From NCBI GenBank assembly GCA_951828515.1, contig OX639992.1:4628217-4692216 (forward strand): 64,000 bases of DNA. The letters are read 5' to 3'. The position numbers and the translations under genes are program-made. The stretch's first letter is position 1. Every line of letters starts with the position of its first letter. This document shows positions 1 through 64,000 of the stretch, in pieces. The notes below the pieces were generated by a model that did no database searches, was not told the origin of the DNA, and saw nothing but the letters and a program-made list of their open reading frames with translations. The stretch comes from an uncultured Poribacteria bacterium (lineage in GTDB: Bacteria > Poribacteria > WGA-4E > WGA-3G).

Positions 1-368
1 ACTACATCCCCAACTTTAACAAAGGGCGGTTCGTCAGGGGCAGGAGAACGGTAGAAGCGCGAGGGCATAGGGGCACTGATAAGCCCATTATTGCCTTCCG
101 AGGCACCTTCGACATCCGGGGTCTCTACAGGAAGTTGTGGCGCACCCACTGCTACACTCGTTTCTGCAGGGCGTAGTGCGGGCTGTTCATATCCTTCGGG
201 GTTCCCGCGATCCCTGGACACCTGCACTTCAAACTCGTTATCTCGGATGCGAACTTCTGAAAGATCGGTACGGACAAGAATTTCCGCTAACTGTTCAACA
301 ATCTCCAAGACATCACTGTAGCTTTGTTCCGCAGATTGGGATTTATCCTTGGATCTGTTTTGACGCAT
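1..368 (-). CDS. accB: Biotin carboxyl carrier protein of acetyl-CoA carboxylase (5' part, runs off left edge)
   Basis: Reading the minus strand from an ATG at 368 gives 122 codons without a stop before the window edge. The first ~50 residues match the AccB N-terminal pattern (a helix VLEIVEQLAEILVRTDL followed by EVRIRDNEFEVQV). After a Pro/Ala/Glu-rich linker comes SAPMPSRFYRSPAPDEPPF and VKVGD, the start of the biotinyl domain. The biotinylated Lys lies beyond the edge. AccB carries the carboxyl group between biotin carboxylase and carboxyltransferase in malonyl-CoA synthesis, in the cytosol. It lies directly downstream of efp on the same strand, a common bacterial order (efp-accB-accC), so accC is expected next. 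The start is preceded only by an A-rich stretch, so the SD is weak. Confidence 0.88.
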   Translation of the reverse strand, partial: MRQNRSKDKSQSAEQSYSDVLEIVEQLAEILVRTDLSEVRIRDNEFEVQVSRDRGNPEGYEQPALRPAETSVAVGAPQLPVETPDVEGASEGNNGLISAPMPSRFYRSPAPDEPPFVKVGDV

Positions 369-378
369 TTCTTTTTTC

Positions 379-496
379 ACAGTCGGCTATCGGCTTTCAG
401 CCATCAGGGACCTCGGCGATGTTTTAACTTCTGCGAGAAGGTTATCCAGTTGCCGACGGTAACTGACTGCTGACTGCTGACCGCTGATTGCTACTA
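379..496. repeat. Heptamer-built inverted-repeat element between accB and efp
   Basis: The right arm reads as tandem degenerate heptamers of GCTGAYT (461-494). The left arm (about 380-410) is the inverse pattern, with CGGCTATCGGC and CAGCCATCAG. The right arm touches the efp stop codon (TAG at 494-496, minus strand). The same architecture recurs at 1061-1211 and 2572-2693. No ORF is inside. It is most likely a palindromic intergenic repeat; transposition is not shown. Confidence 0.6.
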
Positions 497-1051
497 TATC
501 CTTTCTACATATTTTCCGGTGCGCGTATCAACTTTGATACGCGTTTCGTTCTGAACAAACAAAGGAACATTTACGACACCACCCGTTTCAAGTGTGGCGC
601 GCTTTGAACCGCCACTGACAGTATCACCTCGTAATCCCGGATCGGTCTCAACAATCTGAAGCTCAACGAAGTTCGGAAGTTCAACGGCAAGTGGGATGAC
701 CCCTTCCATTTTGACGGTGACAGTTTCACCTTCCTTTAAAAACTTCAAGTCATCCCCAATGAGATCTACAGGGAGAGTGTGTTGTTCAAATGTTTCGTTA
801 TCCATAAACCACAAGGCATCCGCATCTCGGTACATATACTGCATCTTATGATCCATGAGCCTGACAGTTTCGACATTTTCATTAGAACGAAAGGTCCTAT
901 CCAAAACGGAACCGTCGGAAATACGTTTGATTTTGGTTCGTGCGAAGGCACCACCTTTCCCTGGCTTGACGTGCTCACAGTTGACTATGGTGTAAATAAT
1001 ATCGTTGAGTCGGATAACCAACCCGTTGCGTAAATCGTTAAGTGCTGCCAT
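494..1051 (-). CDS. efp: Elongation factor P
   Basis: At 185 residues this is the normal EF-P length, with the three beta-barrel domains in order (KOW-like N domain, then two OB-fold domains). EF-P binds the ribosome between the P and E sites and rescues stalling at polyproline. The modifiable loop is visible as HVKPGKGGAF, with Lys32 at the tip, so a lysine-type modification (beta-lysylation or similar) would fit; no modifying enzyme is seen in the window. The C-terminus VDTRTGKYVERI is the typical conserved ending. The gene is on the minus strand with accB immediately downstream, and heptamer-repeat elements flank it on both sides. The stop TAG coincides with the edge of one of these arrays. 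Confidence 0.96.
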   Translation of the reverse strand: MAALNDLRNGLVIRLNDIIYTIVNCEHVKPGKGGAFARTKIKRISDGSVLDRTFRSNENVETVRLMDHKMQYMYRDADALWFMDNETFEQHTLPVDLIGDDLKFLKEGETVTVKMEGVIPLAVELPNFVELQIVETDPGLRGDTVSGGSKRATLETGGVVNVPLFVQNETRIKVDTRTGKYVERI

Positions 1052-1060
1052 TTTCTCCTC

Positions 1061-1211
1061 ATTATTAGCAATCAGCCATCAGCGTAGAGGCAAAGAAGCG
1101 ATCAGGGCGTTCCGCTACGCTCCACTCTCAGCGGTCAGCAAGATAAAGAAACGTCTCTGAAACGCTTGCGTCTTTGCTGATTGCTGATTGCTGATTGCTG
1201 ATTGCTATTCT
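1061..1211. repeat. Heptamer-built inverted-repeat element between efp and rdgB
   Basis: At the right end the unit GCTGATT is repeated perfectly four times (1176-1203), then GCTATTC. The left end (1062-1082) carries the inverse, TTAGCAATCAGCCATCAGCG. Inner arms also pair (GCAAAGAAGCG on the left against CGCTTGCGTCTTTGC on the right). The total is about 150 bp with a central segment of about 70 bp. This is the clearest member of the family. Confidence 0.7.
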
Positions 1212-1223
1212 TGCTGACTGCTA

Positions 1224-1817
1224 TTAAAGCAAAGCGATTGCCTGTTCCAATGCCTTTGCTCTGTGACTAATCCGGTTTTTTATTTTTTCTCCTAATTCTG
1301 CGAAAGTCTGATCATAACCGTTAGGTACAAACACGGGATCATAACCGAAACCGCTCGCTCCCAGAGGATTCTGCCTGATGTGTCCCTCACAAACACCGAG
1401 AACGACTTTCGGTTCGGAATTCGGATGTACCACCGCAATCGCAGCGATGAATCGCGCCTGTCGATTGGGGGCACCTTCAAGTGCCTGAAGGAGTTTCGCA
1501 ATCCGGGTTTCATCCGTGGCATCTTCACCCGCCCAGCGTTTGGAGTTAATGCCTGGCGCACCGCTGAGAGCATCCACCTCCAGGCCCGCGTCGTCGGCGA
1601 GGGTGAGATGAGACGTATACTCAGCAATAATGGACGCCTTCTTAACGGCATTCTCCATATACGTTTTACCGTCCTCAATCACTTCTGGGGCATCTGGATA
1701 ATTTTCCAAAGAGATAACTTCGATCGGATAGGTACAAGACCTATCCCTACTACCGCAGAGCATGTTTGTGAGTTCTTTTACCTTACCTTGATTACGCGTC
1801 GCCAATACGAGCTTCAT
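1224..1817 (-). CDS. rdgB: XTP/dITP (non-canonical purine NTP) pyrophosphatase, HAM1/RdgB family
   Basis: The 197-aa length is usual for RdgB. The N-terminus [14 protein letters not shown] holds the family's T-x-N-x-x-K substrate motif. [12 protein letters not shown] contains the catalytic acidic pair, and GFGYDPVF and ISHRAKAL are the remaining family blocks. The enzyme hydrolyses XTP and dITP to monophosphates plus pyrophosphate and keeps deaminated purines out of nucleic acids. Its start overlaps the end of rph by 26 bases on the same strand. The rph-rdgB pair is a very common operon, so translational coupling is likely. The stop lies just after the heptamer array at 1176-1210. Confidence 0.95.
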
Positions 1818-2553
1818 CTGAATTCTCCAACATCATCCGATTCTGGAGCCGGACGAGTTGCTGTATACCTCCAACGGCGAGATCCAGCATTTGGTCATAG
1901 TCGGCTCGCGAAAAAGGCTTTTCTTCCGCCGTGCCTTGTATCTCTATAAATTGTCCGCTCCCTGTCATCACGATGTTCATATCCACATCCGCTGTTGAGT
2001 CCTCCGTGTAGCAGAGGTCTAACATCGGTTGACCGTTGATCAGTCCGACACTTGTTGCGGCAATGTTGTCGGTAATGGGGAAATTTTTAATTCTTTTGCT
2101 TTTAATGAGCTCCTGACAAGCATCCCAGAGTGCGATGAAGGCACCTGTAATGGATGCGGTGCGTGTCCCACCATCAGCCTGAATCACATCACAATCAACC
2201 CAAACTGTCCGCTCTTCCAAGGCGTATAAATCTACAGCGGCACGTAAGGAGCGGCCAATAAGGCGTTGGATCTCCTGTGTTCTCCCACTGACACCACCAC
2301 GGGTTGCCTCACGTTGCATCCGTTCAGAAGTCGAGCGAGGTAACATAGAGTACTCTGCCGTCACCCATCCCTTATTTTTGATACGTTGGGAGCGCATGAA
2401 ACGCGGCTGTTGGTCAATTACAGAGGCAGTGCATATAACACGGGTATCACCTGTCGCAATGAGTACAGAGCCTTCGGCATGTTTAATATAGTGTCGCTTA
2501 ATTGTGACCGGACGCAGTTCATCTATTCCGCGTCCATCCTCTCTGGTTTCCAT
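1792..2553 (-). CDS. rph: Ribonuclease PH
   Basis: At 253 aa it is the normal length. It is a phosphorolytic 3'-5' exoribonuclease that trims tRNA 3' ends, acting as a hexamer in the cytosol. Family blocks seen are [16 protein letters not shown], the Arg-rich [16 protein letters not shown] (phosphate binding and interface), [18 protein letters not shown] (catalytic Asp region), and the C-terminal [20 protein letters not shown]. The ATG at 2553 is preceded by AGGAAACGGAAAT, a usable SD. It is the first gene of the rph-rdgB pair. A heptamer inverted-repeat element occupies the upstream gap. Confidence 0.96.
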
Positions 2554-2571
2554 ATTTCCGTTTCCTATTTT

Positions 2572-2693
2572 TTTATAGCCATCAGCGGTCAGGCGGATTT
2601 TTTAAAAATCCCTTCAGGGGTCAGTAGGAATAGCCATCATTTAACGAAAGCCTCTTTACTGACTGCTGACTGCTAACTGCTGACTGCTATTCT
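2572..2693. repeat. Heptamer-built inverted-repeat element between rph and a small ORF
   Basis: The left arm (about 2575-2593) reads ATAGCCATCAGCGGTCAG. The right arm (2660-2691) reads GACTGCT repeated with small changes and ends in ATTC. The stop codon TAG (2687-2689, minus strand) of the neighbouring 70-aa gene is formed by the right arm. There is no ORF inside. Confidence 0.65.
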
Positions 2694-2899
2694 AAGGTCT
2701 CGAGCAATGCCAACGCTTTTGTGTAACTTTTCCGCTCAAGATAGTGCAGAAGCATCTTAGGTGCTGTCGGTGTGAGCTCTTGAGAGAGCGCGTCAATCTG
2801 TTTTAACTGTTCTATTATATCCTCGCCTGTCTCAATCCGCTGCATCATAGTTTCCAAAACTTGCCTAAGGTCAGAAAAACGTTCAATTTCAATTTGCAT
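2687..2899 (-). CDS. Small conserved-looking helical protein of unknown function
   Basis: A 70-residue protein, probably all-helical, charged in the first half (EIERFSDLRQVLETMMQRI) and ending KSYTKALALLETLE. It has no Cys, signal peptide or membrane segment. I do not recognise a family. The start ATG (2897-2899) overlaps the last 11 bases of the upstream PhyH dioxygenase gene, which supports real, coupled translation. A role tied to the dioxygenase is possible but unproven. Its stop codon lies in the heptamer repeat, so the C-terminus may have been set by insertion of that repeat. Confidence 0.55.
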   Translation of the reverse strand: MQIEIERFSDLRQVLETMMQRIETGEDIIEQLKQIDALSQELTPTAPKMLLHYLERKSYTKALALLETLE

Positions 2900-3851
2900 C
2901 TAATGGCTCCAGTTCGTCAACGGCTTTGCAGGTTCGCAGGGAAACGTTCTTATTCGGGGCATCGTAACCTTTCCACGCATAAGGATCGACCCCAGATACC
3001 GGAATGACACATCTTCGATCAGCACTTGCGGGGCGTTCTCCATCTTGAATCGACCAAGGTAACAACGACCATGAATTGCAGTAATGATTCACCAAAACCC
3101 TGCGATATGTATCTCCACGGTTTTTGCGAGAGCGGTGGAGTAGGTAACCGTTAAAAAACACTAATGTGCCGGTTGTAACTTCAACGGGTACCTCATCTAT
3201 GTCATCAAACCCGTAACTCTCCCAGGCAAAATCAAATTCATCTGGGTTCTCGTGGTATCTCTGCGGATAGAGATATCCTCGACGATGCGAACCAGGAAGG
3301 ACCCATAAACATCCATTTTCTATGCTTGCATCGTCCATTGCTGTCCACGCACCGATCAAGGAGCGATCGCGAGTCGGAATATAAAATTCGTCCTGATGCC
3401 ATGCTTGTCCTTGAAAATTGGGCGGTTTTACAAAGAGCATCGACTGCATGCACTTGACACTTCCATCCCAGTAGGGTAAGTGTGCAGCAGTTATCTGACT
3501 CAGGATACCACAGATTTTCGGGTGCTTGACGTACTGCTCAATAACAGGACTGACAAAATGCGGTTGATGAATGCAAAGGATACGTCCCACAGCCTCGTCA
3601 TCGTCGATATCCTCAGGTAACGGTTGGAGACTGTCACACGGGTATCCACCTTTAGCGAGCGTAACAGTGTCCTGCCGTAATTCCTCTACCTCATCCAGAG
3701 AAAGCAGATTTGGGACAACAAGGTACCCATTGTCAATAAAAAATTGGACCTGCTCCTCAGATACAATTTGTGGCACCTCAATCGGTGCACTCGGTTCAAA
3801 GTTGACACCACCCACAGCTAAAGCAGTGGGATTCCTCCGTTCTTGTTTCAT
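2889..3851 (-). CDS. Phytanoyl-CoA dioxygenase (PhyH) family protein with IS-derived N-terminus
   Basis: 320 aa from the first ATG. It is a non-haem Fe(II)/2-oxoglutarate oxygenase. The first His and Asp ligands lie in GQAWHQDEFYIPT, and the distal His plus the 2OG-binding Arg lie in LLHRSRKNRGDTYRR. The core begins at EEQVQFFIDNGYLVVPNLL, where family members usually start within about 10 residues. The 5' end is odd. Residues 1-16 (3804-3851) are encoded by the right end of an adjoining IS200/IS605-type element (hairpin 3811-3830), so the ATG at 3851 was probably supplied by the element. An in-frame GTG (codon 26, VPQIVSEEQ) is a plausible older start. The substrate is unknown; family members hydroxylate lipids or small metabolites. 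Confidence 0.85.
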   Translation of the reverse strand: MKQERRNPTALAVGGVNFEPSAPIEVPQIVSEEQVQFFIDNGYLVVPNLLSLDEVEELRQDTVTLAKGGYPCDSLQPLPEDIDDDEAVGRILCIHQPHFVSPVIEQYVKHPKICGILSQITAAHLPYWDGSVKCMQSMLFVKPPNFQGQAWHQDEFYIPTRDRSLIGAWTAMDDASIENGCLWVLPGSHRRGYLYPQRYHENPDEFDFAWESYGFDDIDEVPVEVTTGTLVFFNGYLLHRSRKNRGDTYRRVLVNHYCNSWSLLPWSIQDGERPASADRRCVIPVSGVDPYAWKGYDAPNKNVSLRTCKAVDELEPLDAN

Positions 3852-3899
3852 TGTTTATTGCCTCCCTTGTGGAGGTCTTACATAAACTCCACAAGCGTT
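3797..3899 (-). ncRNA. Putative TnpB guide RNA (reRNA) 3' scaffold and element right end
   Basis: Downstream of the tnpB stop, on the minus strand, the sequence keeps scaffold-like structure and ends with the CCCAC...GTGGG stem (3811-3830) and GTGTCAA. In characterised IS605-type TnpB systems the guide is the sequence just past this boundary. Here that would be codons of the PhyH gene (from about 3801 downward). This is inferred from family knowledge; expression is not shown. Confidence 0.4.
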
Positions 3900-4958
3900 T
3901 TATCTCTCCGTCTGCCCGACGGCGAGGGTCTTTAGGTTTATCGCAGCGTTTACGTCTCTGTCTATAGAAGAACCGCATTCTCTACAATTATACGTTCGCT
4001 CGGATAACAATAACTCTTTTTTCTTGTGTCCGCAATGACTACACGTCTTACTTGACGCATAGAATTGGGGTGCTTCTACAATGGGTATTCCAAGCACTTC
4101 TGCTTTCGATTTGAGTAAAGCAAGAAAACCGCCTAAGGCACTATCCGATAATGCTTTGGCGAGGTTCTTGTTCTTGAGCATGTTCGTAATCTTGAGTGTT
4201 TCTATCCCGATAACGCTCGCCATATCCACTATTTCTGTCGTCGCTTTATGGTGTGCGTCATTTCGGATACAAGCGATCTTGTAGTGGATACGTTCCACCT
4301 TACGTTTCTGTTTGAACCAGTTATTCGATAGATACTCTTTTTTACTCAACTTACGTTGCTCACGCCTAAGTTTCTTCTCATACTTCTTCAAAGGTCTTGG
4401 GTTATCATATTGTTTACCTGTATCAAGTGTGGCGAGTGAGTTGATACCTACGTCTATGCCGATAGCAGGGAGTCCACGTGTGTCTCGTGGAGCATTGGGT
4501 GTTCCTGTGTCAACGGTTATAGAGACGAACCAACGGTGTGCTGTCCTTGATATAGTAACCTTTGTAATTTCACCTTTATGTCGTAACTTCTGATACATAC
4601 GCACCCACCCGATTTTTGGCAACTTGATACGTTTCCATATTACTTTTACTGTGTTTGGGTCGGTGCTATATGCCTGACGGTTTTTGCGTCTCTTTTTCTT
4701 CGGTCTTCTATTTTGTCCACTTTTCCAACGACTGATAGCGTCCCCAAGATTCTTTATCCCAAACAACGCAGCACGTTGATCCATACCCTTTGCCCAGTCA
4801 ATTCCACGCTTAGCTACATTGAAACGCTTGTTGAGTTCTTTCCAGTGACGGGGTTCGTTGTTGTAATCGTCTAAAGCATGATTGAACGCAAAACGGGCAT
4901 AACCGGATTGTTGAGGGAGAGGTATCCTCGCAACCTTCAGGTTGCAAGGAATTACCTT
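3900..4958 (-). pseudogene. tnpB: RNA-guided endonuclease TnpB, 5'-truncated
   Basis: The longest ATG-initiated frame is 3900-4784 (294 aa), but homology-like sequence continues upstream in frame (SGYARFAFNHALDDYNNEPR, then HWKELNKRFNVAKRGIDWAKG) to a stop at 4959-4961. The usual first ~30 residues and an ATG are missing. The RuvC catalytic residues are intact: Asp in IGIDVGINSLATL, Glu in IGIETLKITNML, Asp in DRDVNAAINLK. The zinc finger CSHCG...CRECG is also intact. The nuclease core therefore looks preserved although initiation is lost or uses a non-ATG codon. No tnpA partner is nearby. Function is doubtful. Confidence 0.8.
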
Positions 4959-4985
4959 CTACCCTCAACTCCGCTGGTTGCTATT

Positions 4986-7160
4986 CTAAACACGGTTGGC
5001 GAGGAACATCTCTGTTATTGCTAAGGCGAAAACCGCGAACATGAGATAGATCCATGTGTTTTGATTCCTCTCTACATCTTCATTGAATTGCGCTACCAGT
5101 TCTGCTGTCGGTTTATCTTCTATTAATTCGTCAGCCGTGCCTTTCAGCATGCTTGCGAGTTCCTCAACATCACGCGCCGTAAGATCAGACTCAGTGGTAT
5201 CGATGTTGACAACAAAGTAATCCGGGACTTCTACGCCAGACCTATGAATTGAATAGATACCGGGTATTGTCGTGCCTGTATATAAGGTGCTCCTTTGTGG
5301 AGTCTCCTCTGCTGTAAGTGTAACATCTTTATTTCGTCCCAAGCGCGTTTCGACGTTGTTCGGATTGAAAATAGCTACCTCTCTGTTCTCCGTTATGACC
5401 TCATTCTCAACATCCGAAACTTTCAGTTCGACATAGTCTCCGACGCGGTAATCGGGCAGCGTTTCTGTGTCTTTAAGTGCAAGATACTTAATAGATTCAT
5501 GCAGGAAAGGTAAATAAACAGCGCGAATCGGCAGATCGTTCCATTCCCGGTCTATGGTTGAAGTAAAACAGAGTACACGCCCCAAGTCTCCGTAGGGCTT
5601 TTCAAAGAGTGCAGGACTGCCATCATCATAAGAAGCAATGACAGTAGCATTGCTTCCCGTTGGTACCGCCTGAAAAATTCTATAAAATCGCGCCTTACCA
5701 AAATCACCATGGTTTGGTTCCTTGAACGGAGCGAAAATTGGGTGTTCGTACTTTACTGACGCAAGGACGCGAAATTGCTGACGATCAAAAGCGTCACCGG
5801 TGGGACGGACAAAGTTGCAAGGCATCAAACCTATCTCGCCACCAAGACGCTGTTCATAGACCGCAGGGTCTATATTATCACCCACTGTCACAATCAATCC
5901 ACCACCTGAAGCAACGTAGGCAGCCACGCGTTCAGCTGCGTCGGAAGAAAATTGTCCTACATTGGCGAGCACCAGAACATCAGTGCGATTCAGGGTCGCC
6001 GTACTCGGTACCGAACTCGATTCGGTAAAATCAATAGGCACTGCATCACTACCTGCTGTAAACGCCATTTTCATAAAGAATGTTTCCATCGTCTGTCCAT
6101 GAAGATTTTGCGGATCTCGCGTCCGTGGTTTGGCACTAACCGCATGAACCTTGATTGACCGTAGGCTTTTTAAAGTGAAATAGCGTTTGTTGTCAACCGC
6201 AAGTGCATCTTCAGGCAGTTCAATCCAACCTGTATGAGTTGCCTCGTCTTGGAAGTCAATCCGGAAAGCAGCATCCGCGAGATCGTCTGGCTCAACATCA
6301 AGTTGGACGGTGTGAATCATATTTCCATCTATGAACAGACGAACGGGCAGATTTTCAACTGCTTCGTCGCTGAAATTACGGACGCGGGCAACCAGATATG
6401 ATGCTTGCTGTTCCTGCAGAATCACAGGCGGTACATTGAGGTCTGTTATCGCGAGATTGCGCGGGTCTTCAGGATGGACATCAATAAACTGAATTTGGAC
6501 ATCAGGGTTGAGTTTGTCGGTTTCAATGAAGTTTTCCCATCCCCGTTTTTGCATATCCGCAATTACATAAATCTGCCCTCTTTTGTGGATGCCACCGATA
6601 GAAATAGACGCAAGTATTTCGTCAGCAGTTTGCAGCGCGTCTAAATAATCTGTAGGTTTGTAAGTGGCTTCTGCATCGTTCAAAGCAGCCTTAATGTGTG
6701 AGAACTCTGAACCGAGGGGAGCAACGACACGAGCATTGTCCGATGAAAGAATCAGACAAGCGGCATCGGTTGCATCAAGCCCGTCAAGAATTTTGATACC
6801 TTCCTCTTTTGCGTTCTCGAATACCTCCTCATATTGCATACTATAGGAGGTATCCAGAATAACAATTGCGTTTCGTTTTCCGCCTGTTTTCTGCGCAATG
6901 ACCGGAGCTTCAGCGAAGAACGGTCGCGCAAATGCAAAGCCGAGCAGTGCCAACATCAGAATCCGCATGAGCAGCAGCAGTAACCGCTTCAACTTATGCC
7001 GTCTCACGTTTGTCTGGTGCGACATCTGGATGAAACGGATGGTACCGAACACCAATCGCCTTGCACGTTCCCGGTTTAACAGATGCAAGATAAGCGGAAT
7101 TGAGGCACCTACAATACCTGCTACCGCGAATAAAGGGGCTAAAATTCCTAATCCAAACAT
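4986..7160 (-). CDS. BatA-like membrane protein with VWA domain
   Basis: 724 aa. The N-terminus is the BatA/aerotolerance-type membrane module: a hydrophobic helix, then IPLILHLLNRERARRLVFGT, then a second helix (about 58-82). A VWA domain follows, with its metal site VILDTSYSMQYEE (DxSxS). A long extracytoplasmic beta-rich part and a class-I GATase-like segment (VLVLANVGQFSSDAAERVAA) come next, with a single C-terminal membrane helix (about 700-720). Such proteins usually act with a MoxR ATPase and a DUF58 protein in envelope or metal-cofactor chaperone complexes. The DUF58 gene is directly upstream on the same strand; no moxR is in the window. The stop lies beside the IS605-type remnant. 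Confidence 0.8.
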   Translation of the reverse strand: MFGLGILAPLFAVAGIVGASIPLILHLLNRERARRLVFGTIRFIQMSHQTNVRRHKLKRLLLLLMRILMLALLGFAFARPFFAEAPVIAQKTGGKRNAIVILDTSYSMQYEEVFENAKEEGIKILDGLDATDAACLILSSDNARVVAPLGSEFSHIKAALNDAEATYKPTDYLDALQTADEILASISIGGIHKRGQIYVIADMQKRGWENFIETDKLNPDVQIQFIDVHPEDPRNLAITDLNVPPVILQEQQASYLVARVRNFSDEAVENLPVRLFIDGNMIHTVQLDVEPDDLADAAFRIDFQDEATHTGWIELPEDALAVDNKRYFTLKSLRSIKVHAVSAKPRTRDPQNLHGQTMETFFMKMAFTAGSDAVPIDFTESSSVPSTATLNRTDVLVLANVGQFSSDAAERVAAYVASGGGLIVTVGDNIDPAVYEQRLGGEIGLMPCNFVRPTGDAFDRQQFRVLASVKYEHPIFAPFKEPNHGDFGKARFYRIFQAVPTGSNATVIASYDDGSPALFEKPYGDLGRVLCFTSTIDREWNDLPIRAVYLPFLHESIKYLALKDTETLPDYRVGDYVELKVSDVENEVITENREVAIFNPNNVETRLGRNKDVTLTAEETPQRSTLYTGTTIPGIYSIHRSGVEVPDYFVVNIDTTESDLTARDVEELASMLKGTADELIEDKPTAELVAQFNEDVERNQNTWIYLMFAVFALAITEMFLANRV

Positions 7161-7191
7161 TTTTACTGGTTGTCGGAGTCGTGGGTGTCAG

Positions 7192-7349
7192 AGGAATGGT
7201 TATCGGTTCGTTCCGCTGCGCTTCACTTTCAGTTTGCTTCGCAGTGAGAATTGTCAGTTACAAGAGGGTGTTTTTGCTCGGGTGTTTCCCCTGTTAAACG
7301 AAACCCTCTTAACCGAAAACCGAACCGACGACTGATAACCATTCCCTCC
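7192..7349. repeat. Palindromic intergenic element upstream of the BatA-like gene
   Basis: The outer arms are GGAATGGTTATCGGT (7192-7206) and its near-inverse ACTGATAACCATTCC (about 7331-7345). Inner arms AAGAGGGTGTTT and GAAACCCTCTT also pair. Between them, on the minus strand, lies GAAACACCCGAGCAAAAACAC (complement of 7268-7288), a motif seen upstream of three other genes in the window. Confidence 0.55.
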
Positions 7350-7353
7350 GATA

Positions 7354-8343
7354 TCAAAGGACACCTTGACGCTTAGCAAGATAAGATGCCAATGCTAAAT
7401 CAATCGGTGTTGCTGTTGTTATCATGTTGTAATCAATATCTGATTGCCTCAGGGCGAGCTGATAAGTATCAAGAAATTCGTTGAAATTATTCAAATAACT
7501 TTCCTGAATCGCTTGCGGCGTTGTGATAATCTCAGCGTCATTTTCCGAATCGATAAAACGGATAAGTGCTTCTGCACTCCTTCCCGCCTCAAAGTCAGCA
7601 AAGGCAATTTCCTGATGTGCGAGAACATGAAAGACGATGACCTCATGTCCCTCATATCTGAGATGTTCCAAACCTTCGACAACCTCTGATTGCCCATCTA
7701 TATCACCGTCGTCATAGAGGTCGGAGACGAAAAGGACTAAACCGCGCTTGGTTAGACGTTCTGCGATTTGATGCAAGGGAATCCCCATCCGCGTGCTTTT
7801 TGCAGTCTGTAACGTCTCCAACGTGAGCAAGATCGAGTGTAAGTGCGATGCGCTACTGCGAGCCGGAAGGTATTGGCGAAGTGTATCATCAAAGTACGCA
7901 AACCCAACAGCGTCCCGCTGCTTCGCCATAAAATAGGCAAGCGACGCGATGAGGAAACTTGCGTATCGCAACTTTGTTAGTTTTTGTCCTGTTACACTCT
8001 CCTCTATAGTCGGATCATCCACTGGTGCCTCAGCCATCGGATGCAACATAGACTCGCTTGCATCTAAAAGGAGGTAGCAATTGAGATTGGTTTCCTCTTC
8101 AAATTGCTTGATATAGTAACGATCCGTGCGGGCGTAAGCTTTCCAATCTATATGCTTGGTATCGTCTCCAGCCATATATTGTCTGTACTGTGAGAACTCG
8201 ACACTGAACCCGTGATACGGGCTTTTGTGGAGACCAGAGATAAAGCCTTCAACAACGAATTTTGCAATCAATTCAAGATTCCCGATTCGGGCAAGGATTG
8301 CTGGATCTAAAAATGAGCGTCCGATTGTTGGACTTTGTTGCAT
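7354..8343 (-). CDS. DUF58 domain-containing protein (VWA-like)
   Basis: I chose the ATG at 8343 (329 aa, beginning MQQSPTIGRSFLDPAIL) because it follows CTGAAGAGAATACAC, a reasonable SD. The longer frame to 8400 would translate a GC-rich hairpin. The DUF58 core is clear: YRQYMAGDDTKHIDWKAYAR is the family signature, followed by a VWA-like domain with LLLDASESM (DxSxS-type site). It is cytosolic or membrane-associated, with no signal peptide. DUF58 proteins are partners of MoxR ATPases and BatA-type VWA proteins, and a BatA-like gene is the next gene downstream, so the two probably work together. The exact role is unknown. Confidence 0.85.
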   Translation of the reverse strand: MQQSPTIGRSFLDPAILARIGNLELIAKFVVEGFISGLHKSPYHGFSVEFSQYRQYMAGDDTKHIDWKAYARTDRYYIKQFEEETNLNCYLLLDASESMLHPMAEAPVDDPTIEESVTGQKLTKLRYASFLIASLAYFMAKQRDAVGFAYFDDTLRQYLPARSSASHLHSILLTLETLQTAKSTRMGIPLHQIAERLTKRGLVLFVSDLYDDGDIDGQSEVVEGLEHLRYEGHEVIVFHVLAHQEIAFADFEAGRSAEALIRFIDSENDAEIITTPQAIQESYLNNFNEFLDTYQLALRQSDIDYNMITTATPIDLALASYLAKRQGVL

Positions 8344-8361
8344 GTGTATTCTCTTCAGTAT

Positions 8362-8404
8362 AGCATTGTCCCGCAAGCCGCGTGTGGGCTTGCGGGACAA
8401 TGCT
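8362..8404. repeat. Perfect 18-bp-arm hairpin between the phosphatase and DUF58 genes
   Basis: Arms 8362-8379 and 8387-8404 are perfect inverses (AGCATTGTCCCGCAAGCC) with a 7-base loop. It lies just past the stop of the SpoIIE-type phosphatase gene on the minus strand, and is flanked there by a heptamer-like CAATCAGCCATCAGC. There is no U-tract, so a classical intrinsic terminator is not supported. It could end or stabilise the upstream mRNA, or be a repeat. Confidence 0.6.
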
Positions 8405-8422
8405 GATGGCTGATTGCCATTC

Positions 8423-10435
8423 TTACTGCTTCCTCAAAATAAGTAGGGTCAGGTCGTCAAATTGATCTGCCGCCCCCTGAAATCCCATCACTGCCTCGTG
8501 AAGATATTCGCGGATACCTTCAGCGTCAGAATCCTTGCACGCTTTGGAATCCTCTACGAGCCGATCTTCCTCATAATACTCATCTTCAATATTGACGGTT
8601 TCTGTGACACCGTCTGTATAATATACGACGACATCACCACTTGTGAGTATGACATTCTCCGCTTCATACTCAGCGATGTTCGGAACCATATCATTCGGAA
8701 ACATTCCAAGCGGAATACCCCCAACCTCTTCACCCAACCATTTATAAGTGCCATCCTTTTTAATGAGTAGCGGCGGATTATGCCCCGCATTGAGCGTCGT
8801 CAAGACATCCGTATCGGGATTAAGATGACTATAGAAGAAAGTCGCGTACTTCTCTTCTGTACCACTGGCATAAAGGAGCGAGTTAAGCGTCAAAGCCATA
8901 TCGGTAAGTTCAGCGTACAAGGCAGACACATCCTGTCCAACTTGCTTGGGCATTCTTGTGTCGTTCGGTTTCACTGAATCTTCCGCCGCAACACCTTTTC
9001 CGCGAGACAATTCAGAGATGAGTCCCGCACGCAGCGTTGCCATAAGGAGAGCCGCTTGCATCCCTTTTCCAGAAACATCTGCAATTGTGAGTCCCCAATG
9101 TCCGGTCGGCAAGGCAATACAATCATAATAGTCGCCGCCAACGGGACCGCGAGGCTCATAATGCCCAGCAACTTCGTATCCGGGGATGTCAGGTAGCCTA
9201 TCTGGAATGAGATTCTCCTGTATCTTGCGAGCTTCTTCCATTTCCGCTTGTAACTGGCGTGCCTCCAGGGCTTCCTGATGTAGGTGAGCGTTTTCAATAG
9301 CGACCCCTGCTTGTTTCGCAAAAGAATCAAGTAGGATAACATCCTCATCGGTAAAAGGTGTGATGCTACCACCACGTTCCTCTTTATCACCAACAACGAG
9401 GATTCCCAGAATGTCACCGTCGCGTCCAGGAATAGGGACCGCCATCAAATTCTTTCCGCCGAAAAGCGTGTCGGATTTTGGTGGACAGTGCCCAGGCAAG
9501 CCTTCTTTGACAACAGATTTCAGCATGTCTGCGGACGTTGTTTCCGAGGATACAGGGGCTTCTTCACCATAAGGAATAATGAGTCCATTAGAACTGGAAT
9601 CACCTGTCGGACCTTCAACCAATGTCTCTGGGAAGGTGAAGTGCATCTCAAGCTCTTGGCGTTCCGGGTACGTGAGCATGAGAGCTCCAGCGTTAGCGTC
9701 TAAGAGTGAGACAGCCTGGTGTACTACCTGTTCTGCGGCGGCTTCAGGTTGTAGGAGTTGGCAGATTTGTGGAGCACTTTCAGCGAGCATAAACAATCGA
9801 AATTTTTCGCTTTGAATGCCCTCTACCATCTGCGAATAAGCAATGGCGATTGAAATTTGGTGAGCAAGGGTTGTTAACAATTCCATCTCCCATGCTTCCA
9901 ATGTCTCTCTGCCCAAAAAACTTCCTAAACCAATCATTCCGAGAAATTCATCTTGAATCTTCAGAGGCACCCAAAGCCGTATGCCAATAGTTTCGACGAA
10001 CTTGCCAGCCCGAGTGAAGAATTGTTCAAGACATTCTGGCAGATTTTCATTCTCAATGAATGGATGTTGTAGCAAAATCTCGATTTCGCTCGGCTCAACT
10101 GTGATTGGGGAAAATACTTCATCAGGTGATGACGCAACAACCTCAAGATTTTGTCTCGTCGGGTGATAACGGAGTATCGCTCCGCGTGTGACTTGCAAAG
10201 TTCCAAGCGTGATCCGGAGATAGGTTTTACTTGAATGATTAAAGTTGCTGTGTCCAGAGATCAACGTTTGCCCCAAATGTTCCAACTCGGATAGGCTGAA
10301 GATGAGCCGTTCCATCGTCTGTTCTGCGGTATTTGGTGCTTTATGGGCTTGCAAACTGTCCCCTGACGTAGGCATGCTTGAGTCTTTCATAGTATTGAAT
10401 CCAGATAATTTAACCATCAACTCGTGCTTTAACAT
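8423..10435 (-). CDS. GAF-domain SpoIIE/PP2C-type serine phosphatase (RsbU-like)
   Basis: 670 aa. The N-terminal ~50 residues are unstructured, then two GAF-like sensor domains (about 50-200 and 210-380), a coiled linker (EALEARQLQAEMEEARKIQE), and a SpoIIE phosphatase domain (about 415-668). The metal-binding blocks are visible: GPVGGDYYDCIAL, GLTIADVSGKGMQAALLM, TLNAGHNPPLLI and VVYYTDGVTE. The family dephosphorylates STAS anti-sigma-factor antagonists, which then sequester an RsbW-type kinase. A STAS protein and an RsbW-like kinase are encoded directly upstream on the same strand, completing a partner-switching set. No membrane helix is present. The start lies exactly 10 bases after a repeated leader motif (10446-10466). 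Confidence 0.9.
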   Translation of the reverse strand: MLKHELMVKLSGFNTMKDSSMPTSGDSLQAHKAPNTAEQTMERLIFSLSELEHLGQTLISGHSNFNHSSKTYLRITLGTLQVTRGAILRYHPTRQNLEVVASSPDEVFSPITVEPSEIEILLQHPFIENENLPECLEQFFTRAGKFVETIGIRLWVPLKIQDEFLGMIGLGSFLGRETLEAWEMELLTTLAHQISIAIAYSQMVEGIQSEKFRLFMLAESAPQICQLLQPEAAAEQVVHQAVSLLDANAGALMLTYPERQELEMHFTFPETLVEGPTGDSSSNGLIIPYGEEAPVSSETTSADMLKSVVKEGLPGHCPPKSDTLFGGKNLMAVPIPGRDGDILGILVVGDKEERGGSITPFTDEDVILLDSFAKQAGVAIENAHLHQEALEARQLQAEMEEARKIQENLIPDRLPDIPGYEVAGHYEPRGPVGGDYYDCIALPTGHWGLTIADVSGKGMQAALLMATLRAGLISELSRGKGVAAEDSVKPNDTRMPKQVGQDVSALYAELTDMALTLNSLLYASGTEEKYATFFYSHLNPDTDVLTTLNAGHNPPLLIKKDGTYKWLGEEVGGIPLGMFPNDMVPNIAEYEAENVILTSGDVVVYYTDGVTETVNIEDEYYEEDRLVEDSKACKDSDAEGIREYLHEAVMGFQGAADQFDDLTLLILRKQ

Positions 10436-10445
10436 TTATCACGGA

Positions 10446-10466
10446 GTGTTTTTGCTTGGGCGTTTC
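10446..10466 (-). repeat. Leader motif upstream of the SpoIIE-type phosphatase
   Basis: On the minus strand this reads GAAACGCCCAAGCAAAAACAC. It ends 10 bases before the ATG. The same motif occurs 10 bases before the GTG proposed at 42459, and further upstream of the genes at 7160 (minus) and 20467 (plus), always on the sense strand. Confidence 0.55.
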
Positions 10467-10617
10467 TTCAAGTTGAGGGTTAAGGTTATTATTTTTTGTT
10501 ATATCTGTTACGATAAGCATATACCTAAGGCACCAGGACATATCCTATCCAAAAGACATCCGCCAATGTAAAGCAAGCTTTTTCGATCTATTTCCAGATA
10601 AAAATTTACGCATAAAA

Positions 10618-10962
10618 TTATAGGTTGGCAATAGCAGATTCTTCATCTGGAAAGATACCAGCATATTTAGCAAGTGCCATCATGCGGAATGTGCGTTCCT
10701 GTGTAGCTGACAACCCACAGAAATTCAGTGTGCCTTCGCGTTCACTAAGTGCCTCTATAATCTCAATGAGTATAGATATACCAATGCTGTTAATGAGCGT
10801 TGTTTTTTCAAGGTTAATTACGAGTTGTGTGCAACCATTCTGAATGAGTTCTTGTGCTTTCTTAGAGAGTTGTTCTCCGAGAGCATCATTCAGGTATCCT
10901 GTTGTTTCAATCACCGCGTGCTCTTTCGCTTCGCGAATTTGAATATCGAATTTGTCCAACAA
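10618..10962 (-). CDS. STAS-domain anti-sigma-factor antagonist
   Basis: A single STAS domain of 114 aa, the usual length for SpoIIAA/RsbV-type proteins. The phospho-acceptor loop reads LINSIGISILIEI, with Ser59 at the conserved site. In the family the unphosphorylated form binds the RsbW-type kinase and frees its target (a sigma factor or other partner); phosphorylation by the kinase reverses this. The kinase-like gene lies just upstream and the SpoIIE-type phosphatase just downstream, all on the minus strand. A second STAS gene is at 50268. No sigma factor is in the window, so the output is unknown. Confidence 0.9.
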   Translation of the reverse strand: MLDKFDIQIREAKEHAVIETTGYLNDALGEQLSKKAQELIQNGCTQLVINLEKTTLINSIGISILIEIIEALSEREGTLNFCGLSATQERTFRMMALAKYAGIFPDEESAIANL

Positions 10963-11164
10963 ATCGTTTACCTCCTTAAGTTCTCAACATGGACGTGCAA
11001 ACTGCCCCAAAACAGAAATGTGATATATTAGAAAAACGGGGCGTTTGTCGTTTAACAGCGCATTTAACACAATTTCGTGAATTATCCACGATGGATTTAA
11101 AGTTGTGTTGTAGATATATTGTCCTGAAAGTCTCTATAGGCTTAGGCAATAACGACATAACCAT

Positions 11165-11596
11165 CTACTGGGGGGACTTCTTTTTTGTGAAACTCACAGT
11201 AGTCCCGTTAGGGCTGCTTTCTATAACCACTTCATCCATTAAAGCTCTAATTATTTGTAAGCCTCTTCCACGCTTACGTAAATCGGGGTGTACACTCGGC
11301 CTGCCAAGTAAGCGGGTACCATCCAGTGTATCTGTTGTTATACCAACCCCTCGATCAGTAATTTTGACCTCCAACTGATCGTCCGTAACTAAAAACTGAA
11401 TATGTACTTCCTTATCCTCGCTTTGGCTATGTTCAGAAGCGTTGATACAAGATTCGATGATAGCGAGTTGAATCTCTTCAACTGCCTCCTCGTTGAAATC
11501 CTTCAATTCGGCGAGGACAGAGCCAGTTTTTGCCGCGGCAAGTTCCATATCAGGGTACATTGGTATAGTGAGGAGTACTTTGTGTTCATTGGACAC
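11165..11596 (-). CDS. RsbW/SpoIIAB-like serine kinase (GHKL ATPase fold)
   Basis: 143 aa, a typical length for a stand-alone HATPase_c anti-sigma kinase. ATP-binding blocks seen are the N-box in IIESCINASEHS, G1 as DRGVGI, and G2 as KRGRGLQIIRALMD. It would phosphorylate the STAS partner at its conserved Ser and bind either that partner or a sigma factor. It heads the minus-strand order kinase, STAS, phosphatase. A strong sigma70-type promoter sits about 115 bases upstream (11710-11739). The gap to the STAS gene (about 200 bases) holds no other ORF that I can support. Confidence 0.88.
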   Translation of the reverse strand: MSNEHKVLLTIPMYPDMELAAAKTGSVLAELKDFNEEAVEEIQLAIIESCINASEHSQSEDKEVHIQFLVTDDQLEVKITDRGVGITTDTLDGTRLLGRPSVHPDLRKRGRGLQIIRALMDEVVIESSPNGTTVSFTKKKSPQ

Positions 11597-11709
11597 GTTC
11601 TTTTTCCCTCCTTGCTATGGCTTATGTTTATATTAAAAAGCCTAAAAAATTCGTTCACCTAAATTGGCACTTTCCGGAAATTAAAGGTTCATGAAAAATT
11701 TAATTAAAC

Positions 11710-11739
11710 ATAATACTATATTTCTTAAAATTATGTCAA
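11710..11739 (-). promoter_or_regulatory. Sigma70-type promoter for the partner-switching genes
   Basis: On the minus strand TTGACA (11734-11739) and TATTAT (11710-11715) are separated by 18 bases. It faces the RsbW-like gene starting at 11596 and sits in an AT-rich gap. Confidence 0.65.
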
Positions 11740-11744
11740 GAATT

Positions 11745-12299
11745 TTATGGCACCAGAGATTTTGTTTCGTCAACAATCCAACGTGCATCTGCTATTCGCG
11801 CAGATGCCTCTGATAATTCCGGTTGATAGGTCGCAAATTTCACCATATCACAGTTGGTGAGTAATTGTTGCGTCCGTTTAACACACGATGTAGCTATTTC
11901 AGCGTGTAGCATCGCCTGAAGTAATCCTGTCGTTGTCAACTCTAACGCTGGAATCTGATAGCGTGCGTCAATATATTGGCGCAGAACATGAGCCAGTTGG
12001 GTATGATATGTCTCCATGTCGCCACGTTTCAACCAATCTGATGCTTCAATCGCCGCCAGTTTTTCGTATGCTACCTCGTGTGCCAACGGTGTGTCACTCT
12101 CATCCGGTACAGCGATGGGCAGGGGGTGACGGCGTTTTTGGAGATAAGACCATGCCAGGATAACTACAAAACCGAGTATCACTGTACCACCGACGAAATA
12201 AGGCAGCAGGTTTTGCGACATCTCTAAGGGCGGTTTGATATCGCGTAGGTTTTGTCCTCCTAAAGTACCCTGCATAAGTATTTGTATAAGTACAGACAT
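11745..12299 (-). CDS. DUF4381-like single-pass membrane protein
   Basis: 184 aa from the ATG at 12299; a TTG at 12347 would add 16 residues and fewer features support it. A short N-terminal part (LRDIKPPLEMSQNLLPYF) is followed by one membrane helix (about 33-53), then basic QKRRH and a cytoplasmic helical domain (LAHVLRQYIDARYQIPALEL). This layout matches DUF4381-type proteins of BatA/DUF58 gene clusters. BatA-like and DUF58 genes lie a few kilobases downstream on the same strand, which fits, although the partner-switching genes lie between. The function is unknown beyond membership of a likely envelope-associated complex. Confidence 0.6.
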   Translation of the reverse strand: MSVLIQILMQGTLGGQNLRDIKPPLEMSQNLLPYFVGGTVILGFVVILAWSYLQKRRHPLPIAVPDESDTPLAHEVAYEKLAAIEASDWLKRGDMETYHTQLAHVLRQYIDARYQIPALELTTTGLLQAMLHAEIATSCVKRTQQLLTNCDMVKFATYQPELSEASARIADARWIVDETKSLVP

Positions 12300-12353
12300 A
12301 TTTCTTTCGGAAAGGTGCGACGGACAATCAGATATATCCGAAACCAAGACATC

Positions 12354-12944
12354 TCACTTAGCAATAGGTTCAATAACTATCGACTTTGGTGCAGTTGGGC
12401 AGGCGTATTGACATACCCCACACCCTGTGCATCCGGTATCCATAACCTCTACAACGCCATCTGACGTGAAATGAATCGCATCTTCGCCAATCGGACACGT
12501 ATCGACGCAGTAGGTACAATCCACGTCTTTCGTCCGAAGACAAGTTTCAGCACTGAAAACCGCCAAACCGATTTTAATATCTTCGGCATAAACGGTTTGC
12601 AAAGCACCGCTCGGACAGACATACATGCACGCCAATGAATCACAAATGACACATGGCTGTTCCTCAGGATCGATATAAGGTGTATTCGCGATATCGGGTT
12701 GGGTGGTCTGTAAAGGGAAAATAGCGTTTGCGGGACAATTTTTGACGCAGTTGCCACACCGATGACACTTTTCTAAGAATTCTGCTTCGGGCAACGCTCC
12801 GGGAGGTCGGAAAAGTGGACGGTTACCGGGCTCCTCAGCAGGCAAATGATCGCTTATCTGATCATCCAGGAATTCAGCGACCGGTTGGATGAGTTGGTTC
12901 AAGGCTTCCTTGAAAAAGCCGCGTCTCCCCGTTTCATCAGGCAT
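12354..12944 (-). CDS. 4Fe-4S ferredoxin-type protein (MauM/NapF/NapG-like)
   Basis: 196 aa with four Cys clusters in order: CHRCGNCVKNCP, CVICDSLACMYVCP, a CTYCVDTCP group, and CTGCGVCQYACP. Four [4Fe-4S] clusters are therefore expected, as in MauM/NapG-type electron carriers. It starts MPDETGRRGFFKEAL, which resembles a short RR-F-type N-terminus but lacks a hydrophobic stretch, so Tat export is not supported. The gene sits between the DUF4381-like gene downstream and a SufR-like iron-sulfur regulator upstream, all on the minus strand. A functional link to the regulator is plausible. Its redox partner is not evident. Confidence 0.85.
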   Translation of the reverse strand: MPDETGRRGFFKEALNQLIQPVAEFLDDQISDHLPAEEPGNRPLFRPPGALPEAEFLEKCHRCGNCVKNCPANAIFPLQTTQPDIANTPYIDPEEQPCVICDSLACMYVCPSGALQTVYAEDIKIGLAVFSAETCLRTKDVDCTYCVDTCPIGEDAIHFTSDGVVEVMDTGCTGCGVCQYACPTAPKSIVIEPIAK

Positions 12945-12991
12945 CTGTAGGTTCCATCCCTGAGAGTCGTGTTCCGTGTTCGCGTGGCACC

Positions 12992-13624
12992 TTATTTTTC
13001 GCTGGCTTTAGGAATCCGGTAACAACATTTATGGCTTCCTTGCATGAGATGTTCTACTCGAACAACTTTCGCACCCAAGGATTGCCGGAAGAGTGCTGTT
13101 TCAATTTCACAGACGTGTGGGTATTCTTGCGCGATCAAGGCGATAGGACAATTATGTTCCGTTAAGACGTAATCGGCCTCGTCTTCATCAAAACGTGCCA
13201 TATACCCTTCTTCATCACGGATATGGGCAAGTTCTTTGACGCGTTCGGACAGCGTCTTCCCTTGGAGCCGCTGTTGATACGTCTGCAACTGTGATTTCAT
13301 CCGACCTCGAAAGACTTTGTTGATGAAACCAGGTCCGTTGAATTTAGCAACTTCATGCATTAAACCAACAGCAAAGTTAGCATAAGTCGTGGGAAAAAGA
13401 CCGTTTGCTTCATCTGTTAATTGATAAACGTAAGGCGGACGACCCCGTCCTTGCTTTTCTTGGTAGTACTCAACCAATCCCTCTGCTTCAAGTATCGCGA
13501 GGTGCTGTCGGATCCCCATCTGACTGATATGCAAAGCTTCTTTCAACTGACTGATCGTCATGCTGTCGCGCATTTTCAGCAGTTGCAAGATTCGCATTCG
13601 GGTTTCGCTCATTTCGCAATTCAC
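12992..13624 (-). CDS. SufR-like winged-helix regulator with Fe-S-type cysteines
   Basis: 210 aa. The N-terminal winged helix (about 5-75) has TISQLKEALHISQMGIRQHL as the recognition region and GRGRPPYVYQLT as the wing. The C-terminal domain carries NCPIALIAQEYPHVCEIE, and then HKCCYRI. The first spacing is CX12C, and the last Cys lies 28 residues after the second. This matches the SufR pattern CX12CX13CX14C except that the third Cys is Lys. SufR represses Fe-S assembly genes when it holds a cluster. No suf genes are in the window; the adjacent gene encodes a polyferredoxin. A good promoter is present at 13699-13728. Confidence 0.75.
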   Translation of the reverse strand: MNCEMSETRMRILQLLKMRDSMTISQLKEALHISQMGIRQHLAILEAEGLVEYYQEKQGRGRPPYVYQLTDEANGLFPTTYANFAVGLMHEVAKFNGPGFINKVFRGRMKSQLQTYQQRLQGKTLSERVKELAHIRDEEGYMARFDEDEADYVLTEHNCPIALIAQEYPHVCEIETALFRQSLGAKVVRVEHLMQGSHKCCYRIPKASEK

Positions 13625-13698
13625 GTGATTTCCTCGTAATATAGATGAACTTATGTGGCTAACAACAGTGCTTTACATTCTTTTTCAACGTTTAAAAC

Positions 13699-13728
13699 AT
13701 TATATCATAATTGTATATTACAGTTCAA
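13699..13728 (-). promoter_or_regulatory. Sigma70-type promoter for the SufR-like gene
   Basis: On the minus strand TTGAAC (13723-13728) and TATAAT (13699-13704) are 18 bases apart, about 75 bases before the ATG at 13624. AT-rich surroundings agree with a promoter. Confidence 0.6.
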
Positions 13729-13994
13729 GGTAATTTAGTTATCAGTCGTCGGTTCTCAGTTCTCAGTGTTGGTAGATGGAGTTTGTAGCCTCACCGATGT
13801 TGTCTAAGTCTCGAATTCTCTCGGAGACCGTAGATTGCTCGGATTTTAGGGAAATCGAAGACCACCAGAAATGCCTTACCGCACACTGTATGAGGTTTTA
13901 AAAATTTAATATAGCTAAGGGGTGTTAGCACCGATAAATGAATACCTGCTATTTTTCTTTTGTCTATTTATCGCTTATGTGATAAAATTTTGTT

Positions 13995-14126
13995 AGGACT
14001 TACGCGCTTCCTTGGTAGGTGCGGAATGTAATACGAGGAATGGATTTGGTCTATTCCCAGACCAAATCCCCCAACCGCACCGAATGCGTCCAAATAGATG
14101 AAATTTACTGATTTTGCGTAAGTCCT
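13995..14126. mobile_element. 132-bp MITE-like element with AGGACTTACGC terminal inverted repeats
   Basis: AGGACTTACGC (13995-14005) and GCGTAAGTCCT (14116-14126) are perfect inverses. Inside lies a near-central hairpin, GGATTTGGTCT/AGACCAAATCC (14042-14069), and a GGTGCGG/CCGCACC pair, so the whole unit can fold. It has no ORF. A single copy of the same end, GCGTAAGTCCT, occurs at 55559-55569. The remainder of the 13625-14184 gap holds the SufR promoter and, near 13745, a fragment resembling the heptamer repeats. Confidence 0.6.
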
Positions 14127-14184
14127 GTTTGTAAAGGTTTTATTGCAAGTCGAGCGTAAAAGGACTGAAAGGAGAAGGTGGAGA

Positions 14185-14991
14185 ATGCAGAACGGACTCA
14201 CCGAATCACAAATTAACTTTTATCAAGAAAATGGGTTTCTTGTCATTGAGAACTTTCTTGATGCCGATGAATTGGCGGAGTGGCGACGTTGTACCGATGA
14301 ATCTGTTGAGGAACGACTCGGAAATTCAGTGGAATTTATGACGAACCAGATGGATGCCAAGCAGTTCTACGCGCGCGTTTTTACACAATGCCTCCGTTTA
14401 TCAGACACACACCCTGGCATGCGAAAACTGGTACATGATCCGAGACTCGGTAAAATGGCAGCGCAGTTGGCTGGTGTCGATGGTGTACGAATTTGGCACG
14501 ACCAAGCTTTGATTAAACCACCACACGGCAATCCGACCGCATGGCACCTCGATGTCCCTTACTGGTCTTTTGATTCCCGAGATGCCATCTCGTTCTGGGT
14601 TGCGTTGGATGATGCTACTCTTGCGAATGGATGTATGTGGTATCTCCCCAGCACCCATAAAACTGCCCGCTTTGATAACGTAGGCATTGGGATAAATATC
14701 GGCGAACTATTTAATGTATATCCGGAATGGAAACAGATTGAACCGCAGTGTGCCCCTTGTCCCGCAGGCTCTATCGCATGGCACAACGGACTCGTTGCAC
14801 ACGGTGCCGGTGCGAACATGACGATCCATCATCGCAGAGCAATGACGTGTGGTTTCATGCCCGATGGATGCACCTTCAACGGTAAGCGAAACATCCTGCC
14901 AGAACCCTATTTTAACTCGTTGGAAATTGGTGACGTGCTTAACGATGACATTCAGAATAGGCTTATATGGCATAAGGACCGGGACGCTTAA
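14185..14991 (+). CDS. Phytanoyl-CoA dioxygenase (PhyH) family protein
   Basis: 268 aa from the ATG at 14185, which follows GGAGAAGGTGGAGA, a strong SD; an upstream TTG at 14143 lies almost against the MITE and is unlikely. The start MQNGLTESQINFYQENGFLV is the standard family N-terminus. Fe(II) ligands are His121 and Asp123 (AWHLDVPYW) and distal His206 (LVAHGAGANMT), with an Arg pair (HHRRAM) for 2-oxoglutarate. ENGC-like block LANGCMWYLPSTH is present. It is cytosolic and the substrate is unknown. It is followed on the same strand by the sulfatase-like gene (gap about 90 bases), so the two may be co-expressed. Confidence 0.9.
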   Translation: MQNGLTESQINFYQENGFLVIENFLDADELAEWRRCTDESVEERLGNSVEFMTNQMDAKQFYARVFTQCLRLSDTHPGMRKLVHDPRLGKMAAQLAGVDGVRIWHDQALIKPPHGNPTAWHLDVPYWSFDSRDAISFWVALDDATLANGCMWYLPSTHKTARFDNVGIGINIGELFNVYPEWKQIEPQCAPCPAGSIAWHNGLVAHGAGANMTIHHRRAMTCGFMPDGCTFNGKRNILPEPYFNSLEIGDVLNDDIQNRLIWHKDRDA

Positions 14992-15082
14992 GGGTTAACC
15001 TACGACATCGCCCTCACAGAAATAATGATTAGATAAAGTCGTTGTCAGAAGAGCTGATAACTATTAAAAAGGAGATTCGGAT

Positions 15083-16477
15083 ATGGCAAAACAGCCAAAT
15101 ATTGTACTGCTGGGAGTTGATTCACTACTCGCGACACACATGAGTTGCTACGGGTATCACCATCTAACAACGCCTCACATTGACCGATTCGCAGAGGGTG
15201 CCACCCTTTTTGAGAAAACGTATAGCCCGCACATCCCGACAACAAGTGCTTACGCATCTATGCTGACAGGATTGGATACATTCAGCACGCAGGTTGTGGC
15301 ATTGCGGCACCAAGGACCGCTCCGCGAAGAGGTCAAAACGCTGGCAGAAATCCTCCGAGATGAAGGCTACGATACCACCTGTGTTGGGTTCAGTGGACCA
15401 AGCGCGCGTGGGTTTGACACCTATCTTGAATATTCTGGATGGGGACCCGATGAAAGTGGGCGGAGTCCGAAAGCGGAAAATCTCAACAAAACAACCTTAC
15501 CAGAACTGAATCGACTGATTGATCAGCGCGACGAAAAACCTTTTTTCCTATTCCTGCGCCACATGGACCCACACTCACCCTACCTACCGCCAGCTCCTTA
15601 TGAACGGATGTTCTATCACGGCGATGAATGCGACCCGAGCAATACCTCGATGGAACCGGTGATGGCGTTTAAGCCGTTTTGTGATTACTTCGCTTCATGG
15701 ATGCCACCCGGAATTACCGATAAAGATTACGTCATAGCGCAATACGACGGTGCCATCGCTTATATGGACGCTTGTATTCAGACGCTCTTCAATGCTCTTG
15801 AAGCGCGTGGCGTGTTGGACGAAACAATCGTCGTTCTCAATGGAGACCACGGCGAAACCCTCTATGACCATGAATGCTGGTTTGACCACCACGGTATCTA
15901 CGATGTCACGCTACATGTACCGCTCATTATCCGTTATCCAGGGCGTGTACCCGCCGGAAAACGGGTTGACGGATACAACCAACACAAAGACCTCGTGCCG
16001 ACGCTCCTTGAATTAGCAGATATCGAGACAGACATCGCATTCGATGGAAAGAGCCTCACCCCGTTAATGAACGGCGAGATTACCTCCTACGACAGTGAGT
16101 TCTACATCACAGAATGTACGTGGATGCGGAAACACGGCTGGCGGACCCCTGAATGGAAACTCATCGTTGCACTTGAACCGGACTTCCATTTCAAACCTCC
16201 TGTTGAACTCTACAATCTGATTCAAGACCCCGATGAGAATAACAATCTCGTCGATGTACATCCGGACATCGTCAACGTGCTCGAAACACGGATGAAAAGT
16301 TGGATTCTCCAGCGGGAACAGGAGACAGGCTTAACAAACCCGATTATGACACAGGGCGATTGGCACGGACACAAAGGTGTCGGTCCCTTCAAGTCATCTG
16401 AACAAGCATACAACACGATGCACATCGGGGATGCGGGGGCCGCGGCTCGTTTACAGGCGAAATCTCGGAATGAATAG
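15083..16477 (+). CDS. Sulfatase-like (alkaline phosphatase superfamily) hydrolase lacking the formylglycine motif
   Basis: 464 aa with the sulfatase fold: N-terminal metal Asp in LLGVDSLLATHMSCYGY, Asp/His ligands in VLNGDHGETLYDH, and the C-terminal LYNLIQDPDENNNL. The nucleophile segment differs from a true sulfatase. Where CxPSR is expected, the sequence is IPTTSAYASMLTG, giving Thr53 at the Cys position and no Pro or Arg. It therefore cannot be a formylglycine sulfatase. Thr nucleophiles occur in phosphotransferase and phosphodiesterase members of the superfamily, so phosphoester or phosphonate substrates are more likely. There is no signal peptide. A strong SD (AAAAAGGAG) lies upstream. 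Confidence 0.82.
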   Translation: MAKQPNIVLLGVDSLLATHMSCYGYHHLTTPHIDRFAEGATLFEKTYSPHIPTTSAYASMLTGLDTFSTQVVALRHQGPLREEVKTLAEILRDEGYDTTCVGFSGPSARGFDTYLEYSGWGPDESGRSPKAENLNKTTLPELNRLIDQRDEKPFFLFLRHMDPHSPYLPPAPYERMFYHGDECDPSNTSMEPVMAFKPFCDYFASWMPPGITDKDYVIAQYDGAIAYMDACIQTLFNALEARGVLDETIVVLNGDHGETLYDHECWFDHHGIYDVTLHVPLIIRYPGRVPAGKRVDGYNQHKDLVPTLLELADIETDIAFDGKSLTPLMNGEITSYDSEFYITECTWMRKHGWRTPEWKLIVALEPDFHFKPPVELYNLIQDPDENNNLVDVHPDIVNVLETRMKSWILQREQETGLTNPIMTQGDWHGHKGVGPFKSSEQAYNTMHIGDAGAAARLQAKSRNE

Positions 16478-16483
16478 TTAAAT

Positions 16484-16735
16484 AGCCATCGGTTGTCGGC
16501 TTTCCGCTATCGGGCGAGGTTGGGATACCTCGCCAGCAGCGGGCTTTCTGAGAGGTGTAATCTCGGTCTTCATAACACCAAAAACGTAGATCGTAATGAA
16601 ATGGAGATCGGATCAAGAAAGGCATGCCAAAGTTCAAACTCACGTCATTTAACCGCAAGGAATAATTAGCGATTGGCAATCGGCAGTCGGCAATCAGTAA
16701 GCGTTTTCGGCTAACAAAGGCTTCCTCTTAAGGTA
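16484..16735. repeat. Repeat-rich gap: heptamer-like arms, GGCGAGGT palindrome and an orphan leader copy
   Basis: Just after the stop at 16477 come heptamer-like ATAGCCATCGG and GTCGGC units. A palindrome GGCGAGGT-tgggat-ACCTCGCC follows (16513-16534), then a leader-repeat copy not followed by a gene (16584-16668), then another heptamer run (GGCAATCGGCAGTCGGCAAT, about 16676-16697). There is no coding sequence that I can support in 16478-16835. Confidence 0.6.
16584..16668 (+). repeat. Leader repeat copy L1 (orphan)
   Basis: Shares about 85 bases with L2, including GTAATGAAATGGA, AAAGTTCAAACTCACGTCAT and AACCGCAAGGAATAATTA. The stem arms are GATC...GATC. It is followed by heptamer repeats rather than a gene, so it may be a displaced copy. 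Confidence 0.65.
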
Positions 16736-16746
16736 GCATCAAAGTT

Positions 16747-16835
16747 TGTAGCTCGTAATGAAATGGAGAGCGGATTCAAGAGAGGTAGATCAAAGTTCAA
16801 ACTCACGTCATTTAACCGCAAGGAATAATTAAAAA
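16747..16835 (+). promoter_or_regulatory. Leader repeat copy L2, directly upstream of the PEP-hydrolase-family gene
   Basis: Stem arms GCTC...GAGC, then GGATTCAAGAGAGG, a conserved middle, and AACCGCAAGGAATAATTAAA running into the ATG at 16836. AAGGA supplies the SD. The arms differ from L1 (GATC/GATC) in a paired way. Confidence 0.65.
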
Positions 16836-17657
16836 ATGCCAGATTATAGACGAGATCAGGTTTTAGAACGCCTGAAGACAGAATTAGATAAAGACAAACC
16901 CTTACTCGCTGTCGGTGCGGGAACAGGGATCACAGCAAAATTCGCTGAACAGGGGGGTGCCGACCTGATTGTGATTTACAATTCCGGTCGCTACCGGATG
17001 TCCGGGTTCGGCTCCTGTGCAGGACTTTTGGCTTACGGTGATGCGAATGCTATCGTCATGGAGATGGGTGAACGTGAAGTTCTCCCTGTTGTTAAAGAGA
17101 CTCCTGTTATTGCTGGGGTCAACGGCACAGATCCAACACGTAGGATGAGCAACTTCCTCAAACAGGTCCGCGATGTCGGTTTCGATGGCGTTAATAATTT
17201 TCCCACCGTGGGCGTGATCGACGGAACTTTTCGGGTAACACTTGAAGAGACGGGGATGGGCTTCTACAAAGAGGTTGAAACGATCGGTATCGCGCACGAG
17301 ATGGATCTTTTCACTATCGTCTATGTCTTTAACACAGAAGAGTCCGAAAACATGGCAAAGGTCGGCGCGGACGTTATCATCGCGCACATGGGGACAACGA
17401 TAGGCGGCACTATCGGGGCAGAAACGGCTTTCACGCTTGAAGATGCGGCTGTACGGGTACAGGAGATATGCGATGCTGCAAGAGCCGTGAACCCAGAGGT
17501 CTTATGCTTGGCGCACGGGGGTCCCATCTCAAAAGCACCAGAGGCTGCGTTTATCAATGAGAAGACGGATGCCGTCGGCTTCGTGGGTGCCTCCAGCATC
17601 GAACGATTCGCCTGTGAGGAGAGTATCCCCCGCGTCACAGCTTCCTTTAAGGAATAG
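16836..17657 (+). CDS. Phosphoenolpyruvate hydrolase family (TIM-barrel) protein
   Basis: 273 aa spanning a whole single-domain TIM barrel of the PEP_hydrolase (PF09370) type. Visible family blocks are LLAVGAGTGITAKFAEQGGA, IYNSGRYRMSGFGSCAGLL, GVNGTDPTRRM, GFDGVNNFPTVGVIDG, HMGTTIGGTIGA and LAHGGPISKAPEA. Members resemble PEP mutase/isocitrate lyase-like barrels; some occur in two-gene sets with UPF0261 proteins, and the exact reaction here is not known. It is cytosolic. The ATG follows AAGGAATAATTAAAA, the SD end of leader L2. purL follows after about 200 bases under another leader copy, so the genes may be expressed separately. Confidence 0.85.
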   Translation: MPDYRRDQVLERLKTELDKDKPLLAVGAGTGITAKFAEQGGADLIVIYNSGRYRMSGFGSCAGLLAYGDANAIVMEMGEREVLPVVKETPVIAGVNGTDPTRRMSNFLKQVRDVGFDGVNNFPTVGVIDGTFRVTLEETGMGFYKEVETIGIAHEMDLFTIVYVFNTEESENMAKVGADVIIAHMGTTIGGTIGAETAFTLEDAAVRVQEICDAARAVNPEVLCLAHGGPISKAPEAAFINEKTDAVGFVGASSIERFACEESIPRVTASFKE

Positions 17658-17715
17658 ATACAAGATTTTCGCGAGTTTCAAACAGTTGCGAATTCTCCAG
17701 AGTAAAATTAGCCAA

Positions 17716-17857
17716 ACCCGTAGCCTGCAACAACCGAATCCGATACTCGTGCTTTTAAGTATTGTATCGGAGACGAGTATCGGGTTCGGCAGGCGGATAT
17801 TTAGGAAGGCGTGTTAAAGCCCAAATCCCGTCGTTCTCCCGCAAGGTAAAATTAAAA
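17716..17857 (+). promoter_or_regulatory. Leader repeat copy L3 with long hairpin, upstream of purL
   Basis: Begins ACCCGTAGCCTGC and ends CCGCAAGGTAAAATTAAAA before the purL ATG. Stem arms are GCCTGC...GCAGGC. Between them is an extra 17-bp hairpin (17734-17750 with 17773-17789) with a single difference that is still a G-U pair. AAGG is the SD. A purine-responsive role is possible but not shown. Confidence 0.6.
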
Positions 17858-20236
17858 ATGGTCAAAGAAATAGAGATTTTAACTGCCGATGACACCGAGT
17901 TGATGTGTATCAGCCGAGAAGGGACGTTGTCTTTGAGTCTGAACGAGATGCAAACAATTCAGACCCACTTCGGAACCCTTGGACGCAACCCCACCGATGT
18001 AGAGATAGAGACCATCGCCCAAACTTGGTCTGAGCATTGCGTTCACAAAACATTCAAAAGCACTATCCTCTATTCCGAAGACGGAAAAGAACCAGAGCAG
18101 ATTGACGGTTTGTTTCCAAGTTTCATTCAGCGTGCGACTGAGGAGATAGCGAAACCGTGGTGTGTCTCTGTCTTTTCAGACAACGCCGGTATCATCGAAT
18201 TTGACGAGCAATTCAATCTCGTTTTCAAAGTAGAAACGCACAATCATCCGTCAGCGATCGAACCCTATGGGGGTGCGGGGACTGGGATAGGCGGCGTAAT
18301 TCGCGACGCACTCGGTACAGGGCTTGGTGCGAAGCCAATTCTTAATACGGACGTATTCTGTTTTGGGCTGCCAGATACGCCTTATGCGCAACTGCCGAAA
18401 GGCACACTTCACCCGAAGCGCGTATTTAAAGGAGTGGTCGCGGGGGTGCGCGATTATGGCAACCGAATGGGAATCCCTACGGCGAACGGTGCTATCCTTT
18501 TTGATGCCCGTTATACCGCAAACCCACTCGTCTTCTGTGGAAACGTCGGTTTAATACCGAGAAACAGATGTGAGAAATCCGTCGAACCGGGTGATCTGGT
18601 GGTTGCGATCGGTGGACAAACCGGCCGCGATGGAATCCACGGCGCGACCTTCTCCTCTGCAGAATTGGACGATACCTCTGAATCCCTCGGTAGCGTGGTG
18701 CAGATCGGCAACCCAATTATGGAAAAGAAGATTGTGGATGCACTCCTGCAGGCACGGGATCGGAATCTTTATCGCTCAATAACCGATTGTGGTGCCGGAG
18801 GGTTCTCGTCTGCCGTCGGAGAGATGGGAGAAGATATAGGGGCAGAAGTGCACCTCGAACGTGTCTCTCTGAAGTATGAAGGGCTCGCACCATGGGAAAT
18901 CTGGCTCTCGGAAGCACAGGAGCGCATGGTCATCGCTGTGCCACCTGAGAATTTAGATGAACTCATGGAAATATGCGAGGCAGAAGTCGTTGAAGCCACA
19001 GTCCTCGGAACTTTCACAGATACGCGTAGGTTACAGGTTTTCTACGAAGGCACAGTGGTCGCCGACTTAGAGATGGAATTTCTGCACCATGGACTGCCGA
19101 TGCCTGTGAAAGAGGCGGTTTGGGAGCCGCCGAAGCACCCAGATATGGCATCGCGAGATGAAGAAACGGTCAATTATACCAATGACCTCGAACGCCTTCT
19201 CGCAAGTCCAAACATTGCGAGCAAAGAATCCGTTATCCGGCAATACGATCACGGTGTACAAGGCGGTATGGTTATCAACCCGCTTGTCGGTGTGGAAAAC
19301 GATGGACCGAGCGATGCGTGCGTCACGACTCCCGTCTTAGGTAGTCGAACAGGTGTAATCGTTGCGAACGGCATCAATCCGAAATATAGCGACGTGGATC
19401 CGTATCTCAGCGCAGCAGCAGCGATTGACGAGGCTTTACGGAATATCGTCGCTGTCGGAGGGACATTAGAAAAGACTGCGTTACTGGACAATTTCTGTTG
19501 GGGAAATCCTGACAAACCCGATCGGCTCGGTGAACTCGTCCGTGCAGCGAGAGCGTGTTATGACATCGCGACTGCTTATGGCACGCCTTTTATTTCCGGT
19601 AAAGATAGCCTCTACAACGAATATCGGGACACTACAACAGGTGAACAACGCGCGATTCCATCAACACTCCTCATATCCGCTATCTGCGTTATGCCCGATA
19701 TTCAAAACGCCGTTACAATGGACGTGAAAATGCCAGGCAATCTCATTTATGTCGTCGGCAATACCTACGCTGAATTAGGTGGTTCGCACTACTTCAACAT
19801 CCACGGGTTCGTCGGAAACACTGCCCCTGCCATTCGTCCAAGTGAAGGGAAATTGACGATGGAACGTCTCAGTACTGCCATCAACAGTGGATTGGTGCGC
19901 TCGTGTCACGACTGTTCTGAAGGCGGTATCGGTGTAGCGGCAGCTGAAATGGCGTTTTCCGGTGGGTACGGGATGTCTCTGCGTCTTGACGATATTCCTA
20001 CAGGTGAAGAGATCGATGCTGATGATTTCCTTCTGTTTTCGGAATCGAATAGCCGCTTTCTCGTAGAGATTGAACCGCAACACCAACATGCCTACGAAAG
20101 CCACATGGCGGGAATACCGCTTGGCTGTCTCGGCACCGTTTCAGACACCTCCGAATTTGTTATCAAAGGAAAGACTGGACGCTTGATAATTGAAACGTCA
20201 ATTGATATTCTAAAATCCGCATGGCAGGTTTTTTGA
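17858..20236 (+). CDS. purL: Phosphoribosylformylglycinamidine synthase subunit II (FGAM synthase)
   Basis: 792 aa from the ATG at 17858. The frame is open further upstream to 17762, but that part translates the leader repeat. It is the small PurL type, using ammonia from PurQ to convert FGAR to FGAM with ATP (step 4 of purine synthesis). Motifs seen: TWSEHCVHKTFKS (active-site His), VETHNHPSAIEPYGGAGTG (Mg/ATP loop), TDCGAGGFSSAVGEMG, FISGKDSLYNEY and CHDCSEGGIGVAAAEMAF. It is slightly longer than Bacillus-type PurL (about 740). purQ follows 230 bases downstream. purS, the usual third subunit, is not visible between or beside them. Confidence 0.95.
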   Translation: MVKEIEILTADDTELMCISREGTLSLSLNEMQTIQTHFGTLGRNPTDVEIETIAQTWSEHCVHKTFKSTILYSEDGKEPEQIDGLFPSFIQRATEEIAKPWCVSVFSDNAGIIEFDEQFNLVFKVETHNHPSAIEPYGGAGTGIGGVIRDALGTGLGAKPILNTDVFCFGLPDTPYAQLPKGTLHPKRVFKGVVAGVRDYGNRMGIPTANGAILFDARYTANPLVFCGNVGLIPRNRCEKSVEPGDLVVAIGGQTGRDGIHGATFSSAELDDTSESLGSVVQIGNPIMEKKIVDALLQARDRNLYRSITDCGAGGFSSAVGEMGEDIGAEVHLERVSLKYEGLAPWEIWLSEAQERMVIAVPPENLDELMEICEAEVVEATVLGTFTDTRRLQVFYEGTVVADLEMEFLHHGLPMPVKEAVWEPPKHPDMASRDEETVNYTNDLERLLASPNIASKESVIRQYDHGVQGGMVINPLVGVENDGPSDACVTTPVLGSRTGVIVANGINPKYSDVDPYLSAAAAIDEALRNIVAVGGTLEKTALLDNFCWGNPDKPDRLGELVRAARACYDIATAYGTPFISGKDSLYNEYRDTTTGEQRAIPSTLLISAICVMPDIQNAVTMDVKMPGNLIYVVGNTYAELGGSHYFNIHGFVGNTAPAIRPSEGKLTMERLSTAINSGLVRSCHDCSEGGIGVAAAEMAFSGGYGMSLRLDDIPTGEEIDADDFLLFSESNSRFLVEIEPQHQHAYESHMAGIPLGCLGTVSDTSEFVIKGKTGRLIIETSIDILKSAWQVF

Positions 20237-20296
20237 GTATTCGCAAGGCGTTAAATCAGACGATTGGTTTATTGACCGTTTTTTCTGATATTTGAA

Positions 20297-20317
20297 GAAA
20301 CACCCCAGCAAAAACCC
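20297..20317 (+). repeat. Leader motif in the purL-purQ gap
   Basis: GAAACACCCCAGCAAAAACC, on the sense strand of purQ, followed by a GCCGTTGTTGCAGGCTA segment. This segment is also present (inverted context) in the bioB leader at 48064-48080. Confidence 0.45.
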
Positions 20318-20373
20318 TGCGCCGTTGTTGCAGGCTATCGTCTTCGGTTACAGGCGTTAAGGATGAAACCAAA

Positions 20374-20466
20374 AACCGTAGCTCGTAACGAAGTGGAGAG
20401 CGGATTTAAGGAAGGAACCTCAAAGTTTCAAATCCACGTCGTTTCTCCGCAAGGAAAATTAAAAAG
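20374..20466 (+). promoter_or_regulatory. Leader repeat copy L4, upstream of purQ
   Basis: AACCGTAGCTCGTAACGAAG, then TGGAGAGCGGATTTAAGG (arms GCTC...GAGC), the conserved middle (CTCAAAGTTTCAAATCCACG), and CTCCGCAAGGAAAATTAAAA before the purQ ATG. It is about 75% like L2, with AAGGA as the SD. Confidence 0.65.
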
Positions 20467-21252
20467 ATGAGACCAAAGACACTCATTTTACGAACGGCAG
20501 GCACGAACTGCGATGCAGAAACGGATATGGCGTTCCAACTCGCTGGCGCAGAGACAGCCTTAGTCCATATCCAACACCTCATATCAGACAAAGTTAATCT
20601 TGCTGATTACCAAATCCTCGCGATCCCCGGTGGATTCTCCTACGGCGATGACATTGCCGCGGGTATCCTGTTGGCGATAGAGATGAAACACAAACTGACA
20701 GACGCGCTGAATCGATTTGTCGAAGATGGAAAATTAATAATCGGCATCTGCAACGGGTTTCAAGTACTTGTGCGGACGGGCTTGTTGCCCGGGAAAGACA
20801 CCTCAGAAATGGCGCAGCAAGCGACATTAGCGATGAATACCTCATCAAAATTCGAGTGTCGGTGGGTGGATTTGGAAACACAAGAAAGTCCATGTGTCTT
20901 TACAAAAGGGGTCAAAGCGCGTGTCTATCTTCCCGTTGCGCACGCTGAAGGTCGATTTACTGCACCAGCGAATGTGCTGTCGGAATTAGAAGCGAACAAT
21001 CAAGTCGTATTTCGGTATGCCGAGAGTAGATACCCCAACAACCCGAACGGTTCCGATAGTAATATTGCGGGTATCTGCGATGCAACGGGCAAAATTTTCG
21101 GATTAATGCCCCATCCAGAACGGTTTCTGACAAAATGGAATCATCCCCGTTGGACACGGGTTGCTAAAACTCAAGAGACCCCTTCTGAAGAAGGCGACGG
21201 ATTGGTTATCTTCAAAAATGCCGTTGATTACGTCAAATCGAATCTTCTGTAG
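20467..21252 (+). CDS. purQ: Phosphoribosylformylglycinamidine synthase, glutaminase subunit
   Basis: 261 aa, a class-I glutamine amidotransferase that hydrolyses glutamine and passes ammonia to PurL. The nucleophile Cys is in LIIGICNGFQVLVRTGLLPG. The oxyanion/GG block is LAIPGGFSYGDDIAAG. The catalytic His-Glu are in LMPHPERFL. The N-terminus KTLILRTAGTNCDAETDMAF is the normal PurQ start. It follows purL on the same strand with its own leader copy (L4) providing the SD. Complex formation normally also needs PurS, which must be encoded elsewhere if present. It is cytosolic. Confidence 0.95.
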   Translation: MRPKTLILRTAGTNCDAETDMAFQLAGAETALVHIQHLISDKVNLADYQILAIPGGFSYGDDIAAGILLAIEMKHKLTDALNRFVEDGKLIIGICNGFQVLVRTGLLPGKDTSEMAQQATLAMNTSSKFECRWVDLETQESPCVFTKGVKARVYLPVAHAEGRFTAPANVLSELEANNQVVFRYAESRYPNNPNGSDSNIAGICDATGKIFGLMPHPERFLTKWNHPRWTRVAKTQETPSEEGDGLVIFKNAVDYVKSNLL

Positions 21253-21381
21253 GAGTGGACTGTGACCGTGGCTCTCATCTTTATCCACTTTTTCTCTCAT
21301 AATCTCCAGGGAACTCCCCTATTAGGCGTGAACCCGTTTTTGACATCCGGAAAAACGGAGCGAAATCCCAATAATTAAAAA

Positions 21382-21816
21382 ATGTCAAACAAGTTATCAA
21401 GACGCCTACTTCCATTCTATATGAAATTGCCTGTCTTTTGGGCATTCATCGTTCTCTCGGTGTTGGGACAACTGCTTTGGGTAGTTGTCATTTCACAGGA
21501 CGTACGGATTGACCTCCGATGGTCGAGTTTCGGCTACGGTTTAGGGATCGGTTTGGGTTTCATGCAAGGAAAGTGGACATCTCGTTTGTGGGATCAATCG
21601 TATCTACAGGTTTTAAAGCGGCAGATAACCTTCTGGGAAGCAAAAGGTGCGAAGTTGCTGACTTTTTACACCTGTGCGGCACTCGGTCTACCCATCCTTT
21701 GCACGATCCTCCTTCGATCGCTTGACACGTTGGTAGGCATTCAATCCTATGTTTTCGGCTTTATTGGTGCGATGAATGTGGCGTTGCTGTTATGGGTGCG
21801 ACGCATGCCGAAGTGA
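21382..21816 (+). CDS. Small integral membrane protein of unknown function
   Basis: 144 aa with about four hydrophobic segments: near 14-38 (LPVFWAFIVLSVLGQLLWVV), 47-62 (glycine-rich, GYGLGIGLGFMQG), 91-110, and 118-138. The ends are basic (NKLSRRLL at the start, WVRRMPK at the end). I do not recognise a family. The upstream gap ends in AATAATTAAAAAATG, like the tail of the leader repeat family, but the rest of the leader is not recognisable. It lies between purQ and the helicase gene on the same strand. There is no hint of substrate. Confidence 0.6.
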   Translation: MSNKLSRRLLPFYMKLPVFWAFIVLSVLGQLLWVVVISQDVRIDLRWSSFGYGLGIGLGFMQGKWTSRLWDQSYLQVLKRQITFWEAKGAKLLTFYTCAALGLPILCTILLRSLDTLVGIQSYVFGFIGAMNVALLLWVRRMPK

Positions 21817-21908
21817 ATTTAGCGAGAGAAATCCTTGCGGATAGAAAAGATATCCGAATAGCCATACGCCATCCAAACGATAAAATATATCTGGCATCAT
21901 AAACAACC

Positions 21909-23684
21909 ATGAGACTTGATAGAAACCAAGAAAAAGCCGTAAACCACATTACAGGTCCCGCTATCGTCATCGCAGGACCCGGCAGTGGTAAAACAACAGT
22001 CGTAACCGCACGGATTCTAAACCTTATCCAGACGCACAACATCCCACCCTCACAAATCCTCGCTATTGCCTTTAATAGAAAAGCCGTTGAAGAGATGGAA
22101 ACGCGCATTTTGAGCAGCTTGCAAACCAAGTCTTCCTTAACAAAAGTGCGTGAACTCACCTCATCAAAATCTAATAATGCGGCTGAAACGGACACAAAGC
22201 CCGAAATCCGGACACTTCATGCTTTCGGTAAAGACATTATCACTGAAAACTATAAACGCGCAGGATTTAATCAAGAACCTGATATCTGGACGGGTCAGAT
22301 AGATGAAATCATCGCACAAGAACAGACGCAGATTGAACGGGAAGTCTCCACCACCTCAGTCGCCATCTATAAAATAGAAAGCAAAAAGACAGGGAAATGC
22401 TATATCGGACAGACGACAAATCCTGATCGGAGGCGAAAGGAACACTTCGACCACTCGTCAAATGACAGACTCCGACAAGCGATCCGATCCGAAGGAGCAC
22501 CCCAATTCAGTTTTGAGGTGCTTGAACGCGTTTCTGGACGGGAGGCAAATCGTCGCGAAGCACACTGGATTGCATTTTACAGTAAGCGAGCAAGTGTGTT
22601 TAATCGTGCCGATCCGTTGCGGGTGCAGTATAGCAACCAGCTCATCCTCGAAATGTTCTGTCAGCATTTTGAGATTCCATACAAAGAACATCTCGACAGA
22701 GATCCCGATTTTGAGAACCTCCGCGACCGCTTCAACGACATAAAAGAAATTGTCATGCGAGCAAAACGGCAGGTCACTACAGGACTATTCGACCCAACGA
22801 CACTTGATGACCCTGTAGCGCAAGCATTTGCCGTAAAATATGAAACGCTCAAAACCGAGGCAAACGCTATTGATTTCGAGGATATGGTTATCCACGCCGC
22901 GAACCTGCTTAAAACGTGTCCGGATCTTCAGCAAACTTACCGTGCCAAATACCCGTATCTGCTCGTTGATGAATTCCAAGACATTGCCCCAGCCGACTTC
23001 CGACTGATTTCACTTTTGTCGGAGAACCTCTTTGCTGTCGGCGACGACGATCAAGCCATTTACGGATTTCGTGGTGGCGATTCCGAAATTATGCAGGAAT
23101 TTACCGCTCGTCAGGATGTGGTAAAATATGAAATCACACGGAACTATCGCTCCACGTCAACGATTGTTGAACACGCAAGAGCCTTGATTGAGCGAAACGA
23201 GCCGCGAATCAGCAAAAACCTTCGTGCCCACAACCCAATCCAGCAGGACATCAAAATCGTAGAGACAACGCCTGAGACTGTAGAAGCCATCCTACGCCGT
23301 GAATTGAAATCGTCTCAGGAAACCGCTGTTTTGGCGCGCACCAACTACGAAACCGATCAGATTCAAGAGATGCTTTCCAAGCACGAGATCCCTGTTGAAG
23401 TAACGACGATCCATAAAGCCAAAGGTAGGGAATGGGAAAAGGTTATCCTCATTCATAACACATTGGAGCGGCGTTTCCCGCGGCGTGATAATAACCTTGC
23501 AGAGGAACGTCGGGTCTTCTATGTTGCGATGACGCGTGCCAAGGTGGAGTTAGTGGTGCTTGGTGGGACGTGTCCGTTCGTGCCAGAATTTGAGAAAATT
23601 TCCAAAAACGTCGGTTACTATCTGCGGCAGTTTGCGTATTGGCGTGCGAGAGGGAAACTGAAAAAAGTGGGAGATGTAAAATAG
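21909..23684 (+). CDS. UvrD/Rep-type superfamily I helicase with an inserted GIY-YIG nuclease domain
   Basis: 591 aa. Helicase motifs in order: Q-like LDRNQEKAV, Walker A GPGSGKTT (23-30), Ia AIAFNRKAVEEM, TLHAFGKDI (Ib), II LLVDEFQD (351-358), III VGDDDQAIYGFRGGD, IV TRNYRST, V TTIHKAKGREWEKV, VI RRVFYVAMTRAK. Between Ib and II (about 150-234) sits a full GIY-YIG domain: VAIYKI, CYIGQTTNPDRRRKEHF, Glu217 in REAHWIAFY and the FN Asn near 232, so the catalytic set looks intact. The 2B subdomain of UvrD is absent (only about 85 residues between motifs IV and V). It probably unwinds and nicks DNA. This arrangement is unusual; the role could be repair, defence or mobile-element related. Confidence 0.88.
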   Translation: MRLDRNQEKAVNHITGPAIVIAGPGSGKTTVVTARILNLIQTHNIPPSQILAIAFNRKAVEEMETRILSSLQTKSSLTKVRELTSSKSNNAAETDTKPEIRTLHAFGKDIITENYKRAGFNQEPDIWTGQIDEIIAQEQTQIEREVSTTSVAIYKIESKKTGKCYIGQTTNPDRRRKEHFDHSSNDRLRQAIRSEGAPQFSFEVLERVSGREANRREAHWIAFYSKRASVFNRADPLRVQYSNQLILEMFCQHFEIPYKEHLDRDPDFENLRDRFNDIKEIVMRAKRQVTTGLFDPTTLDDPVAQAFAVKYETLKTEANAIDFEDMVIHAANLLKTCPDLQQTYRAKYPYLLVDEFQDIAPADFRLISLLSENLFAVGDDDQAIYGFRGGDSEIMQEFTARQDVVKYEITRNYRSTSTIVEHARALIERNEPRISKNLRAHNPIQQDIKIVETTPETVEAILRRELKSSQETAVLARTNYETDQIQEMLSKHEIPVEVTTIHKAKGREWEKVILIHNTLERRFPRRDNNLAEERRVFYVAMTRAKVELVVLGGTCPFVPEFEKISKNVGYYLRQFAYWRARGKLKKVGDVK

Positions 23685-23690
23685 GAATTA

Positions 23691-23699
23691 TGCTATAAT
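23691..23699 (+). promoter_or_regulatory. Extended -10 promoter for the DUF6785-type gene
   Basis: TGCTATAAT gives a TG-n-TATAAT extended -10 (TATAAT at 23694-23699), about 50 bases before the ATG at 23747. There is no good -35, as is usual for extended -10 promoters. Confidence 0.45.
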
Positions 23700-23746
23700 C
23701 ATCGATAATAAATCGCTCTATTACACACCTTAAGTCCAGTCCATTT

Positions 23747-25672
23747 ATGGCAAACGCAACACAAAAAAATCAAAATCCCCATCCCGGCGTAACGGTTCGC
23801 GCCATCATACTCGGTTTGCTCCTGATTCCAGTGAATACCTACTTCATCATGGCAAACCACCTCAAATTCTGGAGCACCCTACCGACGACGATGTCACTCA
23901 TCTATAACGTGATTATCACGTTGATGGTGCTTATTCCGTTCAACCTTCTGTTGAATCGGTTCCTACCTCGGTTCGCTTTGAGACAGGGGGAACTCCTGAC
24001 AGTCTTTGTGATGCTGTCGCTCTCCTCAGCGATTGCAGGGCACGATATGATGCAAACTGTTATCCCGACGATATCCGATGCGTTCTGGTTCGCAACCCCA
24101 GAAAATGAGTGGAAACAACTGTTTTGGCGGTATCTCCCTCCGTGGCTGACATCTAACGATATGGCAAGCTTGCAGGCATTCTACGACGGAGAGAGTACTA
24201 TTTACAGAATGGTGCATCTGCGGGGGTGGCTACGTCCGATTCTCTGGTGGACTATCTTTCTAACTGTCCTCATCTGGGTGATGATCTGCTTGGACGTTTT
24301 TCTCAGAAAACAGTGGATCGAGCATGAACGATTGACATATCCCATCGTGCAATTGCCGTTGGAAATGACAAGGCTCGACGGACGACTTTTCCGATCGCCG
24401 ATGATGTGGCTTGGGTTTTCGATCGCAGGCGGTATCAACCTAATCAATGGTCTGCATGTACTCTTTCCAGAGATCCCTGAAATCCCGGTACGGCATGCCG
24501 AACTCGGTCAATACTTCACACAGAAACCGTGGAGTTCGATGGGGTGGACACCGGTTTATGTCCGCTCGTTCGCTGTTGGACTCGCTTATCTGATGCCCCT
24601 TGAAATGTCATTTTCAATTTGGTTTTTTTATTGGTTCTGGAAAGCACAACGGATACTCGGTAGCGCGCTGGGTCTTGACGTTATGCCGGGGTTTCCTTAC
24701 GACTGGCAACAAGTCATGGGAGGGTATCTTGTGCTGGCATGTCTCGCAATTTGGGGCGGACGACGCTACTTTCTTAGGATTCTCAAGTATATCTTTCGGT
24801 GGCGGAAGGCACCAGGCAATATCGACGACAGTAGAGAACCGATACGCTATCGCTGGGCGGCAATTGGGTTAGTGTGCGGCTTGTTTTTCCTATTCGCTTT
24901 TTCACGACAAGGTGGGATGGAATTCTGGACAATCGGGCTTTACTTTTTAATCTATTACCTGTTAGCAATGAGTCTGACGCGTATCCGTGCTGAAGTCGGA
25001 CCCCCGACGATACGGACTTATGCGACACCTCACGATATTCTCACAGATGTTTTTGGGACCCGATTGATTTCGCACGGTAGTTTAACGATGATGCGTCTCT
25101 ATCTAACCTTCAATCGTGGATCGCGCGCCCATCCAATGCCGCATACACTTGAGGGTTTCAAACTCGCAGAGGAAACAGGCATGCGCTCCGGCAGACTCAT
25201 TGTAGCGATGATGTTCGCCGCGGTAATCGGGATTCTGGCATCGTTTTGGGCATATCTCGTCGTTGGATACAACATCGGTGTTGTCAGTGACCTCGGCACA
25301 GGGGGGTATAATCTTTTACAAAGTTGGATCTATCATCCAGTTGACACCGACGTTCCCGCCGTGATTTTCATAGGCATCGGCGCACTTTTTACCGGCTTCT
25401 TCTGGTGGCTACGAACGCTGTTTCCGTTCTGGCCCTTCCATCCTGCTGGTTATATGGTCGCTGGCGAAAAATCAACGATCGGTCGGCTGTGGTTTTCGAT
25501 ACTTATCAGTTGGAGTATCAAAACAATCTTACTGAAAGTAGGTGGGATTCGCCTTTATCGCAAAGCGTATCCACTCTTTTTAGGACTCATACTCGGCGAA
25601 TTCATGGTAGGTGGCGTATGGGTACTGATTCGACTTGTTACAGGAATGCCGATGTATTCATTTTATAGATAG
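23747..25672 (+). CDS. DUF6785/DUF6784-type multi-spanning membrane protein (paralogue 1)
   Basis: 641 aa with about 14 hydrophobic segments throughout and no signal cleavage site. Family landmarks shared with the paralogues at 36786 and 50676 are FWFATPENEWKQLFWRYLP, the LRKQWIEHERLTYPIVQLP block after the fourth or fifth helix, and a C-terminal PFHPAGYMVAGE then KTILLKVGGIRLYRKAYPLF. I place it in the DUF6785/DUF6784 group, which I associate with Poribacteria and Planctomycetes-like genomes. The general shape resembles oligopeptide-transporter-like permeases, but no transport substrate can be read. It is followed by an oxidoreductase and a lactonase-like gene, compatible with uptake plus metabolism of one compound. 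Confidence 0.7.
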   Translation: MANATQKNQNPHPGVTVRAIILGLLLIPVNTYFIMANHLKFWSTLPTTMSLIYNVIITLMVLIPFNLLLNRFLPRFALRQGELLTVFVMLSLSSAIAGHDMMQTVIPTISDAFWFATPENEWKQLFWRYLPPWLTSNDMASLQAFYDGESTIYRMVHLRGWLRPILWWTIFLTVLIWVMICLDVFLRKQWIEHERLTYPIVQLPLEMTRLDGRLFRSPMMWLGFSIAGGINLINGLHVLFPEIPEIPVRHAELGQYFTQKPWSSMGWTPVYVRSFAVGLAYLMPLEMSFSIWFFYWFWKAQRILGSALGLDVMPGFPYDWQQVMGGYLVLACLAIWGGRRYFLRILKYIFRWRKAPGNIDDSREPIRYRWAAIGLVCGLFFLFAFSRQGGMEFWTIGLYFLIYYLLAMSLTRIRAEVGPPTIRTYATPHDILTDVFGTRLISHGSLTMMRLYLTFNRGSRAHPMPHTLEGFKLAEETGMRSGRLIVAMMFAAVIGILASFWAYLVVGYNIGVVSDLGTGGYNLLQSWIYHPVDTDVPAVIFIGIGALFTGFFWWLRTLFPFWPFHPAGYMVAGEKSTIGRLWFSILISWSIKTILLKVGGIRLYRKAYPLFLGLILGEFMVGGVWVLIRLVTGMPMYSFYR

Positions 25673-25795
25673 CGGTCAGCAATCAGCAATCGGCTGTCAG
25701 CAGTCAGAAAGAGTTTTCTTGTGGCAGAGAAAAGGATATCAACTACCACACGAGTTACTGATGGCTGAAAGCCAAGAGCCAACAGCTAAAAAAAG
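25668..25795. repeat. Heptamer-built inverted-repeat element between the membrane protein and oxidoreductase genes
   Basis: The left arm starts right at the stop codon (TAGATAGCGGTCAGCAATCA, then GCAATCGGC). The right arm (about 25757-25789) is the inverse type, ACTGATGGCTGAAAGCCAAG then AGCCAACAGCT. It is the same architecture as the elements at 379-496, 1061-1211 and 2572-2693. Confidence 0.6.
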
Positions 25796-25804
25796 GAGAA
25801 AAAA

Positions 25805-26821
25805 ATGAAAGTAGTCGTCCTGTCCTATAGTCACCACGGACGCAGTATGGCACGCACGGCGCATGGGCTCGGACACGAGATTGTAGGGGTCATGGATGCC
25901 GAAGCGGAACCTCGCCAACAGTTGTCAGACGATTTTCAATGTCCCGGATATGAGACAGCAGCGGCATGTCTTGACGCAAGCAAACCCGATGCGGCACTCG
26001 TCGCCGGAAAACACATTGAGATGCCAGATCATGTGCAGGCATGCGTAGACCGGCGTATCCCCTACCTCTTGGACAAACCGTTCGCGGATTGTGCGGATCG
26101 GTTGCGTCCAGCCGCTGAGGCATCTGAAAAGCACGGCGTTTTCAGCGCGCTTGTTCTACCGAATCGTGCGAGTCGAATTGTAAGTGTTGTGAAAGAGATG
26201 GTCGCTGATGGTAGTCTCGGAGACCTCGTCCTATACAGCAGCAGGTTGAACAATGGACCCCCATCCCGTTACGATCCGACCCCTTCGGCTTGGCATAGCG
26301 ATCCGAGTATATCCGGTGGCGGTTGTTGGGCAGTTGAAGCGGCACACGGTATAGATACATTCCTTCAATTTGTCGGCGATCGGGAAATTAGTGTCGTTGG
26401 TGCAGTCATGTCCAATTCCATGCACAGCCGTGGTGTAGAGGACAGTGGTGTCGGTGTCCTACGAACAGGAGACGGTATTACGGGCATAATTGAATCGGGT
26501 TATAACTATCCATCGGGGACGCGCGGTGGCGATCATTTCTTTAGATTCATTGGAACGAAGGCATCCGTATTTGAACAGTACGGTCGTAACGGCGAACCTC
26601 TGATTGAAGTACACACAACCGAAGGCGTAGAATTCAGTGAAGACCTCTCACATGGTGCAAGGATTCAAGGCGTGATGGGTGCTGCATTTGATGCCATTCG
26701 CGACGGCGGCACTTTCGAGCCGACAGTTGTAGACGCTGTGCGTATCCTTGAAATCCAAGATGCCGTCTACGCACATGCCCGCCAGGGAGTCATCACCCAC
26801 GGTCCGCACCCGATGGGTTGA
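25805..26821 (+). CDS. Gfo/Idh/MocA family oxidoreductase
   Basis: 338 aa. The N-terminal Rossmann domain (VVVLSYSHHGRSMARTAHGL) is degenerate in the glycine-rich loop. The conserved EKP-type motif appears as YLLDKPFADC, with the catalytic-type Lys. A C-terminal alpha/beta substrate domain contains GGGCWAVEAAHGIDTF, with a His typical of the active site (H near 180). These enzymes use NAD(P) on sugars, inositols or related polyols. It is cytosolic. The SD AAAAAAGGAGAAAAA precedes the ATG. Its neighbours, a lactonase-like SMP-30 downstream and a permease-like protein upstream, suggest a sugar-type oxidation route. Confidence 0.85.
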   Translation: MKVVVLSYSHHGRSMARTAHGLGHEIVGVMDAEAEPRQQLSDDFQCPGYETAAACLDASKPDAALVAGKHIEMPDHVQACVDRRIPYLLDKPFADCADRLRPAAEASEKHGVFSALVLPNRASRIVSVVKEMVADGSLGDLVLYSSRLNNGPPSRYDPTPSAWHSDPSISGGGCWAVEAAHGIDTFLQFVGDREISVVGAVMSNSMHSRGVEDSGVGVLRTGDGITGIIESGYNYPSGTRGGDHFFRFIGTKASVFEQYGRNGEPLIEVHTTEGVEFSEDLSHGARIQGVMGAAFDAIRDGGTFEPTVVDAVRILEIQDAVYAHARQGVITHGPHPMG

Positions 26822-26883
26822 CAGCGTTCACGACGTGTGTTAGAATCTTGCTATTCAATAAATGGAATTGGAAGGAGCAGAAT

Positions 26884-27912
26884 ATGCCGAATCTAAATAT
26901 GTCACAATCCCTCATATCTGCTATTGCAGCAGGTTTCGCATTAGCACCCGTGTTGATTGGGAACGCTGACAACCACAATACCATCTTTGCCCCAGATGCC
27001 GAACTTAAAGAACTCTTCAATGGCGCACATTTTACGGAAGGTGTCTCCGTCGCACCGGACGGAACGGTCTATTTCAGCGACATTACCTTTACCGATCAGA
27101 CGGATATGAAAGCTGGAAATATCTGGAAACACAATCCAGAGACCGGAGAAACAACCGTTTTCCGGTCCCCCAGTGGGATGTCTAATGGTACGAAGTTCGA
27201 TGCCCAGGGGCACTTGGTTGTCGCAGAAGGCGCGGATTTTGGGGGGCGCAGGATTACTCGGACAGACCTAACGACGGGTAAAAGCGAAATTATTGCCGGT
27301 CTCTATAACGGAAGCCCCTTTAACTCACCCAACGACCTGTCGATTGATGAACAGGGACGCGTCTATTTTACGGATCCTCGGTACGCCGGGCATGAGCCTG
27401 TTGAGCAACCCATCTTTGGAGTCTATCGGATTGATCCAGATGGCTCTATTCATCTCGTCGTTACGGATGCAGGTAAACCCAATGGTGTAGCGGTGTCTCC
27501 AGACCAACAAACCCTTTACGTTATCAGTCACGACAACGGCGCGATGGATAGTTTTCCTGATGATGTGCCGCTGACTAACGGACGTATGGCACTACTTGCT
27601 TATGATCTCTCACCGGAAGGCACAGCGACTTTCCGAAAAATTCTCATTGACTATGCCCCAAAAGACGGTCCGGACGGTATGGTAGTTGATGCTGAAGGAA
27701 ATCTCTTCGTGGCAGTGCGTGATGAGACCCGACCCGGAGTCCGCGTGTACACACCTGAAGGAGAGGAACTGGCGTACGTCAAGACCCCCGATAAACCGAC
27801 TAACGTGGCATTTGGACGTGGCAAAACAAGCAAGACGCTCTATATAACCGCAGAAAATTGCCTCTACAGCATCCAAACGATGAAAGAGGGGTATCACCTG
27901 CCGCAGAAGTAG
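26884..27912 (+). CDS. SMP-30/gluconolactonase-family protein, exported
   Basis: 342 aa from the ATG at 26884 (SD GGAAGGAGCAGA); the open frame upstream overlaps the oxidoreductase stop. The N-terminus SLISAIAAGFALAPVLIGNA looks like a signal peptide, so the enzyme is probably periplasmic. It is a six-bladed beta-propeller. Metal ligands of the SMP-30 type are visible: Glu in HFTEGVSV, Asn in NSPNDLSI, Asn in GKPNGVAV and Asp in DGPDGMVV. It would hydrolyse a sugar lactone to the acid. It sits 60 bases after the Gfo/Idh/MocA gene, so a dehydrogenase-lactonase pair is likely, although the two are predicted in different compartments. Confidence 0.87.
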   Translation: MPNLNMSQSLISAIAAGFALAPVLIGNADNHNTIFAPDAELKELFNGAHFTEGVSVAPDGTVYFSDITFTDQTDMKAGNIWKHNPETGETTVFRSPSGMSNGTKFDAQGHLVVAEGADFGGRRITRTDLTTGKSEIIAGLYNGSPFNSPNDLSIDEQGRVYFTDPRYAGHEPVEQPIFGVYRIDPDGSIHLVVTDAGKPNGVAVSPDQQTLYVISHDNGAMDSFPDDVPLTNGRMALLAYDLSPEGTATFRKILIDYAPKDGPDGMVVDAEGNLFVAVRDETRPGVRVYTPEGEELAYVKTPDKPTNVAFGRGKTSKTLYITAENCLYSIQTMKEGYHLPQK

Positions 27913-27924
27913 CGTTGCTATTCC

Positions 27925-28048
27925 GTTTATAGTAAAGCCCGAAAATACTTGCACACTCTCGAAAACACAAAACCCCACATTGCTGGCGAGGTTTCCTAAC
28001 CTCGCCGCATTACAGAGTGTAAACTTAATTATGGGTTTTACTATAAAC
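27925..28048. repeat. 124-bp nested inverted-repeat element with a GGCGAGGTT core
   Basis: The outer arms GTTTATAGTAAAGCCC (27925-27940) and GGGTTTTACTATAAAC (28033-28048) match with one difference. Middle arms are ACACTCT/AGAGTGT (27953-27959, 28014-28020), and the core palindrome is GGCGAGGTT-tcct-AACCTCGCC (27985-28006). The right arm overlaps the last codons and stop of the amidase gene at 28025. Core copies recur at 16513 and 32716. Confidence 0.7.
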
Positions 28049-29443
28049 ATCCGGATGGAGATTGTGCCACGGCGTGGCATTCTCGTAAGCATGCCCGACC
28101 TGACACAACAACGGCTCTGACAAGTGTTTTCCAACAAACTGAATACTCAACGGTAACCCTTCGCTATTCATGCCACATGGCACAGATAGCGTGGGTGCGC
28201 CGTTGTAGTCAAATGGCACGGTGAACCGTTGAAACTTTGTTGGTCGATCTTCATTCGGTCCGTATAATACCTCTGGTGTAATAATGTGCGGTGGCGCGGA
28301 CATTGATGGACACACCAGCACATCGATCCCCTCAAACACCTTCCTGAGATGCCCGGTGCAGGCGGCTCTCAAGTTGTTCGCTTTTGCATATCCCGCGCCT
28401 GTCACCTTCGCACCCATATCCAGCCAACCTTGGAACCAAGGACCATAATCCTCCCGTTGAGACGGATAGGTGGCGGCGTGTGCTAACACTGCCTCTGTTG
28501 AACACAGTGTGGGCCATGCGGAGACGTATTCATCCACATCGGGCAATTGCACTTCAACAATTTCAGCACCTTGGTCTGCCAAGACTTCCACACCAACACG
28601 CACGGCTTCGGCGAGTTCAGGGTCAATATCGTTCGTGGCATAGTTCTCGTCAAACCCGATGCGAATACCTTGGATGTCCTGCCCAATTCCCTCAAGCATA
28701 TTGGGGACAGGATTCGGCAAAGAGGTAGGGTCATTCGGATCGAATCCAGCAATCGCCTCGAGCATAATCCCCGCATCCGCGACACTTCGCGTCATTGGAC
28801 CGACATGATCCATCGACTCGGCAAGCGCGAGTACCCCGTAACGGCTGACTCTCCCCCACGTCGGTTTTATTCCCACAATACCACACGCCGCTGAAGGGAA
28901 ACGGATGGAACCGCCTGTGTCGCTGCCGAGCGAACCGAAACACAATCCTGCGGCTGTCGCGACCCCAGAACCGCTTGACGATGAGCCTGTCCATCGGTCT
29001 GGATTCCACGGGTTTTTGGGAATGTCGAATTCAGGGTTGTAACCTCCCATCGCGCCCTCGGTCAGGTTGAGTTTGCCAAGCAGCACCGCACCCGCTGCTT
29101 CAAGGTTCGTGATGACAGTACCATCAAACGATGGAACATGATCCGCGAGTACTTTCGCCGCACCCATCGTGCGGACACCCTTCGTGAAGCAGAGATCCTT
29201 TACAGCGATAGGGACCCCGTGAAGTGGACCCCGATAGACTCCTGCATCGATTTCTTGTTCGGCTTTTTGGGCGGCAGCTATTGCGGAATCCGCCATCACC
29301 GTGGCGTAGCTTTTCAATCGACCCTCAAGTTCGTCGATACGCTGCAACAGTGCAGTCGTAATCTCTACAGGCGACACCTGTCTTGCGGCGATCGCTTCCG
29401 AGATTTCGGTAATCGTTCTGAAGTGAAGTGGTGTTTCAGCCAT
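28025..29443 (-). CDS. Amidase signature family hydrolase (GatA-like)
   Basis: 472 aa, full amidase-signature length. The Ser-cisSer-Lys triad is visible: Lys82 in PIAVKDLCFTKG, the cis-Ser in TGSSSSGSGVATAAG, and nucleophile Ser179 in GSDTGGSIRFPSA. The family hydrolyses amide bonds. It lacks gatB/gatC neighbours, so a catabolic or detoxifying amidase is more likely than the tRNA amidotransferase. It is cytosolic. The final residues (VYSKTHN) and the stop codon are encoded by the right arm of the 124-bp inverted repeat, so the C-terminus was probably replaced or extended by that element. It is preceded on the same strand by a PhyH gene ending only 24 bases upstream. Confidence 0.9.
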   Translation of the reverse strand: MAETPLHFRTITEISEAIAARQVSPVEITTALLQRIDELEGRLKSYATVMADSAIAAAQKAEQEIDAGVYRGPLHGVPIAVKDLCFTKGVRTMGAAKVLADHVPSFDGTVITNLEAAGAVLLGKLNLTEGAMGGYNPEFDIPKNPWNPDRWTGSSSSGSGVATAAGLCFGSLGSDTGGSIRFPSAACGIVGIKPTWGRVSRYGVLALAESMDHVGPMTRSVADAGIMLEAIAGFDPNDPTSLPNPVPNMLEGIGQDIQGIRIGFDENYATNDIDPELAEAVRVGVEVLADQGAEIVEVQLPDVDEYVSAWPTLCSTEAVLAHAATYPSQREDYGPWFQGWLDMGAKVTGAGYAKANNLRAACTGHLRKVFEGIDVLVCPSMSAPPHIITPEVLYGPNEDRPTKFQRFTVPFDYNGAPTLSVPCGMNSEGLPLSIQFVGKHLSEPLLCQVGHAYENATPWHNLHPDVYSKTHN

Positions 29444-29466
29444 GTTTTTCCTCGTTTCAAGACCTT

Positions 29467-30330
29467 TTAATTCAATTCACTCACACGTGGACGTCCTAAA
29501 AGACGCATCAACCGATCATCCGCATTTTCCAGAGCGTCTTTAGGAACAGGCACGCCGTTGCAGAGACTAAACCGCCAATATGCCCAATAAGCGGCATACT
29601 GCGACTGTAAAATATAGCGTGTTTTACCAGAAAGGTTCGGTGCGCCGCGATGCCAACACTGCGGATCCTGTAGGTAGATGTCCCCCGCCTTGCAGAGGAT
29701 AGAGACAGGCTTGTTTCCTTCAAATTCAGGATTGGTCTGATCGTTGGGATGCTGACCGGAGTAGTGACTTCCGCGGACGTACTGCGTCGGTCCCTCCTCA
29801 ATTGTCTCAATATCGTTTAACGCCATCTGGACGGTGAACCACATCACAGGCATCCGTAGACGTGGATCGTGGCGCGGCATCTCATCTGTAACAGGGAAGT
29901 GAACCGAGCCATCAACATGCCACCGGTCAATCGAGAGTCCGGGTAGGTTCCGTAAGACGTTCTGCCCACAAAACTTGCAGTTCTCACCGACGATTGCCTC
30001 TGCCAAACTCAGAATCGGCTCTCGAAGGAGCATATCCCGGAAGATGGAATCAAGTTCAATTGTGTTCCGTAAAATAAAGGGTAATGGATCTTTAGATTCG
30101 GCATGTGCCCCCATCTGAATGTATCTGACATCCGCGAGGTCGGGATTCGTTATTTCGGCGAGTTGTGGATCAGCGAAAAGTTCATCACTCTTTTCTCGTA
30201 GTGCAGTAACCTCACCTTCAGTCAATACACCCGGAATATGAACGAATCCATCGCGGAAAAATTGCTCGGCAATCTGTGCCGTTTTCTCTTCGCTAAAAGG
30301 TTCACCCTTGAGAATTGGACTGTTTGCCAT
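29467..30330 (-). CDS. Phytanoyl-CoA dioxygenase (PhyH) family protein
   Basis: 287 aa. The N-terminal helix and strand IAEQFFRDGFVHIPGVL are typical of the family. The Fe(II) ligands His138 and Asp140 lie in RWHVDGSVHFP, and the distal His lies in QCWHRGAPNLSGKTRY with a following Arg. YVRGSHYSGQHP matches the family's GSH block. A clear SD (AAAGGAGGTACAAC) precedes the ATG. It lies 24 bases upstream of the amidase gene on the same strand, so co-transcription is likely. The substrate is unknown. Among the five PhyH proteins of the window it is the second longest, and pairwise similarity outside the motifs appears low. Confidence 0.9.
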   Translation of the reverse strand: MANSPILKGEPFSEEKTAQIAEQFFRDGFVHIPGVLTEGEVTALREKSDELFADPQLAEITNPDLADVRYIQMGAHAESKDPLPFILRNTIELDSIFRDMLLREPILSLAEAIVGENCKFCGQNVLRNLPGLSIDRWHVDGSVHFPVTDEMPRHDPRLRMPVMWFTVQMALNDIETIEEGPTQYVRGSHYSGQHPNDQTNPEFEGNKPVSILCKAGDIYLQDPQCWHRGAPNLSGKTRYILQSQYAAYWAYWRFSLCNGVPVPKDALENADDRLMRLLGRPRVSELN

Positions 30331-30456
30331 GTTGTACCTCCTTTTTCTAACTATCGAGTTTCTGCCTTGCCTTCCACTTCGTTTCAGGTAGGTTTAGGTG
30401 AAGACGTAGCTGGATTTGGAAATTAGTTCAAAAAGACCTATTCTTTCTTGAAGGTG

Positions 30457-30465
30457 TGCTATACT
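30457..30465 (+). promoter_or_regulatory. Extended -10 promoter for the lipoprotein gene
   Basis: TGCTATACT (TG-n-TATACT, -10 at 30460-30465) lies 28 bases before the ATG at 30494 in the divergent gap to the PhyH gene. An exact -35 is not recognisable. Confidence 0.4.
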
Positions 30466-30493
30466 GTTTAGAAACTACTTTTAAAGGGACCCA

Positions 30494-31021
30494 ATGAAAT
30501 CTATCACTTTTTCACTACTTGTTACCGCTATTGTGTCTATCGCGATGCTCTGCGGTTGTGCTGATGATAAATTAAATGTTGTTCTGGACAATTTAGATCG
30601 ACCCACTTACGAAGTTGCTGACGATATCGCTGAGTGTTACGAGCATTTCGAGAGTGACCTCATAGGCTACTATCTCGCATTTGATAGGCTCTGCATAGAT
30701 ATACTGGTAACTGGGAAAACACTTGAGGCGTTGGCGATTGATACAACGGTTACTGAAATCTTAGCGGATACCGACACGTATAACGGTGAATATGTTGAAC
30801 TGGAGGCGTTTGTGATCTTCAAGAACGATGAGGGTATGCTGATTGCAGATGTCAATAATGATCTCACCGAAGACGTGCTCGCCGTCATTGAAGTTGACAC
30901 AGCATATATTGCGGATCTGGCGCAGGGCAGTCAGTATACGTTCATGCTCCAAGTTTGGATCGGTGAAACTACCAATGGCGGTCGGCTTGTTGCTGAACCG
31001 TCTGCGTTAGACGACGCGTGA
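30494..31021 (+). CDS. Predicted lipoprotein of unknown function
   Basis: 175 aa. The N-terminus has a Lys, a hydrophobic core (ITFSLLVTAIVSIAMLCGC) and a lipobox LCGC with the lipidated Cys at about position 22, followed by Asp-Asp. The mature part is acidic and has two more Cys (AECYEHF, DRLCIDIL) that might form a disulfide. The C-terminal half is beta-rich (NGEYVELEAFVIFKNDEGM). An Asp at +2/+3 after the Cys is the inner-membrane retention pattern in enteric bacteria, but its value here is unknown. I do not recognise a family. It is transcribed alone, divergent from the PhyH gene and convergent with the sulfatase. Confidence 0.7.
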   Translation: MKSITFSLLVTAIVSIAMLCGCADDKLNVVLDNLDRPTYEVADDIAECYEHFESDLIGYYLAFDRLCIDILVTGKTLEALAIDTTVTEILADTDTYNGEYVELEAFVIFKNDEGMLIADVNNDLTEDVLAVIEVDTAYIADLAQGSQYTFMLQVWIGETTNGGRLVAEPSALDDA

Positions 31022-31082
31022 TTCACACCCATCATTTTTTCCTCGCAATCTCATCTCCGTGCAGTAGTTTAGGCTCGCACCT

Positions 31083-32540
31083 TCACTCAAGATAATCCAT
31101 TTCTGGTAATAAGTTCCAACGGTACTGGTCGGTTGGTTGTATGTTCCGTCCCCACTTACCGAGCAGCTGCGTGTCGCCTTGTTTCGCAGCCATCTGCTCC
31201 GCAACTGAATCCGGGTCCCACCCATCCAATACCTTCTCGGTCAAGTGCGCCAAAATGTCTTGGCATGTCGGGTCGTCTGCACGGTCTTGCAATTCGTTTG
31301 GGTCTTTCTTCAAATTGAAAAGTTGTGGGGGTTGACCGTGATAGTAATTCAGCTTCCATTCACCATCACGGACCATCCGATGGTAGCAACCATCATCGGT
31401 ACAATATTCAGAGAAGGCGAGGTCTTCCCATTGTGTATCATCACCGCGGAGGAGTGGTAAAGTGCTCCGACCGCGGGAATGTGGTAAGGCTGGTGCCCCG
31501 AGTGCATCAAGCATCGTCGCGTTCAAATCAAGCGAACTGACAACCCGATCGCACCGTACGCCTTCCGGTAAAGCCCCGCGCCACGATAAAATCGCGGGGA
31601 CTTTCACGGAATGTTCATAAAACGTCTGTTTCCACCAAAGTCCGTGTTCACCCACCTGCTCGCCGTGATCTGAACTATAGAGGATTAGGGTGTCCTCAGC
31701 TAACCCGTTTTCTCGGAGTGCTGTCAAGATCTGCCCAATCATCATGTCCATCCGCGTTACCAACGCCCAATACGCCGTACGTGCACGAAGAATCTCAGCA
31801 TCGGAAACTTCAACAATGCCACACTTTTCACGCCACCACCGAAAGTACGGATGCGACACCTCTGAAAAGGATTCAGGATTTTGAGGCATCGTCATCTGTG
31901 CTTCATACAGCCGATAATCCTCCTGACGAGCAACGAAAGGCTGATGCGGCAGCATAAATCCAACAGAAATCGAAAATGGAGCGTCTAAAAGTCCTGCCCG
32001 TTTCTGGACCCCGAGACGATTGAGATAATCAACTGTTGCAGCCGTCACATCCTCATCGTGCACCTGATAGGCACTCTGCCCTGCCCCCGATTTTTCGAGG
32101 CTCACGCGTGCCGGGCCTGCTGTGCCGGAGAGTTCACCATGATCAACTCCTCGACCACCATGATGGTTTGAACCATGGTCCCCGACGAGGCGTTCGGCAT
32201 ACCCGTGCAACTGATCGGGTCCAAGTGCATGCATTCTTCCGATAAGCACGGGTTTATAGCCAGCGGCTCCCATCGCGTGTGCAAATGTAGGAATACCGGA
32301 ATCGAGGATGTGGCTGTTGGTCCAGACCGCGTTCTCATGGGGGTAGCGTCCACTCAACATTGACATCCGGGATGGCACACAGATCGGAGACGGACAGTAG
32401 ACGTTTTCAAATACTACTCCCTCGGCAGCGAGGCTATCAAGATTAGGGGTCTGCACCAACGGGTCGCTGTAGCAACCCGTTACATACGGGTCATGTTGGT
32501 CGGAATGGATATAGAGCAAATTGGGACCCTGAGGATGCAT
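31083..32540 (-). CDS. Sulfatase (formylglycine type)
   Basis: 485 aa. The N-terminal metal site is LLYIHSDQHDPYVTGCYSD. The formylglycine signature is intact as SPICVPSRMSMLSGRYPHE, with Cys54 as the residue to be converted. Metal and active-site blocks ILYSSDHGEQVGEHGLWWK follow, with C-terminal LFNLKKDPNELQDRADDP. No signal peptide is seen, so it is probably cytosolic, acting on small sulfated compounds or imported oligosaccharides. A sulfatase-modifying enzyme is required and is not in the window. It is convergent with the lipoprotein gene. The substrate is not readable. Confidence 0.92.
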   Translation of the reverse strand: MHPQGPNLLYIHSDQHDPYVTGCYSDPLVQTPNLDSLAAEGVVFENVYCPSPICVPSRMSMLSGRYPHENAVWTNSHILDSGIPTFAHAMGAAGYKPVLIGRMHALGPDQLHGYAERLVGDHGSNHHGGRGVDHGELSGTAGPARVSLEKSGAGQSAYQVHDEDVTAATVDYLNRLGVQKRAGLLDAPFSISVGFMLPHQPFVARQEDYRLYEAQMTMPQNPESFSEVSHPYFRWWREKCGIVEVSDAEILRARTAYWALVTRMDMMIGQILTALRENGLAEDTLILYSSDHGEQVGEHGLWWKQTFYEHSVKVPAILSWRGALPEGVRCDRVVSSLDLNATMLDALGAPALPHSRGRSTLPLLRGDDTQWEDLAFSEYCTDDGCYHRMVRDGEWKLNYYHGQPPQLFNLKKDPNELQDRADDPTCQDILAHLTEKVLDGWDPDSVAEQMAAKQGDTQLLGKWGRNIQPTDQYRWNLLPEMDYLE

Positions 32541-32715
32541 CTAAAATTCCTCACGATGGCGCAAACCTATAGAGGCTTGCAGGATAATGGATTTCCTTCA
32601 TTATAAACAGATATAGGTTTTTGTCAAGAGAAGCAATTACCTAAGGCTTGAATTCTAATTACGAATTGTTAGAGCATTTATGGTGGATTTTACAATTACT
32701 CTACAGTAAGCAAGG

Positions 32716-32736
32716 GGCGAGGTTAGAAACCTCGCC
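32716..32736. repeat. GGCGAGGTT palindrome (third copy) in a 450-base gap
   Basis: GGCGAGGTT-aga-AACCTCGCC. A further perfect hairpin CGTGCGAT-tc-ATCGCACG lies at 32779-32796, and a promoter at 32902-32930. The rest of 32541-32993 is AT-rich and has no supportable gene. Confidence 0.65.
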
Positions 32737-32901
32737 AGCGGCGGTATATAGTTTTCGGACTACATGTGAGCGTGTTTGTCGTCGTGCGATTCATCGCACG
32801 TGCTGAAGGTGCGTATAACGGGCAGTAAATAGTTTCCCTACTGCGAACGAAGGAATTTAAAGTACGAAAAACGAATTAGCCATATCCAGTTTATGCCCTT
32901 A

Positions 32902-32930
32902 TTGACATTAGAATGATTTTTATTTACAAT
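32902..32930 (+). promoter_or_regulatory. Sigma70-type promoter for the VOC gene
   Basis: TTGACA (32902-32907), a 17-base spacer and TACAAT (32925-32930), about 64 bases before the ATG at 32994, which itself follows the SD AAAAGGGAGCAAGT. Confidence 0.65.
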
Positions 32931-32993
32931 AACATGTAATTTCAACACGTCTTTGACGAATTCACTTCATCTCACCAAAAGGGAGCAAGTACA

Positions 32994-33398
32994 ATGGCAT
33001 TTTTGAGACACCTCGCGCTGCGGACGAAGGATATGGAAACCTCGCGTCGTTTTTATGAAACCATCGGTTTTGAGTTTGTTGGGTATCGGGGACGCAGTGG
33101 ATTAGATCTCTCAGACGGCACGCTGAACATGACGATTCTCCAGTATAATGGCACGGAACGCCCGCCGTTTGAGGAAGGGACAGAGTTTATCCACTTCGGT
33201 ATCATTGTTGAAGATTTAGCGAAAATCTACAACACCCTTCGAGATGGCGGTTTTGAGTTGATCATGGATAATGTGAAAAAAGGGGATGAGATCGACGATA
33301 ACAAACCGCCAGAACGCTCTTTTAAGGTTGCCGATCCTGATGGAAATGTTGTCGATATTACATGCGCGACGGATGAATGGCGTGGCGTGACAGTCTAA
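32994..33398 (+). CDS. VOC-family (glyoxalase/bleomycin resistance/dioxygenase fold) protein
   Basis: 134 aa, one VOC domain made of two beta-alpha-beta-beta-beta units. The first strand FLRHLALRTKDMETSRRFYE carries the usual metal His (His6), and the second unit starts EFIHFGIIVEDLAKIYNTL with the matching His. The last strand VADPDGNVVDIT has Asp where glyoxalase I has Glu. This pattern is common in VOC proteins of unknown activity; lyase, isomerase and dioxygenase roles are all possible. It is cytosolic. A PhyH dioxygenase gene follows after about 90 bases on the same strand, under a clear promoter at 32902, so the two may form a small operon. Confidence 0.85.
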   Translation: MAFLRHLALRTKDMETSRRFYETIGFEFVGYRGRSGLDLSDGTLNMTILQYNGTERPPFEEGTEFIHFGIIVEDLAKIYNTLRDGGFELIMDNVKKGDEIDDNKPPERSFKVADPDGNVVDITCATDEWRGVTV

Positions 33399-33485
33399 GA
33401 AGAGATCGCCTCTGTTGTGAAATCGAACTTCAAAACGTAGCAAACGCTAACAAGCACATAGACTCTGTTTGTATTGGGAAGGACA

Positions 33486-34310
33486 ATGGCATTTCAATTT
33501 CAAGATTCTATGGTCAATGAATACCTCTCGGAAGGGTACCTTATCCTTCGAGGGATCGTTCCACCATCGTTGCTCAGTGATCTGCGCCAAGAGGCAGAAA
33601 AAGCCCGAGATCTGGCACACAAACTCAATGGGCCACAGACCCAACGGATTCAACCGTTATCCAATTACGGCGATGAACTGGACCTGAAACCCTTCTACGA
33701 CTACACCGAGTTACCCGAACTTCGGGGTGCTATCGAAAAATTGCTCGGTCCTGACTACACGCATGGGCACGTTGACATCATGGGGCTCCTCGTTGAACCG
33801 CTCGAATATCCGTGGCATATCGGTTGGCACCGAGATGGCGTTGTGGAGGTCCCTCTCGAAGCACGTGATGAGAGTGTCAACGCGAAGTTGGCGGAAGTCT
33901 GGTACGACCTGCGCCACTTCAATCAGGTTAATTGCGCGATTTATGCAGACTCCTGTACGTGGTTCGTCCCCGGTAGCCATCTACGACAGTGGGATATGCC
34001 CGGCGAAGAACAATCAACAAAGGACCCGAAACTACGGAAACCTGCTGAAGGTCAATCCAACGCTGAAGCCGAGCGATACTGCTTAGAGCACTGTCGGCAG
34101 TTTCCGGGTGCCGTTCAAGTGCATCTCGGACCGGGAGATTTCATGGTGTATCGGAATCTCGCTTGGCACACGGGAAACTACATAACTTATCAACCGCGCG
34201 CAACGATTCACGATGTCGTCCGCTATGAAGGAAAGAAAGACTGGACCGCCTGGCAACAAACAAAGTTAGATGCCGTCAAACGGATGAAGGAAAAACATCC
34301 AGAAGCATAG
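33486..34310 (+). CDS. Phytanoyl-CoA dioxygenase (PhyH) family protein
   Basis: 274 aa from the ATG at 33486, chosen because GGAAGGACA precedes it; the open frame begins 12 bases earlier with a TTG. The N-terminus FQDSMVNEYLSEGYLILRGI is standard. Fe(II) ligands His115 and Asp117 lie in GWHRDGVVEVPL, and distal His in LAWHTGNYITYQPRATIHD with an Arg. CAIYADSCTWFVPGSHLRQW is the family block after the jelly-roll turn. It is longer between the second ligand and C-terminus than the member at 44285. It follows the VOC gene on the same strand. The substrate is unknown. Confidence 0.88.
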   Translation: MAFQFQDSMVNEYLSEGYLILRGIVPPSLLSDLRQEAEKARDLAHKLNGPQTQRIQPLSNYGDELDLKPFYDYTELPELRGAIEKLLGPDYTHGHVDIMGLLVEPLEYPWHIGWHRDGVVEVPLEARDESVNAKLAEVWYDLRHFNQVNCAIYADSCTWFVPGSHLRQWDMPGEEQSTKDPKLRKPAEGQSNAEAERYCLEHCRQFPGAVQVHLGPGDFMVYRNLAWHTGNYITYQPRATIHDVVRYEGKKDWTAWQQTKLDAVKRMKEKHPEA

Positions 34311-34439
34311 CACTAACGCAATGACAGGCACAGAGTCAAGCACCCACCTGAAGCCCACGATCTAAATATTTTCAGAATTTAATTCGATAATGCGGATTAT
34401 AGATTCTCAGGATATTATAGTCATGGGAGGATTCATAGT

Positions 34440-35255
34440 ATGGACACGAAACAAACACAAACGAACAACAGTCTGAAGCACCCTTTTCCACAGAAACGTC
34501 CAGACGTAAAGATTGTTGAAAGCGATGATCGTATTTCCGAGATTGACTGCCCGGAACTTCAATGGTGGTTCATTGTTCCAGAGATGGGTGAACCGCACCT
34601 ACGGGCTGAGTACGATGCCATTACACTGGAACTCGACGCAATCGTAGAGATTATCCCTGCCGCATCGGCAACAATACGGGGCATTGATTGCGTAGAACTG
34701 CGCGTGAGAGAGTGGTTAGCACCGAGGGACTGGCCCCCAGTGTCTTCTCCGGATCGGATGTACGCGACACTTAACGATACGCATACAAAATGGATTTCTG
34801 TTGTTGATACCATAGATGGGGAAACGGTATCCAACACAATCGGTGACGATGGGTTTGAAGAGCAGTGGGGTGGTCCCTCGAAACGACGGATCGTAGACGA
34901 TGGTCGGTATCAACTTCAAACTGATGGTTCTTACCAAATTACCGACGGTGAGGGATTCGGCGCAGGCACTTATGATGTGACAATCGGTGAAAACACTTTT
35001 CACTGCCTACGCGTTTTAGACGTTGACATTTCTGAACCGCATGGTGGTGAACTTGCAGAGGTATTTGTCGAAAGCGGTGGACGCACAATCTTCTTCAGAC
35101 GCTACGACGGTCGCTACTTAAGAGGACACGACTTAGTGAATAAGTATCCTAACAATCGCCGTATTGTCATCAACGATATCGTCTATGTCCACAGCGATTG
35201 CAGCGGATGGGCACACGATCAGTTAACATCTGAGTGTCTTCGTCCAACCGCTTAA
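34440..35255 (+). CDS. Hypothetical protein, beta-rich, of unknown function
   Basis: 271 aa, acidic, with no signal peptide or membrane segment. Sequence character is beta-rich with several motifs of alternating polar and hydrophobic residues (YDAITLELDAIVEIIPAA, YDVTIGENTFHCLRVLDV). Trp/Tyr-rich patches (ELQWWFIVP, VHSDCSGWAHDQL) might form a binding surface. I do not recognise a family. It resembles DUF-type proteins that read like degenerate enzymes of lipocalin or cupin shape, but this is guesswork. The start ATG follows GGGAGGATTCATAGT, a good SD, and the length is complete. It is convergent with the mandelate-racemase-type gene. Confidence 0.65.
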   Translation: MDTKQTQTNNSLKHPFPQKRPDVKIVESDDRISEIDCPELQWWFIVPEMGEPHLRAEYDAITLELDAIVEIIPAASATIRGIDCVELRVREWLAPRDWPPVSSPDRMYATLNDTHTKWISVVDTIDGETVSNTIGDDGFEEQWGGPSKRRIVDDGRYQLQTDGSYQITDGEGFGAGTYDVTIGENTFHCLRVLDVDISEPHGGELAEVFVESGGRTIFFRRYDGRYLRGHDLVNKYPNNRRIVINDIVYVHSDCSGWAHDQLTSECLRPTA

Positions 35256-35405
35256 CGGACGCGCATCACGGATGAACCGTTCGATGAAAAAGAATAAGTG
35301 CTTTGAAAAAGTAAAACCTACACAACTGCTCTCCTTGCTGGCGCGGTTTGAAACCTCACTACTTTTCTGTAATACAGGTTTTAAACCGTGACCGCTGCAG
35401 CCCTT

Positions 35406-36608
35406 CTACAACCGATCGACTGTATAAGCATCCAACAACCGTTCGTCAAGTTCTACACCGAAACCGGGCGCATCGTTGAGGGTGAAAAACCCATCCTGAG
35501 GTACAGGTCGCAAGCGGCGATACAATTCGTTCTCAACGCCATCCCGAGAAGGACCGAAAGTCTCTGCCATACACGGCATCGGAAGACAGGCAGTGAGATG
35601 CAAGCCCCAAGGCATCCCTGCTTGGTGGAGCCATGTCGGAATATCCTGTTCAGCGGCTTCACGTGCGATGCGTAAACATTCCGTGAAACCACCTGCCCAA
35701 CTGATGTCCGGTTGAATCATATCTGCCGCTTTCCAGCGCAGCAACTCCCGAAATCCGTATCGTGTGAACTCATGTTCACCAGAGACAATCCAAGCCGGTT
35801 GAACTTCACGTACCAATTGCGCCATGCCTGCATAGTCGTCAAGTGGAATAGGTTCTTCGATCCATTTGAGGCGCGCATCGGTGGAGGCATCTGCGAAGCG
35901 AAGCGTATAGTCCACATCCCAACGGAGATAGATGTCCGTCATCAATTCTGTTTCCGTTCCGACTGCGTCTCGTGCGGTGTGTATCATCTCAACGTTCTGG
36001 GTAAATCCGTCTTCACCCTCAGCGAGACCATTGCGTAGCGGCAGTTTGCAAGCCGTAAATCCGTTCTCAGCGTAATAGCCAACATCGGCCCCCGTCGCGT
36101 AGGCAGGAATCTCAAGGCGTGGTGTATCCGTAATAAGACTATAGACAGGAGCGTCTACGATCTTTCCACACAGGTCGACAAGCGCGAGTTCTATACCGCT
36201 CAAGACGTAAATAACCAAGCCACGTCGTCCATAAATTGAGGTGATGTGATACAGACGTTCCCAAATCTCCTCAACATCAAGCGGATCACGCCCGATGACG
36301 AAGTTCTGGAGGTGTTTCTCAATAATTAGCGCGCCAGCAAGTCCCCCACCTCCAAGACCGTATCCTTTCAAACCCTTATCAGTGGTAATTTCTACGATTA
36401 ACGCGCCTGCCTGTGCCGCAAAGGGACCGCGCCAATCAACATGTACTGTCTGAGTAGCAGATTTCTGCCACTGCCCCTTGGCAAACCCTAAACTGGGCAT
36501 TGCACGAGGATTCAAATTGACGTGCCACGTCCGAATCCCAACAACAGTATGTCCGGTTTTCGCACGCGCTTTCCATGTAGTTGCAAGATCAGATGAATTA
36601 GATGGCAT
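35406..36608 (-). CDS. Mandelate racemase/muconate lactonizing enzyme family protein (enolase superfamily)
   Basis: 400 aa from the ATG at 36608, which has a near-perfect SD (AAAGGAGGGCATT); the frame is open to 36653. The N-terminal capping domain (about 20-130) is followed by a barrel. Metal ligands are seen as LMTDIYLRWD, LKWIEEPIPLDDYAG and VSGEHEFTRYGFREL. ACKLPLRNG carries the catalytic-type Lys, and WLHQAGMPWGLHLTA the C-terminal His. Such enzymes remove a proton next to a carboxylate; many are sugar-acid dehydratases. The nearby dehydrogenase and lactonase-like genes would fit a sugar-acid route. It is cytosolic. The next gene downstream in the gap is convergent. Confidence 0.88.
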   Translation of the reverse strand: MPSNSSDLATTWKARAKTGHTVVGIRTWHVNLNPRAMPSLGFAKGQWQKSATQTVHVDWRGPFAAQAGALIVEITTDKGLKGYGLGGGGLAGALIIEKHLQNFVIGRDPLDVEEIWERLYHITSIYGRRGLVIYVLSGIELALVDLCGKIVDAPVYSLITDTPRLEIPAYATGADVGYYAENGFTACKLPLRNGLAEGEDGFTQNVEMIHTARDAVGTETELMTDIYLRWDVDYTLRFADASTDARLKWIEEPIPLDDYAGMAQLVREVQPAWIVSGEHEFTRYGFRELLRWKAADMIQPDISWAGGFTECLRIAREAAEQDIPTWLHQAGMPWGLHLTACLPMPCMAETFGPSRDGVENELYRRLRPVPQDGFFTLNDAPGFGVELDERLLDAYTVDRL

Positions 36609-36785
36609 AATGCCCTCCTTTAGAACTCTGCTCAATTCATAAATCTTTGACACACCGAGTGAAATCCTACATTACCAAAGGCTTCGTTCACACAGAAGAC
36701 TCCTACATCTGCGTAATCTGTGTAATCCGCGATTCAGACGAAATTAACATCTCTGACACAGTTTTCAACTGCACCTACCTATAGG

Positions 36786-38789
36786 TCACGATGGCAACGC
36801 GAAATAACCGATTCCAGTAAAGAAACCGACTATCATCCATAATCCTACCATCACGTATTCACCGAAAATCAAGCCAAACGCGACGGGTCGAATCTTTCGA
36901 TACGTCGAGGCACCGCCAAACTTAAGTGCCATGTATTTAATGAACCATCCAATCAAAATTGACGACCAGAGGTGAAACGGTGGATAGGTTGCCCCCAGAA
37001 GGTAACCGATCGGATGTAGAGACCACCAGACAAAGTTTTGCCGCATCCAGAGCATAAAGCCTGTAAACCCCGCACCAGCAATCATGCTGTACACCTCGTC
37101 CCATTTCGTTTCAATGGGGAATTGGATAAGGCTGCTCATCCGTTGGAAATAGTTTCGCGGCGCGACCACGAAAGACCAACTCTGTAAAAACAGTGCACCT
37201 TTGTCGTAAATTAGCGTCAACGAAGCGTAAACAGAAACAAGGAGTGCCACGACAATTGAGACCCACAAAATCGGCATAACACGGCGACGGACGAGTTTTA
37301 CTTCATCTGCCGCCTTGAAACTGTGTAGAAAGTTTGGCATCATAAATTCGCCCCAATCGCGCAGGAAAGTCCGTTGGAAACTCAGGATCGCGAGACTCTT
37401 ATGCCCTAATGCGTTGGAACCCAAAGTAATATCAATGTATTCCGAAGGGAAGAACGGAGCCTGCACCAGCAACAATCCCCCATTAACTACCATCCAAGAC
37501 AAAACAATTGATGTGATAAAGATAGAGAGCAGCGTCACAACGGCAACCCACGTTGTTACACCTGCGATGACTAAAAATATGACCAGAACGACAAATCCTA
37601 AGAGGAATCCAAGCAGTGCCACACGATACGAGACCGGTTCGTTTGAATCGTCTATGGGTTGCCCTCCTACCGTGGAGTGGCTTGTCCTTGCGTGTCCGAG
37701 ACCAAACGTCTTCCTAAAAACTGTTATGATGTGTTCACGCCCTATCCAAAAAACCGCAGGAACAAAAACGAGATAACCCCCCATCACTTGACGGCTACAA
37801 CTAATCCATGGACCGATGCTGAGTCCGATCGCATTCATGATAATATATTGGAGTTTGAAAAAGAGATAGAAGAACCAGAGGCTGAACGAAACCTCGAGCG
37901 TGAGTAAAGAGGCTATTCCGATGACCGAAAAATAGATGACGAACCGCATCGCGGGCCACCATCCGAGGGTATGCCACGGTTTCTCGGTGAAGACGGTGTA
38001 GATATTGTAGATAAGTGGAATCTCTGGTACTCTCGGAAAGTGGGCATGCAAACCGTTAATAAGGTGCAACACCACTGGCAGTATCATGCCTGCCCAAAGG
38101 AGTCTGTTTTTAAAAAAGGTGTTGAGCAGTGTACCGCGTGCCGGTTCAGCAGCGAGCTGCACCGGAATCTGGATTAAAGGGAACGAAAACCTTTCGCGTT
38201 CTACCCATTGCTTTCGGAGGATTGTAGAAAGACAGAGCGTTGTAAAATAGAAGACAAGGACAAAAAGACCCCAGACGAGTAACGGCTTGAGCCAAAACAG
38301 CCATGGAACACTTTCACCCGGAGAAATCCCTTCATAGAAGTCTGTTACTGCATGGGGGTCCGTGACAACGAGCCATTCTGGGACGTGCGGATGGAGTGTT
38401 TCTGACCAATCATTTTCCGTTGTCGCAAAGTACTGTAGTGCAACAAGCGAGGGAAGTAGGAACTGCAACAACCCCATTGACGGAATGCCGACTGCGACGA
38501 TTAACATCATCCAGACAACGGTTAATTCGAGCGCGGAGAAGGCGAAACGCCCATTTCGCATCAACTTACGCAACGGCACATTGACGAGAAACACCAGAAT
38601 AAGAAGCCCGAAGATTGAACCAACAGGGAGATGATTACCTGCGATCTTCGTATTTTGTAGGAAATAGTTGTTGTAGGGTGTGATTGCACACATTGCCCCT
38701 ATCAAAAGTAGTCCTACGAGAATGGCAGGGAATCGGATTTTTTGGTTTTTTAACGCTTGGGTTTTCGCTCCGATTTTTCCGTAAAGCAC
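36786..38789 (-). CDS. DUF6785/DUF6784-type multi-spanning membrane protein (paralogue 2)
   Basis: 667 aa, the longest of three paralogues. Landmarks are shared with the copies at 23747 and 50676: FATTENDWSETLHPHVPEWL, then VTDPHAVTDFYEG, LRKQWVERERFSFPLIQIPV, and a C-terminal WSLHPIGYLLGA plus MALKFGGASTYRKIRP. About 14-15 hydrophobic segments; the N-terminus is basic and the first helix starts near residue 22. There is no signal cleavage site. It ends 3 bases after the sulfatase gene at 38792 stops being coding upstream (gap of 2), so the two are very likely co-transcribed. The pairing with a sulfatase suggests transport of a sulfated compound, an inference only. Confidence 0.7.
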   Translation of the reverse strand: MLYGKIGAKTQALKNQKIRFPAILVGLLLIGAMCAITPYNNYFLQNTKIAGNHLPVGSIFGLLILVFLVNVPLRKLMRNGRFAFSALELTVVWMMLIVAVGIPSMGLLQFLLPSLVALQYFATTENDWSETLHPHVPEWLVVTDPHAVTDFYEGISPGESVPWLFWLKPLLVWGLFVLVFYFTTLCLSTILRKQWVERERFSFPLIQIPVQLAAEPARGTLLNTFFKNRLLWAGMILPVVLHLINGLHAHFPRVPEIPLIYNIYTVFTEKPWHTLGWWPAMRFVIYFSVIGIASLLTLEVSFSLWFFYLFFKLQYIIMNAIGLSIGPWISCSRQVMGGYLVFVPAVFWIGREHIITVFRKTFGLGHARTSHSTVGGQPIDDSNEPVSYRVALLGFLLGFVVLVIFLVIAGVTTWVAVVTLLSIFITSIVLSWMVVNGGLLLVQAPFFPSEYIDITLGSNALGHKSLAILSFQRTFLRDWGEFMMPNFLHSFKAADEVKLVRRRVMPILWVSIVVALLVSVYASLTLIYDKGALFLQSWSFVVAPRNYFQRMSSLIQFPIETKWDEVYSMIAGAGFTGFMLWMRQNFVWWSLHPIGYLLGATYPPFHLWSSILIGWFIKYMALKFGGASTYRKIRPVAFGLIFGEYVMVGLWMIVGFFTGIGYFALPS

Positions 38790-38791
38790 TA

Positions 38792-40252
38792 TCAGCCTTC
38801 GTCTCTCACTGAAGGACGATAGAGACAGGTTTCTGCATCAACAACGCGCCCATCAGGCAGTGTGTACTGATTCGGGGTGCCTTTACCCCACGGCTCTTTG
38901 AAATCTCGGCTTCGCTCTCTATCTGAGGCTATCTGTTGCCTCACAGACTCCCATGAGAATCCATCCATGAGTTGTTCATGCAGGGATACCTCCAGTTCTC
39001 GATATGCTGTCTGACCTGCGAGGTTCTCAAATTCATCCGGATCTGTTTCTAAATCAAAGAGAATGGATTCATCTTCAGGGAAGGCAACATATTTATAGCG
39101 AGGCGTTCGGAGCATACGCATCGGTCCCGTCGTTTGGTTCGACCAGTATTCGGTGATTGCAGTGTTACGCCAACCGGCAGTGTTACCGGACATAAGGTCC
39201 GTCAGATCTGTACCATCTAAACCTTCAGGAATGGGAATACCCGCTCTGGCACACAACGTTGGGAAGAGATCGTTCAATTCGACGGGTGCTTTCGCTCGCG
39301 CTCCGTGTGATTGGGACAGATGTCTGTCTAATACGATTAACGGCACTCGCGCGGCTGCTTCATAATAACTCGATTTCCACCACTGTCCGTGTTCTCCTGC
39401 CATTTCGCCATGATCGGTCGTATAAACGATGATAGTGTTATCCAGTAAACCATCGCGTTCTAAAAGTGTGAGCAGATCGCCAACGGTCTCGTCAAGGAAT
39501 TCGCAGCAGGCGTAGTACGCTGCTCGCGCTTTACGCGCTTCTTCCAGCGGGATTTCGTCCGTTTTGAAGGTGTCCCGTAATCCTTTCGCGAAGCGATGTG
39601 TCTGCTCCAAGTGCCCGTCTGGAACGTTGGGCATATCAACAGTATCGGGCCAATACTTATCGAAAAGTCGTTTGGGTGCCGTGAGTGGGAAGTGCGGACG
39701 ACTATAACTTGCCAATAGGAACCACGGCTGTTCCGATGGTTGTGACCTTAAGTATTCGAGTGTTTCTGTATTGATAACCCGCTCTTGCAGCATACTGGTC
39801 GGGATTTCAGTGATTCCGGCGAGTCGCGTTCGTACTCGCGTACCAGGTGGGGGGTTCAGGGGATCTGTTTGGTGTCCGGCATAGCCGCGCAGGTCGCCGT
39901 AAGGTCGAGATTGGAAACCGTTGTTCTGCTCTTTTCCGCCGAAATGCATCTTCCCGACGAGTGCCGTCGCATAACCGTGCTGTGCAAAATGCGCAGGCAT
40001 CGTGAGATGCTCAGGAAATAGGACTGACCCGTTATTCCACGCTGAGCACCGATGGGCATATTTTCCAGTTAGCATACACATCCGGGAGGGGGTGCAGAGC
40101 GGGACTTGACAGTACGCGCTCTCGAAATAGGTGCCAGATTCTGCAAGCCGGTCAAGATTCGGTGTTTGGACAATAGAATTACCCTCATACCCCATAGCGT
40201 GTGGACTATGTTCATCGCTCATCAAAAATAGAATATTCGGTTTTTGCGCCAT
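38792..40252 (-). CDS. Sulfatase (formylglycine type)
   Basis: 486 aa. The metal site ILFLMSDEHSPHAMGYEG and the formylglycine signature VPLCTPSRMCMLTGKYAHR (Cys53) are intact. IVYTTDHGEMAGEHGQWWKS supplies the further metal and active-site residues. C-terminal ILFDLETDPDEFENLAG matches the family. There is no signal peptide, so a cytosolic site is likely. The DUF6785-type membrane protein gene follows after only 2 bases, indicating one operon (sulfatase, then permease-like protein). It is about as long as the sulfatase at 31083 and similar to it in the core blocks. Maturation requires an anaerobic or aerobic formylglycine-generating enzyme, not seen here. Confidence 0.93.
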   Translation of the reverse strand: MAQKPNILFLMSDEHSPHAMGYEGNSIVQTPNLDRLAESGTYFESAYCQVPLCTPSRMCMLTGKYAHRCSAWNNGSVLFPEHLTMPAHFAQHGYATALVGKMHFGGKEQNNGFQSRPYGDLRGYAGHQTDPLNPPPGTRVRTRLAGITEIPTSMLQERVINTETLEYLRSQPSEQPWFLLASYSRPHFPLTAPKRLFDKYWPDTVDMPNVPDGHLEQTHRFAKGLRDTFKTDEIPLEEARKARAAYYACCEFLDETVGDLLTLLERDGLLDNTIIVYTTDHGEMAGEHGQWWKSSYYEAAARVPLIVLDRHLSQSHGARAKAPVELNDLFPTLCARAGIPIPEGLDGTDLTDLMSGNTAGWRNTAITEYWSNQTTGPMRMLRTPRYKYVAFPEDESILFDLETDPDEFENLAGQTAYRELEVSLHEQLMDGFSWESVRQQIASDRERSRDFKEPWGKGTPNQYTLPDGRVVDAETCLYRPSVRDEG

Positions 40253-40434
40253 TAATCAATAAATCTCCTTTTTCACTGTTCATCACCGTTTTAAGCAAGT
40301 AATTCGATCTCATCTCTCCTATTTAGTTTACATGACTTCGCAGCGATGTGCAAGTGGATTTTTAGGTGAAGTAGAAATACGAAACTACGTTAACTGGAGG
40401 ATCACACGCGAATCTTTCTTATCCTGAAAATCCA

Positions 40435-42459
40435 TTAATCCTGCAAATCCTGATTCAGACGGGAAGAAACATGCGTCGCTTTTGCCTTGCTTTTTCCGAC
40501 ACCCATTCCGAGTGCTGGTAATACAGTCTCAGAAATATCAAGGGAATAGTCAAAAATCGTCCACCCTGAAACTCCTAAGGAACGCGAGAGATAAATCTGC
40601 TCAACCACCGCATCTGGCGTCAGTAGCGAATTAGTGGCAGTCGCGCCGATACCCGGATAAATGGCTACACCTTTAGGCATCAAAGCAAGTTGGTTGACTA
40701 ATAACTCCGTGAAATAGTTCGTATCCTCTGTATAGTTCATTGGACACACGAAATCGACATAACCTGCCTTTGCCCATGCGATCCAGTCCTGTCCGATAGA
40801 AGTAACACACGCTGGATAACTGCCGAAAACAGCTGTTGAAAGTTTGATGTCAGGATTCGCTTCTTCCAGCCGTTTGTGTAGCAAGCGAACAAAGCGGGTG
40901 ATTTGTTGCGGCCGCCACTCAATATACTTATCACCATACTTCCCCGTCTTTGGCAGAACCGCGTTGGGCCATTCGTCAATCTGCTGTCGCGTCGCAAGCG
41001 TGAATCTTTTACGGCACTCCTCACAGTAACAGGCGTGGCTGCCGGGATAACGGATATAATCCAGATGGATGCCATCTACGTCGTAATTCGTTACAATCTC
41101 CAGGATGCTCTCCAATTCCAACTGGACGTTTTTCGGGTGTGATGGGCAGAGCCAATTAAGCGGTTTCCCGGTTGCGGAGACTTGGGTCCGTCCATCTTTC
41201 CGCATTTTTTCAACGAATCCTTTCGGTGCCCCCTCCAAATTCCACGTAATTTTCCACACGTGCACTTCTAAATCGTACTTGCGTGCTGCCGCAACGCACT
41301 GCGCTAACTGATCTCCATATCGCGTAAAAGTCTTGCTCTGTGGTAAGATTTTACTCGAATAATGCGCCACCCCTGCCCACGCCATATTCGGGAGGATCAT
41401 GTTCACGCCTGCCTCTGCTAATTCTTTGGCAGAGCTGTCCCAATCACCCGGATAGGCACCGAGTCCAGAATGATTCCACACGGCGCGCCCCTCGGTTTCG
41501 AGGCTACTCTGCGACAGGAAATAGGCTTTTGAAAATGCTTCTCGGCTTGCCCGTGCTGTCGTTATCGCTGTATTGTAAGCCTTACTGTTATATTCGGCGC
41601 GCGCCTTCTCCATCAAACGTTTTCCTGTTTCCAAAGCGTCTACTGCTTCCGACACACCGCTTTCTCCGACAAACGTAGCCAACGCCTCAAGTCCATCTGT
41701 ATGTCCTACAGTGGTCATCATTTCTATAGATCGCTTGGCAAGCGGACGCTGAAATTCTGGAACGATATGTCCCAAGAGCGCGGCAAGCATTCGCGTCTTG
41801 GTTAGGATGTCATCTGGGAGAAAAATGTGGCTGAAAAATACACCCGCTTTGCCCAGAAAAAGCGCAGGTAGACCTGTCGATTCTCCCGCCATATTGTGCC
41901 AATACCCGATAACTTTCGTTTGAGGCGTTGTCGGTGCTGCGACTGTAATGTTCCACGATGCCTGTCTAATAGATGTCGGCATATCAGGTATTTCGGGCGT
42001 GTTCAACTCAATTGAAGCAAACTGTCCCGGGGATTCCTCTTTTAGCCAATCCGTTTGCTGCAAACCCAAAAGTGGTGCCACCGTATCCGCTAAGTTATAG
42101 GTCACGAAAAGTTTACCACCATCCGCGACGAAATTCTTCAAGAGGCTTGTCGTCTGTGTTGATACCACGCCGTTCAATGGAAGAACAATCAACTTAAGGG
42201 ATTTCAGTTGAGCCTTGGAGAGCAATGATTCTTCAATGGTGTCGGCAGTGAACCCGATGATGCCGAGCATTCGACTGAATCGTTTCGCGACAGAACGAGC
42301 ATACTGAACGTCTCCCGCTGGCACTCCGGATGTGACTGACGGTAAGACAATCGCAATCTGTGTTTGCTGCGAGACTGCAGGGTTGAAGCCACCGATACCC
42401 CAGAAAAGTACACATACGAGCAAGATTTTTAGACGATGGACACCCGTTCTGCCTTCCAC
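40435..42459 (-). CDS. GHL10-type (family 10-like) glycosyl hydrolase, exported
   Basis: 674 aa from a GTG at 42459; the frame is open to 42660 but would then overlap the upstream amidase gene. The GTG gives a proper signal peptide (HRLKILLVCVLFWGIGGF, cut near AVSQQ) and lies exactly 10 bases after the leader motif that also precedes the gene at 10435. An ATG at 42546 is the alternative. The N-terminal part (100-240) is GATase/ThuA-like (LIVLPLNGVVSTQTTSLL). A helical linker follows. The C-terminal barrel has the GHL10/DUF187 hallmark VDGIHLDYIRYPG and a paired CYCEECRKRF. It probably cleaves extracellular or cell-wall glycans. It is immediately downstream of the N-acetylmuramoyl-alanine amidase gene. 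Confidence 0.75.
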   Translation of the reverse strand: MEGRTGVHRLKILLVCVLFWGIGGFNPAVSQQTQIAIVLPSVTSGVPAGDVQYARSVAKRFSRMLGIIGFTADTIEESLLSKAQLKSLKLIVLPLNGVVSTQTTSLLKNFVADGGKLFVTYNLADTVAPLLGLQQTDWLKEESPGQFASIELNTPEIPDMPTSIRQASWNITVAAPTTPQTKVIGYWHNMAGESTGLPALFLGKAGVFFSHIFLPDDILTKTRMLAALLGHIVPEFQRPLAKRSIEMMTTVGHTDGLEALATFVGESGVSEAVDALETGKRLMEKARAEYNSKAYNTAITTARASREAFSKAYFLSQSSLETEGRAVWNHSGLGAYPGDWDSSAKELAEAGVNMILPNMAWAGVAHYSSKILPQSKTFTRYGDQLAQCVAAARKYDLEVHVWKITWNLEGAPKGFVEKMRKDGRTQVSATGKPLNWLCPSHPKNVQLELESILEIVTNYDVDGIHLDYIRYPGSHACYCEECRKRFTLATRQQIDEWPNAVLPKTGKYGDKYIEWRPQQITRFVRLLHKRLEEANPDIKLSTAVFGSYPACVTSIGQDWIAWAKAGYVDFVCPMNYTEDTNYFTELLVNQLALMPKGVAIYPGIGATATNSLLTPDAVVEQIYLSRSLGVSGWTIFDYSLDISETVLPALGMGVGKSKAKATHVSSRLNQDLQD

Positions 42460-42469
42460 TATGGGAGGG

Positions 42470-42490
42470 GTGTTTTTGCTTGGGTATTTC
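42470..42490 (-). repeat. Leader motif upstream of the GHL10-type gene
   Basis: On the minus strand GAAATACCCAAGCAAAAACAC, ending 10 bases before the GTG at 42459. The same motif and spacing precede the ATG at 10435. Confidence 0.55.
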
Positions 42491-42556
42491 CCCGATTCTT
42501 TTCGGACGTGCCGCTGGGTTTGGGAACTTGCTAAAAAAAACGTCATTGACCACCCC

Positions 42557-44041
42557 CTACCTGTTCTTCTCAGCATTTGTAGAGGCAAATTTTGGGTTTC
42601 CACCTTTGACAAAAGGTGCTTCCTCGGTCTTCCCCAGAAATTTCTCAATGCCCTGTGCAATAGCAGTCGCGATTTTATGCTGATACGCCCGCGTTATGAG
42701 TTTTGGTCCTTCCGTCGGATTCGATACAAATCCGGTCTCAATGAGGATAGCAGGTACGTTTGTTCCGATCAAAACGACAAACCGTGCGTGTTTGACTCCA
42801 CGGTTGATCGCGCCTGTAGCTTGAACCAATGCTTGTTGTACGTGGCTTGCCAACCGCTTACTATCTTCGCTTTTGCTCTCCTGTATGATTCCCTTCAGTA
42901 GGGCTTCCAGTTCTTGAATACTGTAGCCGGAGTCGGCATTTTCCCGCGCTGCAATATCTTCTGAGGCTTTGTCCGTACTGGTGACACTCAGATAGTAGGT
43001 TTCGATACCTTTTGCTTTACGGTTTACACTGGCGTTCGCATGAATGCTCAGAAAAAGATCCGCTTTGTGTCGCGTTGCAAACGCTGTGCGTTCTTTGAGC
43101 GGAATGTAACGATTGGTATCACGTGTCATTAGGACAGTGTAGCCCTTCTGCGTTAGTATCTCACGAAGTCTTTCAGAAATGCTGAGAACAATGGCTTTCT
43201 CTTTTAAGGTCCCCTTGCCCAATGCCCCTGGGTCTTTGCCTCCATGACCAGGGTCAATAACAATTGTTTTCGCGGTTAATCCAAATTCACGTGTCAGTGA
43301 CTCAGGAGTCAAAGGTTTTTTCGCTCCAGAGGTAATTCCTGTCGTTTCTGGAATAGGTTTTATAGGTACCGGTTGAGGCCTGGATTGTGTTTGTGCTTGA
43401 ACTACCCTTTCAGGAGGCGATACTATCGGTTTTCGTTGTATTTTAAATGGTTGAGTTTTGAGAGGTCGTAGTTCCTGAGTGGCAGCAACAACAATCCCCC
43501 GATCTGCCGAAGATTCGATAAGATTAGCATAGAGCGTCTCGGCGCGTGTGATGTAACCCTGCCTCACATATACGCGTGCCAATTCTAATTGGGCAGGGTC
43601 AGATACTTTAGAACCCGCATGACGACTCTCCACAATCTGATATTGCGTGATGGCTTGGTAATCGTCCTCAATATAGGTATAGCAACGCCCCAACCAGTAG
43701 TGGGCTCGTGCGACATACGGCGAGTTAGGATAGTTGCGAATCAGTTTCTGGAAGGCTTCAATCGCCTGGTACGGTGCTTCAGTGTCACCGGCTTTGATGC
43801 TCCAAACCCAGCTCGAAGCGATCGCATATTGGGCATCATCTGCCGTTGGACCTTGTGCATCCATATCAATAACTTCCTGGAACTCTGAAATAAGCGTACG
43901 CCATTCAGCGGCAGTCGCATGTTTTTGTCCGCTGGTATATGCGCGATGACGCAATGATGCCCCCCTATAACCGGACATGCTTACACACCCGGATGATACC
44001 ACCAAAGAGAGGATCAGCAGGCAAGAACACCATATTTTCAT
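42557..44041 (-). CDS. N-acetylmuramoyl-L-alanine amidase lipoprotein with TPR-like repeats
   Basis: 494 aa. The signal and lipobox are SCLLILSLVVSSGC (lipidated Cys19), followed by Val-Ser. Residues about 40-200 form TPR/outer-membrane-lipoprotein-type repeats (AIEAFQKLIRNYPNSPYVAR, then ARVYVRQGYITRAETLYANL). A Pro-rich linker follows, then an Amidase_3 domain (about 265-475). The zinc ligands are seen as IDPGHGGKDPG, LKEKAIVL (Glu), LFLSIHANAS and ILIETGFVSNP. It cuts the amide between MurNAc and L-Ala in peptidoglycan, probably from the inner or outer membrane. It sits directly upstream of the GHL10 gene, so both may serve envelope turnover. Confidence 0.92.
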   Translation of the reverse strand: MKIWCSCLLILSLVVSSGCVSMSGYRGASLRHRAYTSGQKHATAAEWRTLISEFQEVIDMDAQGPTADDAQYAIASSWVWSIKAGDTEAPYQAIEAFQKLIRNYPNSPYVARAHYWLGRCYTYIEDDYQAITQYQIVESRHAGSKVSDPAQLELARVYVRQGYITRAETLYANLIESSADRGIVVAATQELRPLKTQPFKIQRKPIVSPPERVVQAQTQSRPQPVPIKPIPETTGITSGAKKPLTPESLTREFGLTAKTIVIDPGHGGKDPGALGKGTLKEKAIVLSISERLREILTQKGYTVLMTRDTNRYIPLKERTAFATRHKADLFLSIHANASVNRKAKGIETYYLSVTSTDKASEDIAARENADSGYSIQELEALLKGIIQESKSEDSKRLASHVQQALVQATGAINRGVKHARFVVLIGTNVPAILIETGFVSNPTEGPKLITRAYQHKIATAIAQGIEKFLGKTEEAPFVKGGNPKFASTNAEKNR

Positions 44042-44213
44042 TATTCGTTCTCCTCTGGCACGATATTGTTCTCTATTTTTATCTCATATCCTATAAACAA
44101 AACGAAATATTCTCTGCTTTCGTTACCAAATTGCGCTATCAAGTGTAATTACTTCCGCTTTCTAAGAAAACGTATCCGACAAGAAAACTCAATGTCCCTC
44201 CCTTATTTCCCTG

Positions 44214-44242
44214 TTGACTTCCTTATCGATTCACGTTAAACT
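44214..44242 (+). promoter_or_regulatory. Sigma70-type promoter for the PhyH gene at 44285
   Basis: TTGACT (44214-44219), 17-base spacer, TAAACT (44237-44242), about 43 bases before the ATG. The SD AAGGTAAGGAGAATCG follows. Confidence 0.55.
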
Positions 44243-44284
44243 AACATCTTAAATCGATGCTAAAAAACAAGGTAAGGAGAATCG

Positions 44285-44989
44285 ATGGAACTGACACCCC
44301 AAGAAATCCAACTGTTTCGCCACAACGGTTTTATCAGATTTCCGACGCAACTCTCTAAGGACCATGTAGAGGCACTTAAAGCCACCGCACTGAAAGATAT
44401 GGAAAAAGGCGTGGAACCTGTTGCTCGACAAGACGGTAGAATTATCCGAATCTCTGCTGTTTGGCAGCGTGGTGGCATCTTTCAGGAAACGATCACTTGC
44501 GACGAAATCCTCAATCCGTTGGAATCATTATTAGGTCCGAATATAGAATTTGTGCTGAATCGGCACAATCACGTCTATCTCCGAGACGCAGGTTCAACGC
44601 ATTCTCTTGAATTGCATCGCGATGTACGCCATTGGTCTCGGACGATTGCGACTGTCTTGATTTATCTGGAGGACACAAATTTAGAAAATGGATGTACACG
44701 GGTTGTCCCTGGCTCGCACCATCTGCCTGCGTTTGCGAGTCTTGAGGACGAAACAATTCGGCGTATTGCTGCCGACCAAACGATTCCGCTACCGATGCCA
44801 GCTGGCGGTTTACTCGCTATAGATAGCATGATAATTCACTCTGCAGGGATTAATCGCACAGATAGAACACGGATGAGTATGACCCTCGGTTACCATAGTG
44901 CTGATGAACTTACGTGGGAAGACAATTCGCGAAGGGTACTTGTGCGCGGAGAGCAACCGTACCGCGGAAACGACAAACCACGTGAATAG
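44285..44989 (+). CDS. Phytanoyl-CoA dioxygenase (PhyH) family protein
   Basis: 234 aa, the shortest of the five. The start MELTPQEIQLFRHNGFIRFP is the normal family N-terminus. Fe(II) ligands are His111 and Asp113 (LELHRDVRHW), with distal His in MIIHSAGINRTDRTRMSM and the following Arg for 2-oxoglutarate. LENGCTRVVPGSHHLPAF is the ENGC/GSH block. It is cytosolic and the substrate is unknown. It is a lone gene on the plus strand between the divergent amidase gene and the tRNA locus, with its own promoter at 44214-44242 and SD GGAG. No partner genes are adjacent. Confidence 0.88.
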   Translation: MELTPQEIQLFRHNGFIRFPTQLSKDHVEALKATALKDMEKGVEPVARQDGRIIRISAVWQRGGIFQETITCDEILNPLESLLGPNIEFVLNRHNHVYLRDAGSTHSLELHRDVRHWSRTIATVLIYLEDTNLENGCTRVVPGSHHLPAFASLEDETIRRIAADQTIPLPMPAGGLLAIDSMIIHSAGINRTDRTRMSMTLGYHSADELTWEDNSRRVLVRGEQPYRGNDKPRE

Positions 44990-45105
44990 TTCTGCCGGAA
45001 TTGGGTTTATAATGAATTAAGACGCATCCGCAAAGAGGACCTGAAAACTACTTTTTTGAAAAAAGTCATTCTTTTTCGTTTTTTTCAAAAAAACACAATT
45101 TTTTC

Positions 45106-45134
45106 TTGACAAACACCAAACTCTGTGGTATACT
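45106..45134 (+). promoter_or_regulatory. Consensus sigma70 promoter for the tRNA-Val/tRNA-Asp locus
   Basis: TTGACA (45106-45111), exactly 17 bases, TATACT (45129-45134). The preceding tract is A/T-rich (runs of A and T at about 45050-45105), as in strong stable-RNA promoters with an UP element. The first tRNA starts 45 bases downstream. Confidence 0.8.
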
Positions 45135-45178
45135 TAATAATGCTATTGGAGGTCTCGATTTCGAGATTGAAAAATTCT

Positions 45179-45252
45179 GGGCGGGTAGCTCAGGTGGCTA
45201 GAGCGACAGCCTTACAAGCTGTAGGTCACAGGTTCAAGTCCTGTCCCGCCTA
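45179..45252 (+). tRNA. tRNA-Val (anticodon TAC)
   Basis: 74 nt cloverleaf. Acceptor GGGCGGG pairs with CCCGCCT (first pair G-U). The D arm is GCTC...GAGC, and the anticodon stem ACAGC/GCTGT encloses CTTACAA, giving anticodon TAC. The T arm ACAGG-TTCAAGT-CCTGT has the standard T loop. Discriminator A; the full CCA is not encoded. A TCTCGATTTCGAGA mini-hairpin (45153-45166) lies just before it. Confidence 0.93.
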
Positions 45253-45309
45253 CCTGCCGTAACCGCCTAAAAATGAAAAGTCTCTCGATTTCGAGGTTGA
45301 AAATACTAT

Positions 45310-45385
45310 GGGCTCGTGGCGCAGTTTGGTTTAGCGCGCCTGCCTGTCACGCAGGAGGTCGCGGGTTCAAGTCCCGTCGGGCCCG
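45310..45385 (+). tRNA. tRNA-Asp (anticodon GTC)
   Basis: 76 nt cloverleaf. Acceptor GGGCTCG pairs with CGGGCCC, D arm GCGC...GCGC. Anticodon stem CCTGC/GCAGG encloses CTGTCAC, anticodon GTC. T arm GCGGG-TTCAAGT-CCCGT. Discriminator G as expected for tRNA-Asp; CCA is not encoded. It follows tRNA-Val by 57 bases, and the same mini-hairpin (45284-45295) precedes it, so co-transcription and processing are likely. Confidence 0.95.
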
Positions 45386-45533
45386 TTTTTATTATGCTGA
45401 ATTAGCCACAGGTTGTATTTTGCAATACTGTGGTTTTTTCGTTACAAAACAATCTACCACATAACAGCAATTTACGAATCTCATTCTGAATATAGGTTTT
45501 AAGCAACACCGACAATAGAGGAGCGGCACTGCC

Positions 45534-46823
45534 GTGATTGATCTTAAGTTTATTCGCGAAAATATCGAAGATGTCCGCCAGATGTTAACAGATCGCCATA
45601 CGGAAGCTGACTTGGACAGGTTGGTAGAATTAGATATACGCTGGCGCGAGAATTTGACACATACGCAATCCCTTAAAGCGCACCAGAACCAAGTCTCACA
45701 ACAAATTGCTGAGCGTAAAAAGGCGAAACAGGACGCGACAGAAACTATAGCGGAGATGCGGGAACTCTCCCAAAATATCAAGGAACTTACCGCCGAAGCC
45801 AACACGACTAAAACCGAGATAGATGCCATCCTGTTGACAATCCCGAATATGCCGGAGTCAAGCACACCTGTTGGTACCAGCGAAGATGACAACATCGAAA
45901 TCAAGACGTGGGGTGAATTGCCTAACTTCGATTTTGAGTTGAAACCGCACTGGGAAATCGCTGAACAATTGGATGTTGTCGATTTTCAACGCGGTGCTAA
46001 GGTCGCAGGGAGCAACTTTGTGCTTTTCAAAGGTTTAGGGGCGCGATTGGAGCGTGCGTTAATTCAGTTTATGCTCGATTTACACACAACCCAACACGGC
46101 TATACCGAAATCTCACCGCCATTTCTCGCCAACCGTCCTACAATGACAGGGACAGGGCAACTTCCTAAATTCGAGGCAGATATGTACCGATGTGATAGGG
46201 ATGAGGAAAATCCCGACAGCGATCTGTTTCTCATTCCAACGGCTGAAGTTCCTGTGACAAACCTCTTCGCGGGTGAAATCCTCTCCGCCGAAGATTTGCC
46301 TATCTACTATACCGCTTATACCCCCTGTTTCCGACGAGAGGCGGGTGCTTACGGCAAGGATACACGCGGTTTACAACGCATTCATCAATTCGACAAGGTA
46401 GAGATGGTGAAGTTCACTACACCTGAAACCTCTTATGCGGAGCATGAATCACTCTTAGCGAACGCCGAGAGCGTTCTGCAGGCACTTGGGTTACCGTATC
46501 GCGTCGTGCAACATTGCACAGTGGAACTTGGCTTCGCCGCCGCGAAATGCTACGATATTGAGGTTTGGGCACCCGCACGGCAACGGTTTTTAGAGGTCTC
46601 CTCATGTAGCAACTTCGAGGCATTTCAAGCACGTCGGGCAAATATCCGCTTCCGCCGTGAAGCCGGTGCGAAACCGGAGTTCATTCACACGCTGAATGCG
46701 TCCGGTACAGCATTGCCACGCGTTGTTATCGCACTCTTGGAGACGTATCAGAATCCCGATGGAACAGTGCGCGTACCTGCCGTGCTACAATCGTATATGG
46801 GCGGTATAAGGCAGATTGGGTAA
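45534..46823 (+). CDS. serS: Serine--tRNA ligase
   Basis: 429 aa, normal length, starting with GTG at 45534 after the SD GAGGAGCGG. The N-terminal coiled-coil arm (about 25-100) that binds the long tRNA-Ser variable arm reads [17 protein letters not shown]. Class-II motifs are clear: motif 2 as [19 protein letters not shown], motif 3 as [20 protein letters not shown], and the catalytic TAEVPVTNL block. It charges tRNA-Ser (and tRNA-Sec if present) with serine. It lies 150 bases after the tRNA-Asp and probably shares no transcription unit with bioB, which is convergent. Confidence 0.97.
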
Positions 46824-46889
46824 AGTTGGGAAAATTCCTATCTGACTGTGGGATAAATGGCTCATCCGATCCTGTGTCCGATTGCCCAA

Positions 46890-47993
46890 TTAAGCATCGG
46901 ATTCCATGCGCGGGCGAAGGACTTTCAACTCTTTGAGAAGCACATCTCTTCTTTCCGTTTCTTCCGCCTTGAGTTGTGCCGTATCATCACCATTTGTTTT
47001 CACCGTAAATCCGGCATCCCTGATCATCTCAAGCGTGCGAGATGCTGTCGAGCCTTTGGCGTTTAGGTAGCCGTCTATAAACATCGAATTTGCTGGATAG
47101 AGTGCCATCACTTCCATGCTCCGTAAATGATGTTCCCTGCCCGCGGCTATTCGTATCTCTGCTCTCGGATTCAGGAATCGGTAAAGACATAGCACACGCA
47201 GACAATAATCTGGGGTTAAAGTAGTAGGCACACTCCGCTGTGCCGGAACAGATTCCGATAATTGCGTGCCAGATATCGGCAAGAAAAAGTTTACCGGTAG
47301 TGAGGCTACCTCAAGTTGTCGAAGTTCTTTCGCCACCTTAATCAAGTCATTCGTCCCTTCACCCATCCCGACGATCACCCCAGAACAGCAGGCAAGTCCA
47401 ACTGTCTGCGCCGCTTGCAATGTATCCATCCTATCCTGATAGCTATGCGTGCTACATATCTGTGGATAATGTGCTTCGGAAGTATTCAGGTTATGGTTCA
47501 ATCTGTCCAATCCGGCTTCTTTCAAGATACCAGCAGATTCTATATCAATCAATCCAGCGGAGAGACACACTTCGATCGGGTAGTCCGCTTTTACAGTTCT
47601 GATGAGTTTTGCAAGGTGAGCAACTCGTTTTGGTGAGGGACCGCGTCCACTCATTACAATGCAGTAGCGATACGCACCGGATTTATGTGCGCGCTCAGCC
47701 TCTGCCAGAATCTCGGCATCGGGTTTTAAAGGGTAGTCTTCGATGTCTGTTGTTGCGGAACTCGCTTGCGCGCAATAGTGGCAATCCTCTGGACAGTAGC
47801 CGTTCTGGGCATTGTTGAGAATATGTAGTTGTACCTCATTCTGGAAGTAGGTCTTGCGAACCTTATACGCTGCATCCAGAAGTGGAAGTAATTCTATTTC
47901 CGACGCAGTTAGGAGTCTCTCACAGGTAGCATCAGAAAGAAGCTCGCCGTTGAGGCTAATGGTTGTTAATTCTTGATAAAATGTTGTTTCCAT
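46890..47993 (-). CDS. bioB: Biotin synthase (radical SAM)
   Basis: 367 aa. The radical SAM [4Fe-4S] motif is YCPEDCHYCAQAS (CxxxCxxC), as in BioB. The core includes YRYCIVMSGRGPSPKRV, the BioB-type second-cluster Cys residues CLSAGLIDIES and GLACCSGVIVGMGEG, and Arg in EIRIAAGREHHLR. It inserts sulfur into dethiobiotin to make biotin, which AccB (left edge of this window) uses as cofactor. Slightly longer than usual at both ends. A copy of the leader repeat (L5), ending in GCAAGG as SD, lies just before its ATG at 47993. No other bio genes are adjacent. Confidence 0.95.
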   Translation of the reverse strand: METTFYQELTTISLNGELLSDATCERLLTASEIELLPLLDAAYKVRKTYFQNEVQLHILNNAQNGYCPEDCHYCAQASSATTDIEDYPLKPDAEILAEAERAHKSGAYRYCIVMSGRGPSPKRVAHLAKLIRTVKADYPIEVCLSAGLIDIESAGILKEAGLDRLNHNLNTSEAHYPQICSTHSYQDRMDTLQAAQTVGLACCSGVIVGMGEGTNDLIKVAKELRQLEVASLPVNFFLPISGTQLSESVPAQRSVPTTLTPDYCLRVLCLYRFLNPRAEIRIAAGREHHLRSMEVMALYPANSMFIDGYLNAKGSTASRTLEMIRDAGFTVKTNGDDTAQLKAEETERRDVLLKELKVLRPRMESDA

Positions 47994-48086
47994 TTTTTAA
48001 TTATACCTTGCGGAGAAATGAAGTGCTTCTAAACTATCAAGTGGGTTCCTGAAATCCGCCTGCGCCGTTGTTGCAGGCTACGGTTT
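47994..48086 (-). promoter_or_regulatory. Leader repeat copy L5, upstream of bioB
   Basis: On the minus strand AACCGTAGCCTGCAACAACG, then GCGCAGGCGGATTTCAGG (arms GCCTGC...GCAGGC, loop AACAACGGC), and finally TTTCTCCGCAAGGTATAATT followed by A's and the ATG. It belongs to the family seen at 16584, 16747, 17716 and 20374. Confidence 0.65.
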
Positions 48087-48198
48087 CGTTGGAACTGCGT
48101 TAACTTAACAGTTATGCTACCAAGCCCGCTATTACGGAGAACCCACGGCGTGTGCCTGCTACTTTTAACCGAACTCAGGTTTTACGCCTTGTGTCTGC

Positions 48199-49017
48199 CT
48201 AAGAAATATCCCAAGCGATATCGGTTGCGTTGAAGACGGGACCTTCGGTACAAACACGTTGGTATTCAACGCAATTCGCGTCTATTCGGACGGGACAGAC
48301 ACAGCCGAGACATACTCCCATCGCACACCCCATCCGATTCTCCATAGCAATTTGGGCAGACACCTCAAAGTCAGCGGCAATTTTTGTAACAGCCGCGAGC
48401 ATCCCATGAGGCCCACATGCATAAATCGTCGGACGCTGCCATTTGGTTTCACTCAGTAAACCCGCGAGGACATCAGTTACATACCCATGATGCCCGATGC
48501 TCCCATCGTCTGTAGCGATACGGACTGCAACACCGATAGATTCTAAATCTGATACACTCAAGAGTCGGGTGCGATGCTGGGCACCAACCAATCCGAACGT
48601 CTGTATATCGTTTTCGCGTAAGGCAGCAGCCAGTAACATGAGCGATGCAATACCGGCACCCCCACCGACAAGAATGGCTGGCTCCGGTTTTGTAGTAAGA
48701 TTAAACGTATTGCCGAGCGGTCCCAAGACCTGTAAAGACGCGCCTGTCGGCATCTTCGACAATCGTTTTGTCCCTTCGCCGATGATCTGATAGAGCATCG
48801 TTATCTCGTGCCCATCCACCGTGTAGATAGTGAAAGGACGGCGGAGTAACATTCCCGTATCCTGTGAAACCATGACGTGAACAAACTGCCCTGGACGCGC
48901 GTGCTGAGCGATCTCAGCACATTCACAACGCAACAAATAATGCGCTTCCGCTACCTCTTCGTTAGAGAGAATAGTGGTTCGGGTGTCGTAGGTGTTCAGT
49001 GAACAGGTACTTGGCAT
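48199..49017 (-). CDS. pyrK: Dihydroorotate dehydrogenase electron-transfer subunit (PyrK-like)
   Basis: 272 aa from the ATG at 49017 (MPSTCSLNTYD); the frame is open to 49098, but the extra residues look unlike the family. FAD/NAD-binding blocks are LLRRPFTIYTVDG and VGGGAGIASLMLLAAAL with CGPHGMLAAV. The C-terminal [2Fe-2S] cluster is CAMGVCLGCVCPVR plus a later Cys (QRVC). It passes electrons from PyrD type 1B to NAD+ in pyrimidine synthesis. pyrD is not in the window, so a related FAD/NAD oxidoreductase role cannot be excluded. It is transcribed on the minus strand, upstream of bioB with a gap of about 200 bases. Confidence 0.85.
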   Translation of the reverse strand: MPSTCSLNTYDTRTTILSNEEVAEAHYLLRCECAEIAQHARPGQFVHVMVSQDTGMLLRRPFTIYTVDGHEITMLYQIIGEGTKRLSKMPTGASLQVLGPLGNTFNLTTKPEPAILVGGGAGIASLMLLAAALRENDIQTFGLVGAQHRTRLLSVSDLESIGVAVRIATDDGSIGHHGYVTDVLAGLLSETKWQRPTIYACGPHGMLAAVTKIAADFEVSAQIAMENRMGCAMGVCLGCVCPVRIDANCVEYQRVCTEGPVFNATDIAWDIS

Positions 49018-49258
49018 AGCATATATGTTACCATGAAAAATTTGATATAACAAGAGCATTCTTCCAGCATATTGAGTTCGTGTGAAAAAATAGAACATAC
49101 TTTTCGGCTATCCTTTTAAGGTATAGGTGTCTCTATCTCCACAGGAAAGCGCAAGGTTCTATTTCATACTTCCAAACCGAACGGTCTTGGCAATAAAGAA
49201 TTCGTTTGTAATTTTTGGGAATTATGTTATCATTACGCGCAAAGGAGAGCAGTAGATA

Positions 49259-50203
49259 GTGAAAAATATATTGAAGTTCGACAGCGATCGGCGTTTCAAA
49301 ATCGTGCAATTTACTGATATTCATTGGCAAAACGGTGAAGAACCCGATCAGCAATCGGCGGACCTGATGGTACAAGTCGCAAAAGCTGAATCTCCGGATT
49401 TAATTGTACTGACAGGCGATATTTTATCAGGTGGGGGGTGCAACGATGCCGCTGATTCCCTCCGAGAAATTGTTAAAATTGTAGAAGGATGTGGTGCCCC
49501 ATGGGCGGCGGTTTTCGGCAATCACGATGACGAAGGAAATGCCGATCGCAACGCGTTGATGGCAGTTATGCAAGAGGGAGCGTTATCTCTCGCGGAGCCA
49601 GGACCGACAGATATACCCGGGGTCGGAAATTACGTTTTACCCATCCAAAGTTTTCAGGAGAATGTATCCGCAGCACTCCTCTATTTTATCGATTCCGGCA
49701 GTTACTCGCAAACAAATATTGATGGCTATGATTGGATTAAACGTGAGCAAATTGTCTGGTATCTGCAAGAATCGGCAAAGTTTACCGCTGAAGCGGGACA
49801 GCCACTTCCAGCACTCGCCTTTTTCCACATCCCTATTCCCGAATATGACGAGGTATGGGACTTTCATACCTGCTATGGGGTAAAATACGAGAACGTTTGC
49901 GCGCCTCGGCTTAATACCGGTTTCTTCGCTGCGATGCACGAAGCCGGTGATGTCATGGGAACGTTTGTCGGACACGAACATATTAACGATTTCTGGGGTG
50001 ATTTGCACGGGATTCGCCTGTGTTACGGACGCGCTTCCGGCTACAATACTTACGGTAGAGAGGGGTTCCCCCGCGGCGCACGTGTTATAGCGTTACAGGA
50101 AGGTGAACGTCAATTTGAGACATGGCTTCATTTGGATGACGGGACAATAGTCCGAGAGCAACCAGAACATACACCGCTTCAACGAACTTTTACCGAAGGT
50201 TAA
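49259..50203 (+). CDS. Metallophosphoesterase (calcineurin-like)
   Basis: 314 aa, from GTG at 49259 after SD AAAGGAGAGCAG. The two-metal centre is fully visible: VQFTDIHWQNGE (D-x-H), LIVLTGDILSGGG (GD), AVFGNHDDEG (GNHD), AFFHIPIPEYD (H) and GTFVGHEHINDF (GHEH). It belongs to the group with DCR2/purple-acid-phosphatase-like members acting on phospho-mono- or diesters. There is no signal peptide, so it is cytosolic. Substrate unknown. A STAS gene follows 64 bases downstream on the same strand and may be co-transcribed. Confidence 0.9.
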   Translation: MKNILKFDSDRRFKIVQFTDIHWQNGEEPDQQSADLMVQVAKAESPDLIVLTGDILSGGGCNDAADSLREIVKIVEGCGAPWAAVFGNHDDEGNADRNALMAVMQEGALSLAEPGPTDIPGVGNYVLPIQSFQENVSAALLYFIDSGSYSQTNIDGYDWIKREQIVWYLQESAKFTAEAGQPLPALAFFHIPIPEYDEVWDFHTCYGVKYENVCAPRLNTGFFAAMHEAGDVMGTFVGHEHINDFWGDLHGIRLCYGRASGYNTYGREGFPRGARVIALQEGERQFETWLHLDDGTIVREQPEHTPLQRTFTEG

Positions 50204-50267
50204 CGAACCCTACTGCAACTAATAATACGGTTTAACAAATTAAGGACTGATCTTACAGGAGGAAATT

Positions 50268-50612
50268 GTGAGGGCAAATTCTCAAATCTCTATTCGACAC
50301 GAAGGAAAGATTGCTATATTTGACATTACGGGGTATCTCACCGATGCTTCCGAATCTATGTTGAGTGAGGCGTACGCCACCACTGACGTTCAGGATGCAG
50401 AAAAGGTTCTACTTAATTTTGAGCGGCGCAGTTTCATTACAAGTAGTGGGTTCGGTGAGATCATTAGATTGCTTTGGAAGATGCGAGAAAAGGGACAGGT
50501 GCTGCGAGTCGCACACCCGTCCACACAAGTCCGAAATATCTTCAACACTATCGGACTGACGCAGAGTATAGGGGTCTTTGAATCCGAAGCAGACGCATTA
50601 GAGGACTTCTGA
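50268..50612 (+). CDS. STAS-domain anti-sigma-factor antagonist (second copy)
   Basis: 114 aa, the same length as the STAS protein at 10618. A single STAS domain with phospho-acceptor loop SFITSSGFGEIIRLL, where the first or second Ser fits the conserved site. The start GTG at 50268 follows SD CAGGAGGAAATT, a very strong site. It is not accompanied by a kinase or phosphatase here, so it may use the RsbW-like kinase at 11165 or one outside the window. It follows the metallophosphoesterase gene with a 64-base gap. Sequence similarity to the first copy is moderate, mainly in the C-terminal half (RNIFNTIGLTQSIGVF vs RTFRMMALAKYAGIF). Confidence 0.88.
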   Translation: MRANSQISIRHEGKIAIFDITGYLTDASESMLSEAYATTDVQDAEKVLLNFERRSFITSSGFGEIIRLLWKMREKGQVLRVAHPSTQVRNIFNTIGLTQSIGVFESEADALEDF

Positions 50613-50675
50613 TGTGTTGTTCATCCTTTGACCCATTGGCTGGAAATACACAAATTATATCCTGATAGTACAATT

Positions 50676-52568
50676 TTATGGGAAAAGTGTGTACATGTTC
50701 ATATTCAACACCACACCAATCAAACTCCAGAGGCTCCCCGCGAGAAACTGACCAAATACAAATCCCAAGAATAGGGGCAATGCGCTGCGATAGGCTCGTA
50801 CCCCACCACCCGTAAAAAGTAATTGTTTGAAAAGCCACCCCAAAAATATTGAGAACCACATCCAACCGATAGCCCAACCATTCCCGACAGCATATCCAAC
50901 AGGATAAAGGGGCCACCACAAGAATTGGCGTTTCAGAAACGTTAGCACCCCCGTAAACAGGAAGCCGAACATGATATGCTGGATAGCAGATAGATTGGGT
51001 GCCCGCGGTGCGGTAATCCAGCTTTGCAAGCGGTTAAATTCACCAACTCCCCAATGTGCAAACCGATATTCATAATAGAGTGCCACGTGTCCAACAATAG
51101 AAATGATTGTCCCGACAATTGATGCGACAATCAGAGCAACGACCAGCCGATTCTCATGCAAGCGAAACTGCCTACCGATTTTAAACGCTTCCAATTGATG
51201 TGGCATTGGATGGCAGCGATAGCCATACGCAAGCCATGAAAGTAGGGTAGTATTCGTTAGGTTTTGTGCGCCCAACGATCGACTCCCGGCAAACATCAAC
51301 ATAATCCTATCGGGATGCACATTGTGTAGTTCATGTGTCGGAGGTCCGAGTTCGGCGCGCATGCGCGTCATCCCTAAGCATAATACCAAATAGATGCTGA
51401 AATAACCGAGCGCAACCCAAGGTGATAACCCCGCAAAATACCAGAACGCCAACACAAACGCCATACCAATCACCAACCCAAAAACAGCGAGCCTATATAA
51501 ACCATCTTTGGATCTAAACGAAAACACACCACCGAGGACTTGTAGAATCTGTCGGCGACTTGTGATGAGGGCAAGTGTCCCAATTCCGAGCCACGCTCCA
51601 GCGCGCTGCTCCGTTTGTAAACCGATAGCGGTTGTCCACCCTGTTGCGCTGAAAAAGACGCGCTGCACGCCCCACAACAGATAGAAAAACCAAAACGACA
51701 GCGACAACTCCAACGGCATGAGATACCCGAACCCGATTGCAAATGGATAGACGTAGACGGGTAATCGTCCGACCGCGTTCCATGGACGTTCAGAAAAGTA
51801 GAGTTGATATTTGATCTTGAGCGCCGGAATGACAGGAAAAAGGTGGTTCAATCCCGCCAGAATCTCCAGTCCAAATGCGATTCCAAAACCGAGCCAAAAC
51901 AACTTGTTGCGAAAGAGTGTAGATGTATTACCGAGCAATTCAACAGGCAGTGTCGTCAAAGGATAACTCAATTTCTCGTGGTCGATCCACTGTCTCCTGA
52001 TGATGATGTTGACACAAAGCATCATAAACAGGATGACAATCACCAACCCACTCCACGCCACAATGGGCCACATCCACGCATTTAGGTAGTGTTCCTGCCA
52101 AAACGTATCATCACCCTCAAAGTAGCCCTGTAGAATCCGCCGGTCGGTAATCGTCAGCCATGTCGGCATGAATCGGAAGAAGAGGTCTGACCATTCATTT
52201 TCAGGGGTTGCGAACCATCCAGCGTTAGCAATCATAGGCACTAACTGTCGAACGATGTCGTGTCCGGCGAGCGCAGTTGCTACGGATACCATCGTATACG
52301 TCAGTGCCAGTTCACGTGCTGTCGGCGCGAAGCCTCTGAAAACCTGTTTGAGGAGCGGAGTGATAAGCGCGAGGAGGAAAAAAGTGAAGAGTACCGTTGG
52401 AAAGATAGAAAAATCGGTCAGTTCCCAGACGACCCGATTTTCTGCGGAGATAATCCAATAACAGGTGAGGACAATAAGAATCGAGCCGAAGACGAGAGTC
52501 CCGAAAAGAAAACGGAGTGCTGAGGGTTTCTGATCGCTTTCAGTTGTAAGTGACGCTCTGTGCCGCAT
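50676..52568 (-). CDS. DUF6785/DUF6784-type multi-spanning membrane protein (paralogue 3)
   Basis: 630 aa with about 14 hydrophobic segments and a polar N-terminus (RHRASLTTESDQKPSALRF). It shares landmarks with the copies at 23747 and 36786: GHDIVRQLVPMIANAG, FATPENEWSDLFFRFMPTWL, IIRRQWIDHEKLSYPLTTLP and the C-terminal WPLYPVGYAVGNG then LLFTGGGVRAYRSALPLF. Unlike the other two copies it has no sulfatase or dehydrogenase next to it. Its neighbours are the STAS gene (convergent) and a glycosyltransferase cluster (divergent). Function unknown; permease-like by shape. Confidence 0.7.
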   Translation of the reverse strand: MRHRASLTTESDQKPSALRFLFGTLVFGSILIVLTCYWIISAENRVVWELTDFSIFPTVLFTFFLLALITPLLKQVFRGFAPTARELALTYTMVSVATALAGHDIVRQLVPMIANAGWFATPENEWSDLFFRFMPTWLTITDRRILQGYFEGDDTFWQEHYLNAWMWPIVAWSGLVIVILFMMLCVNIIIRRQWIDHEKLSYPLTTLPVELLGNTSTLFRNKLFWLGFGIAFGLEILAGLNHLFPVIPALKIKYQLYFSERPWNAVGRLPVYVYPFAIGFGYLMPLELSLSFWFFYLLWGVQRVFFSATGWTTAIGLQTEQRAGAWLGIGTLALITSRRQILQVLGGVFSFRSKDGLYRLAVFGLVIGMAFVLAFWYFAGLSPWVALGYFSIYLVLCLGMTRMRAELGPPTHELHNVHPDRIMLMFAGSRSLGAQNLTNTTLLSWLAYGYRCHPMPHQLEAFKIGRQFRLHENRLVVALIVASIVGTIISIVGHVALYYEYRFAHWGVGEFNRLQSWITAPRAPNLSAIQHIMFGFLFTGVLTFLKRQFLWWPLYPVGYAVGNGWAIGWMWFSIFLGWLFKQLLFTGGGVRAYRSALPLFLGFVFGQFLAGSLWSLIGVVLNMNMYTLFP

Positions 52569-52639
52569 AGTTACAGTATACCATACCTTCTGAGGTCAAT
52601 ACAAACGATATGCCTATACTAAAATCCATGCACCGGGAT

Positions 52640-52668
52640 TTGCCATTTCCATCGCTTCGTGGTATAAT
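52640..52668 (+). promoter_or_regulatory. Sigma70-type promoter for the glycosyltransferase cluster
   Basis: TTGCCA (52640-52645), 17-base spacer, TATAAT (52663-52668), 36 bases before the ATG at 52705, which has SD CAAGGGAAAATCT. Confidence 0.65.
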
Positions 52669-52704
52669 AAACAACACTTTAACTGCGCATGCAAGGGAAA
52701 ATCT

Positions 52705-53769
52705 ATGCTATCTGGTGGTCTGGACAATAATACGCCACTCTCTAACATCGATAAGATACTCGTCATCCGCGTTGACGGGATCGGAGATTTGCTGAACTCG
52801 ACCCCGGCGATCTCGTTGTTGCGAGAGAACTATCCGTCAGCGGAAATCACAGTATTAACACGACCCCTTAATGCCCCTGTGCTAATCGGCAATCCCGATG
52901 TGGACAGAATTCTCGTTTTTGATCGAGATGGAAAACATCGAGGGTTTTTAGCGCAATTCCAATTCTACAGCGAGTTGCGTCGTGAGCAGTTTCAACTTGT
53001 CGTTGCCATGCAAACAGCAATGTGGTCCCATCTCATTGCTTTTCTCTCTGGTGCACCATACCGTTTAGGACGTTATCAGAAACGCTTCAAATCCACCCTC
53101 ACACACGCATGGCGCGGTAAATATCCAAAAGGTGAAACCCACGAAGTTGACAGAAATTTAGAACTCATCCGATTAATCTGTAACGGAGAAGGCAAACGGA
53201 AACTCATATTCCACTTGTTGCCTGATGAGATCGCTGCCGCGAAAGCACGAATTACGTCATGGGGCATCGGTGCTGAGACATTTCTCATCGGTATCCACCC
53301 TGGTGGGAGTTCGTTCGATAAACGCTGGCCCGAAGAGCAGTACGCTGAACTCGCTGACAGACTGGCACAGCACTATAACGCCACGATACTCCTTTTACGG
53401 GGTCCCGGAGAAGAGGCATTAACGGATAATATTCAGAAAGCGATGCAGTCCGCTGCTATTATCTACGCCCCAGAAACAATCCGAGAATTAGCGGCACTGC
53501 TCTCCTGTTGCGACTTAGTCATCTGCAACGATTCCGGTCCCATGCATCTCGCTGCTGCATTAGACGTACCGACAATAGCGATCTTCGGTCCCACTGATCA
53601 TGTAGCGTGGCATCCGTTGAGTGAAAACGCCTCTATCGTGCGGCGGGATATGCCGTGCTGGCCCTGTAGCGCGCACAAGTGCAAAATCGGATGGGAATGC
53701 ACGAAAAAACTGCCTGTTGAACCCGTTTGGGATGCAACAGCGCTAACCGTAGAGGTGAATGAAAAATGA
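52705..53769 (+). CDS. Glycosyltransferase family 9 (heptosyltransferase) protein
   Basis: 354 aa. The GT-B fold of heptosyltransferases is recognisable: N-terminal VIRVDGIGDLLNSTPAISLL, the sugar-nucleotide block LIGIHPGGSSFDKRWPEEQY, and the signature CNDSGPMHLAAALDVPTIAI followed by FGPT. It would add ADP-heptose or a similar sugar to an LPS core-like acceptor at the inner membrane. It overlaps the next gene by 4 bases (ATGA), indicating translational coupling. A second GT9 gene lies at 55593. The C-terminus holds a Cys cluster (CWPCSAHKCKIGWECTKK), seen in many members of the family. It has a clear promoter at 52640. Confidence 0.9.
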   Translation: MLSGGLDNNTPLSNIDKILVIRVDGIGDLLNSTPAISLLRENYPSAEITVLTRPLNAPVLIGNPDVDRILVFDRDGKHRGFLAQFQFYSELRREQFQLVVAMQTAMWSHLIAFLSGAPYRLGRYQKRFKSTLTHAWRGKYPKGETHEVDRNLELIRLICNGEGKRKLIFHLLPDEIAAAKARITSWGIGAETFLIGIHPGGSSFDKRWPEEQYAELADRLAQHYNATILLLRGPGEEALTDNIQKAMQSAAIIYAPETIRELAALLSCCDLVICNDSGPMHLAAALDVPTIAIFGPTDHVAWHPLSENASIVRRDMPCWPCSAHKCKIGWECTKKLPVEPVWDATALTVEVNEK

Positions 53770-54998
53770 AAATTGTCTTAGTCTGTTGGGGGTCAACGGG
53801 AGATGCCTATCCCGTCTTAGCACTATCGGAACGTTTGCTTGAAAGAGGACATCAAGTCCGCGTCTGTGCCCCGGCTATTTATAGAGAAAAGATTCTTGAG
53901 GTCGGCGCGGAATTCTACGAAGTTGGTGTCGCTTTTGATTTAGCGGAATTTCATGCGATGATAGATACCCTCATTACAATGCGTGATCCGATTGCCCCAC
54001 TGTTGCTTCTAATGAAGGAAGGCGTTTTACGCCACGGCGAAAAATGGTATCGTGATTGCCTTACGGCGATGAAGGGGTTTGATATAGCAATATGTCATTC
54101 AGTGGATATTCCGGGACAGGAGGCTGCAATCCGAAATGAGTTGCCGTGGATGACTGTGACGTATTGCCCGGGCTTCATAAAAACCCTTGATGACGCCCCA
54201 TATCCATTTCCGAATTGGGGTCCAACATTTAATTCTATCTGGTGGAAATTGATAGGATTTCGACTCAGGCATACCGCTGATTCGCTTTTTAATGAATTTA
54301 TCGCATCAGTTGGTGGAAAAGCGAGAGCGTCAGTCGCCTCAGAGGGAATATATTCACCACACCTCAACCTAATTGCGGCATCGCCAACGCTTTGCCCTCC
54401 AACGAATTTTCCACCGAACCACAGATTCACAGGTATATGGCATCTTGCACAACCGAGTTATGTCCCGCCTCCTGAATTCGTCGATTTTTTGGAAGATGGA
54501 TTGCCACCGGTCGTCATTTCGTTTGGCTCTATGGGCGGAAGCGACGGTAAGAAAATAACGGAAATCTTAATTGATGCCATCAAGCAAACGAATCAGCGAG
54601 CTGTCATCCAATCAGGATGGGGTCTTTTGGGAACGCAAGATGCTACGTCGAATATCTTCTGTACTGAATATGTGCCCCATCGCTGGCTATTTCCGAAGGC
54701 AAGTTGCGTTGTCCATCACGGTGGTGCCGGAACAACCGCCTCCGTGTGCTATGCCAAAGTGGCTTCCATTGTTGTGCCACACTTCGGCGATCAACTCTAT
54801 TGGGGAAAGCAACTCTCAGCCTTAGGTGTTGCACCGAGAAGTTTGCCTCGACGTAACCTTACTGCGAAACGTTTAGCGCAACGGATCGAAAAAGTATTGG
54901 AAACACCCGCCATGAAGGAACAGGCTCAGGCATTAGGGTCAAAGATGAAATCAGAAGACGGTTTGACAACAGCCGTTGATCTGATTGAATCTTTTTAA
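53766..54998 (+). CDS. Glycosyltransferase (GT1/UGT-MGT-like, GT-B fold)
   Basis: 410 aa. N-terminal VLVCWGSTGDAYPVLALSER and the C-terminal nucleotide-sugar site (VVHHGGAGTTASVCYAKVAS, PHFGDQLYWGKQL) match GT1 family enzymes that glycosylate lipids or small molecules. VISFGSMGGSDGK is the middle strand. The ATG overlaps the stop of the GT9 gene by 4 bases, so both are made from one mRNA. Acceptor unknown; with the heptosyltransferases it may build a cell-surface glycan or a glycolipid. There is no membrane segment; the protein is probably cytosolic and membrane-peripheral. It is full length. Confidence 0.88.
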   Translation: MKIVLVCWGSTGDAYPVLALSERLLERGHQVRVCAPAIYREKILEVGAEFYEVGVAFDLAEFHAMIDTLITMRDPIAPLLLLMKEGVLRHGEKWYRDCLTAMKGFDIAICHSVDIPGQEAAIRNELPWMTVTYCPGFIKTLDDAPYPFPNWGPTFNSIWWKLIGFRLRHTADSLFNEFIASVGGKARASVASEGIYSPHLNLIAASPTLCPPTNFPPNHRFTGIWHLAQPSYVPPPEFVDFLEDGLPPVVISFGSMGGSDGKKITEILIDAIKQTNQRAVIQSGWGLLGTQDATSNIFCTEYVPHRWLFPKASCVVHHGGAGTTASVCYAKVASIVVPHFGDQLYWGKQLSALGVAPRSLPRRNLTAKRLAQRIEKVLETPAMKEQAQALGSKMKSEDGLTTAVDLIESF

Positions 54999-55009
54999 GG
55001 AACTGGAAA

Positions 55010-55516
55010 ATGCTAAACTTGTTTGACATTCCAATGCACGATAGAGAAGGCTTTATTGAAGCTTTAGAAAAACTTGACGCAAAAGCAACTGCTGTTGCGT
55101 GGGAGTTTTTGGAGCGTGAGATTCCCGGCGTTGCTGACGATGAAGCGTTCGACGGGCTGTGCTGGTTTGACATCGCCGAAGTAGAACTTGACTTAACCTT
55201 GAAAGAAATGGTGGCTCTAACAACTTTTGACCCTATAGGTATCAGTATTGACGCGATGGACATGCAGGGACGGGATCCGCTCAGTGACGTGCAGTATCTT
55301 CACAATCTTTATGAATGGTGGGAGGTAATAGAAAAAGATCGCGAAACACTTGAGAACCTTTTTCAAAACAAAGCCGTTTCTGAAATACTTGAGGAAATAC
55401 ACACCGTTCTAAAAGTCTATAGTATCCCTTTTGGTAGCATAGAGAGCGTTCACAGGTTTTGTGAAAACGCAATGCGGGAAGCGATGGATGCGTGGTTAAA
55501 AAACGAGAAGCGTTAA
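55010..55516 (+). CDS. Hypothetical acidic helical protein within the glycosyltransferase cluster
   Basis: 168 aa, strongly acidic in the first half, mostly helical, with no signal or membrane segment. I do not recognise a family. Aromatic-rich stretch YLHNLYEWWEVIEKD and a C-terminal helix REAMDAWLKNEKR are the most distinctive parts. Its ATG lies 11 bases after the stop of the GT1-type gene with SD AAGGAACTGGAAA, so it is almost certainly part of the same operon. A role as a small accessory factor of the pathway is possible but unsupported. The gap after it holds one AGGACTTACGC-type repeat end (55559-55569). Confidence 0.65.
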   Translation: MLNLFDIPMHDREGFIEALEKLDAKATAVAWEFLEREIPGVADDEAFDGLCWFDIAEVELDLTLKEMVALTTFDPIGISIDAMDMQGRDPLSDVQYLHNLYEWWEVIEKDRETLENLFQNKAVSEILEEIHTVLKVYSIPFGSIESVHRFCENAMREAMDAWLKNEKR

Positions 55517-55558
55517 ACCCTCTCCACTTCAATGTTGTTTCTGCTATTTACGCAATTT

Positions 55559-55569
55559 GCGTAAGTCCT
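55559..55569. repeat. Solo copy of the MITE terminal repeat
   Basis: GCGTAAGTCCT, identical to the right end of the 132-bp element at 14116-14126. It is preceded by TTTACGCAATTT; no matching left end is seen nearby. Confidence 0.5.
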
Positions 55570-55592
55570 GATTAAAAAACCGTTCATAAAAA

Positions 55593-56567
55593 ATGCTGAA
55601 GAAAATTCTCGTCTTTAGTTTCTCTTTTATCGGCGATGCAGTCCTATCCACTGCTGTTATCCAACCCCTGCGAAGACACTTTTCGGATGCCCACATAACC
55701 TTCCTCGTCGGACCGCGAGCATTTGACCTCCTTAGTACCGATCCTAATATCGATGCCACTCTTGTTTATGACAATCGAGGCGAACATGATGGCTGGAAAG
55801 GGAGACTGCGTCTCATAAAAAACTTACGACGTGGCAAGTTCGACCTCGTTATCAACTTACGGGATAGCCTCACAGCACGATGTATCGGTGCAGAACATTG
55901 GGGAATGGCACGCGGGGACAGCAATCGCCACGCCGTCACTCGATATCTGGAAGTGCTTCAGAGACACGGTATCGACACAACCAATGCACACCCACTCTTA
56001 GAATTGACTGAGGTCGAGCATACCGCTGCTCACCACTTTCTTGCCGAAGCAGATCGGACATCAGAACAATTGTTAATAGGGATCCATCCAGGTGGAAATT
56101 GGGAATATAAGTTGTGGGACGCGAGGAACTATGCACAACTTGCAGATGGTCTCTGCAAAAAACATAAGGCTTCGATCTTACTCTTTGCCGGTCCAAACGA
56201 ACGGGAACTCCAAACGCAGGTTGCAAAAATGATGGATGTTCCACCGATTCTCGTCCAAACGGATGATCTTCGGCACCTCGCGGCGTTAATCTCCGCATGT
56301 GATGTGTATATCGGAAACGACACAGGACCAATGCATATCGCAGCAGCGGTGGGAACACCTGTCGTCGCGCTTTTCGGTTCAACGAACCACATTCGGAGCG
56401 GTCCCTTCGGGGACAAACGAACGGTTGTACAGAGTGGGATAAATTTGGGTTGCAACCCTTGTCATCCGGGGAGACATCCAGGGGGATGCGGTGTTGGTAG
56501 CTGTGCAGTGATTGCGGGGATTACGGTGGAACAGGTATTAGCAACAGTGGAGCATTATACCTCTTGA
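55593..56567 (+). CDS. Glycosyltransferase family 9 (heptosyltransferase) protein
   Basis: 324 aa. It begins LVFSFSFIGDAVLSTAVIQP and has the sugar-nucleotide block LLIGIHPGGNWEYKLWDARN and the signature IGNDTGPMHIAAAVGTPVVA followed by LFGSTNH. A C-terminal Cys group (CNPCHPGRHPGGCGVGSC) follows. It is the second heptosyltransferase of the cluster, again for addition of a heptose-like sugar to a lipid or core acceptor. It is separated from the upstream gene by 76 bases and overlaps the 3' end of the convergent ATPase gene by 13 bases. Acceptor unknown. Confidence 0.9.
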   Translation: MLKKILVFSFSFIGDAVLSTAVIQPLRRHFSDAHITFLVGPRAFDLLSTDPNIDATLVYDNRGEHDGWKGRLRLIKNLRRGKFDLVINLRDSLTARCIGAEHWGMARGDSNRHAVTRYLEVLQRHGIDTTNAHPLLELTEVEHTAAHHFLAEADRTSEQLLIGIHPGGNWEYKLWDARNYAQLADGLCKKHKASILLFAGPNERELQTQVAKMMDVPPILVQTDDLRHLAALISACDVYIGNDTGPMHIAAAVGTPVVALFGSTNHIRSGPFGDKRTVVQSGINLGCNPCHPGRHPGGCGVGSCAVIAGITVEQVLATVEHYTS

Positions 56568-59377
56568 ACCTCAATTCCTAATGCCCGTAAATTCTCCTTA
56601 AGTTCCTCATAAGTATCCACTGGAATTTCACCATCGGATGCCTTTAGTTCAATCTCCATATTTTGAAAGTTGGCTTGCAATTGACCGATATAGGGGGCTA
56701 CATTGTTTACCTTTCCTTGTGGCAATGTAAAACGGATGCCGATTGCTTTTCTAGGTGGACTTGCTGCTGACGTTGGAACCGGCTTTGGAGACGGTGCTTC
56801 CGGTTTACCTTGCTTTCTTGTTGGCACTAAATCTGGTTGTGGTGGATGTGCAATCAGCTTTGTACACAAGGACGCTTGAATGATAACCTCGTTATCGTTC
56901 AAGGTAATAGATGGAACTTCTTCCCTGAAAGCACGTAGAATGAGTTCATCGCCCATTTTGTCCCCGATCCCAAATGTGCCTTTTTGAACGCCTTCACGGA
57001 TTGCCGCCTCCCACGCTCCATGAAGTAGGCGCGGTTCGTTAGTGGATTGTGGGTTGTGGTGGAACGGCTGAGAAGTTGAGACTGTCTCGTCGTCCATTAG
57101 ATAATTCCGCAAAATGTTTTCTGGTGTAATATTTTCCCGAATGAGGTTAGGTTGGATAATGACTTCGTCATTACTTAGAGTTACCCCTAATGGAGCATTT
57201 TTAAAGTAGCGTGGAACGAGTTTGCCACCTGCTTTCTCTCCAAGTGCGAAAAGTCCATCCTGAACCCCGTGACGGATGCCCGTTTCCCATGCCTCGCGAA
57301 GCACACGTGTTTCTCCGGGTGTCCGAAGACTAGAGTGGAACAACTGTGACGTTGATACAGTGTCGTTTTTTTTCAGATAACGGATTGAGATATTTCGGGG
57401 TCCAATGCTCGTTAAAATTAGGCTTTTCACACGGAGCATCTCATAGACTATTTCATCAAACGGGGTATTTATACCGGAGGCAGGTAATCCGAGATCTTCC
57501 TCACTGAAGCCTTCTTTTCCTGGTACCAGAACGGTCCGGTAATCCCGTCGCAACGCATTTTCCAAGGCAGTTTCAGACTCTTTTAATGTCTCATCGATCT
57601 CTTTTCTCTGGGCAGGTGATAAATTCAGAGAATTATCCTTCTTAATTTCCTCGTAAGCGATCACCTTTTTAAGTGATGCCTTTAATTCACTCGCTTCTCC
57701 CGATGACGGAATAATAAAAAATGGCGTATTCCGATAGATGCGTGGTATCGTTCCTCGATACTCTATGAGATTATGACAAAAGACATCATCGCGCGTATCC
57801 AACACTATTAATTTCAGGTTATCATCGTCAGGAATATCGGTTCCGTCTTTGGGAACAACTACCGTTTTGAGCCGTGCATGAGATGTGGGCTTGAAACTTT
57901 TCCGAAGTTGGGCACTGAAGCGTCTTTCCACGATTTCGGTATCTACGTTCTCCATTCGGGTCTGGACAATCCGGTTTAAGTTGGGTTGTGTGTCAAAATA
58001 GGTTTTACCGTTCTCAGTGCGGAGGTAAAAGAGGGATTCGGTGAGCCGGTTTTTTGCGGCATCGACGATAGCCGCGGGATGTTCCAACACGGCGGCACTC
58101 CGTTTGATCTCATCCAATTTTGCTCCCCGCTCCATGCCGCCTGTAAAGGAATAGAGAAAGATAGCAGTCGCTGTGCGCGTGCCTAATGCTAAATGTTGAT
58201 AGGTGCCTCCCAATGTTGTGTCAACGGCTTTCGCACCTGCAGTGCGTCCCGTAATGTCATTGTTGATGATCCCGCGGTAAGCGGAATCAACGTGTTCTAA
58301 GAGTTCATCACGGATATCATTGTCGGTGAGGTCGAAATCTGCGAGTGTGATATAAGGACGGTTTTTACCGCTGGCACGATGGACAACGCGTGAGAGAAAC
58401 CTAAGCACTCCCCGGGTTCGCTGGAAGTTCGGAAAACTCCCCCACCGCTGGTAGAGGACATCAATAACTTCGGGCTGGAATGGGTAACTTTCCACAAATT
58501 GTTTGCGATATTCAGATTCTTGCATGCCGGGCGGAAGGATACTTTCCTGTCTGGTGTATTTTGCGAATTCCCGGGCGATTCGTTTGACTTCATTGAGGTT
58601 AACCTCTCCGAAAAGCCGTTTCCGAATGATACTGGCGATTTCGGTATCTTCAACCGGGGTGACCACGCGTCTCATGCGTGTGAGGAGATCGGTGAAGAGT
58701 GAATACTTCTCTTCAATCGGTGCGACTTCACTCTCTTGTAGGGTCACAATAAAAGCGATATTATTATTAGATGCAACTGCTTCTGTTAAGGACAGCATAA
58801 ATGCCAAGGTCTGTTCTGCTAACGTGCTTTTCTCAACTGGCACTCCCGCGGCACGTTCAAGATAGTTCAGCACTTCGTCCATCAAGATGAGTACCGGTTG
58901 TTTCGTATCAGTGAACATCTTGGAGAGACTCTCTGTGCCCGGGGCAACTTGCTTTTTAAAACGTTGGAGACCGCCCGTGAGTTGATACTCAATAGATCCC
59001 CAAAAGGTATCGCCCTGCCCGGGGTCCATATCTGATCCGACAATCGCCACAGGGAGAACGTTCCATTCTTTCGCCTTATGGTAAAGCGAGATGAGCGTGT
59101 GCGTTTTCCCACCGCCGAAGGGGGTCTGGAGTTGGACGATCGGATCCTGGTTTTGCCGATTGCGTCCCTTCAAACGACCTTCTACACCATTTAGCAGAGA
59201 TATCAATCCGTTTGTCTCGTGTGTCCTCTCAAAAAACCGCTGGGCGTTTCTGTACTCAAGGGGCCCCTCATTTTTAACGACTTGTCCAAGTCTTGCAGCA
59301 TAAGTGTCTGCCGTAAACCTGCCTTTCAATATATCGTTGTGCGGTTTAGCGATGGTTTCAAAGGGAGGTAATCTCAT
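56555..59377 (-). CDS. DUF499 (COG1483) AAA+ ATPase of a methylase-linked defence-type system
   Basis: 940 aa from the ATG at 59377, which has a near-perfect SD (AAAAGGAGGACCC); the frame is open to 59407. N-terminal LPPFETIAKPHNDILKGRFT is the DUF499 start. Walker A is VQLQTPFGGGKTHTL and Walker B is PVLILMDEVLNYL. A winged-helix/helical region follows. Near the C-terminus a unit of about 75 residues is duplicated, each copy starting VSTSQ and ending EVIIQ (about 57145-57365 and 56865-57095). The gene follows the DUF1156 methylase gene (96-base gap, same strand). This pair is a known co-occurring defence-linked set (COG1743 plus COG1483). The ATPase may remodel or translocate on DNA. Start of the C-terminal domain is Pro-rich. 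Confidence 0.82.
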   Translation of the reverse strand: MRLPPFETIAKPHNDILKGRFTADTYAARLGQVVKNEGPLEYRNAQRFFERTHETNGLISLLNGVEGRLKGRNRQNQDPIVQLQTPFGGGKTHTLISLYHKAKEWNVLPVAIVGSDMDPGQGDTFWGSIEYQLTGGLQRFKKQVAPGTESLSKMFTDTKQPVLILMDEVLNYLERAAGVPVEKSTLAEQTLAFMLSLTEAVASNNNIAFIVTLQESEVAPIEEKYSLFTDLLTRMRRVVTPVEDTEIASIIRKRLFGEVNLNEVKRIAREFAKYTRQESILPPGMQESEYRKQFVESYPFQPEVIDVLYQRWGSFPNFQRTRGVLRFLSRVVHRASGKNRPYITLADFDLTDNDIRDELLEHVDSAYRGIINNDITGRTAGAKAVDTTLGGTYQHLALGTRTATAIFLYSFTGGMERGAKLDEIKRSAAVLEHPAAIVDAAKNRLTESLFYLRTENGKTYFDTQPNLNRIVQTRMENVDTEIVERRFSAQLRKSFKPTSHARLKTVVVPKDGTDIPDDDNLKLIVLDTRDDVFCHNLIEYRGTIPRIYRNTPFFIIPSSGEASELKASLKKVIAYEEIKKDNSLNLSPAQRKEIDETLKESETALENALRRDYRTVLVPGKEGFSEEDLGLPASGINTPFDEIVYEMLRVKSLILTSIGPRNISIRYLKKNDTVSTSQLFHSSLRTPGETRVLREAWETGIRHGVQDGLFALGEKAGGKLVPRYFKNAPLGVTLSNDEVIIQPNLIRENITPENILRNYLMDDETVSTSQPFHHNPQSTNEPRLLHGAWEAAIREGVQKGTFGIGDKMGDELILRAFREEVPSITLNDNEVIIQASLCTKLIAHPPQPDLVPTRKQGKPEAPSPKPVPTSAASPPRKAIGIRFTLPQGKVNNVAPYIGQLQANFQNMEIELKASDGEIPVDTYEELKENLRALGIEVQEV

Positions 59378-59473
59378 GGGTCCTCCTTTTCCATTCTTCC
59401 GTAGCATAGCCTATCAGGCTGTGCCTGTTTCTGATTCTATTCTATATTAGATTTCACTTCATTAATCCGAGAT

Positions 59474-62139
59474 TCAGAACAGTGTTCCTTCTTCAGGCGT
59501 TTCTAAGAGATTTTGTACTTCGCGTTGAATAGTATCCCGATCTGCTAGCCATCCTTCAAGCCACTGCCGTTCTTGGTTATCTATGAACAGCATTTCACTT
59601 ATCTGATGCGCGACATTCCATATAAGTTCATTTAAACCAATGCCATCTTTTGAAAGGCACTGAATCATTGCATCTCGGTTTCCAAAACGCCACAATAGTA
59701 AAGCATGGTGAAGAATGTCTATCAACTCCTCACTGTTCGATACATCAGAAAGTTGCCTCTCTGCAGGACCAAGAACGCGCACGTTCGTTTTCTCTTGCCG
59801 AATGAAACTGTTATCGCCCCACTGTTCTGTCAGTTCTATTCCGAGTGAAAGGGCAAGTTTCTTTGCTACATCAAATGGCACCAATTCTCCCTTGTATTGC
59901 CTCCGCCAACGGAGGTAGAATCGCGTTAACTGTGTACCTGCTATACCTGCTTTCTCGCCATCAAAACGTTCCAATATTTCTCGGATATCTACTATCATCT
60001 TATCGGCACGAATGAGATTATCGTCGTCGTCAATGACAGTCTCATATCTCCCAAATACCTCAATGCCGATTCCAATTGCTGCGATGAATAAGTCTACCCC
60101 GGAGAACCCCCACTCCCACAAGGTAAAAAGTTTTTGTTTAAGGTATTCTTCTAACTCTTGCTTTACATCTTGATATATCCCAAACGGTTCGCGTTCAGTT
60201 TTCCTTGCAACCATATAGATAGAAGAGGCTAGTGATGCGGATTTCTGTGCTACATAGCGTGATTTCATCTCTGTGTCAATCGGCCACGCTCCTGTAACAA
60301 CAAGACCTGAATCCAATAAAGCGTTAATCAAGGTTTCCCAACCCTCCGTGGATTTATGGGCATAAACGATAACGGTAATCCCGTTGGGTTTTAGTACGCG
60401 ATGTATCTCCTGAAATGCCTTCGCGAGCCCATCTTCAAAAGCTTGTTTCCCTGCTTCTAAACCCCCTTTGAGATGTCCGTAAGCCACGATCTCCCTATCT
60501 TTCGGAGTCAAGGGATTTTTAAAGAGTTCTAGATGGTGTTCACCGATGCTCCTTTTGAGCCACACATAGAAGAAATCGGAGAGGTACGAGTAAGGGACGT
60601 TATCGTAATAAGGAGGATCGGTCAGTACAGCATCAAAGGTGTCATCTAAATAGGGAAGGGCTGTAGCTGAGGCTTGTTTCACGGTAACTGGATCGGTATG
60701 CATTTCAGATAGATGTTCAAGCGGCTTTAAAAGAGTCTTTAACCTATTATTTGCTATCCGTAAAGGATTTCCTTCCGCATAATCCCAAGTTATTATTAAA
60801 CCTGGACCGCTAAAAACATTCCCAAGCGATTCGCTTGTCGGAACCCATCGACATAAATTTGAACAATTATCTGCTAACTGGTTCAGCCAAAGTCCAAAGT
60901 AAGTCGAAACTACTTTGGCATACTTAGCTTCTAATTCTTGAGAAAGCATCTCAAGATACACTTCCCTTATTTTTCCTGTTAGGGTAACGAGGGCAAGTTG
61001 CTGACGTGAATTGAAGAGCTGCCCAAAACTGTTTATGTTGTAATTTGGACAACGCGTAACAAATCTCTCCGCACCACCTCCACTTCCAACAGGTGTTGGT
61101 TCATCTGGAACCGGATCAAAACCCCAATCTTCGGAAAACCGTTCCCGTATTTTTAATAGACGTTTTTGTGCGTTGTTGAAGACCATTACGTCTTCATCAG
61201 TGGGAACGCGATACCTTTTGCCTTTGATATTTGGATGTTGTGTTACCACCGCGAGTATCCGTTCGCTTGCCTGCCCATCCTGAAACATGCGGCGGGTTTG
61301 GTTCGCAGAAATAGTACTCTTACAAAGAGGGCAGGTAACGATAGCACGGTTGACTGTTCCCTTCGCAGGATCAAACCCGTCCAGCATTGATTCATAACCC
61401 GTACCTACAATAGAGAACTTCACACTCTCATTCTCTTCATACGGAAAAAGCGCAATTTTCCTGTTTTTGGCAAGCCAAAATTGACGTACCAGAGGGATAT
61501 CTGTAGAACAAGTGAGGTTTTGACACGGAAGCGTACGCGCCCATATGAAGACAGTAGGAACAGAACCATCCAGATCCGTTGGGTAAAACTCTTCTAATTC
61601 TTCTTTAACTTGTGCCAGAATTAAATTGCCCCATTTTTTTACGTCTTCATGGAGCCGTCGCCCATATTTTTGTGGATATTCAAGCGTGCACTTTTGAATC
61701 AGCACAGCAACAGGGTTTAGGTCGCAGGAATAGGTTTTACATCCGAGACGTTGTGCTTCTAATGGAATAGCACCGCCTCCACCGAAGGGATCAAGTACTT
61801 TCGGAGGCTTCCCATCGTGGGATCCTATAATATCTTCTTTTGCCTGCTTAATCCAAAGCGGTTTGAGGGCATTTTCCCACTTGGCGAGTTCAGAAATGAA
61901 ATTGTGTTTAGGCGGGGTTAGCGTTCCATCAATGCTTGAATCGCTTATCGTTTGTAAAGGGGGGGTAAATCGCTGTCTACAAGCGCAGCGTAGGCGGTAG
62001 CACGTGAGGGACTGAGAGGACGTCGTGCCCACCATGTGTGAATTCCGGTGATTTGGTGTTTGTATTTGTCGCGGCGGCCCTGTTCGCTGACTTCTTCAAC
62101 AGGAAAAGCAACTTCAATGATGCGTTTGGTGTTATTCAC
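59474..62139 (-). pseudogene. DUF1156 Zn-ribbon adenine-specific DNA methylase (COG1743), frameshifted at a C7 tract
   Basis: The main frame 59474-62035 lacks the family N-terminus. That part lies in another frame (61945-62139, GTG start): RIIEVAFPVEEVSEQGRRDK and HTWWARRPLSPSRA are DUF1156 hallmarks. The two frames meet at a run of seven C on the coding strand (61959-61965); one extra C would join them. Methylase motifs are intact: VLDPFGGGGAIPLEAQRLG (SAM binding), LTDPPYYDNVPYSYLSDFFY (catalytic DPPY) and the Zn-ribbon CPLCKST. It may be a sequencing error, a dead gene, or a phase-variable gene; I therefore annotate it as interrupted. A strong promoter lies at 62172-62200. The DUF499 ATPase follows. 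Confidence 0.75.
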
Positions 62140-62171
62140 GTATCAATCCATTCATTCAAAAAATTGCGGGT

Positions 62172-62200
62172 ATAATACCAGATAGCGAATTAATTGTCAA
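62172..62200 (-). promoter_or_regulatory. Sigma70-type promoter for the DUF1156 methylase gene
   Basis: On the minus strand TTGACA (62195-62200), 17-base spacer, TATTAT (62172-62177), about 33 bases before the GTG at 62139. Confidence 0.7.
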
Positions 62201-62302
62201 ATTTATTTTTCCACACAAACATATTTCAGGTTTAGGATATGAGAGTCGTGGCAATTTTAAACAGATCATACCTGTCTATCTGGAATGGTTTATAGAATGT
62301 TG

Positions 62303-62530
62303 TTAGCGTTCAAGTTTGAGTTGGTGCCGATCATATTCGACAAGTCTAATGACCCTGGGCTCATTGTCGTACACTACACCGATGGATGCAATCGTTTCTC
62401 CGGTTCCTGAAGGGTTCTCAAATTGGAGAATATCACGGATTTGTCCAGGATTCCCGTCTACGATGATCTTATCGCCAACTTTCCAATCTTTTACCCTCCG
62501 AAAGGGGATATAACTTACTGCATTATCCAT
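62303..62530 (-). CDS. Small protein of unknown function in the defence region
   Basis: 75 aa. Beta-rich, possibly SH3-like or KOW-like: DWKVGDKIIVDGNPGQIRDI looks like a small-barrel nucleic-acid-associated turn, followed by IASIGVVYDNEPRVIRLVEY. No Cys or membrane segment. It begins with ATG at 62530. It lies between the methylase gene and the TIR/membrane pair, on the same strand, with gaps of about 70-165 bases. I do not recognise a family. It could be an antitoxin-like or regulatory small protein of the island; nothing supports this directly. Confidence 0.5.
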   Translation of the reverse strand: MDNAVSYIPFRRVKDWKVGDKIIVDGNPGQIRDILQFENPSGTGETIASIGVVYDNEPRVIRLVEYDRHQLKLER

Positions 62531-62600
62531 TGTTTGGATATCTTTCGTTGGATTTGGATTTATCAGGTGAATTTGTGATTGGTGTTCAACCTACAGATTT

Positions 62601-63068
62601 TCATTGAGTTCCACTGCCAGTTACCAATAAGTAAATTCCAATTCCCGATAACGCCGCAAAACAGACAAAGAAGATAGTCGGTACAAAAGTTTCAACGACA
62701 GTCAGTCGCCAGTAGGTTTTCTGCTCTCTGCCTTCGGCAAGTAGATCCCATTCGCGTTTGAAAAATGGATAGGTGAGTTTTTCTTCCAATTCATGTAACG
62801 CCTTAAATTTCCCGGAATTCAGTTGACGATAAGAACGGATGACGATATACCATGCCGAGGCTAAAAGCATACCAAAGAGTCCGAAACCTACCATAAGCCA
62901 TCCGAGTGGCACTCCGTTTTTACGTTGTAAGAAAGCGGAAAAAAGCACTGCTAACCCAGACAAAACCAGCATATAAAAGCGGTTTGCGGTTCCCCGCTGC
63001 TTGCTAACACTATCGGCGAGTCCCGCGTGGAGTTTGTAGATTTCTAACAATTCCTGTTTTTCATCCAT
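62601..63068 (-). CDS. Two-helix membrane protein paired with a TIR-like protein
   Basis: 155 aa from the ATG at 63068, two bases after the stop of the TIR-like gene and preceded by GGGAGTTAACGTAAAC; the frame is open to 63116. Two hydrophobic hairpins are visible: the pair near 32-50 and 57-80 (FYMLVLSGLAVLFSAFL, LGWLMVGFGLFGMLLASAW), then a conserved-looking helix (SYRQLNSGKFKALHELEEKL, FFKREWDLL), and a final pair of strands/helix (VPTIFFVCFAALSGIGIYLL). It resembles small membrane proteins often found next to TIR proteins, sometimes named RipA-like. In such pairs the membrane protein may be the pore-forming or killing effector; this is inference. Tight coupling to the TIR gene suggests one functional unit. 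Confidence 0.6.
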   Translation of the reverse strand: MDEKQELLEIYKLHAGLADSVSKQRGTANRFYMLVLSGLAVLFSAFLQRKNGVPLGWLMVGFGLFGMLLASAWYIVIRSYRQLNSGKFKALHELEEKLTYPFFKREWDLLAEGREQKTYWRLTVVETFVPTIFFVCFAALSGIGIYLLVTGSGTQ

Positions 63069-63070
63069 GT

Positions 63071-63496
63071 TTACGTTAACTCCCGAATCGCAGAAACAAT
63101 ACTTTCTGTATTCCAACCAACGATTTTATCGGCGGCATCTGTTACTTTCGTAGATATCCTTTGACTTCCGCGTGGTCTAATCGCAAGAATCGGTTTTACG
63201 GAGGAGAATTCATTTTGGGCAATTTGAATTTCTTTGTCAATCCATTTGCTGTAACTGGCGTAAACACCCGCTAATATCAATATAACACTGCAAGGAGCCA
63301 TCTGTCTTTTTATAGCAGCATAGAGTTGTTTATCAGTTCCGCTGGTATGGACAGGATCGTCTTTAGGGACAGAATAGTTACGATAGGAAAAATACTTTCT
63401 GGCATCAAGCAAGTTGACAAGTCCATTGTATGTATTACTGTAAGCCCAAGAATGACTGATAAAAAGGTTATAGGTTTTCACAATACTGATCTCCAA
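63071..63496 (-). CDS. TIR-like domain protein (DUF1863/ThsB-type fold)
   Basis: 141 aa. The single domain reads TYNLFISHSWAYSNTYNGL at the first strand/helix, with FSYRNYSVPKDDPVH, LYAAIKRQMAPCSVILILAG and YSKWIDKEIQIAQ, matching the TIR-like fold of Thoeris ThsB and DUF1863. In ThsB-type proteins a signal molecule is made from NAD after phage infection. The catalytic residues of ThsB cannot be confirmed by eye here. A membrane protein is encoded 2 bases downstream; no ThsA (SIR2) gene is visible. A consensus promoter (63536-63564) precedes it. It sits inside the methylase/ATPase island. Confidence 0.7.
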   Translation of the reverse strand: MEISIVKTYNLFISHSWAYSNTYNGLVNLLDARKYFSYRNYSVPKDDPVHTSGTDKQLYAAIKRQMAPCSVILILAGVYASYSKWIDKEIQIAQNEFSSVKPILAIRPRGSQRISTKVTDAADKIVGWNTESIVSAIRELT

Positions 63497-63535
63497 TAGA
63501 AGGTTTGATGTTATTCATCTAATTAATGTTAGGTT

Positions 63536-63564
63536 ATTATAACACGTTAAATTTAAAGGATCAA
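63536..63564 (-). promoter_or_regulatory. Sigma70-type promoter for the TIR/membrane-protein pair
   Basis: On the minus strand TTGATC (63559-63564), 17 bases, TATAAT (63536-63541). It lies about 40 bases before the ATG at 63496, in the gap after the right-edge gene. Confidence 0.65.
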
Positions 63565-63717
63565 ATCAATTTCTCAAAGAGGATATGTAAAGTTTTGTCC
63601 AAACTCAAATGTTGGGTTTCACTGATTTTTCAGTAGACTGGGCGCGTTTAAGCGTTCGCGTGTTTTCTGTGGGACGGCGTTGATCTTGGAGTTCCGTTCA
63701 ACCCAATCTACAGGAAA

Positions 63718-64000
63718 CTAAACTGGTTCGCTACGTTTTGTTATCTCCGAAAGTGGCACCTGATACCTTACCTCTGTAATCTGTCGGACGGCACTTATCT
63801 GGCTCGCGGGATTCTGAAGTATGTAGGATTCCGGTTGTGTTGTTGCAGCATTGAGGACAACGTAGAGAAAATAGTCATCCTTAAGTTGCTTTGCTCTGAA
63901 CCACTCGTTGGCGGTAAGGACGACGGGGGCGCGATCCGCGCGGGCTTTCACTTCAATGCATCGGACTTTGCTATCCGGTGTTTTCGAGCGGAGATCGAAC
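63718..64000 (-). CDS. DUF3883-type C-terminal domain of a larger protein (runs off right edge)
   Basis: Only the last ~94 codons are visible on the minus strand. Open sequence continues to the window edge, so the gene is truncated by the boundary. The block FDLRSKTPDSKVRCIEVKAR has the D...EVK pattern of restriction-endonuclease-like DUF3883 domains, and TANEWFRAKQLKDDYFLYVV is the following conserved part. DUF3883 is often the C-terminal domain of large SNF2-type helicases in methylase-linked defence systems. That identity would fit the DUF1156 methylase and DUF499 ATPase of this island, but the helicase itself is outside the window. Confidence 0.7.
   Translation of the reverse strand, partial: FDLRSKTPDSKVRCIEVKARADRAPVVLTANEWFRAKQLKDDYFLYVVLNAATTQPESYILQNPASQISAVRQITEVRYQVPLSEITKRSEPV

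Follow-up and report, generated by a model that had tools for sequence, protein, structure and literature searches.

The 64,000 bp window, a stretch of contig OX639992.1 from an uncultured Poribacteria bacterium, contains a gene for a 591 amino acid UvrD/PcrA-type SF1A helicase that carries a GIY-YIG nuclease domain inside its subdomain 1B and has no subdomain 2B (Table 1). The nuclease domain is closely similar to that of the phage homing endonuclease I-TevI, and we consider it moderately probable that the protein is a domesticated, single-polypeptide helicase-nuclease in which an I-TevI-type domain has become fixed in 1B of a 2B-less motor.

Table 1. Features of the helicase-nuclease gene and its neighbours (window positions; paralog loci are given as locus:positions)
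Feature	Residues	Position	Strand	Remarks
purQ		20467..21252	+	locus anchor; GATase_5, E 7e-83
144 amino acid protein		21382..21816	+	directly upstream of the helicase gene; sequence hydrophobic, without a Pfam family
UvrD-type helicase with internal GIY-YIG domain	591 in all	21909..23684	+	ATG 21909, stop 23682-23684
Motif I (Walker A), GPGSGKT	23-29	21975..21995	+	identical in 39/39 family sequences
Motif Ib, RTLHAF	101-106			
N-terminal remnant of subdomain 1B	113-149	22245..22355	+	model; dN/dS partition
I-TevI-like GIY-YIG nuclease domain	150-234	22356..22610	+	Pfam, PHROG 314, 1ln0 fold, active-site residues
C-terminal part of subdomain 1B	235-312	22611..22844	+	
Motif II (Walker B), DEFQD	354-358	22968..22982	+	
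Motif III, VGDDDQAIYGF	377-387	23037..23069	+	
Would-be site of 2B (as in PcrA/UvrD/Rep)	488-497	23370..23399	+	2B absent
Motif V, TTIHKAKG	499-506	23403..23426	+	
Motif VI, RRVFYVAMTRAK	534-545	23508..23543	+	
DUF6785/DUF6784 protein		23747..25672	+	downstream neighbour
Tandem paralogs		L068:8461-13554; L038:7743-11483; L059:7796-11827; L066:9519-12896; L045:8909-12796; L052:8237-10852; L047:8288-10714		

A UvrD-type helicase with a nuclease in subdomain 1B

The protein has a complete set of helicase motifs (I, Ia, Ib, II, III, IV, V and VI), all of which are near-invariant across 39 family sequences. Pfam scans of the 591 amino acid sequence give a UvrD-helicase match to residues 4–400 (E 7.9e-60), a UvrD_C match to residues 496–550 and a GIY-YIG match to residues 152–224 (E 9.5e-9; bit score 35.9, cut-off 22.6). 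The top NCBIfam helicase is PcrA (E 3e-63, under the equivalog cut-off), and the insert's NCBIfam match is "group I intron endonuclease" (E 1e-11, also under its cut-off). The GIY-YIG domain lies within 1B, between motifs Ib and II, with remnants of 1B on both sides. From the block of motifs I, Ia and Ib to the motif II block there are 202 residues, where most other UvrD-like proteins in the collection have about 65–110, and motif V follows the motif IV-side block with 0 residues in between, where UvrD-like proteins that show a 2B have about 70–200; these spacings indicate that a nuclease has been added in 1B and that 2B is missing. The initial annotation, which had placed a GIY-YIG domain with its catalytic residues at about residues 150–234, between motifs Ib and II of a helicase without 2B, was thus correct on all of these points. 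A chance or assembly artefact is ruled out by the presence of the full-length architecture in more than 50 family genomes, single-contig assemblies included.

The AlphaFold2 model of the whole protein (40 family sequences) has a mean pLDDT of 80.8 and a pTM of 0.68, the latter an only moderate global confidence, and contains no DNA. The insert is one of the most confidently predicted regions, with pLDDT values of about 89–96 in ten-residue blocks of residues 151–230, and helix 130–148 runs directly into the first strand (150–158) of the nuclease. The whole model matches PcrA, UvrD and Rep with Z scores of 25–28 (2pjr, 4c30, 1uaa, 2is4) and HelD with a Z score of 15.6; I-TevI is not among the best matches listed in this whole-protein search, and the insert was therefore modelled separately. 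By itself the insert (pLDDT 84.5) matches the I-TevI structure 1ln0 with a Z score of 12.4 and an rmsd of 1.8 Å over 83 of 92 residues, and other folds are well behind (PD-T4-3, Z 7.5; UvrC, 6.7; Slx1, 5.5). The poribacterial protein therefore resembles UvrD, PcrA and Rep in its helicase motifs and in the fold of 1A, 2A and part of 1B, but differs from them in its 1B nuclease (their nucleases are separate proteins) and in its lack of 2B; with 1B interrupted and 2B absent it does not have the four-subdomain layout (1A, 1B, 2A, 2B), and it is a relative rather than a canonical member of that group.

Alignment with I-TevI pairs its Y6, Y17, G19, R27, H31, E75 and N90 with Y154, Y165, G167, R175, H179, E217 and N232, respectively, and this full active-site set is present in 32/32 orthologs examined. 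The domain is thus an I-TevI-like GIY-YIG domain by its GIY...YIG motifs, its catalytic Tyr, Arg, Glu and Asn, and its catalytic-domain fold. Median dN/dS values were obtained by Nei-Gojobori with saturated pairs excluded and are rough, as dS is high: the GIY-YIG part has 0.116, and the helicase parts have 0.11 (N-terminal 1A), 0.075 (C-terminal 1B) and 0.086 (motifs II–VI). The GIY-YIG part is under purifying selection, with a constraint about the same as that on the motor, and both the helicase and the nuclease active sites are kept intact by selection.

Origin and distribution of the composite gene

The insert matches PHROG 314 (E 7e-17) and PHROG 7168 (E 8e-16), both of which are homing endonuclease families, and its closest phage match (38.5% identity) is to annotated homing endonucleases of Enterococcus phages. 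Free-standing relatives of the insert are also present in some Poribacteria. Apart from the composite, the GIY-YIG proteins of the window's genome are UvrC and one that is UvrC/Cho-like, and the 591 amino acid protein does not have the UvrC-type N-terminal GIY-YIG domain plus remaining UvrC or Cho parts that would place it with them. Because the nearest relatives found for the insert are phage homing endonucleases, and I-TevI has the nearest fold, the homing endonuclease capture proposed in the initial annotation is well supported as its origin. The domain shares its fold, seven active-site residues and sequence kinship with I-TevI and the phage GIY-YIG homing endonucleases of these two PHROGs, but it differs from them in having no DNA-binding tail of its own (Pfam found no NUMOD or other homing endonuclease DNA-binding tail in the protein), in being embedded in a helicase and in not being mobile in our data.

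An intein-like spliced insert, which had been raised initially as a possibility, was rejected: no intein domain was found in the 591 amino acid protein by Pfam and NCBIfam scans to E 1 (there is no Hint domain), the sequence has no splice residues (Cys/Ser start, His-Asn end) at the insert edges, and the GIY-YIG domain alone accounts for the 85 amino acid insert. A group I or group II intron was likewise rejected, with no Rfam match at the gathering score within positions 20000–26000. No insert-free allele of the helicase was found in 85 Poribacteria genomes, and two of these genomes, G061 and G081, miss the whole gene. With neither intron or intein coding nor a set of insert-plus and insert-minus alleles, the insert does not qualify as a mobile homing endonuclease, and its present-day mobility is disfavoured.

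The GIY-YIG domain is found in this helicase setting in 54 of the 59 genomes of the window's sponge-associated Candidatus Poribacteria family (85 Poribacteria were scanned), and the full-length gene is in none of the 26 Poribacteria genomes outside that family. Among the five family genomes counted as being without it, G033 has a 5' helicase fragment at a contig end, the assembly of G049 has no purQ and the G052 contig stops at purQ. In G061 and G081, which belong to the same genus, purQ and the 144 amino acid protein gene are present (loci L141 and L142, respectively) with no trace of the helicase downstream, and we read their state as a probable loss of the gene; since it is missing from at least these two genomes, the helicase gene is not essential. 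The 144 amino acid protein gene is the last of a purL-purQ-144 aa row; it is conserved, and adjoins purQ across much of the order. This row occurs without the helicase in other families of the same order, so it is older than the helicase gene, which follows it in most family loci with upstream flank available. The same site after an older row suggests one gain of the helicase-nuclease gene and vertical descent thereafter.

Searches for the same architecture elsewhere returned nothing comparable. A scan of genome contigs returned the composite from Poribacteria alone, no match in phage or plasmid records extended over 80% of the protein, and the composite ORF was absent from 160 viral-contig loci (the best 80 of 194 and the best 80 of 338 confirmed loci in two scans) and from the other non-poribacterial loci then compared; one composite scan relied on strict patterns. 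No match spanning nuclease and helicase was among those listed for 345 genomes of one phylum, and no nuclease-in-helicase match was found in 299 genomes (a scan without a positive control) or in sets of 296 and 395 genomes (overlapping, and seemingly of one phylum); this sample of other phyla is about 1,000 genomes in all, a size compatible with rare occurrences elsewhere. The composite thus appears to be confined to one Candidatus Poribacteria family in the data searched, and it did not turn out to be the widespread, already described architecture that the initial annotation had allowed for.

Two observations were made in passing. Two large rumen phage contigs (L199:104-1189 and L219:107-1222) encode a compact (~360 amino acid) UvrD-like helicase in which 1B and 2B seem to be largely missing, and about 1.3 kb further downstream lies a separate gene for a coiled-coil GIY-YIG protein; these were rejected as an intermediate, being two separate genes that are not close to the poribacterial protein. 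The species label of the metagenome-assembled genome that includes locus L074 (JAMPHR010000003.1, labelled Paenibacillus sp.) looks wrong, because that genome, G086, is in the same phylum sample as G087 (Paludibacteraceae).

RecB, AddA and AdnAB also combine an SF1A motor and a nuclease in a single polypeptide. In those enzymes the nuclease is a PD-(D/E)XK domain of the RecB type at the C-terminus, whereas the poribacterial protein has a GIY-YIG domain in 1B, no 2B and no partner subunit that we could find. A 2006 survey of the GIY-YIG superfamily includes none in UvrD, its closest cases being Tlr8p and one HsdR protein (PMC1564403). Tlr8p, of the Tetrahymena Tlr elements, similarly has an SF1 helicase and an I-TevI-like GIY-YIG domain in one protein, but there the latter is C-terminal to the helicase and the element is a eukaryotic mobile one (PMC1564403). 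The Methylococcus HsdR protein MCA0838 has a GIY-YIG domain inserted within a motor-nuclease protein, but it is a type I restriction subunit and the domain is Slx1-like; that insertion was judged to be recent and possibly non-functional because a close homologue is without it (PMC1564403). The portions of the further open-access literature that we saw contain no description of a UvrD protein with a GIY-YIG domain inside 1B, and within that compass we found no description of a helicase-nuclease with this layout, helicase-nucleases as such being known.

Tandem paralogs

In twelve family genomes (two of them known from short or contig-end fragments only) a second, diverged copy, about 44–60% identical, directly follows the helicase gene; in some relatives it lies between that gene and the DUF6785/DUF6784 gene. 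Seven paralogs separate from the orthologs in the tree (midpoint root, some long branches), so the simplest reading is that a duplication preceded the radiation and was followed by losses. The paralogs carry one or two GIY-YIG domains, two being present in five of those examined. The first GIY-YIG domain of the two-domain paralogs has the Arg and Glu; the second (L068:9352-9657, also in L052, L059, L066 and L045) is without both and keeps the motif tyrosine region, so these proteins are predicted to have an active plus an inactive GIY-YIG domain in a single chain. A GrpE-like domain is present in four of six scanned paralogs and S1 RNA-binding domains in three of the six (four stretches in two, two in the third). 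The L068 paralog (a two-contig assembly) has both kinds in a single 1698-codon open frame, and the L052 paralog ORF stops ahead of any GrpE-like or S1 domain. A segment of about 110 amino acids, RTPERLNQ...EQSRKMPEP (L324, from L068), has no Pfam match and is exclusive to the paralogs, in 7 of the 85 Poribacteria genomes.

Proposed function and alternatives

In UvrD-type helicases 1B adjoins the incoming duplex, and targeting of the I-TevI catalytic domain depends on a tethered DNA-binding part. We propose that the catalytic domain of a phage-type homing endonuclease became fixed in 1B in the ancestor of the family, and that the protein would now work as follows. The 1A/2A motor would bind single-stranded DNA and translocate 3' to 5' on ATP, as UvrD, Rep and PcrA do, and the absence of 2B would remove an autoinhibitory subdomain. 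The nuclease, on 1B beside the duplex entry point, would, in a metal-dependent manner, cut one strand at or close to the single-strand/double-strand junction in forks, flaps or intermediates of recombination, and the motor would supply loading and targeting in place of I-TevI's separate DNA-binding tail. This assignment of targeting to the motor and of junction cutting to the 1B nuclease comes from the anatomy of the protein; the nuclease is placed at the junction by analogy, given a DNA-free model of moderate global confidence, and we infer the polarity, unwinding, cutting and substrate from domain placement and conservation. The combination of unwinding and cutting in a single chain that the initial annotation put forward is plausible. 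The cellular role is most likely in DNA repair or fork maintenance, by analogy with the UvrD family. In Rep, 2B inhibits unwinding by the monomer and its removal activates unwinding, and 2B-less Rep does not replace Rep in vivo (PMC12820531). No unwinding was detected for GajB, which is UvrD-like with a non-standard 2B (PMC10681800), so the 591 amino acid protein may be just a translocase or a DNA-end sensor.

The GIY-YIG domain might instead be an accessory DNA-binding or regulatory module in a 2B-like role, with nuclease chemistry weak or absent. The missing 2B does create a structural vacancy, and the second GIY-YIG domain of the tandem paralogs has been retained despite its lost Arg and Glu; however, if the domain were for binding only, loss of R175 or E217 would be expected, as in those second copies, and every active-site residue is invariant in the 32 single-copy orthologs, so we think this unlikely. 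Helicase and nuclease are a frequent pairing in defence, and the protein could be an anti-phage or anti-plasmid effector that destroys foreign DNA in the manner of Gabija GajB or other helicase-nuclease systems: its nearest PADLOC helicase profiles are GajB (E 3e-66), GajB too is compact, UvrD-like and without a standard 2B, and the paralog copies come and go. The GajB matches are, however, explained by general UvrD similarity, and GajB has no internal nuclease, its nuclease being GajA. The genes adjacent to the poribacterial gene are those for PurQ, the 144 amino acid protein and the DUF6785 protein, and the neighbours checked include neither gajA (OLD/TOPRIM) nor any other known defence gene. 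Defence genes are typically patchy and mobile, whereas this gene is a fixed purine-synthesis neighbour in nearly all family genomes, and a defence role is in our view distinctly unlikely. We give still less credence to a processing enzyme for RNA-linked or transcription-replication conflict structures (R-loops, stalled RNA polymerase), to which the S1 domains (up to four) and GrpE-like domain of some tandem paralogs and the match of the model to HelD, a UvrD family protein that acts on RNA polymerase, might point; the window's own protein has neither S1 nor GrpE-like domains, and the known GIY-YIG enzymes are DNA cutters. That the insert is a still-selfish element whose nuclease cuts insert-less alleles and spreads by gene conversion is highly improbable, for in spite of its homing endonuclease type and its free-standing poribacterial relatives it occupies a single fixed site under selection equal to that on its host protein, and it has none of the tail, intein domain, catalogued intron or insert-free allele sought above.

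We thus prefer the domesticated helicase-nuclease. A broader proposal, which we offer only tentatively, is that the protein represents an undescribed class of helicase-nuclease, in which a homing endonuclease catalytic domain on 1B cuts DNA at the junction that the 2B-less, uninhibited SF1A motor opens, and that its paralogs, with their active/inactive GIY-YIG pair and their GrpE-like and S1 domains, act where transcription or translation meets DNA. If the domesticated helicase-nuclease reading is true, the protein would clearly exemplify how the nuclease of a selfish element can be domesticated as a module within a DNA motor, and it would provide a natural parallel to the engineered 2B-deleted Rep. 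It is a compact (591 amino acid) candidate single-chain helicase-nuclease whose two sites could be inactivated separately, and it could be used to ask how the position of a nuclease on 1B directs the cutting of forks and flaps. For the Poribacteria, an uncultured lineage, it may point to an unstudied DNA-processing pathway.
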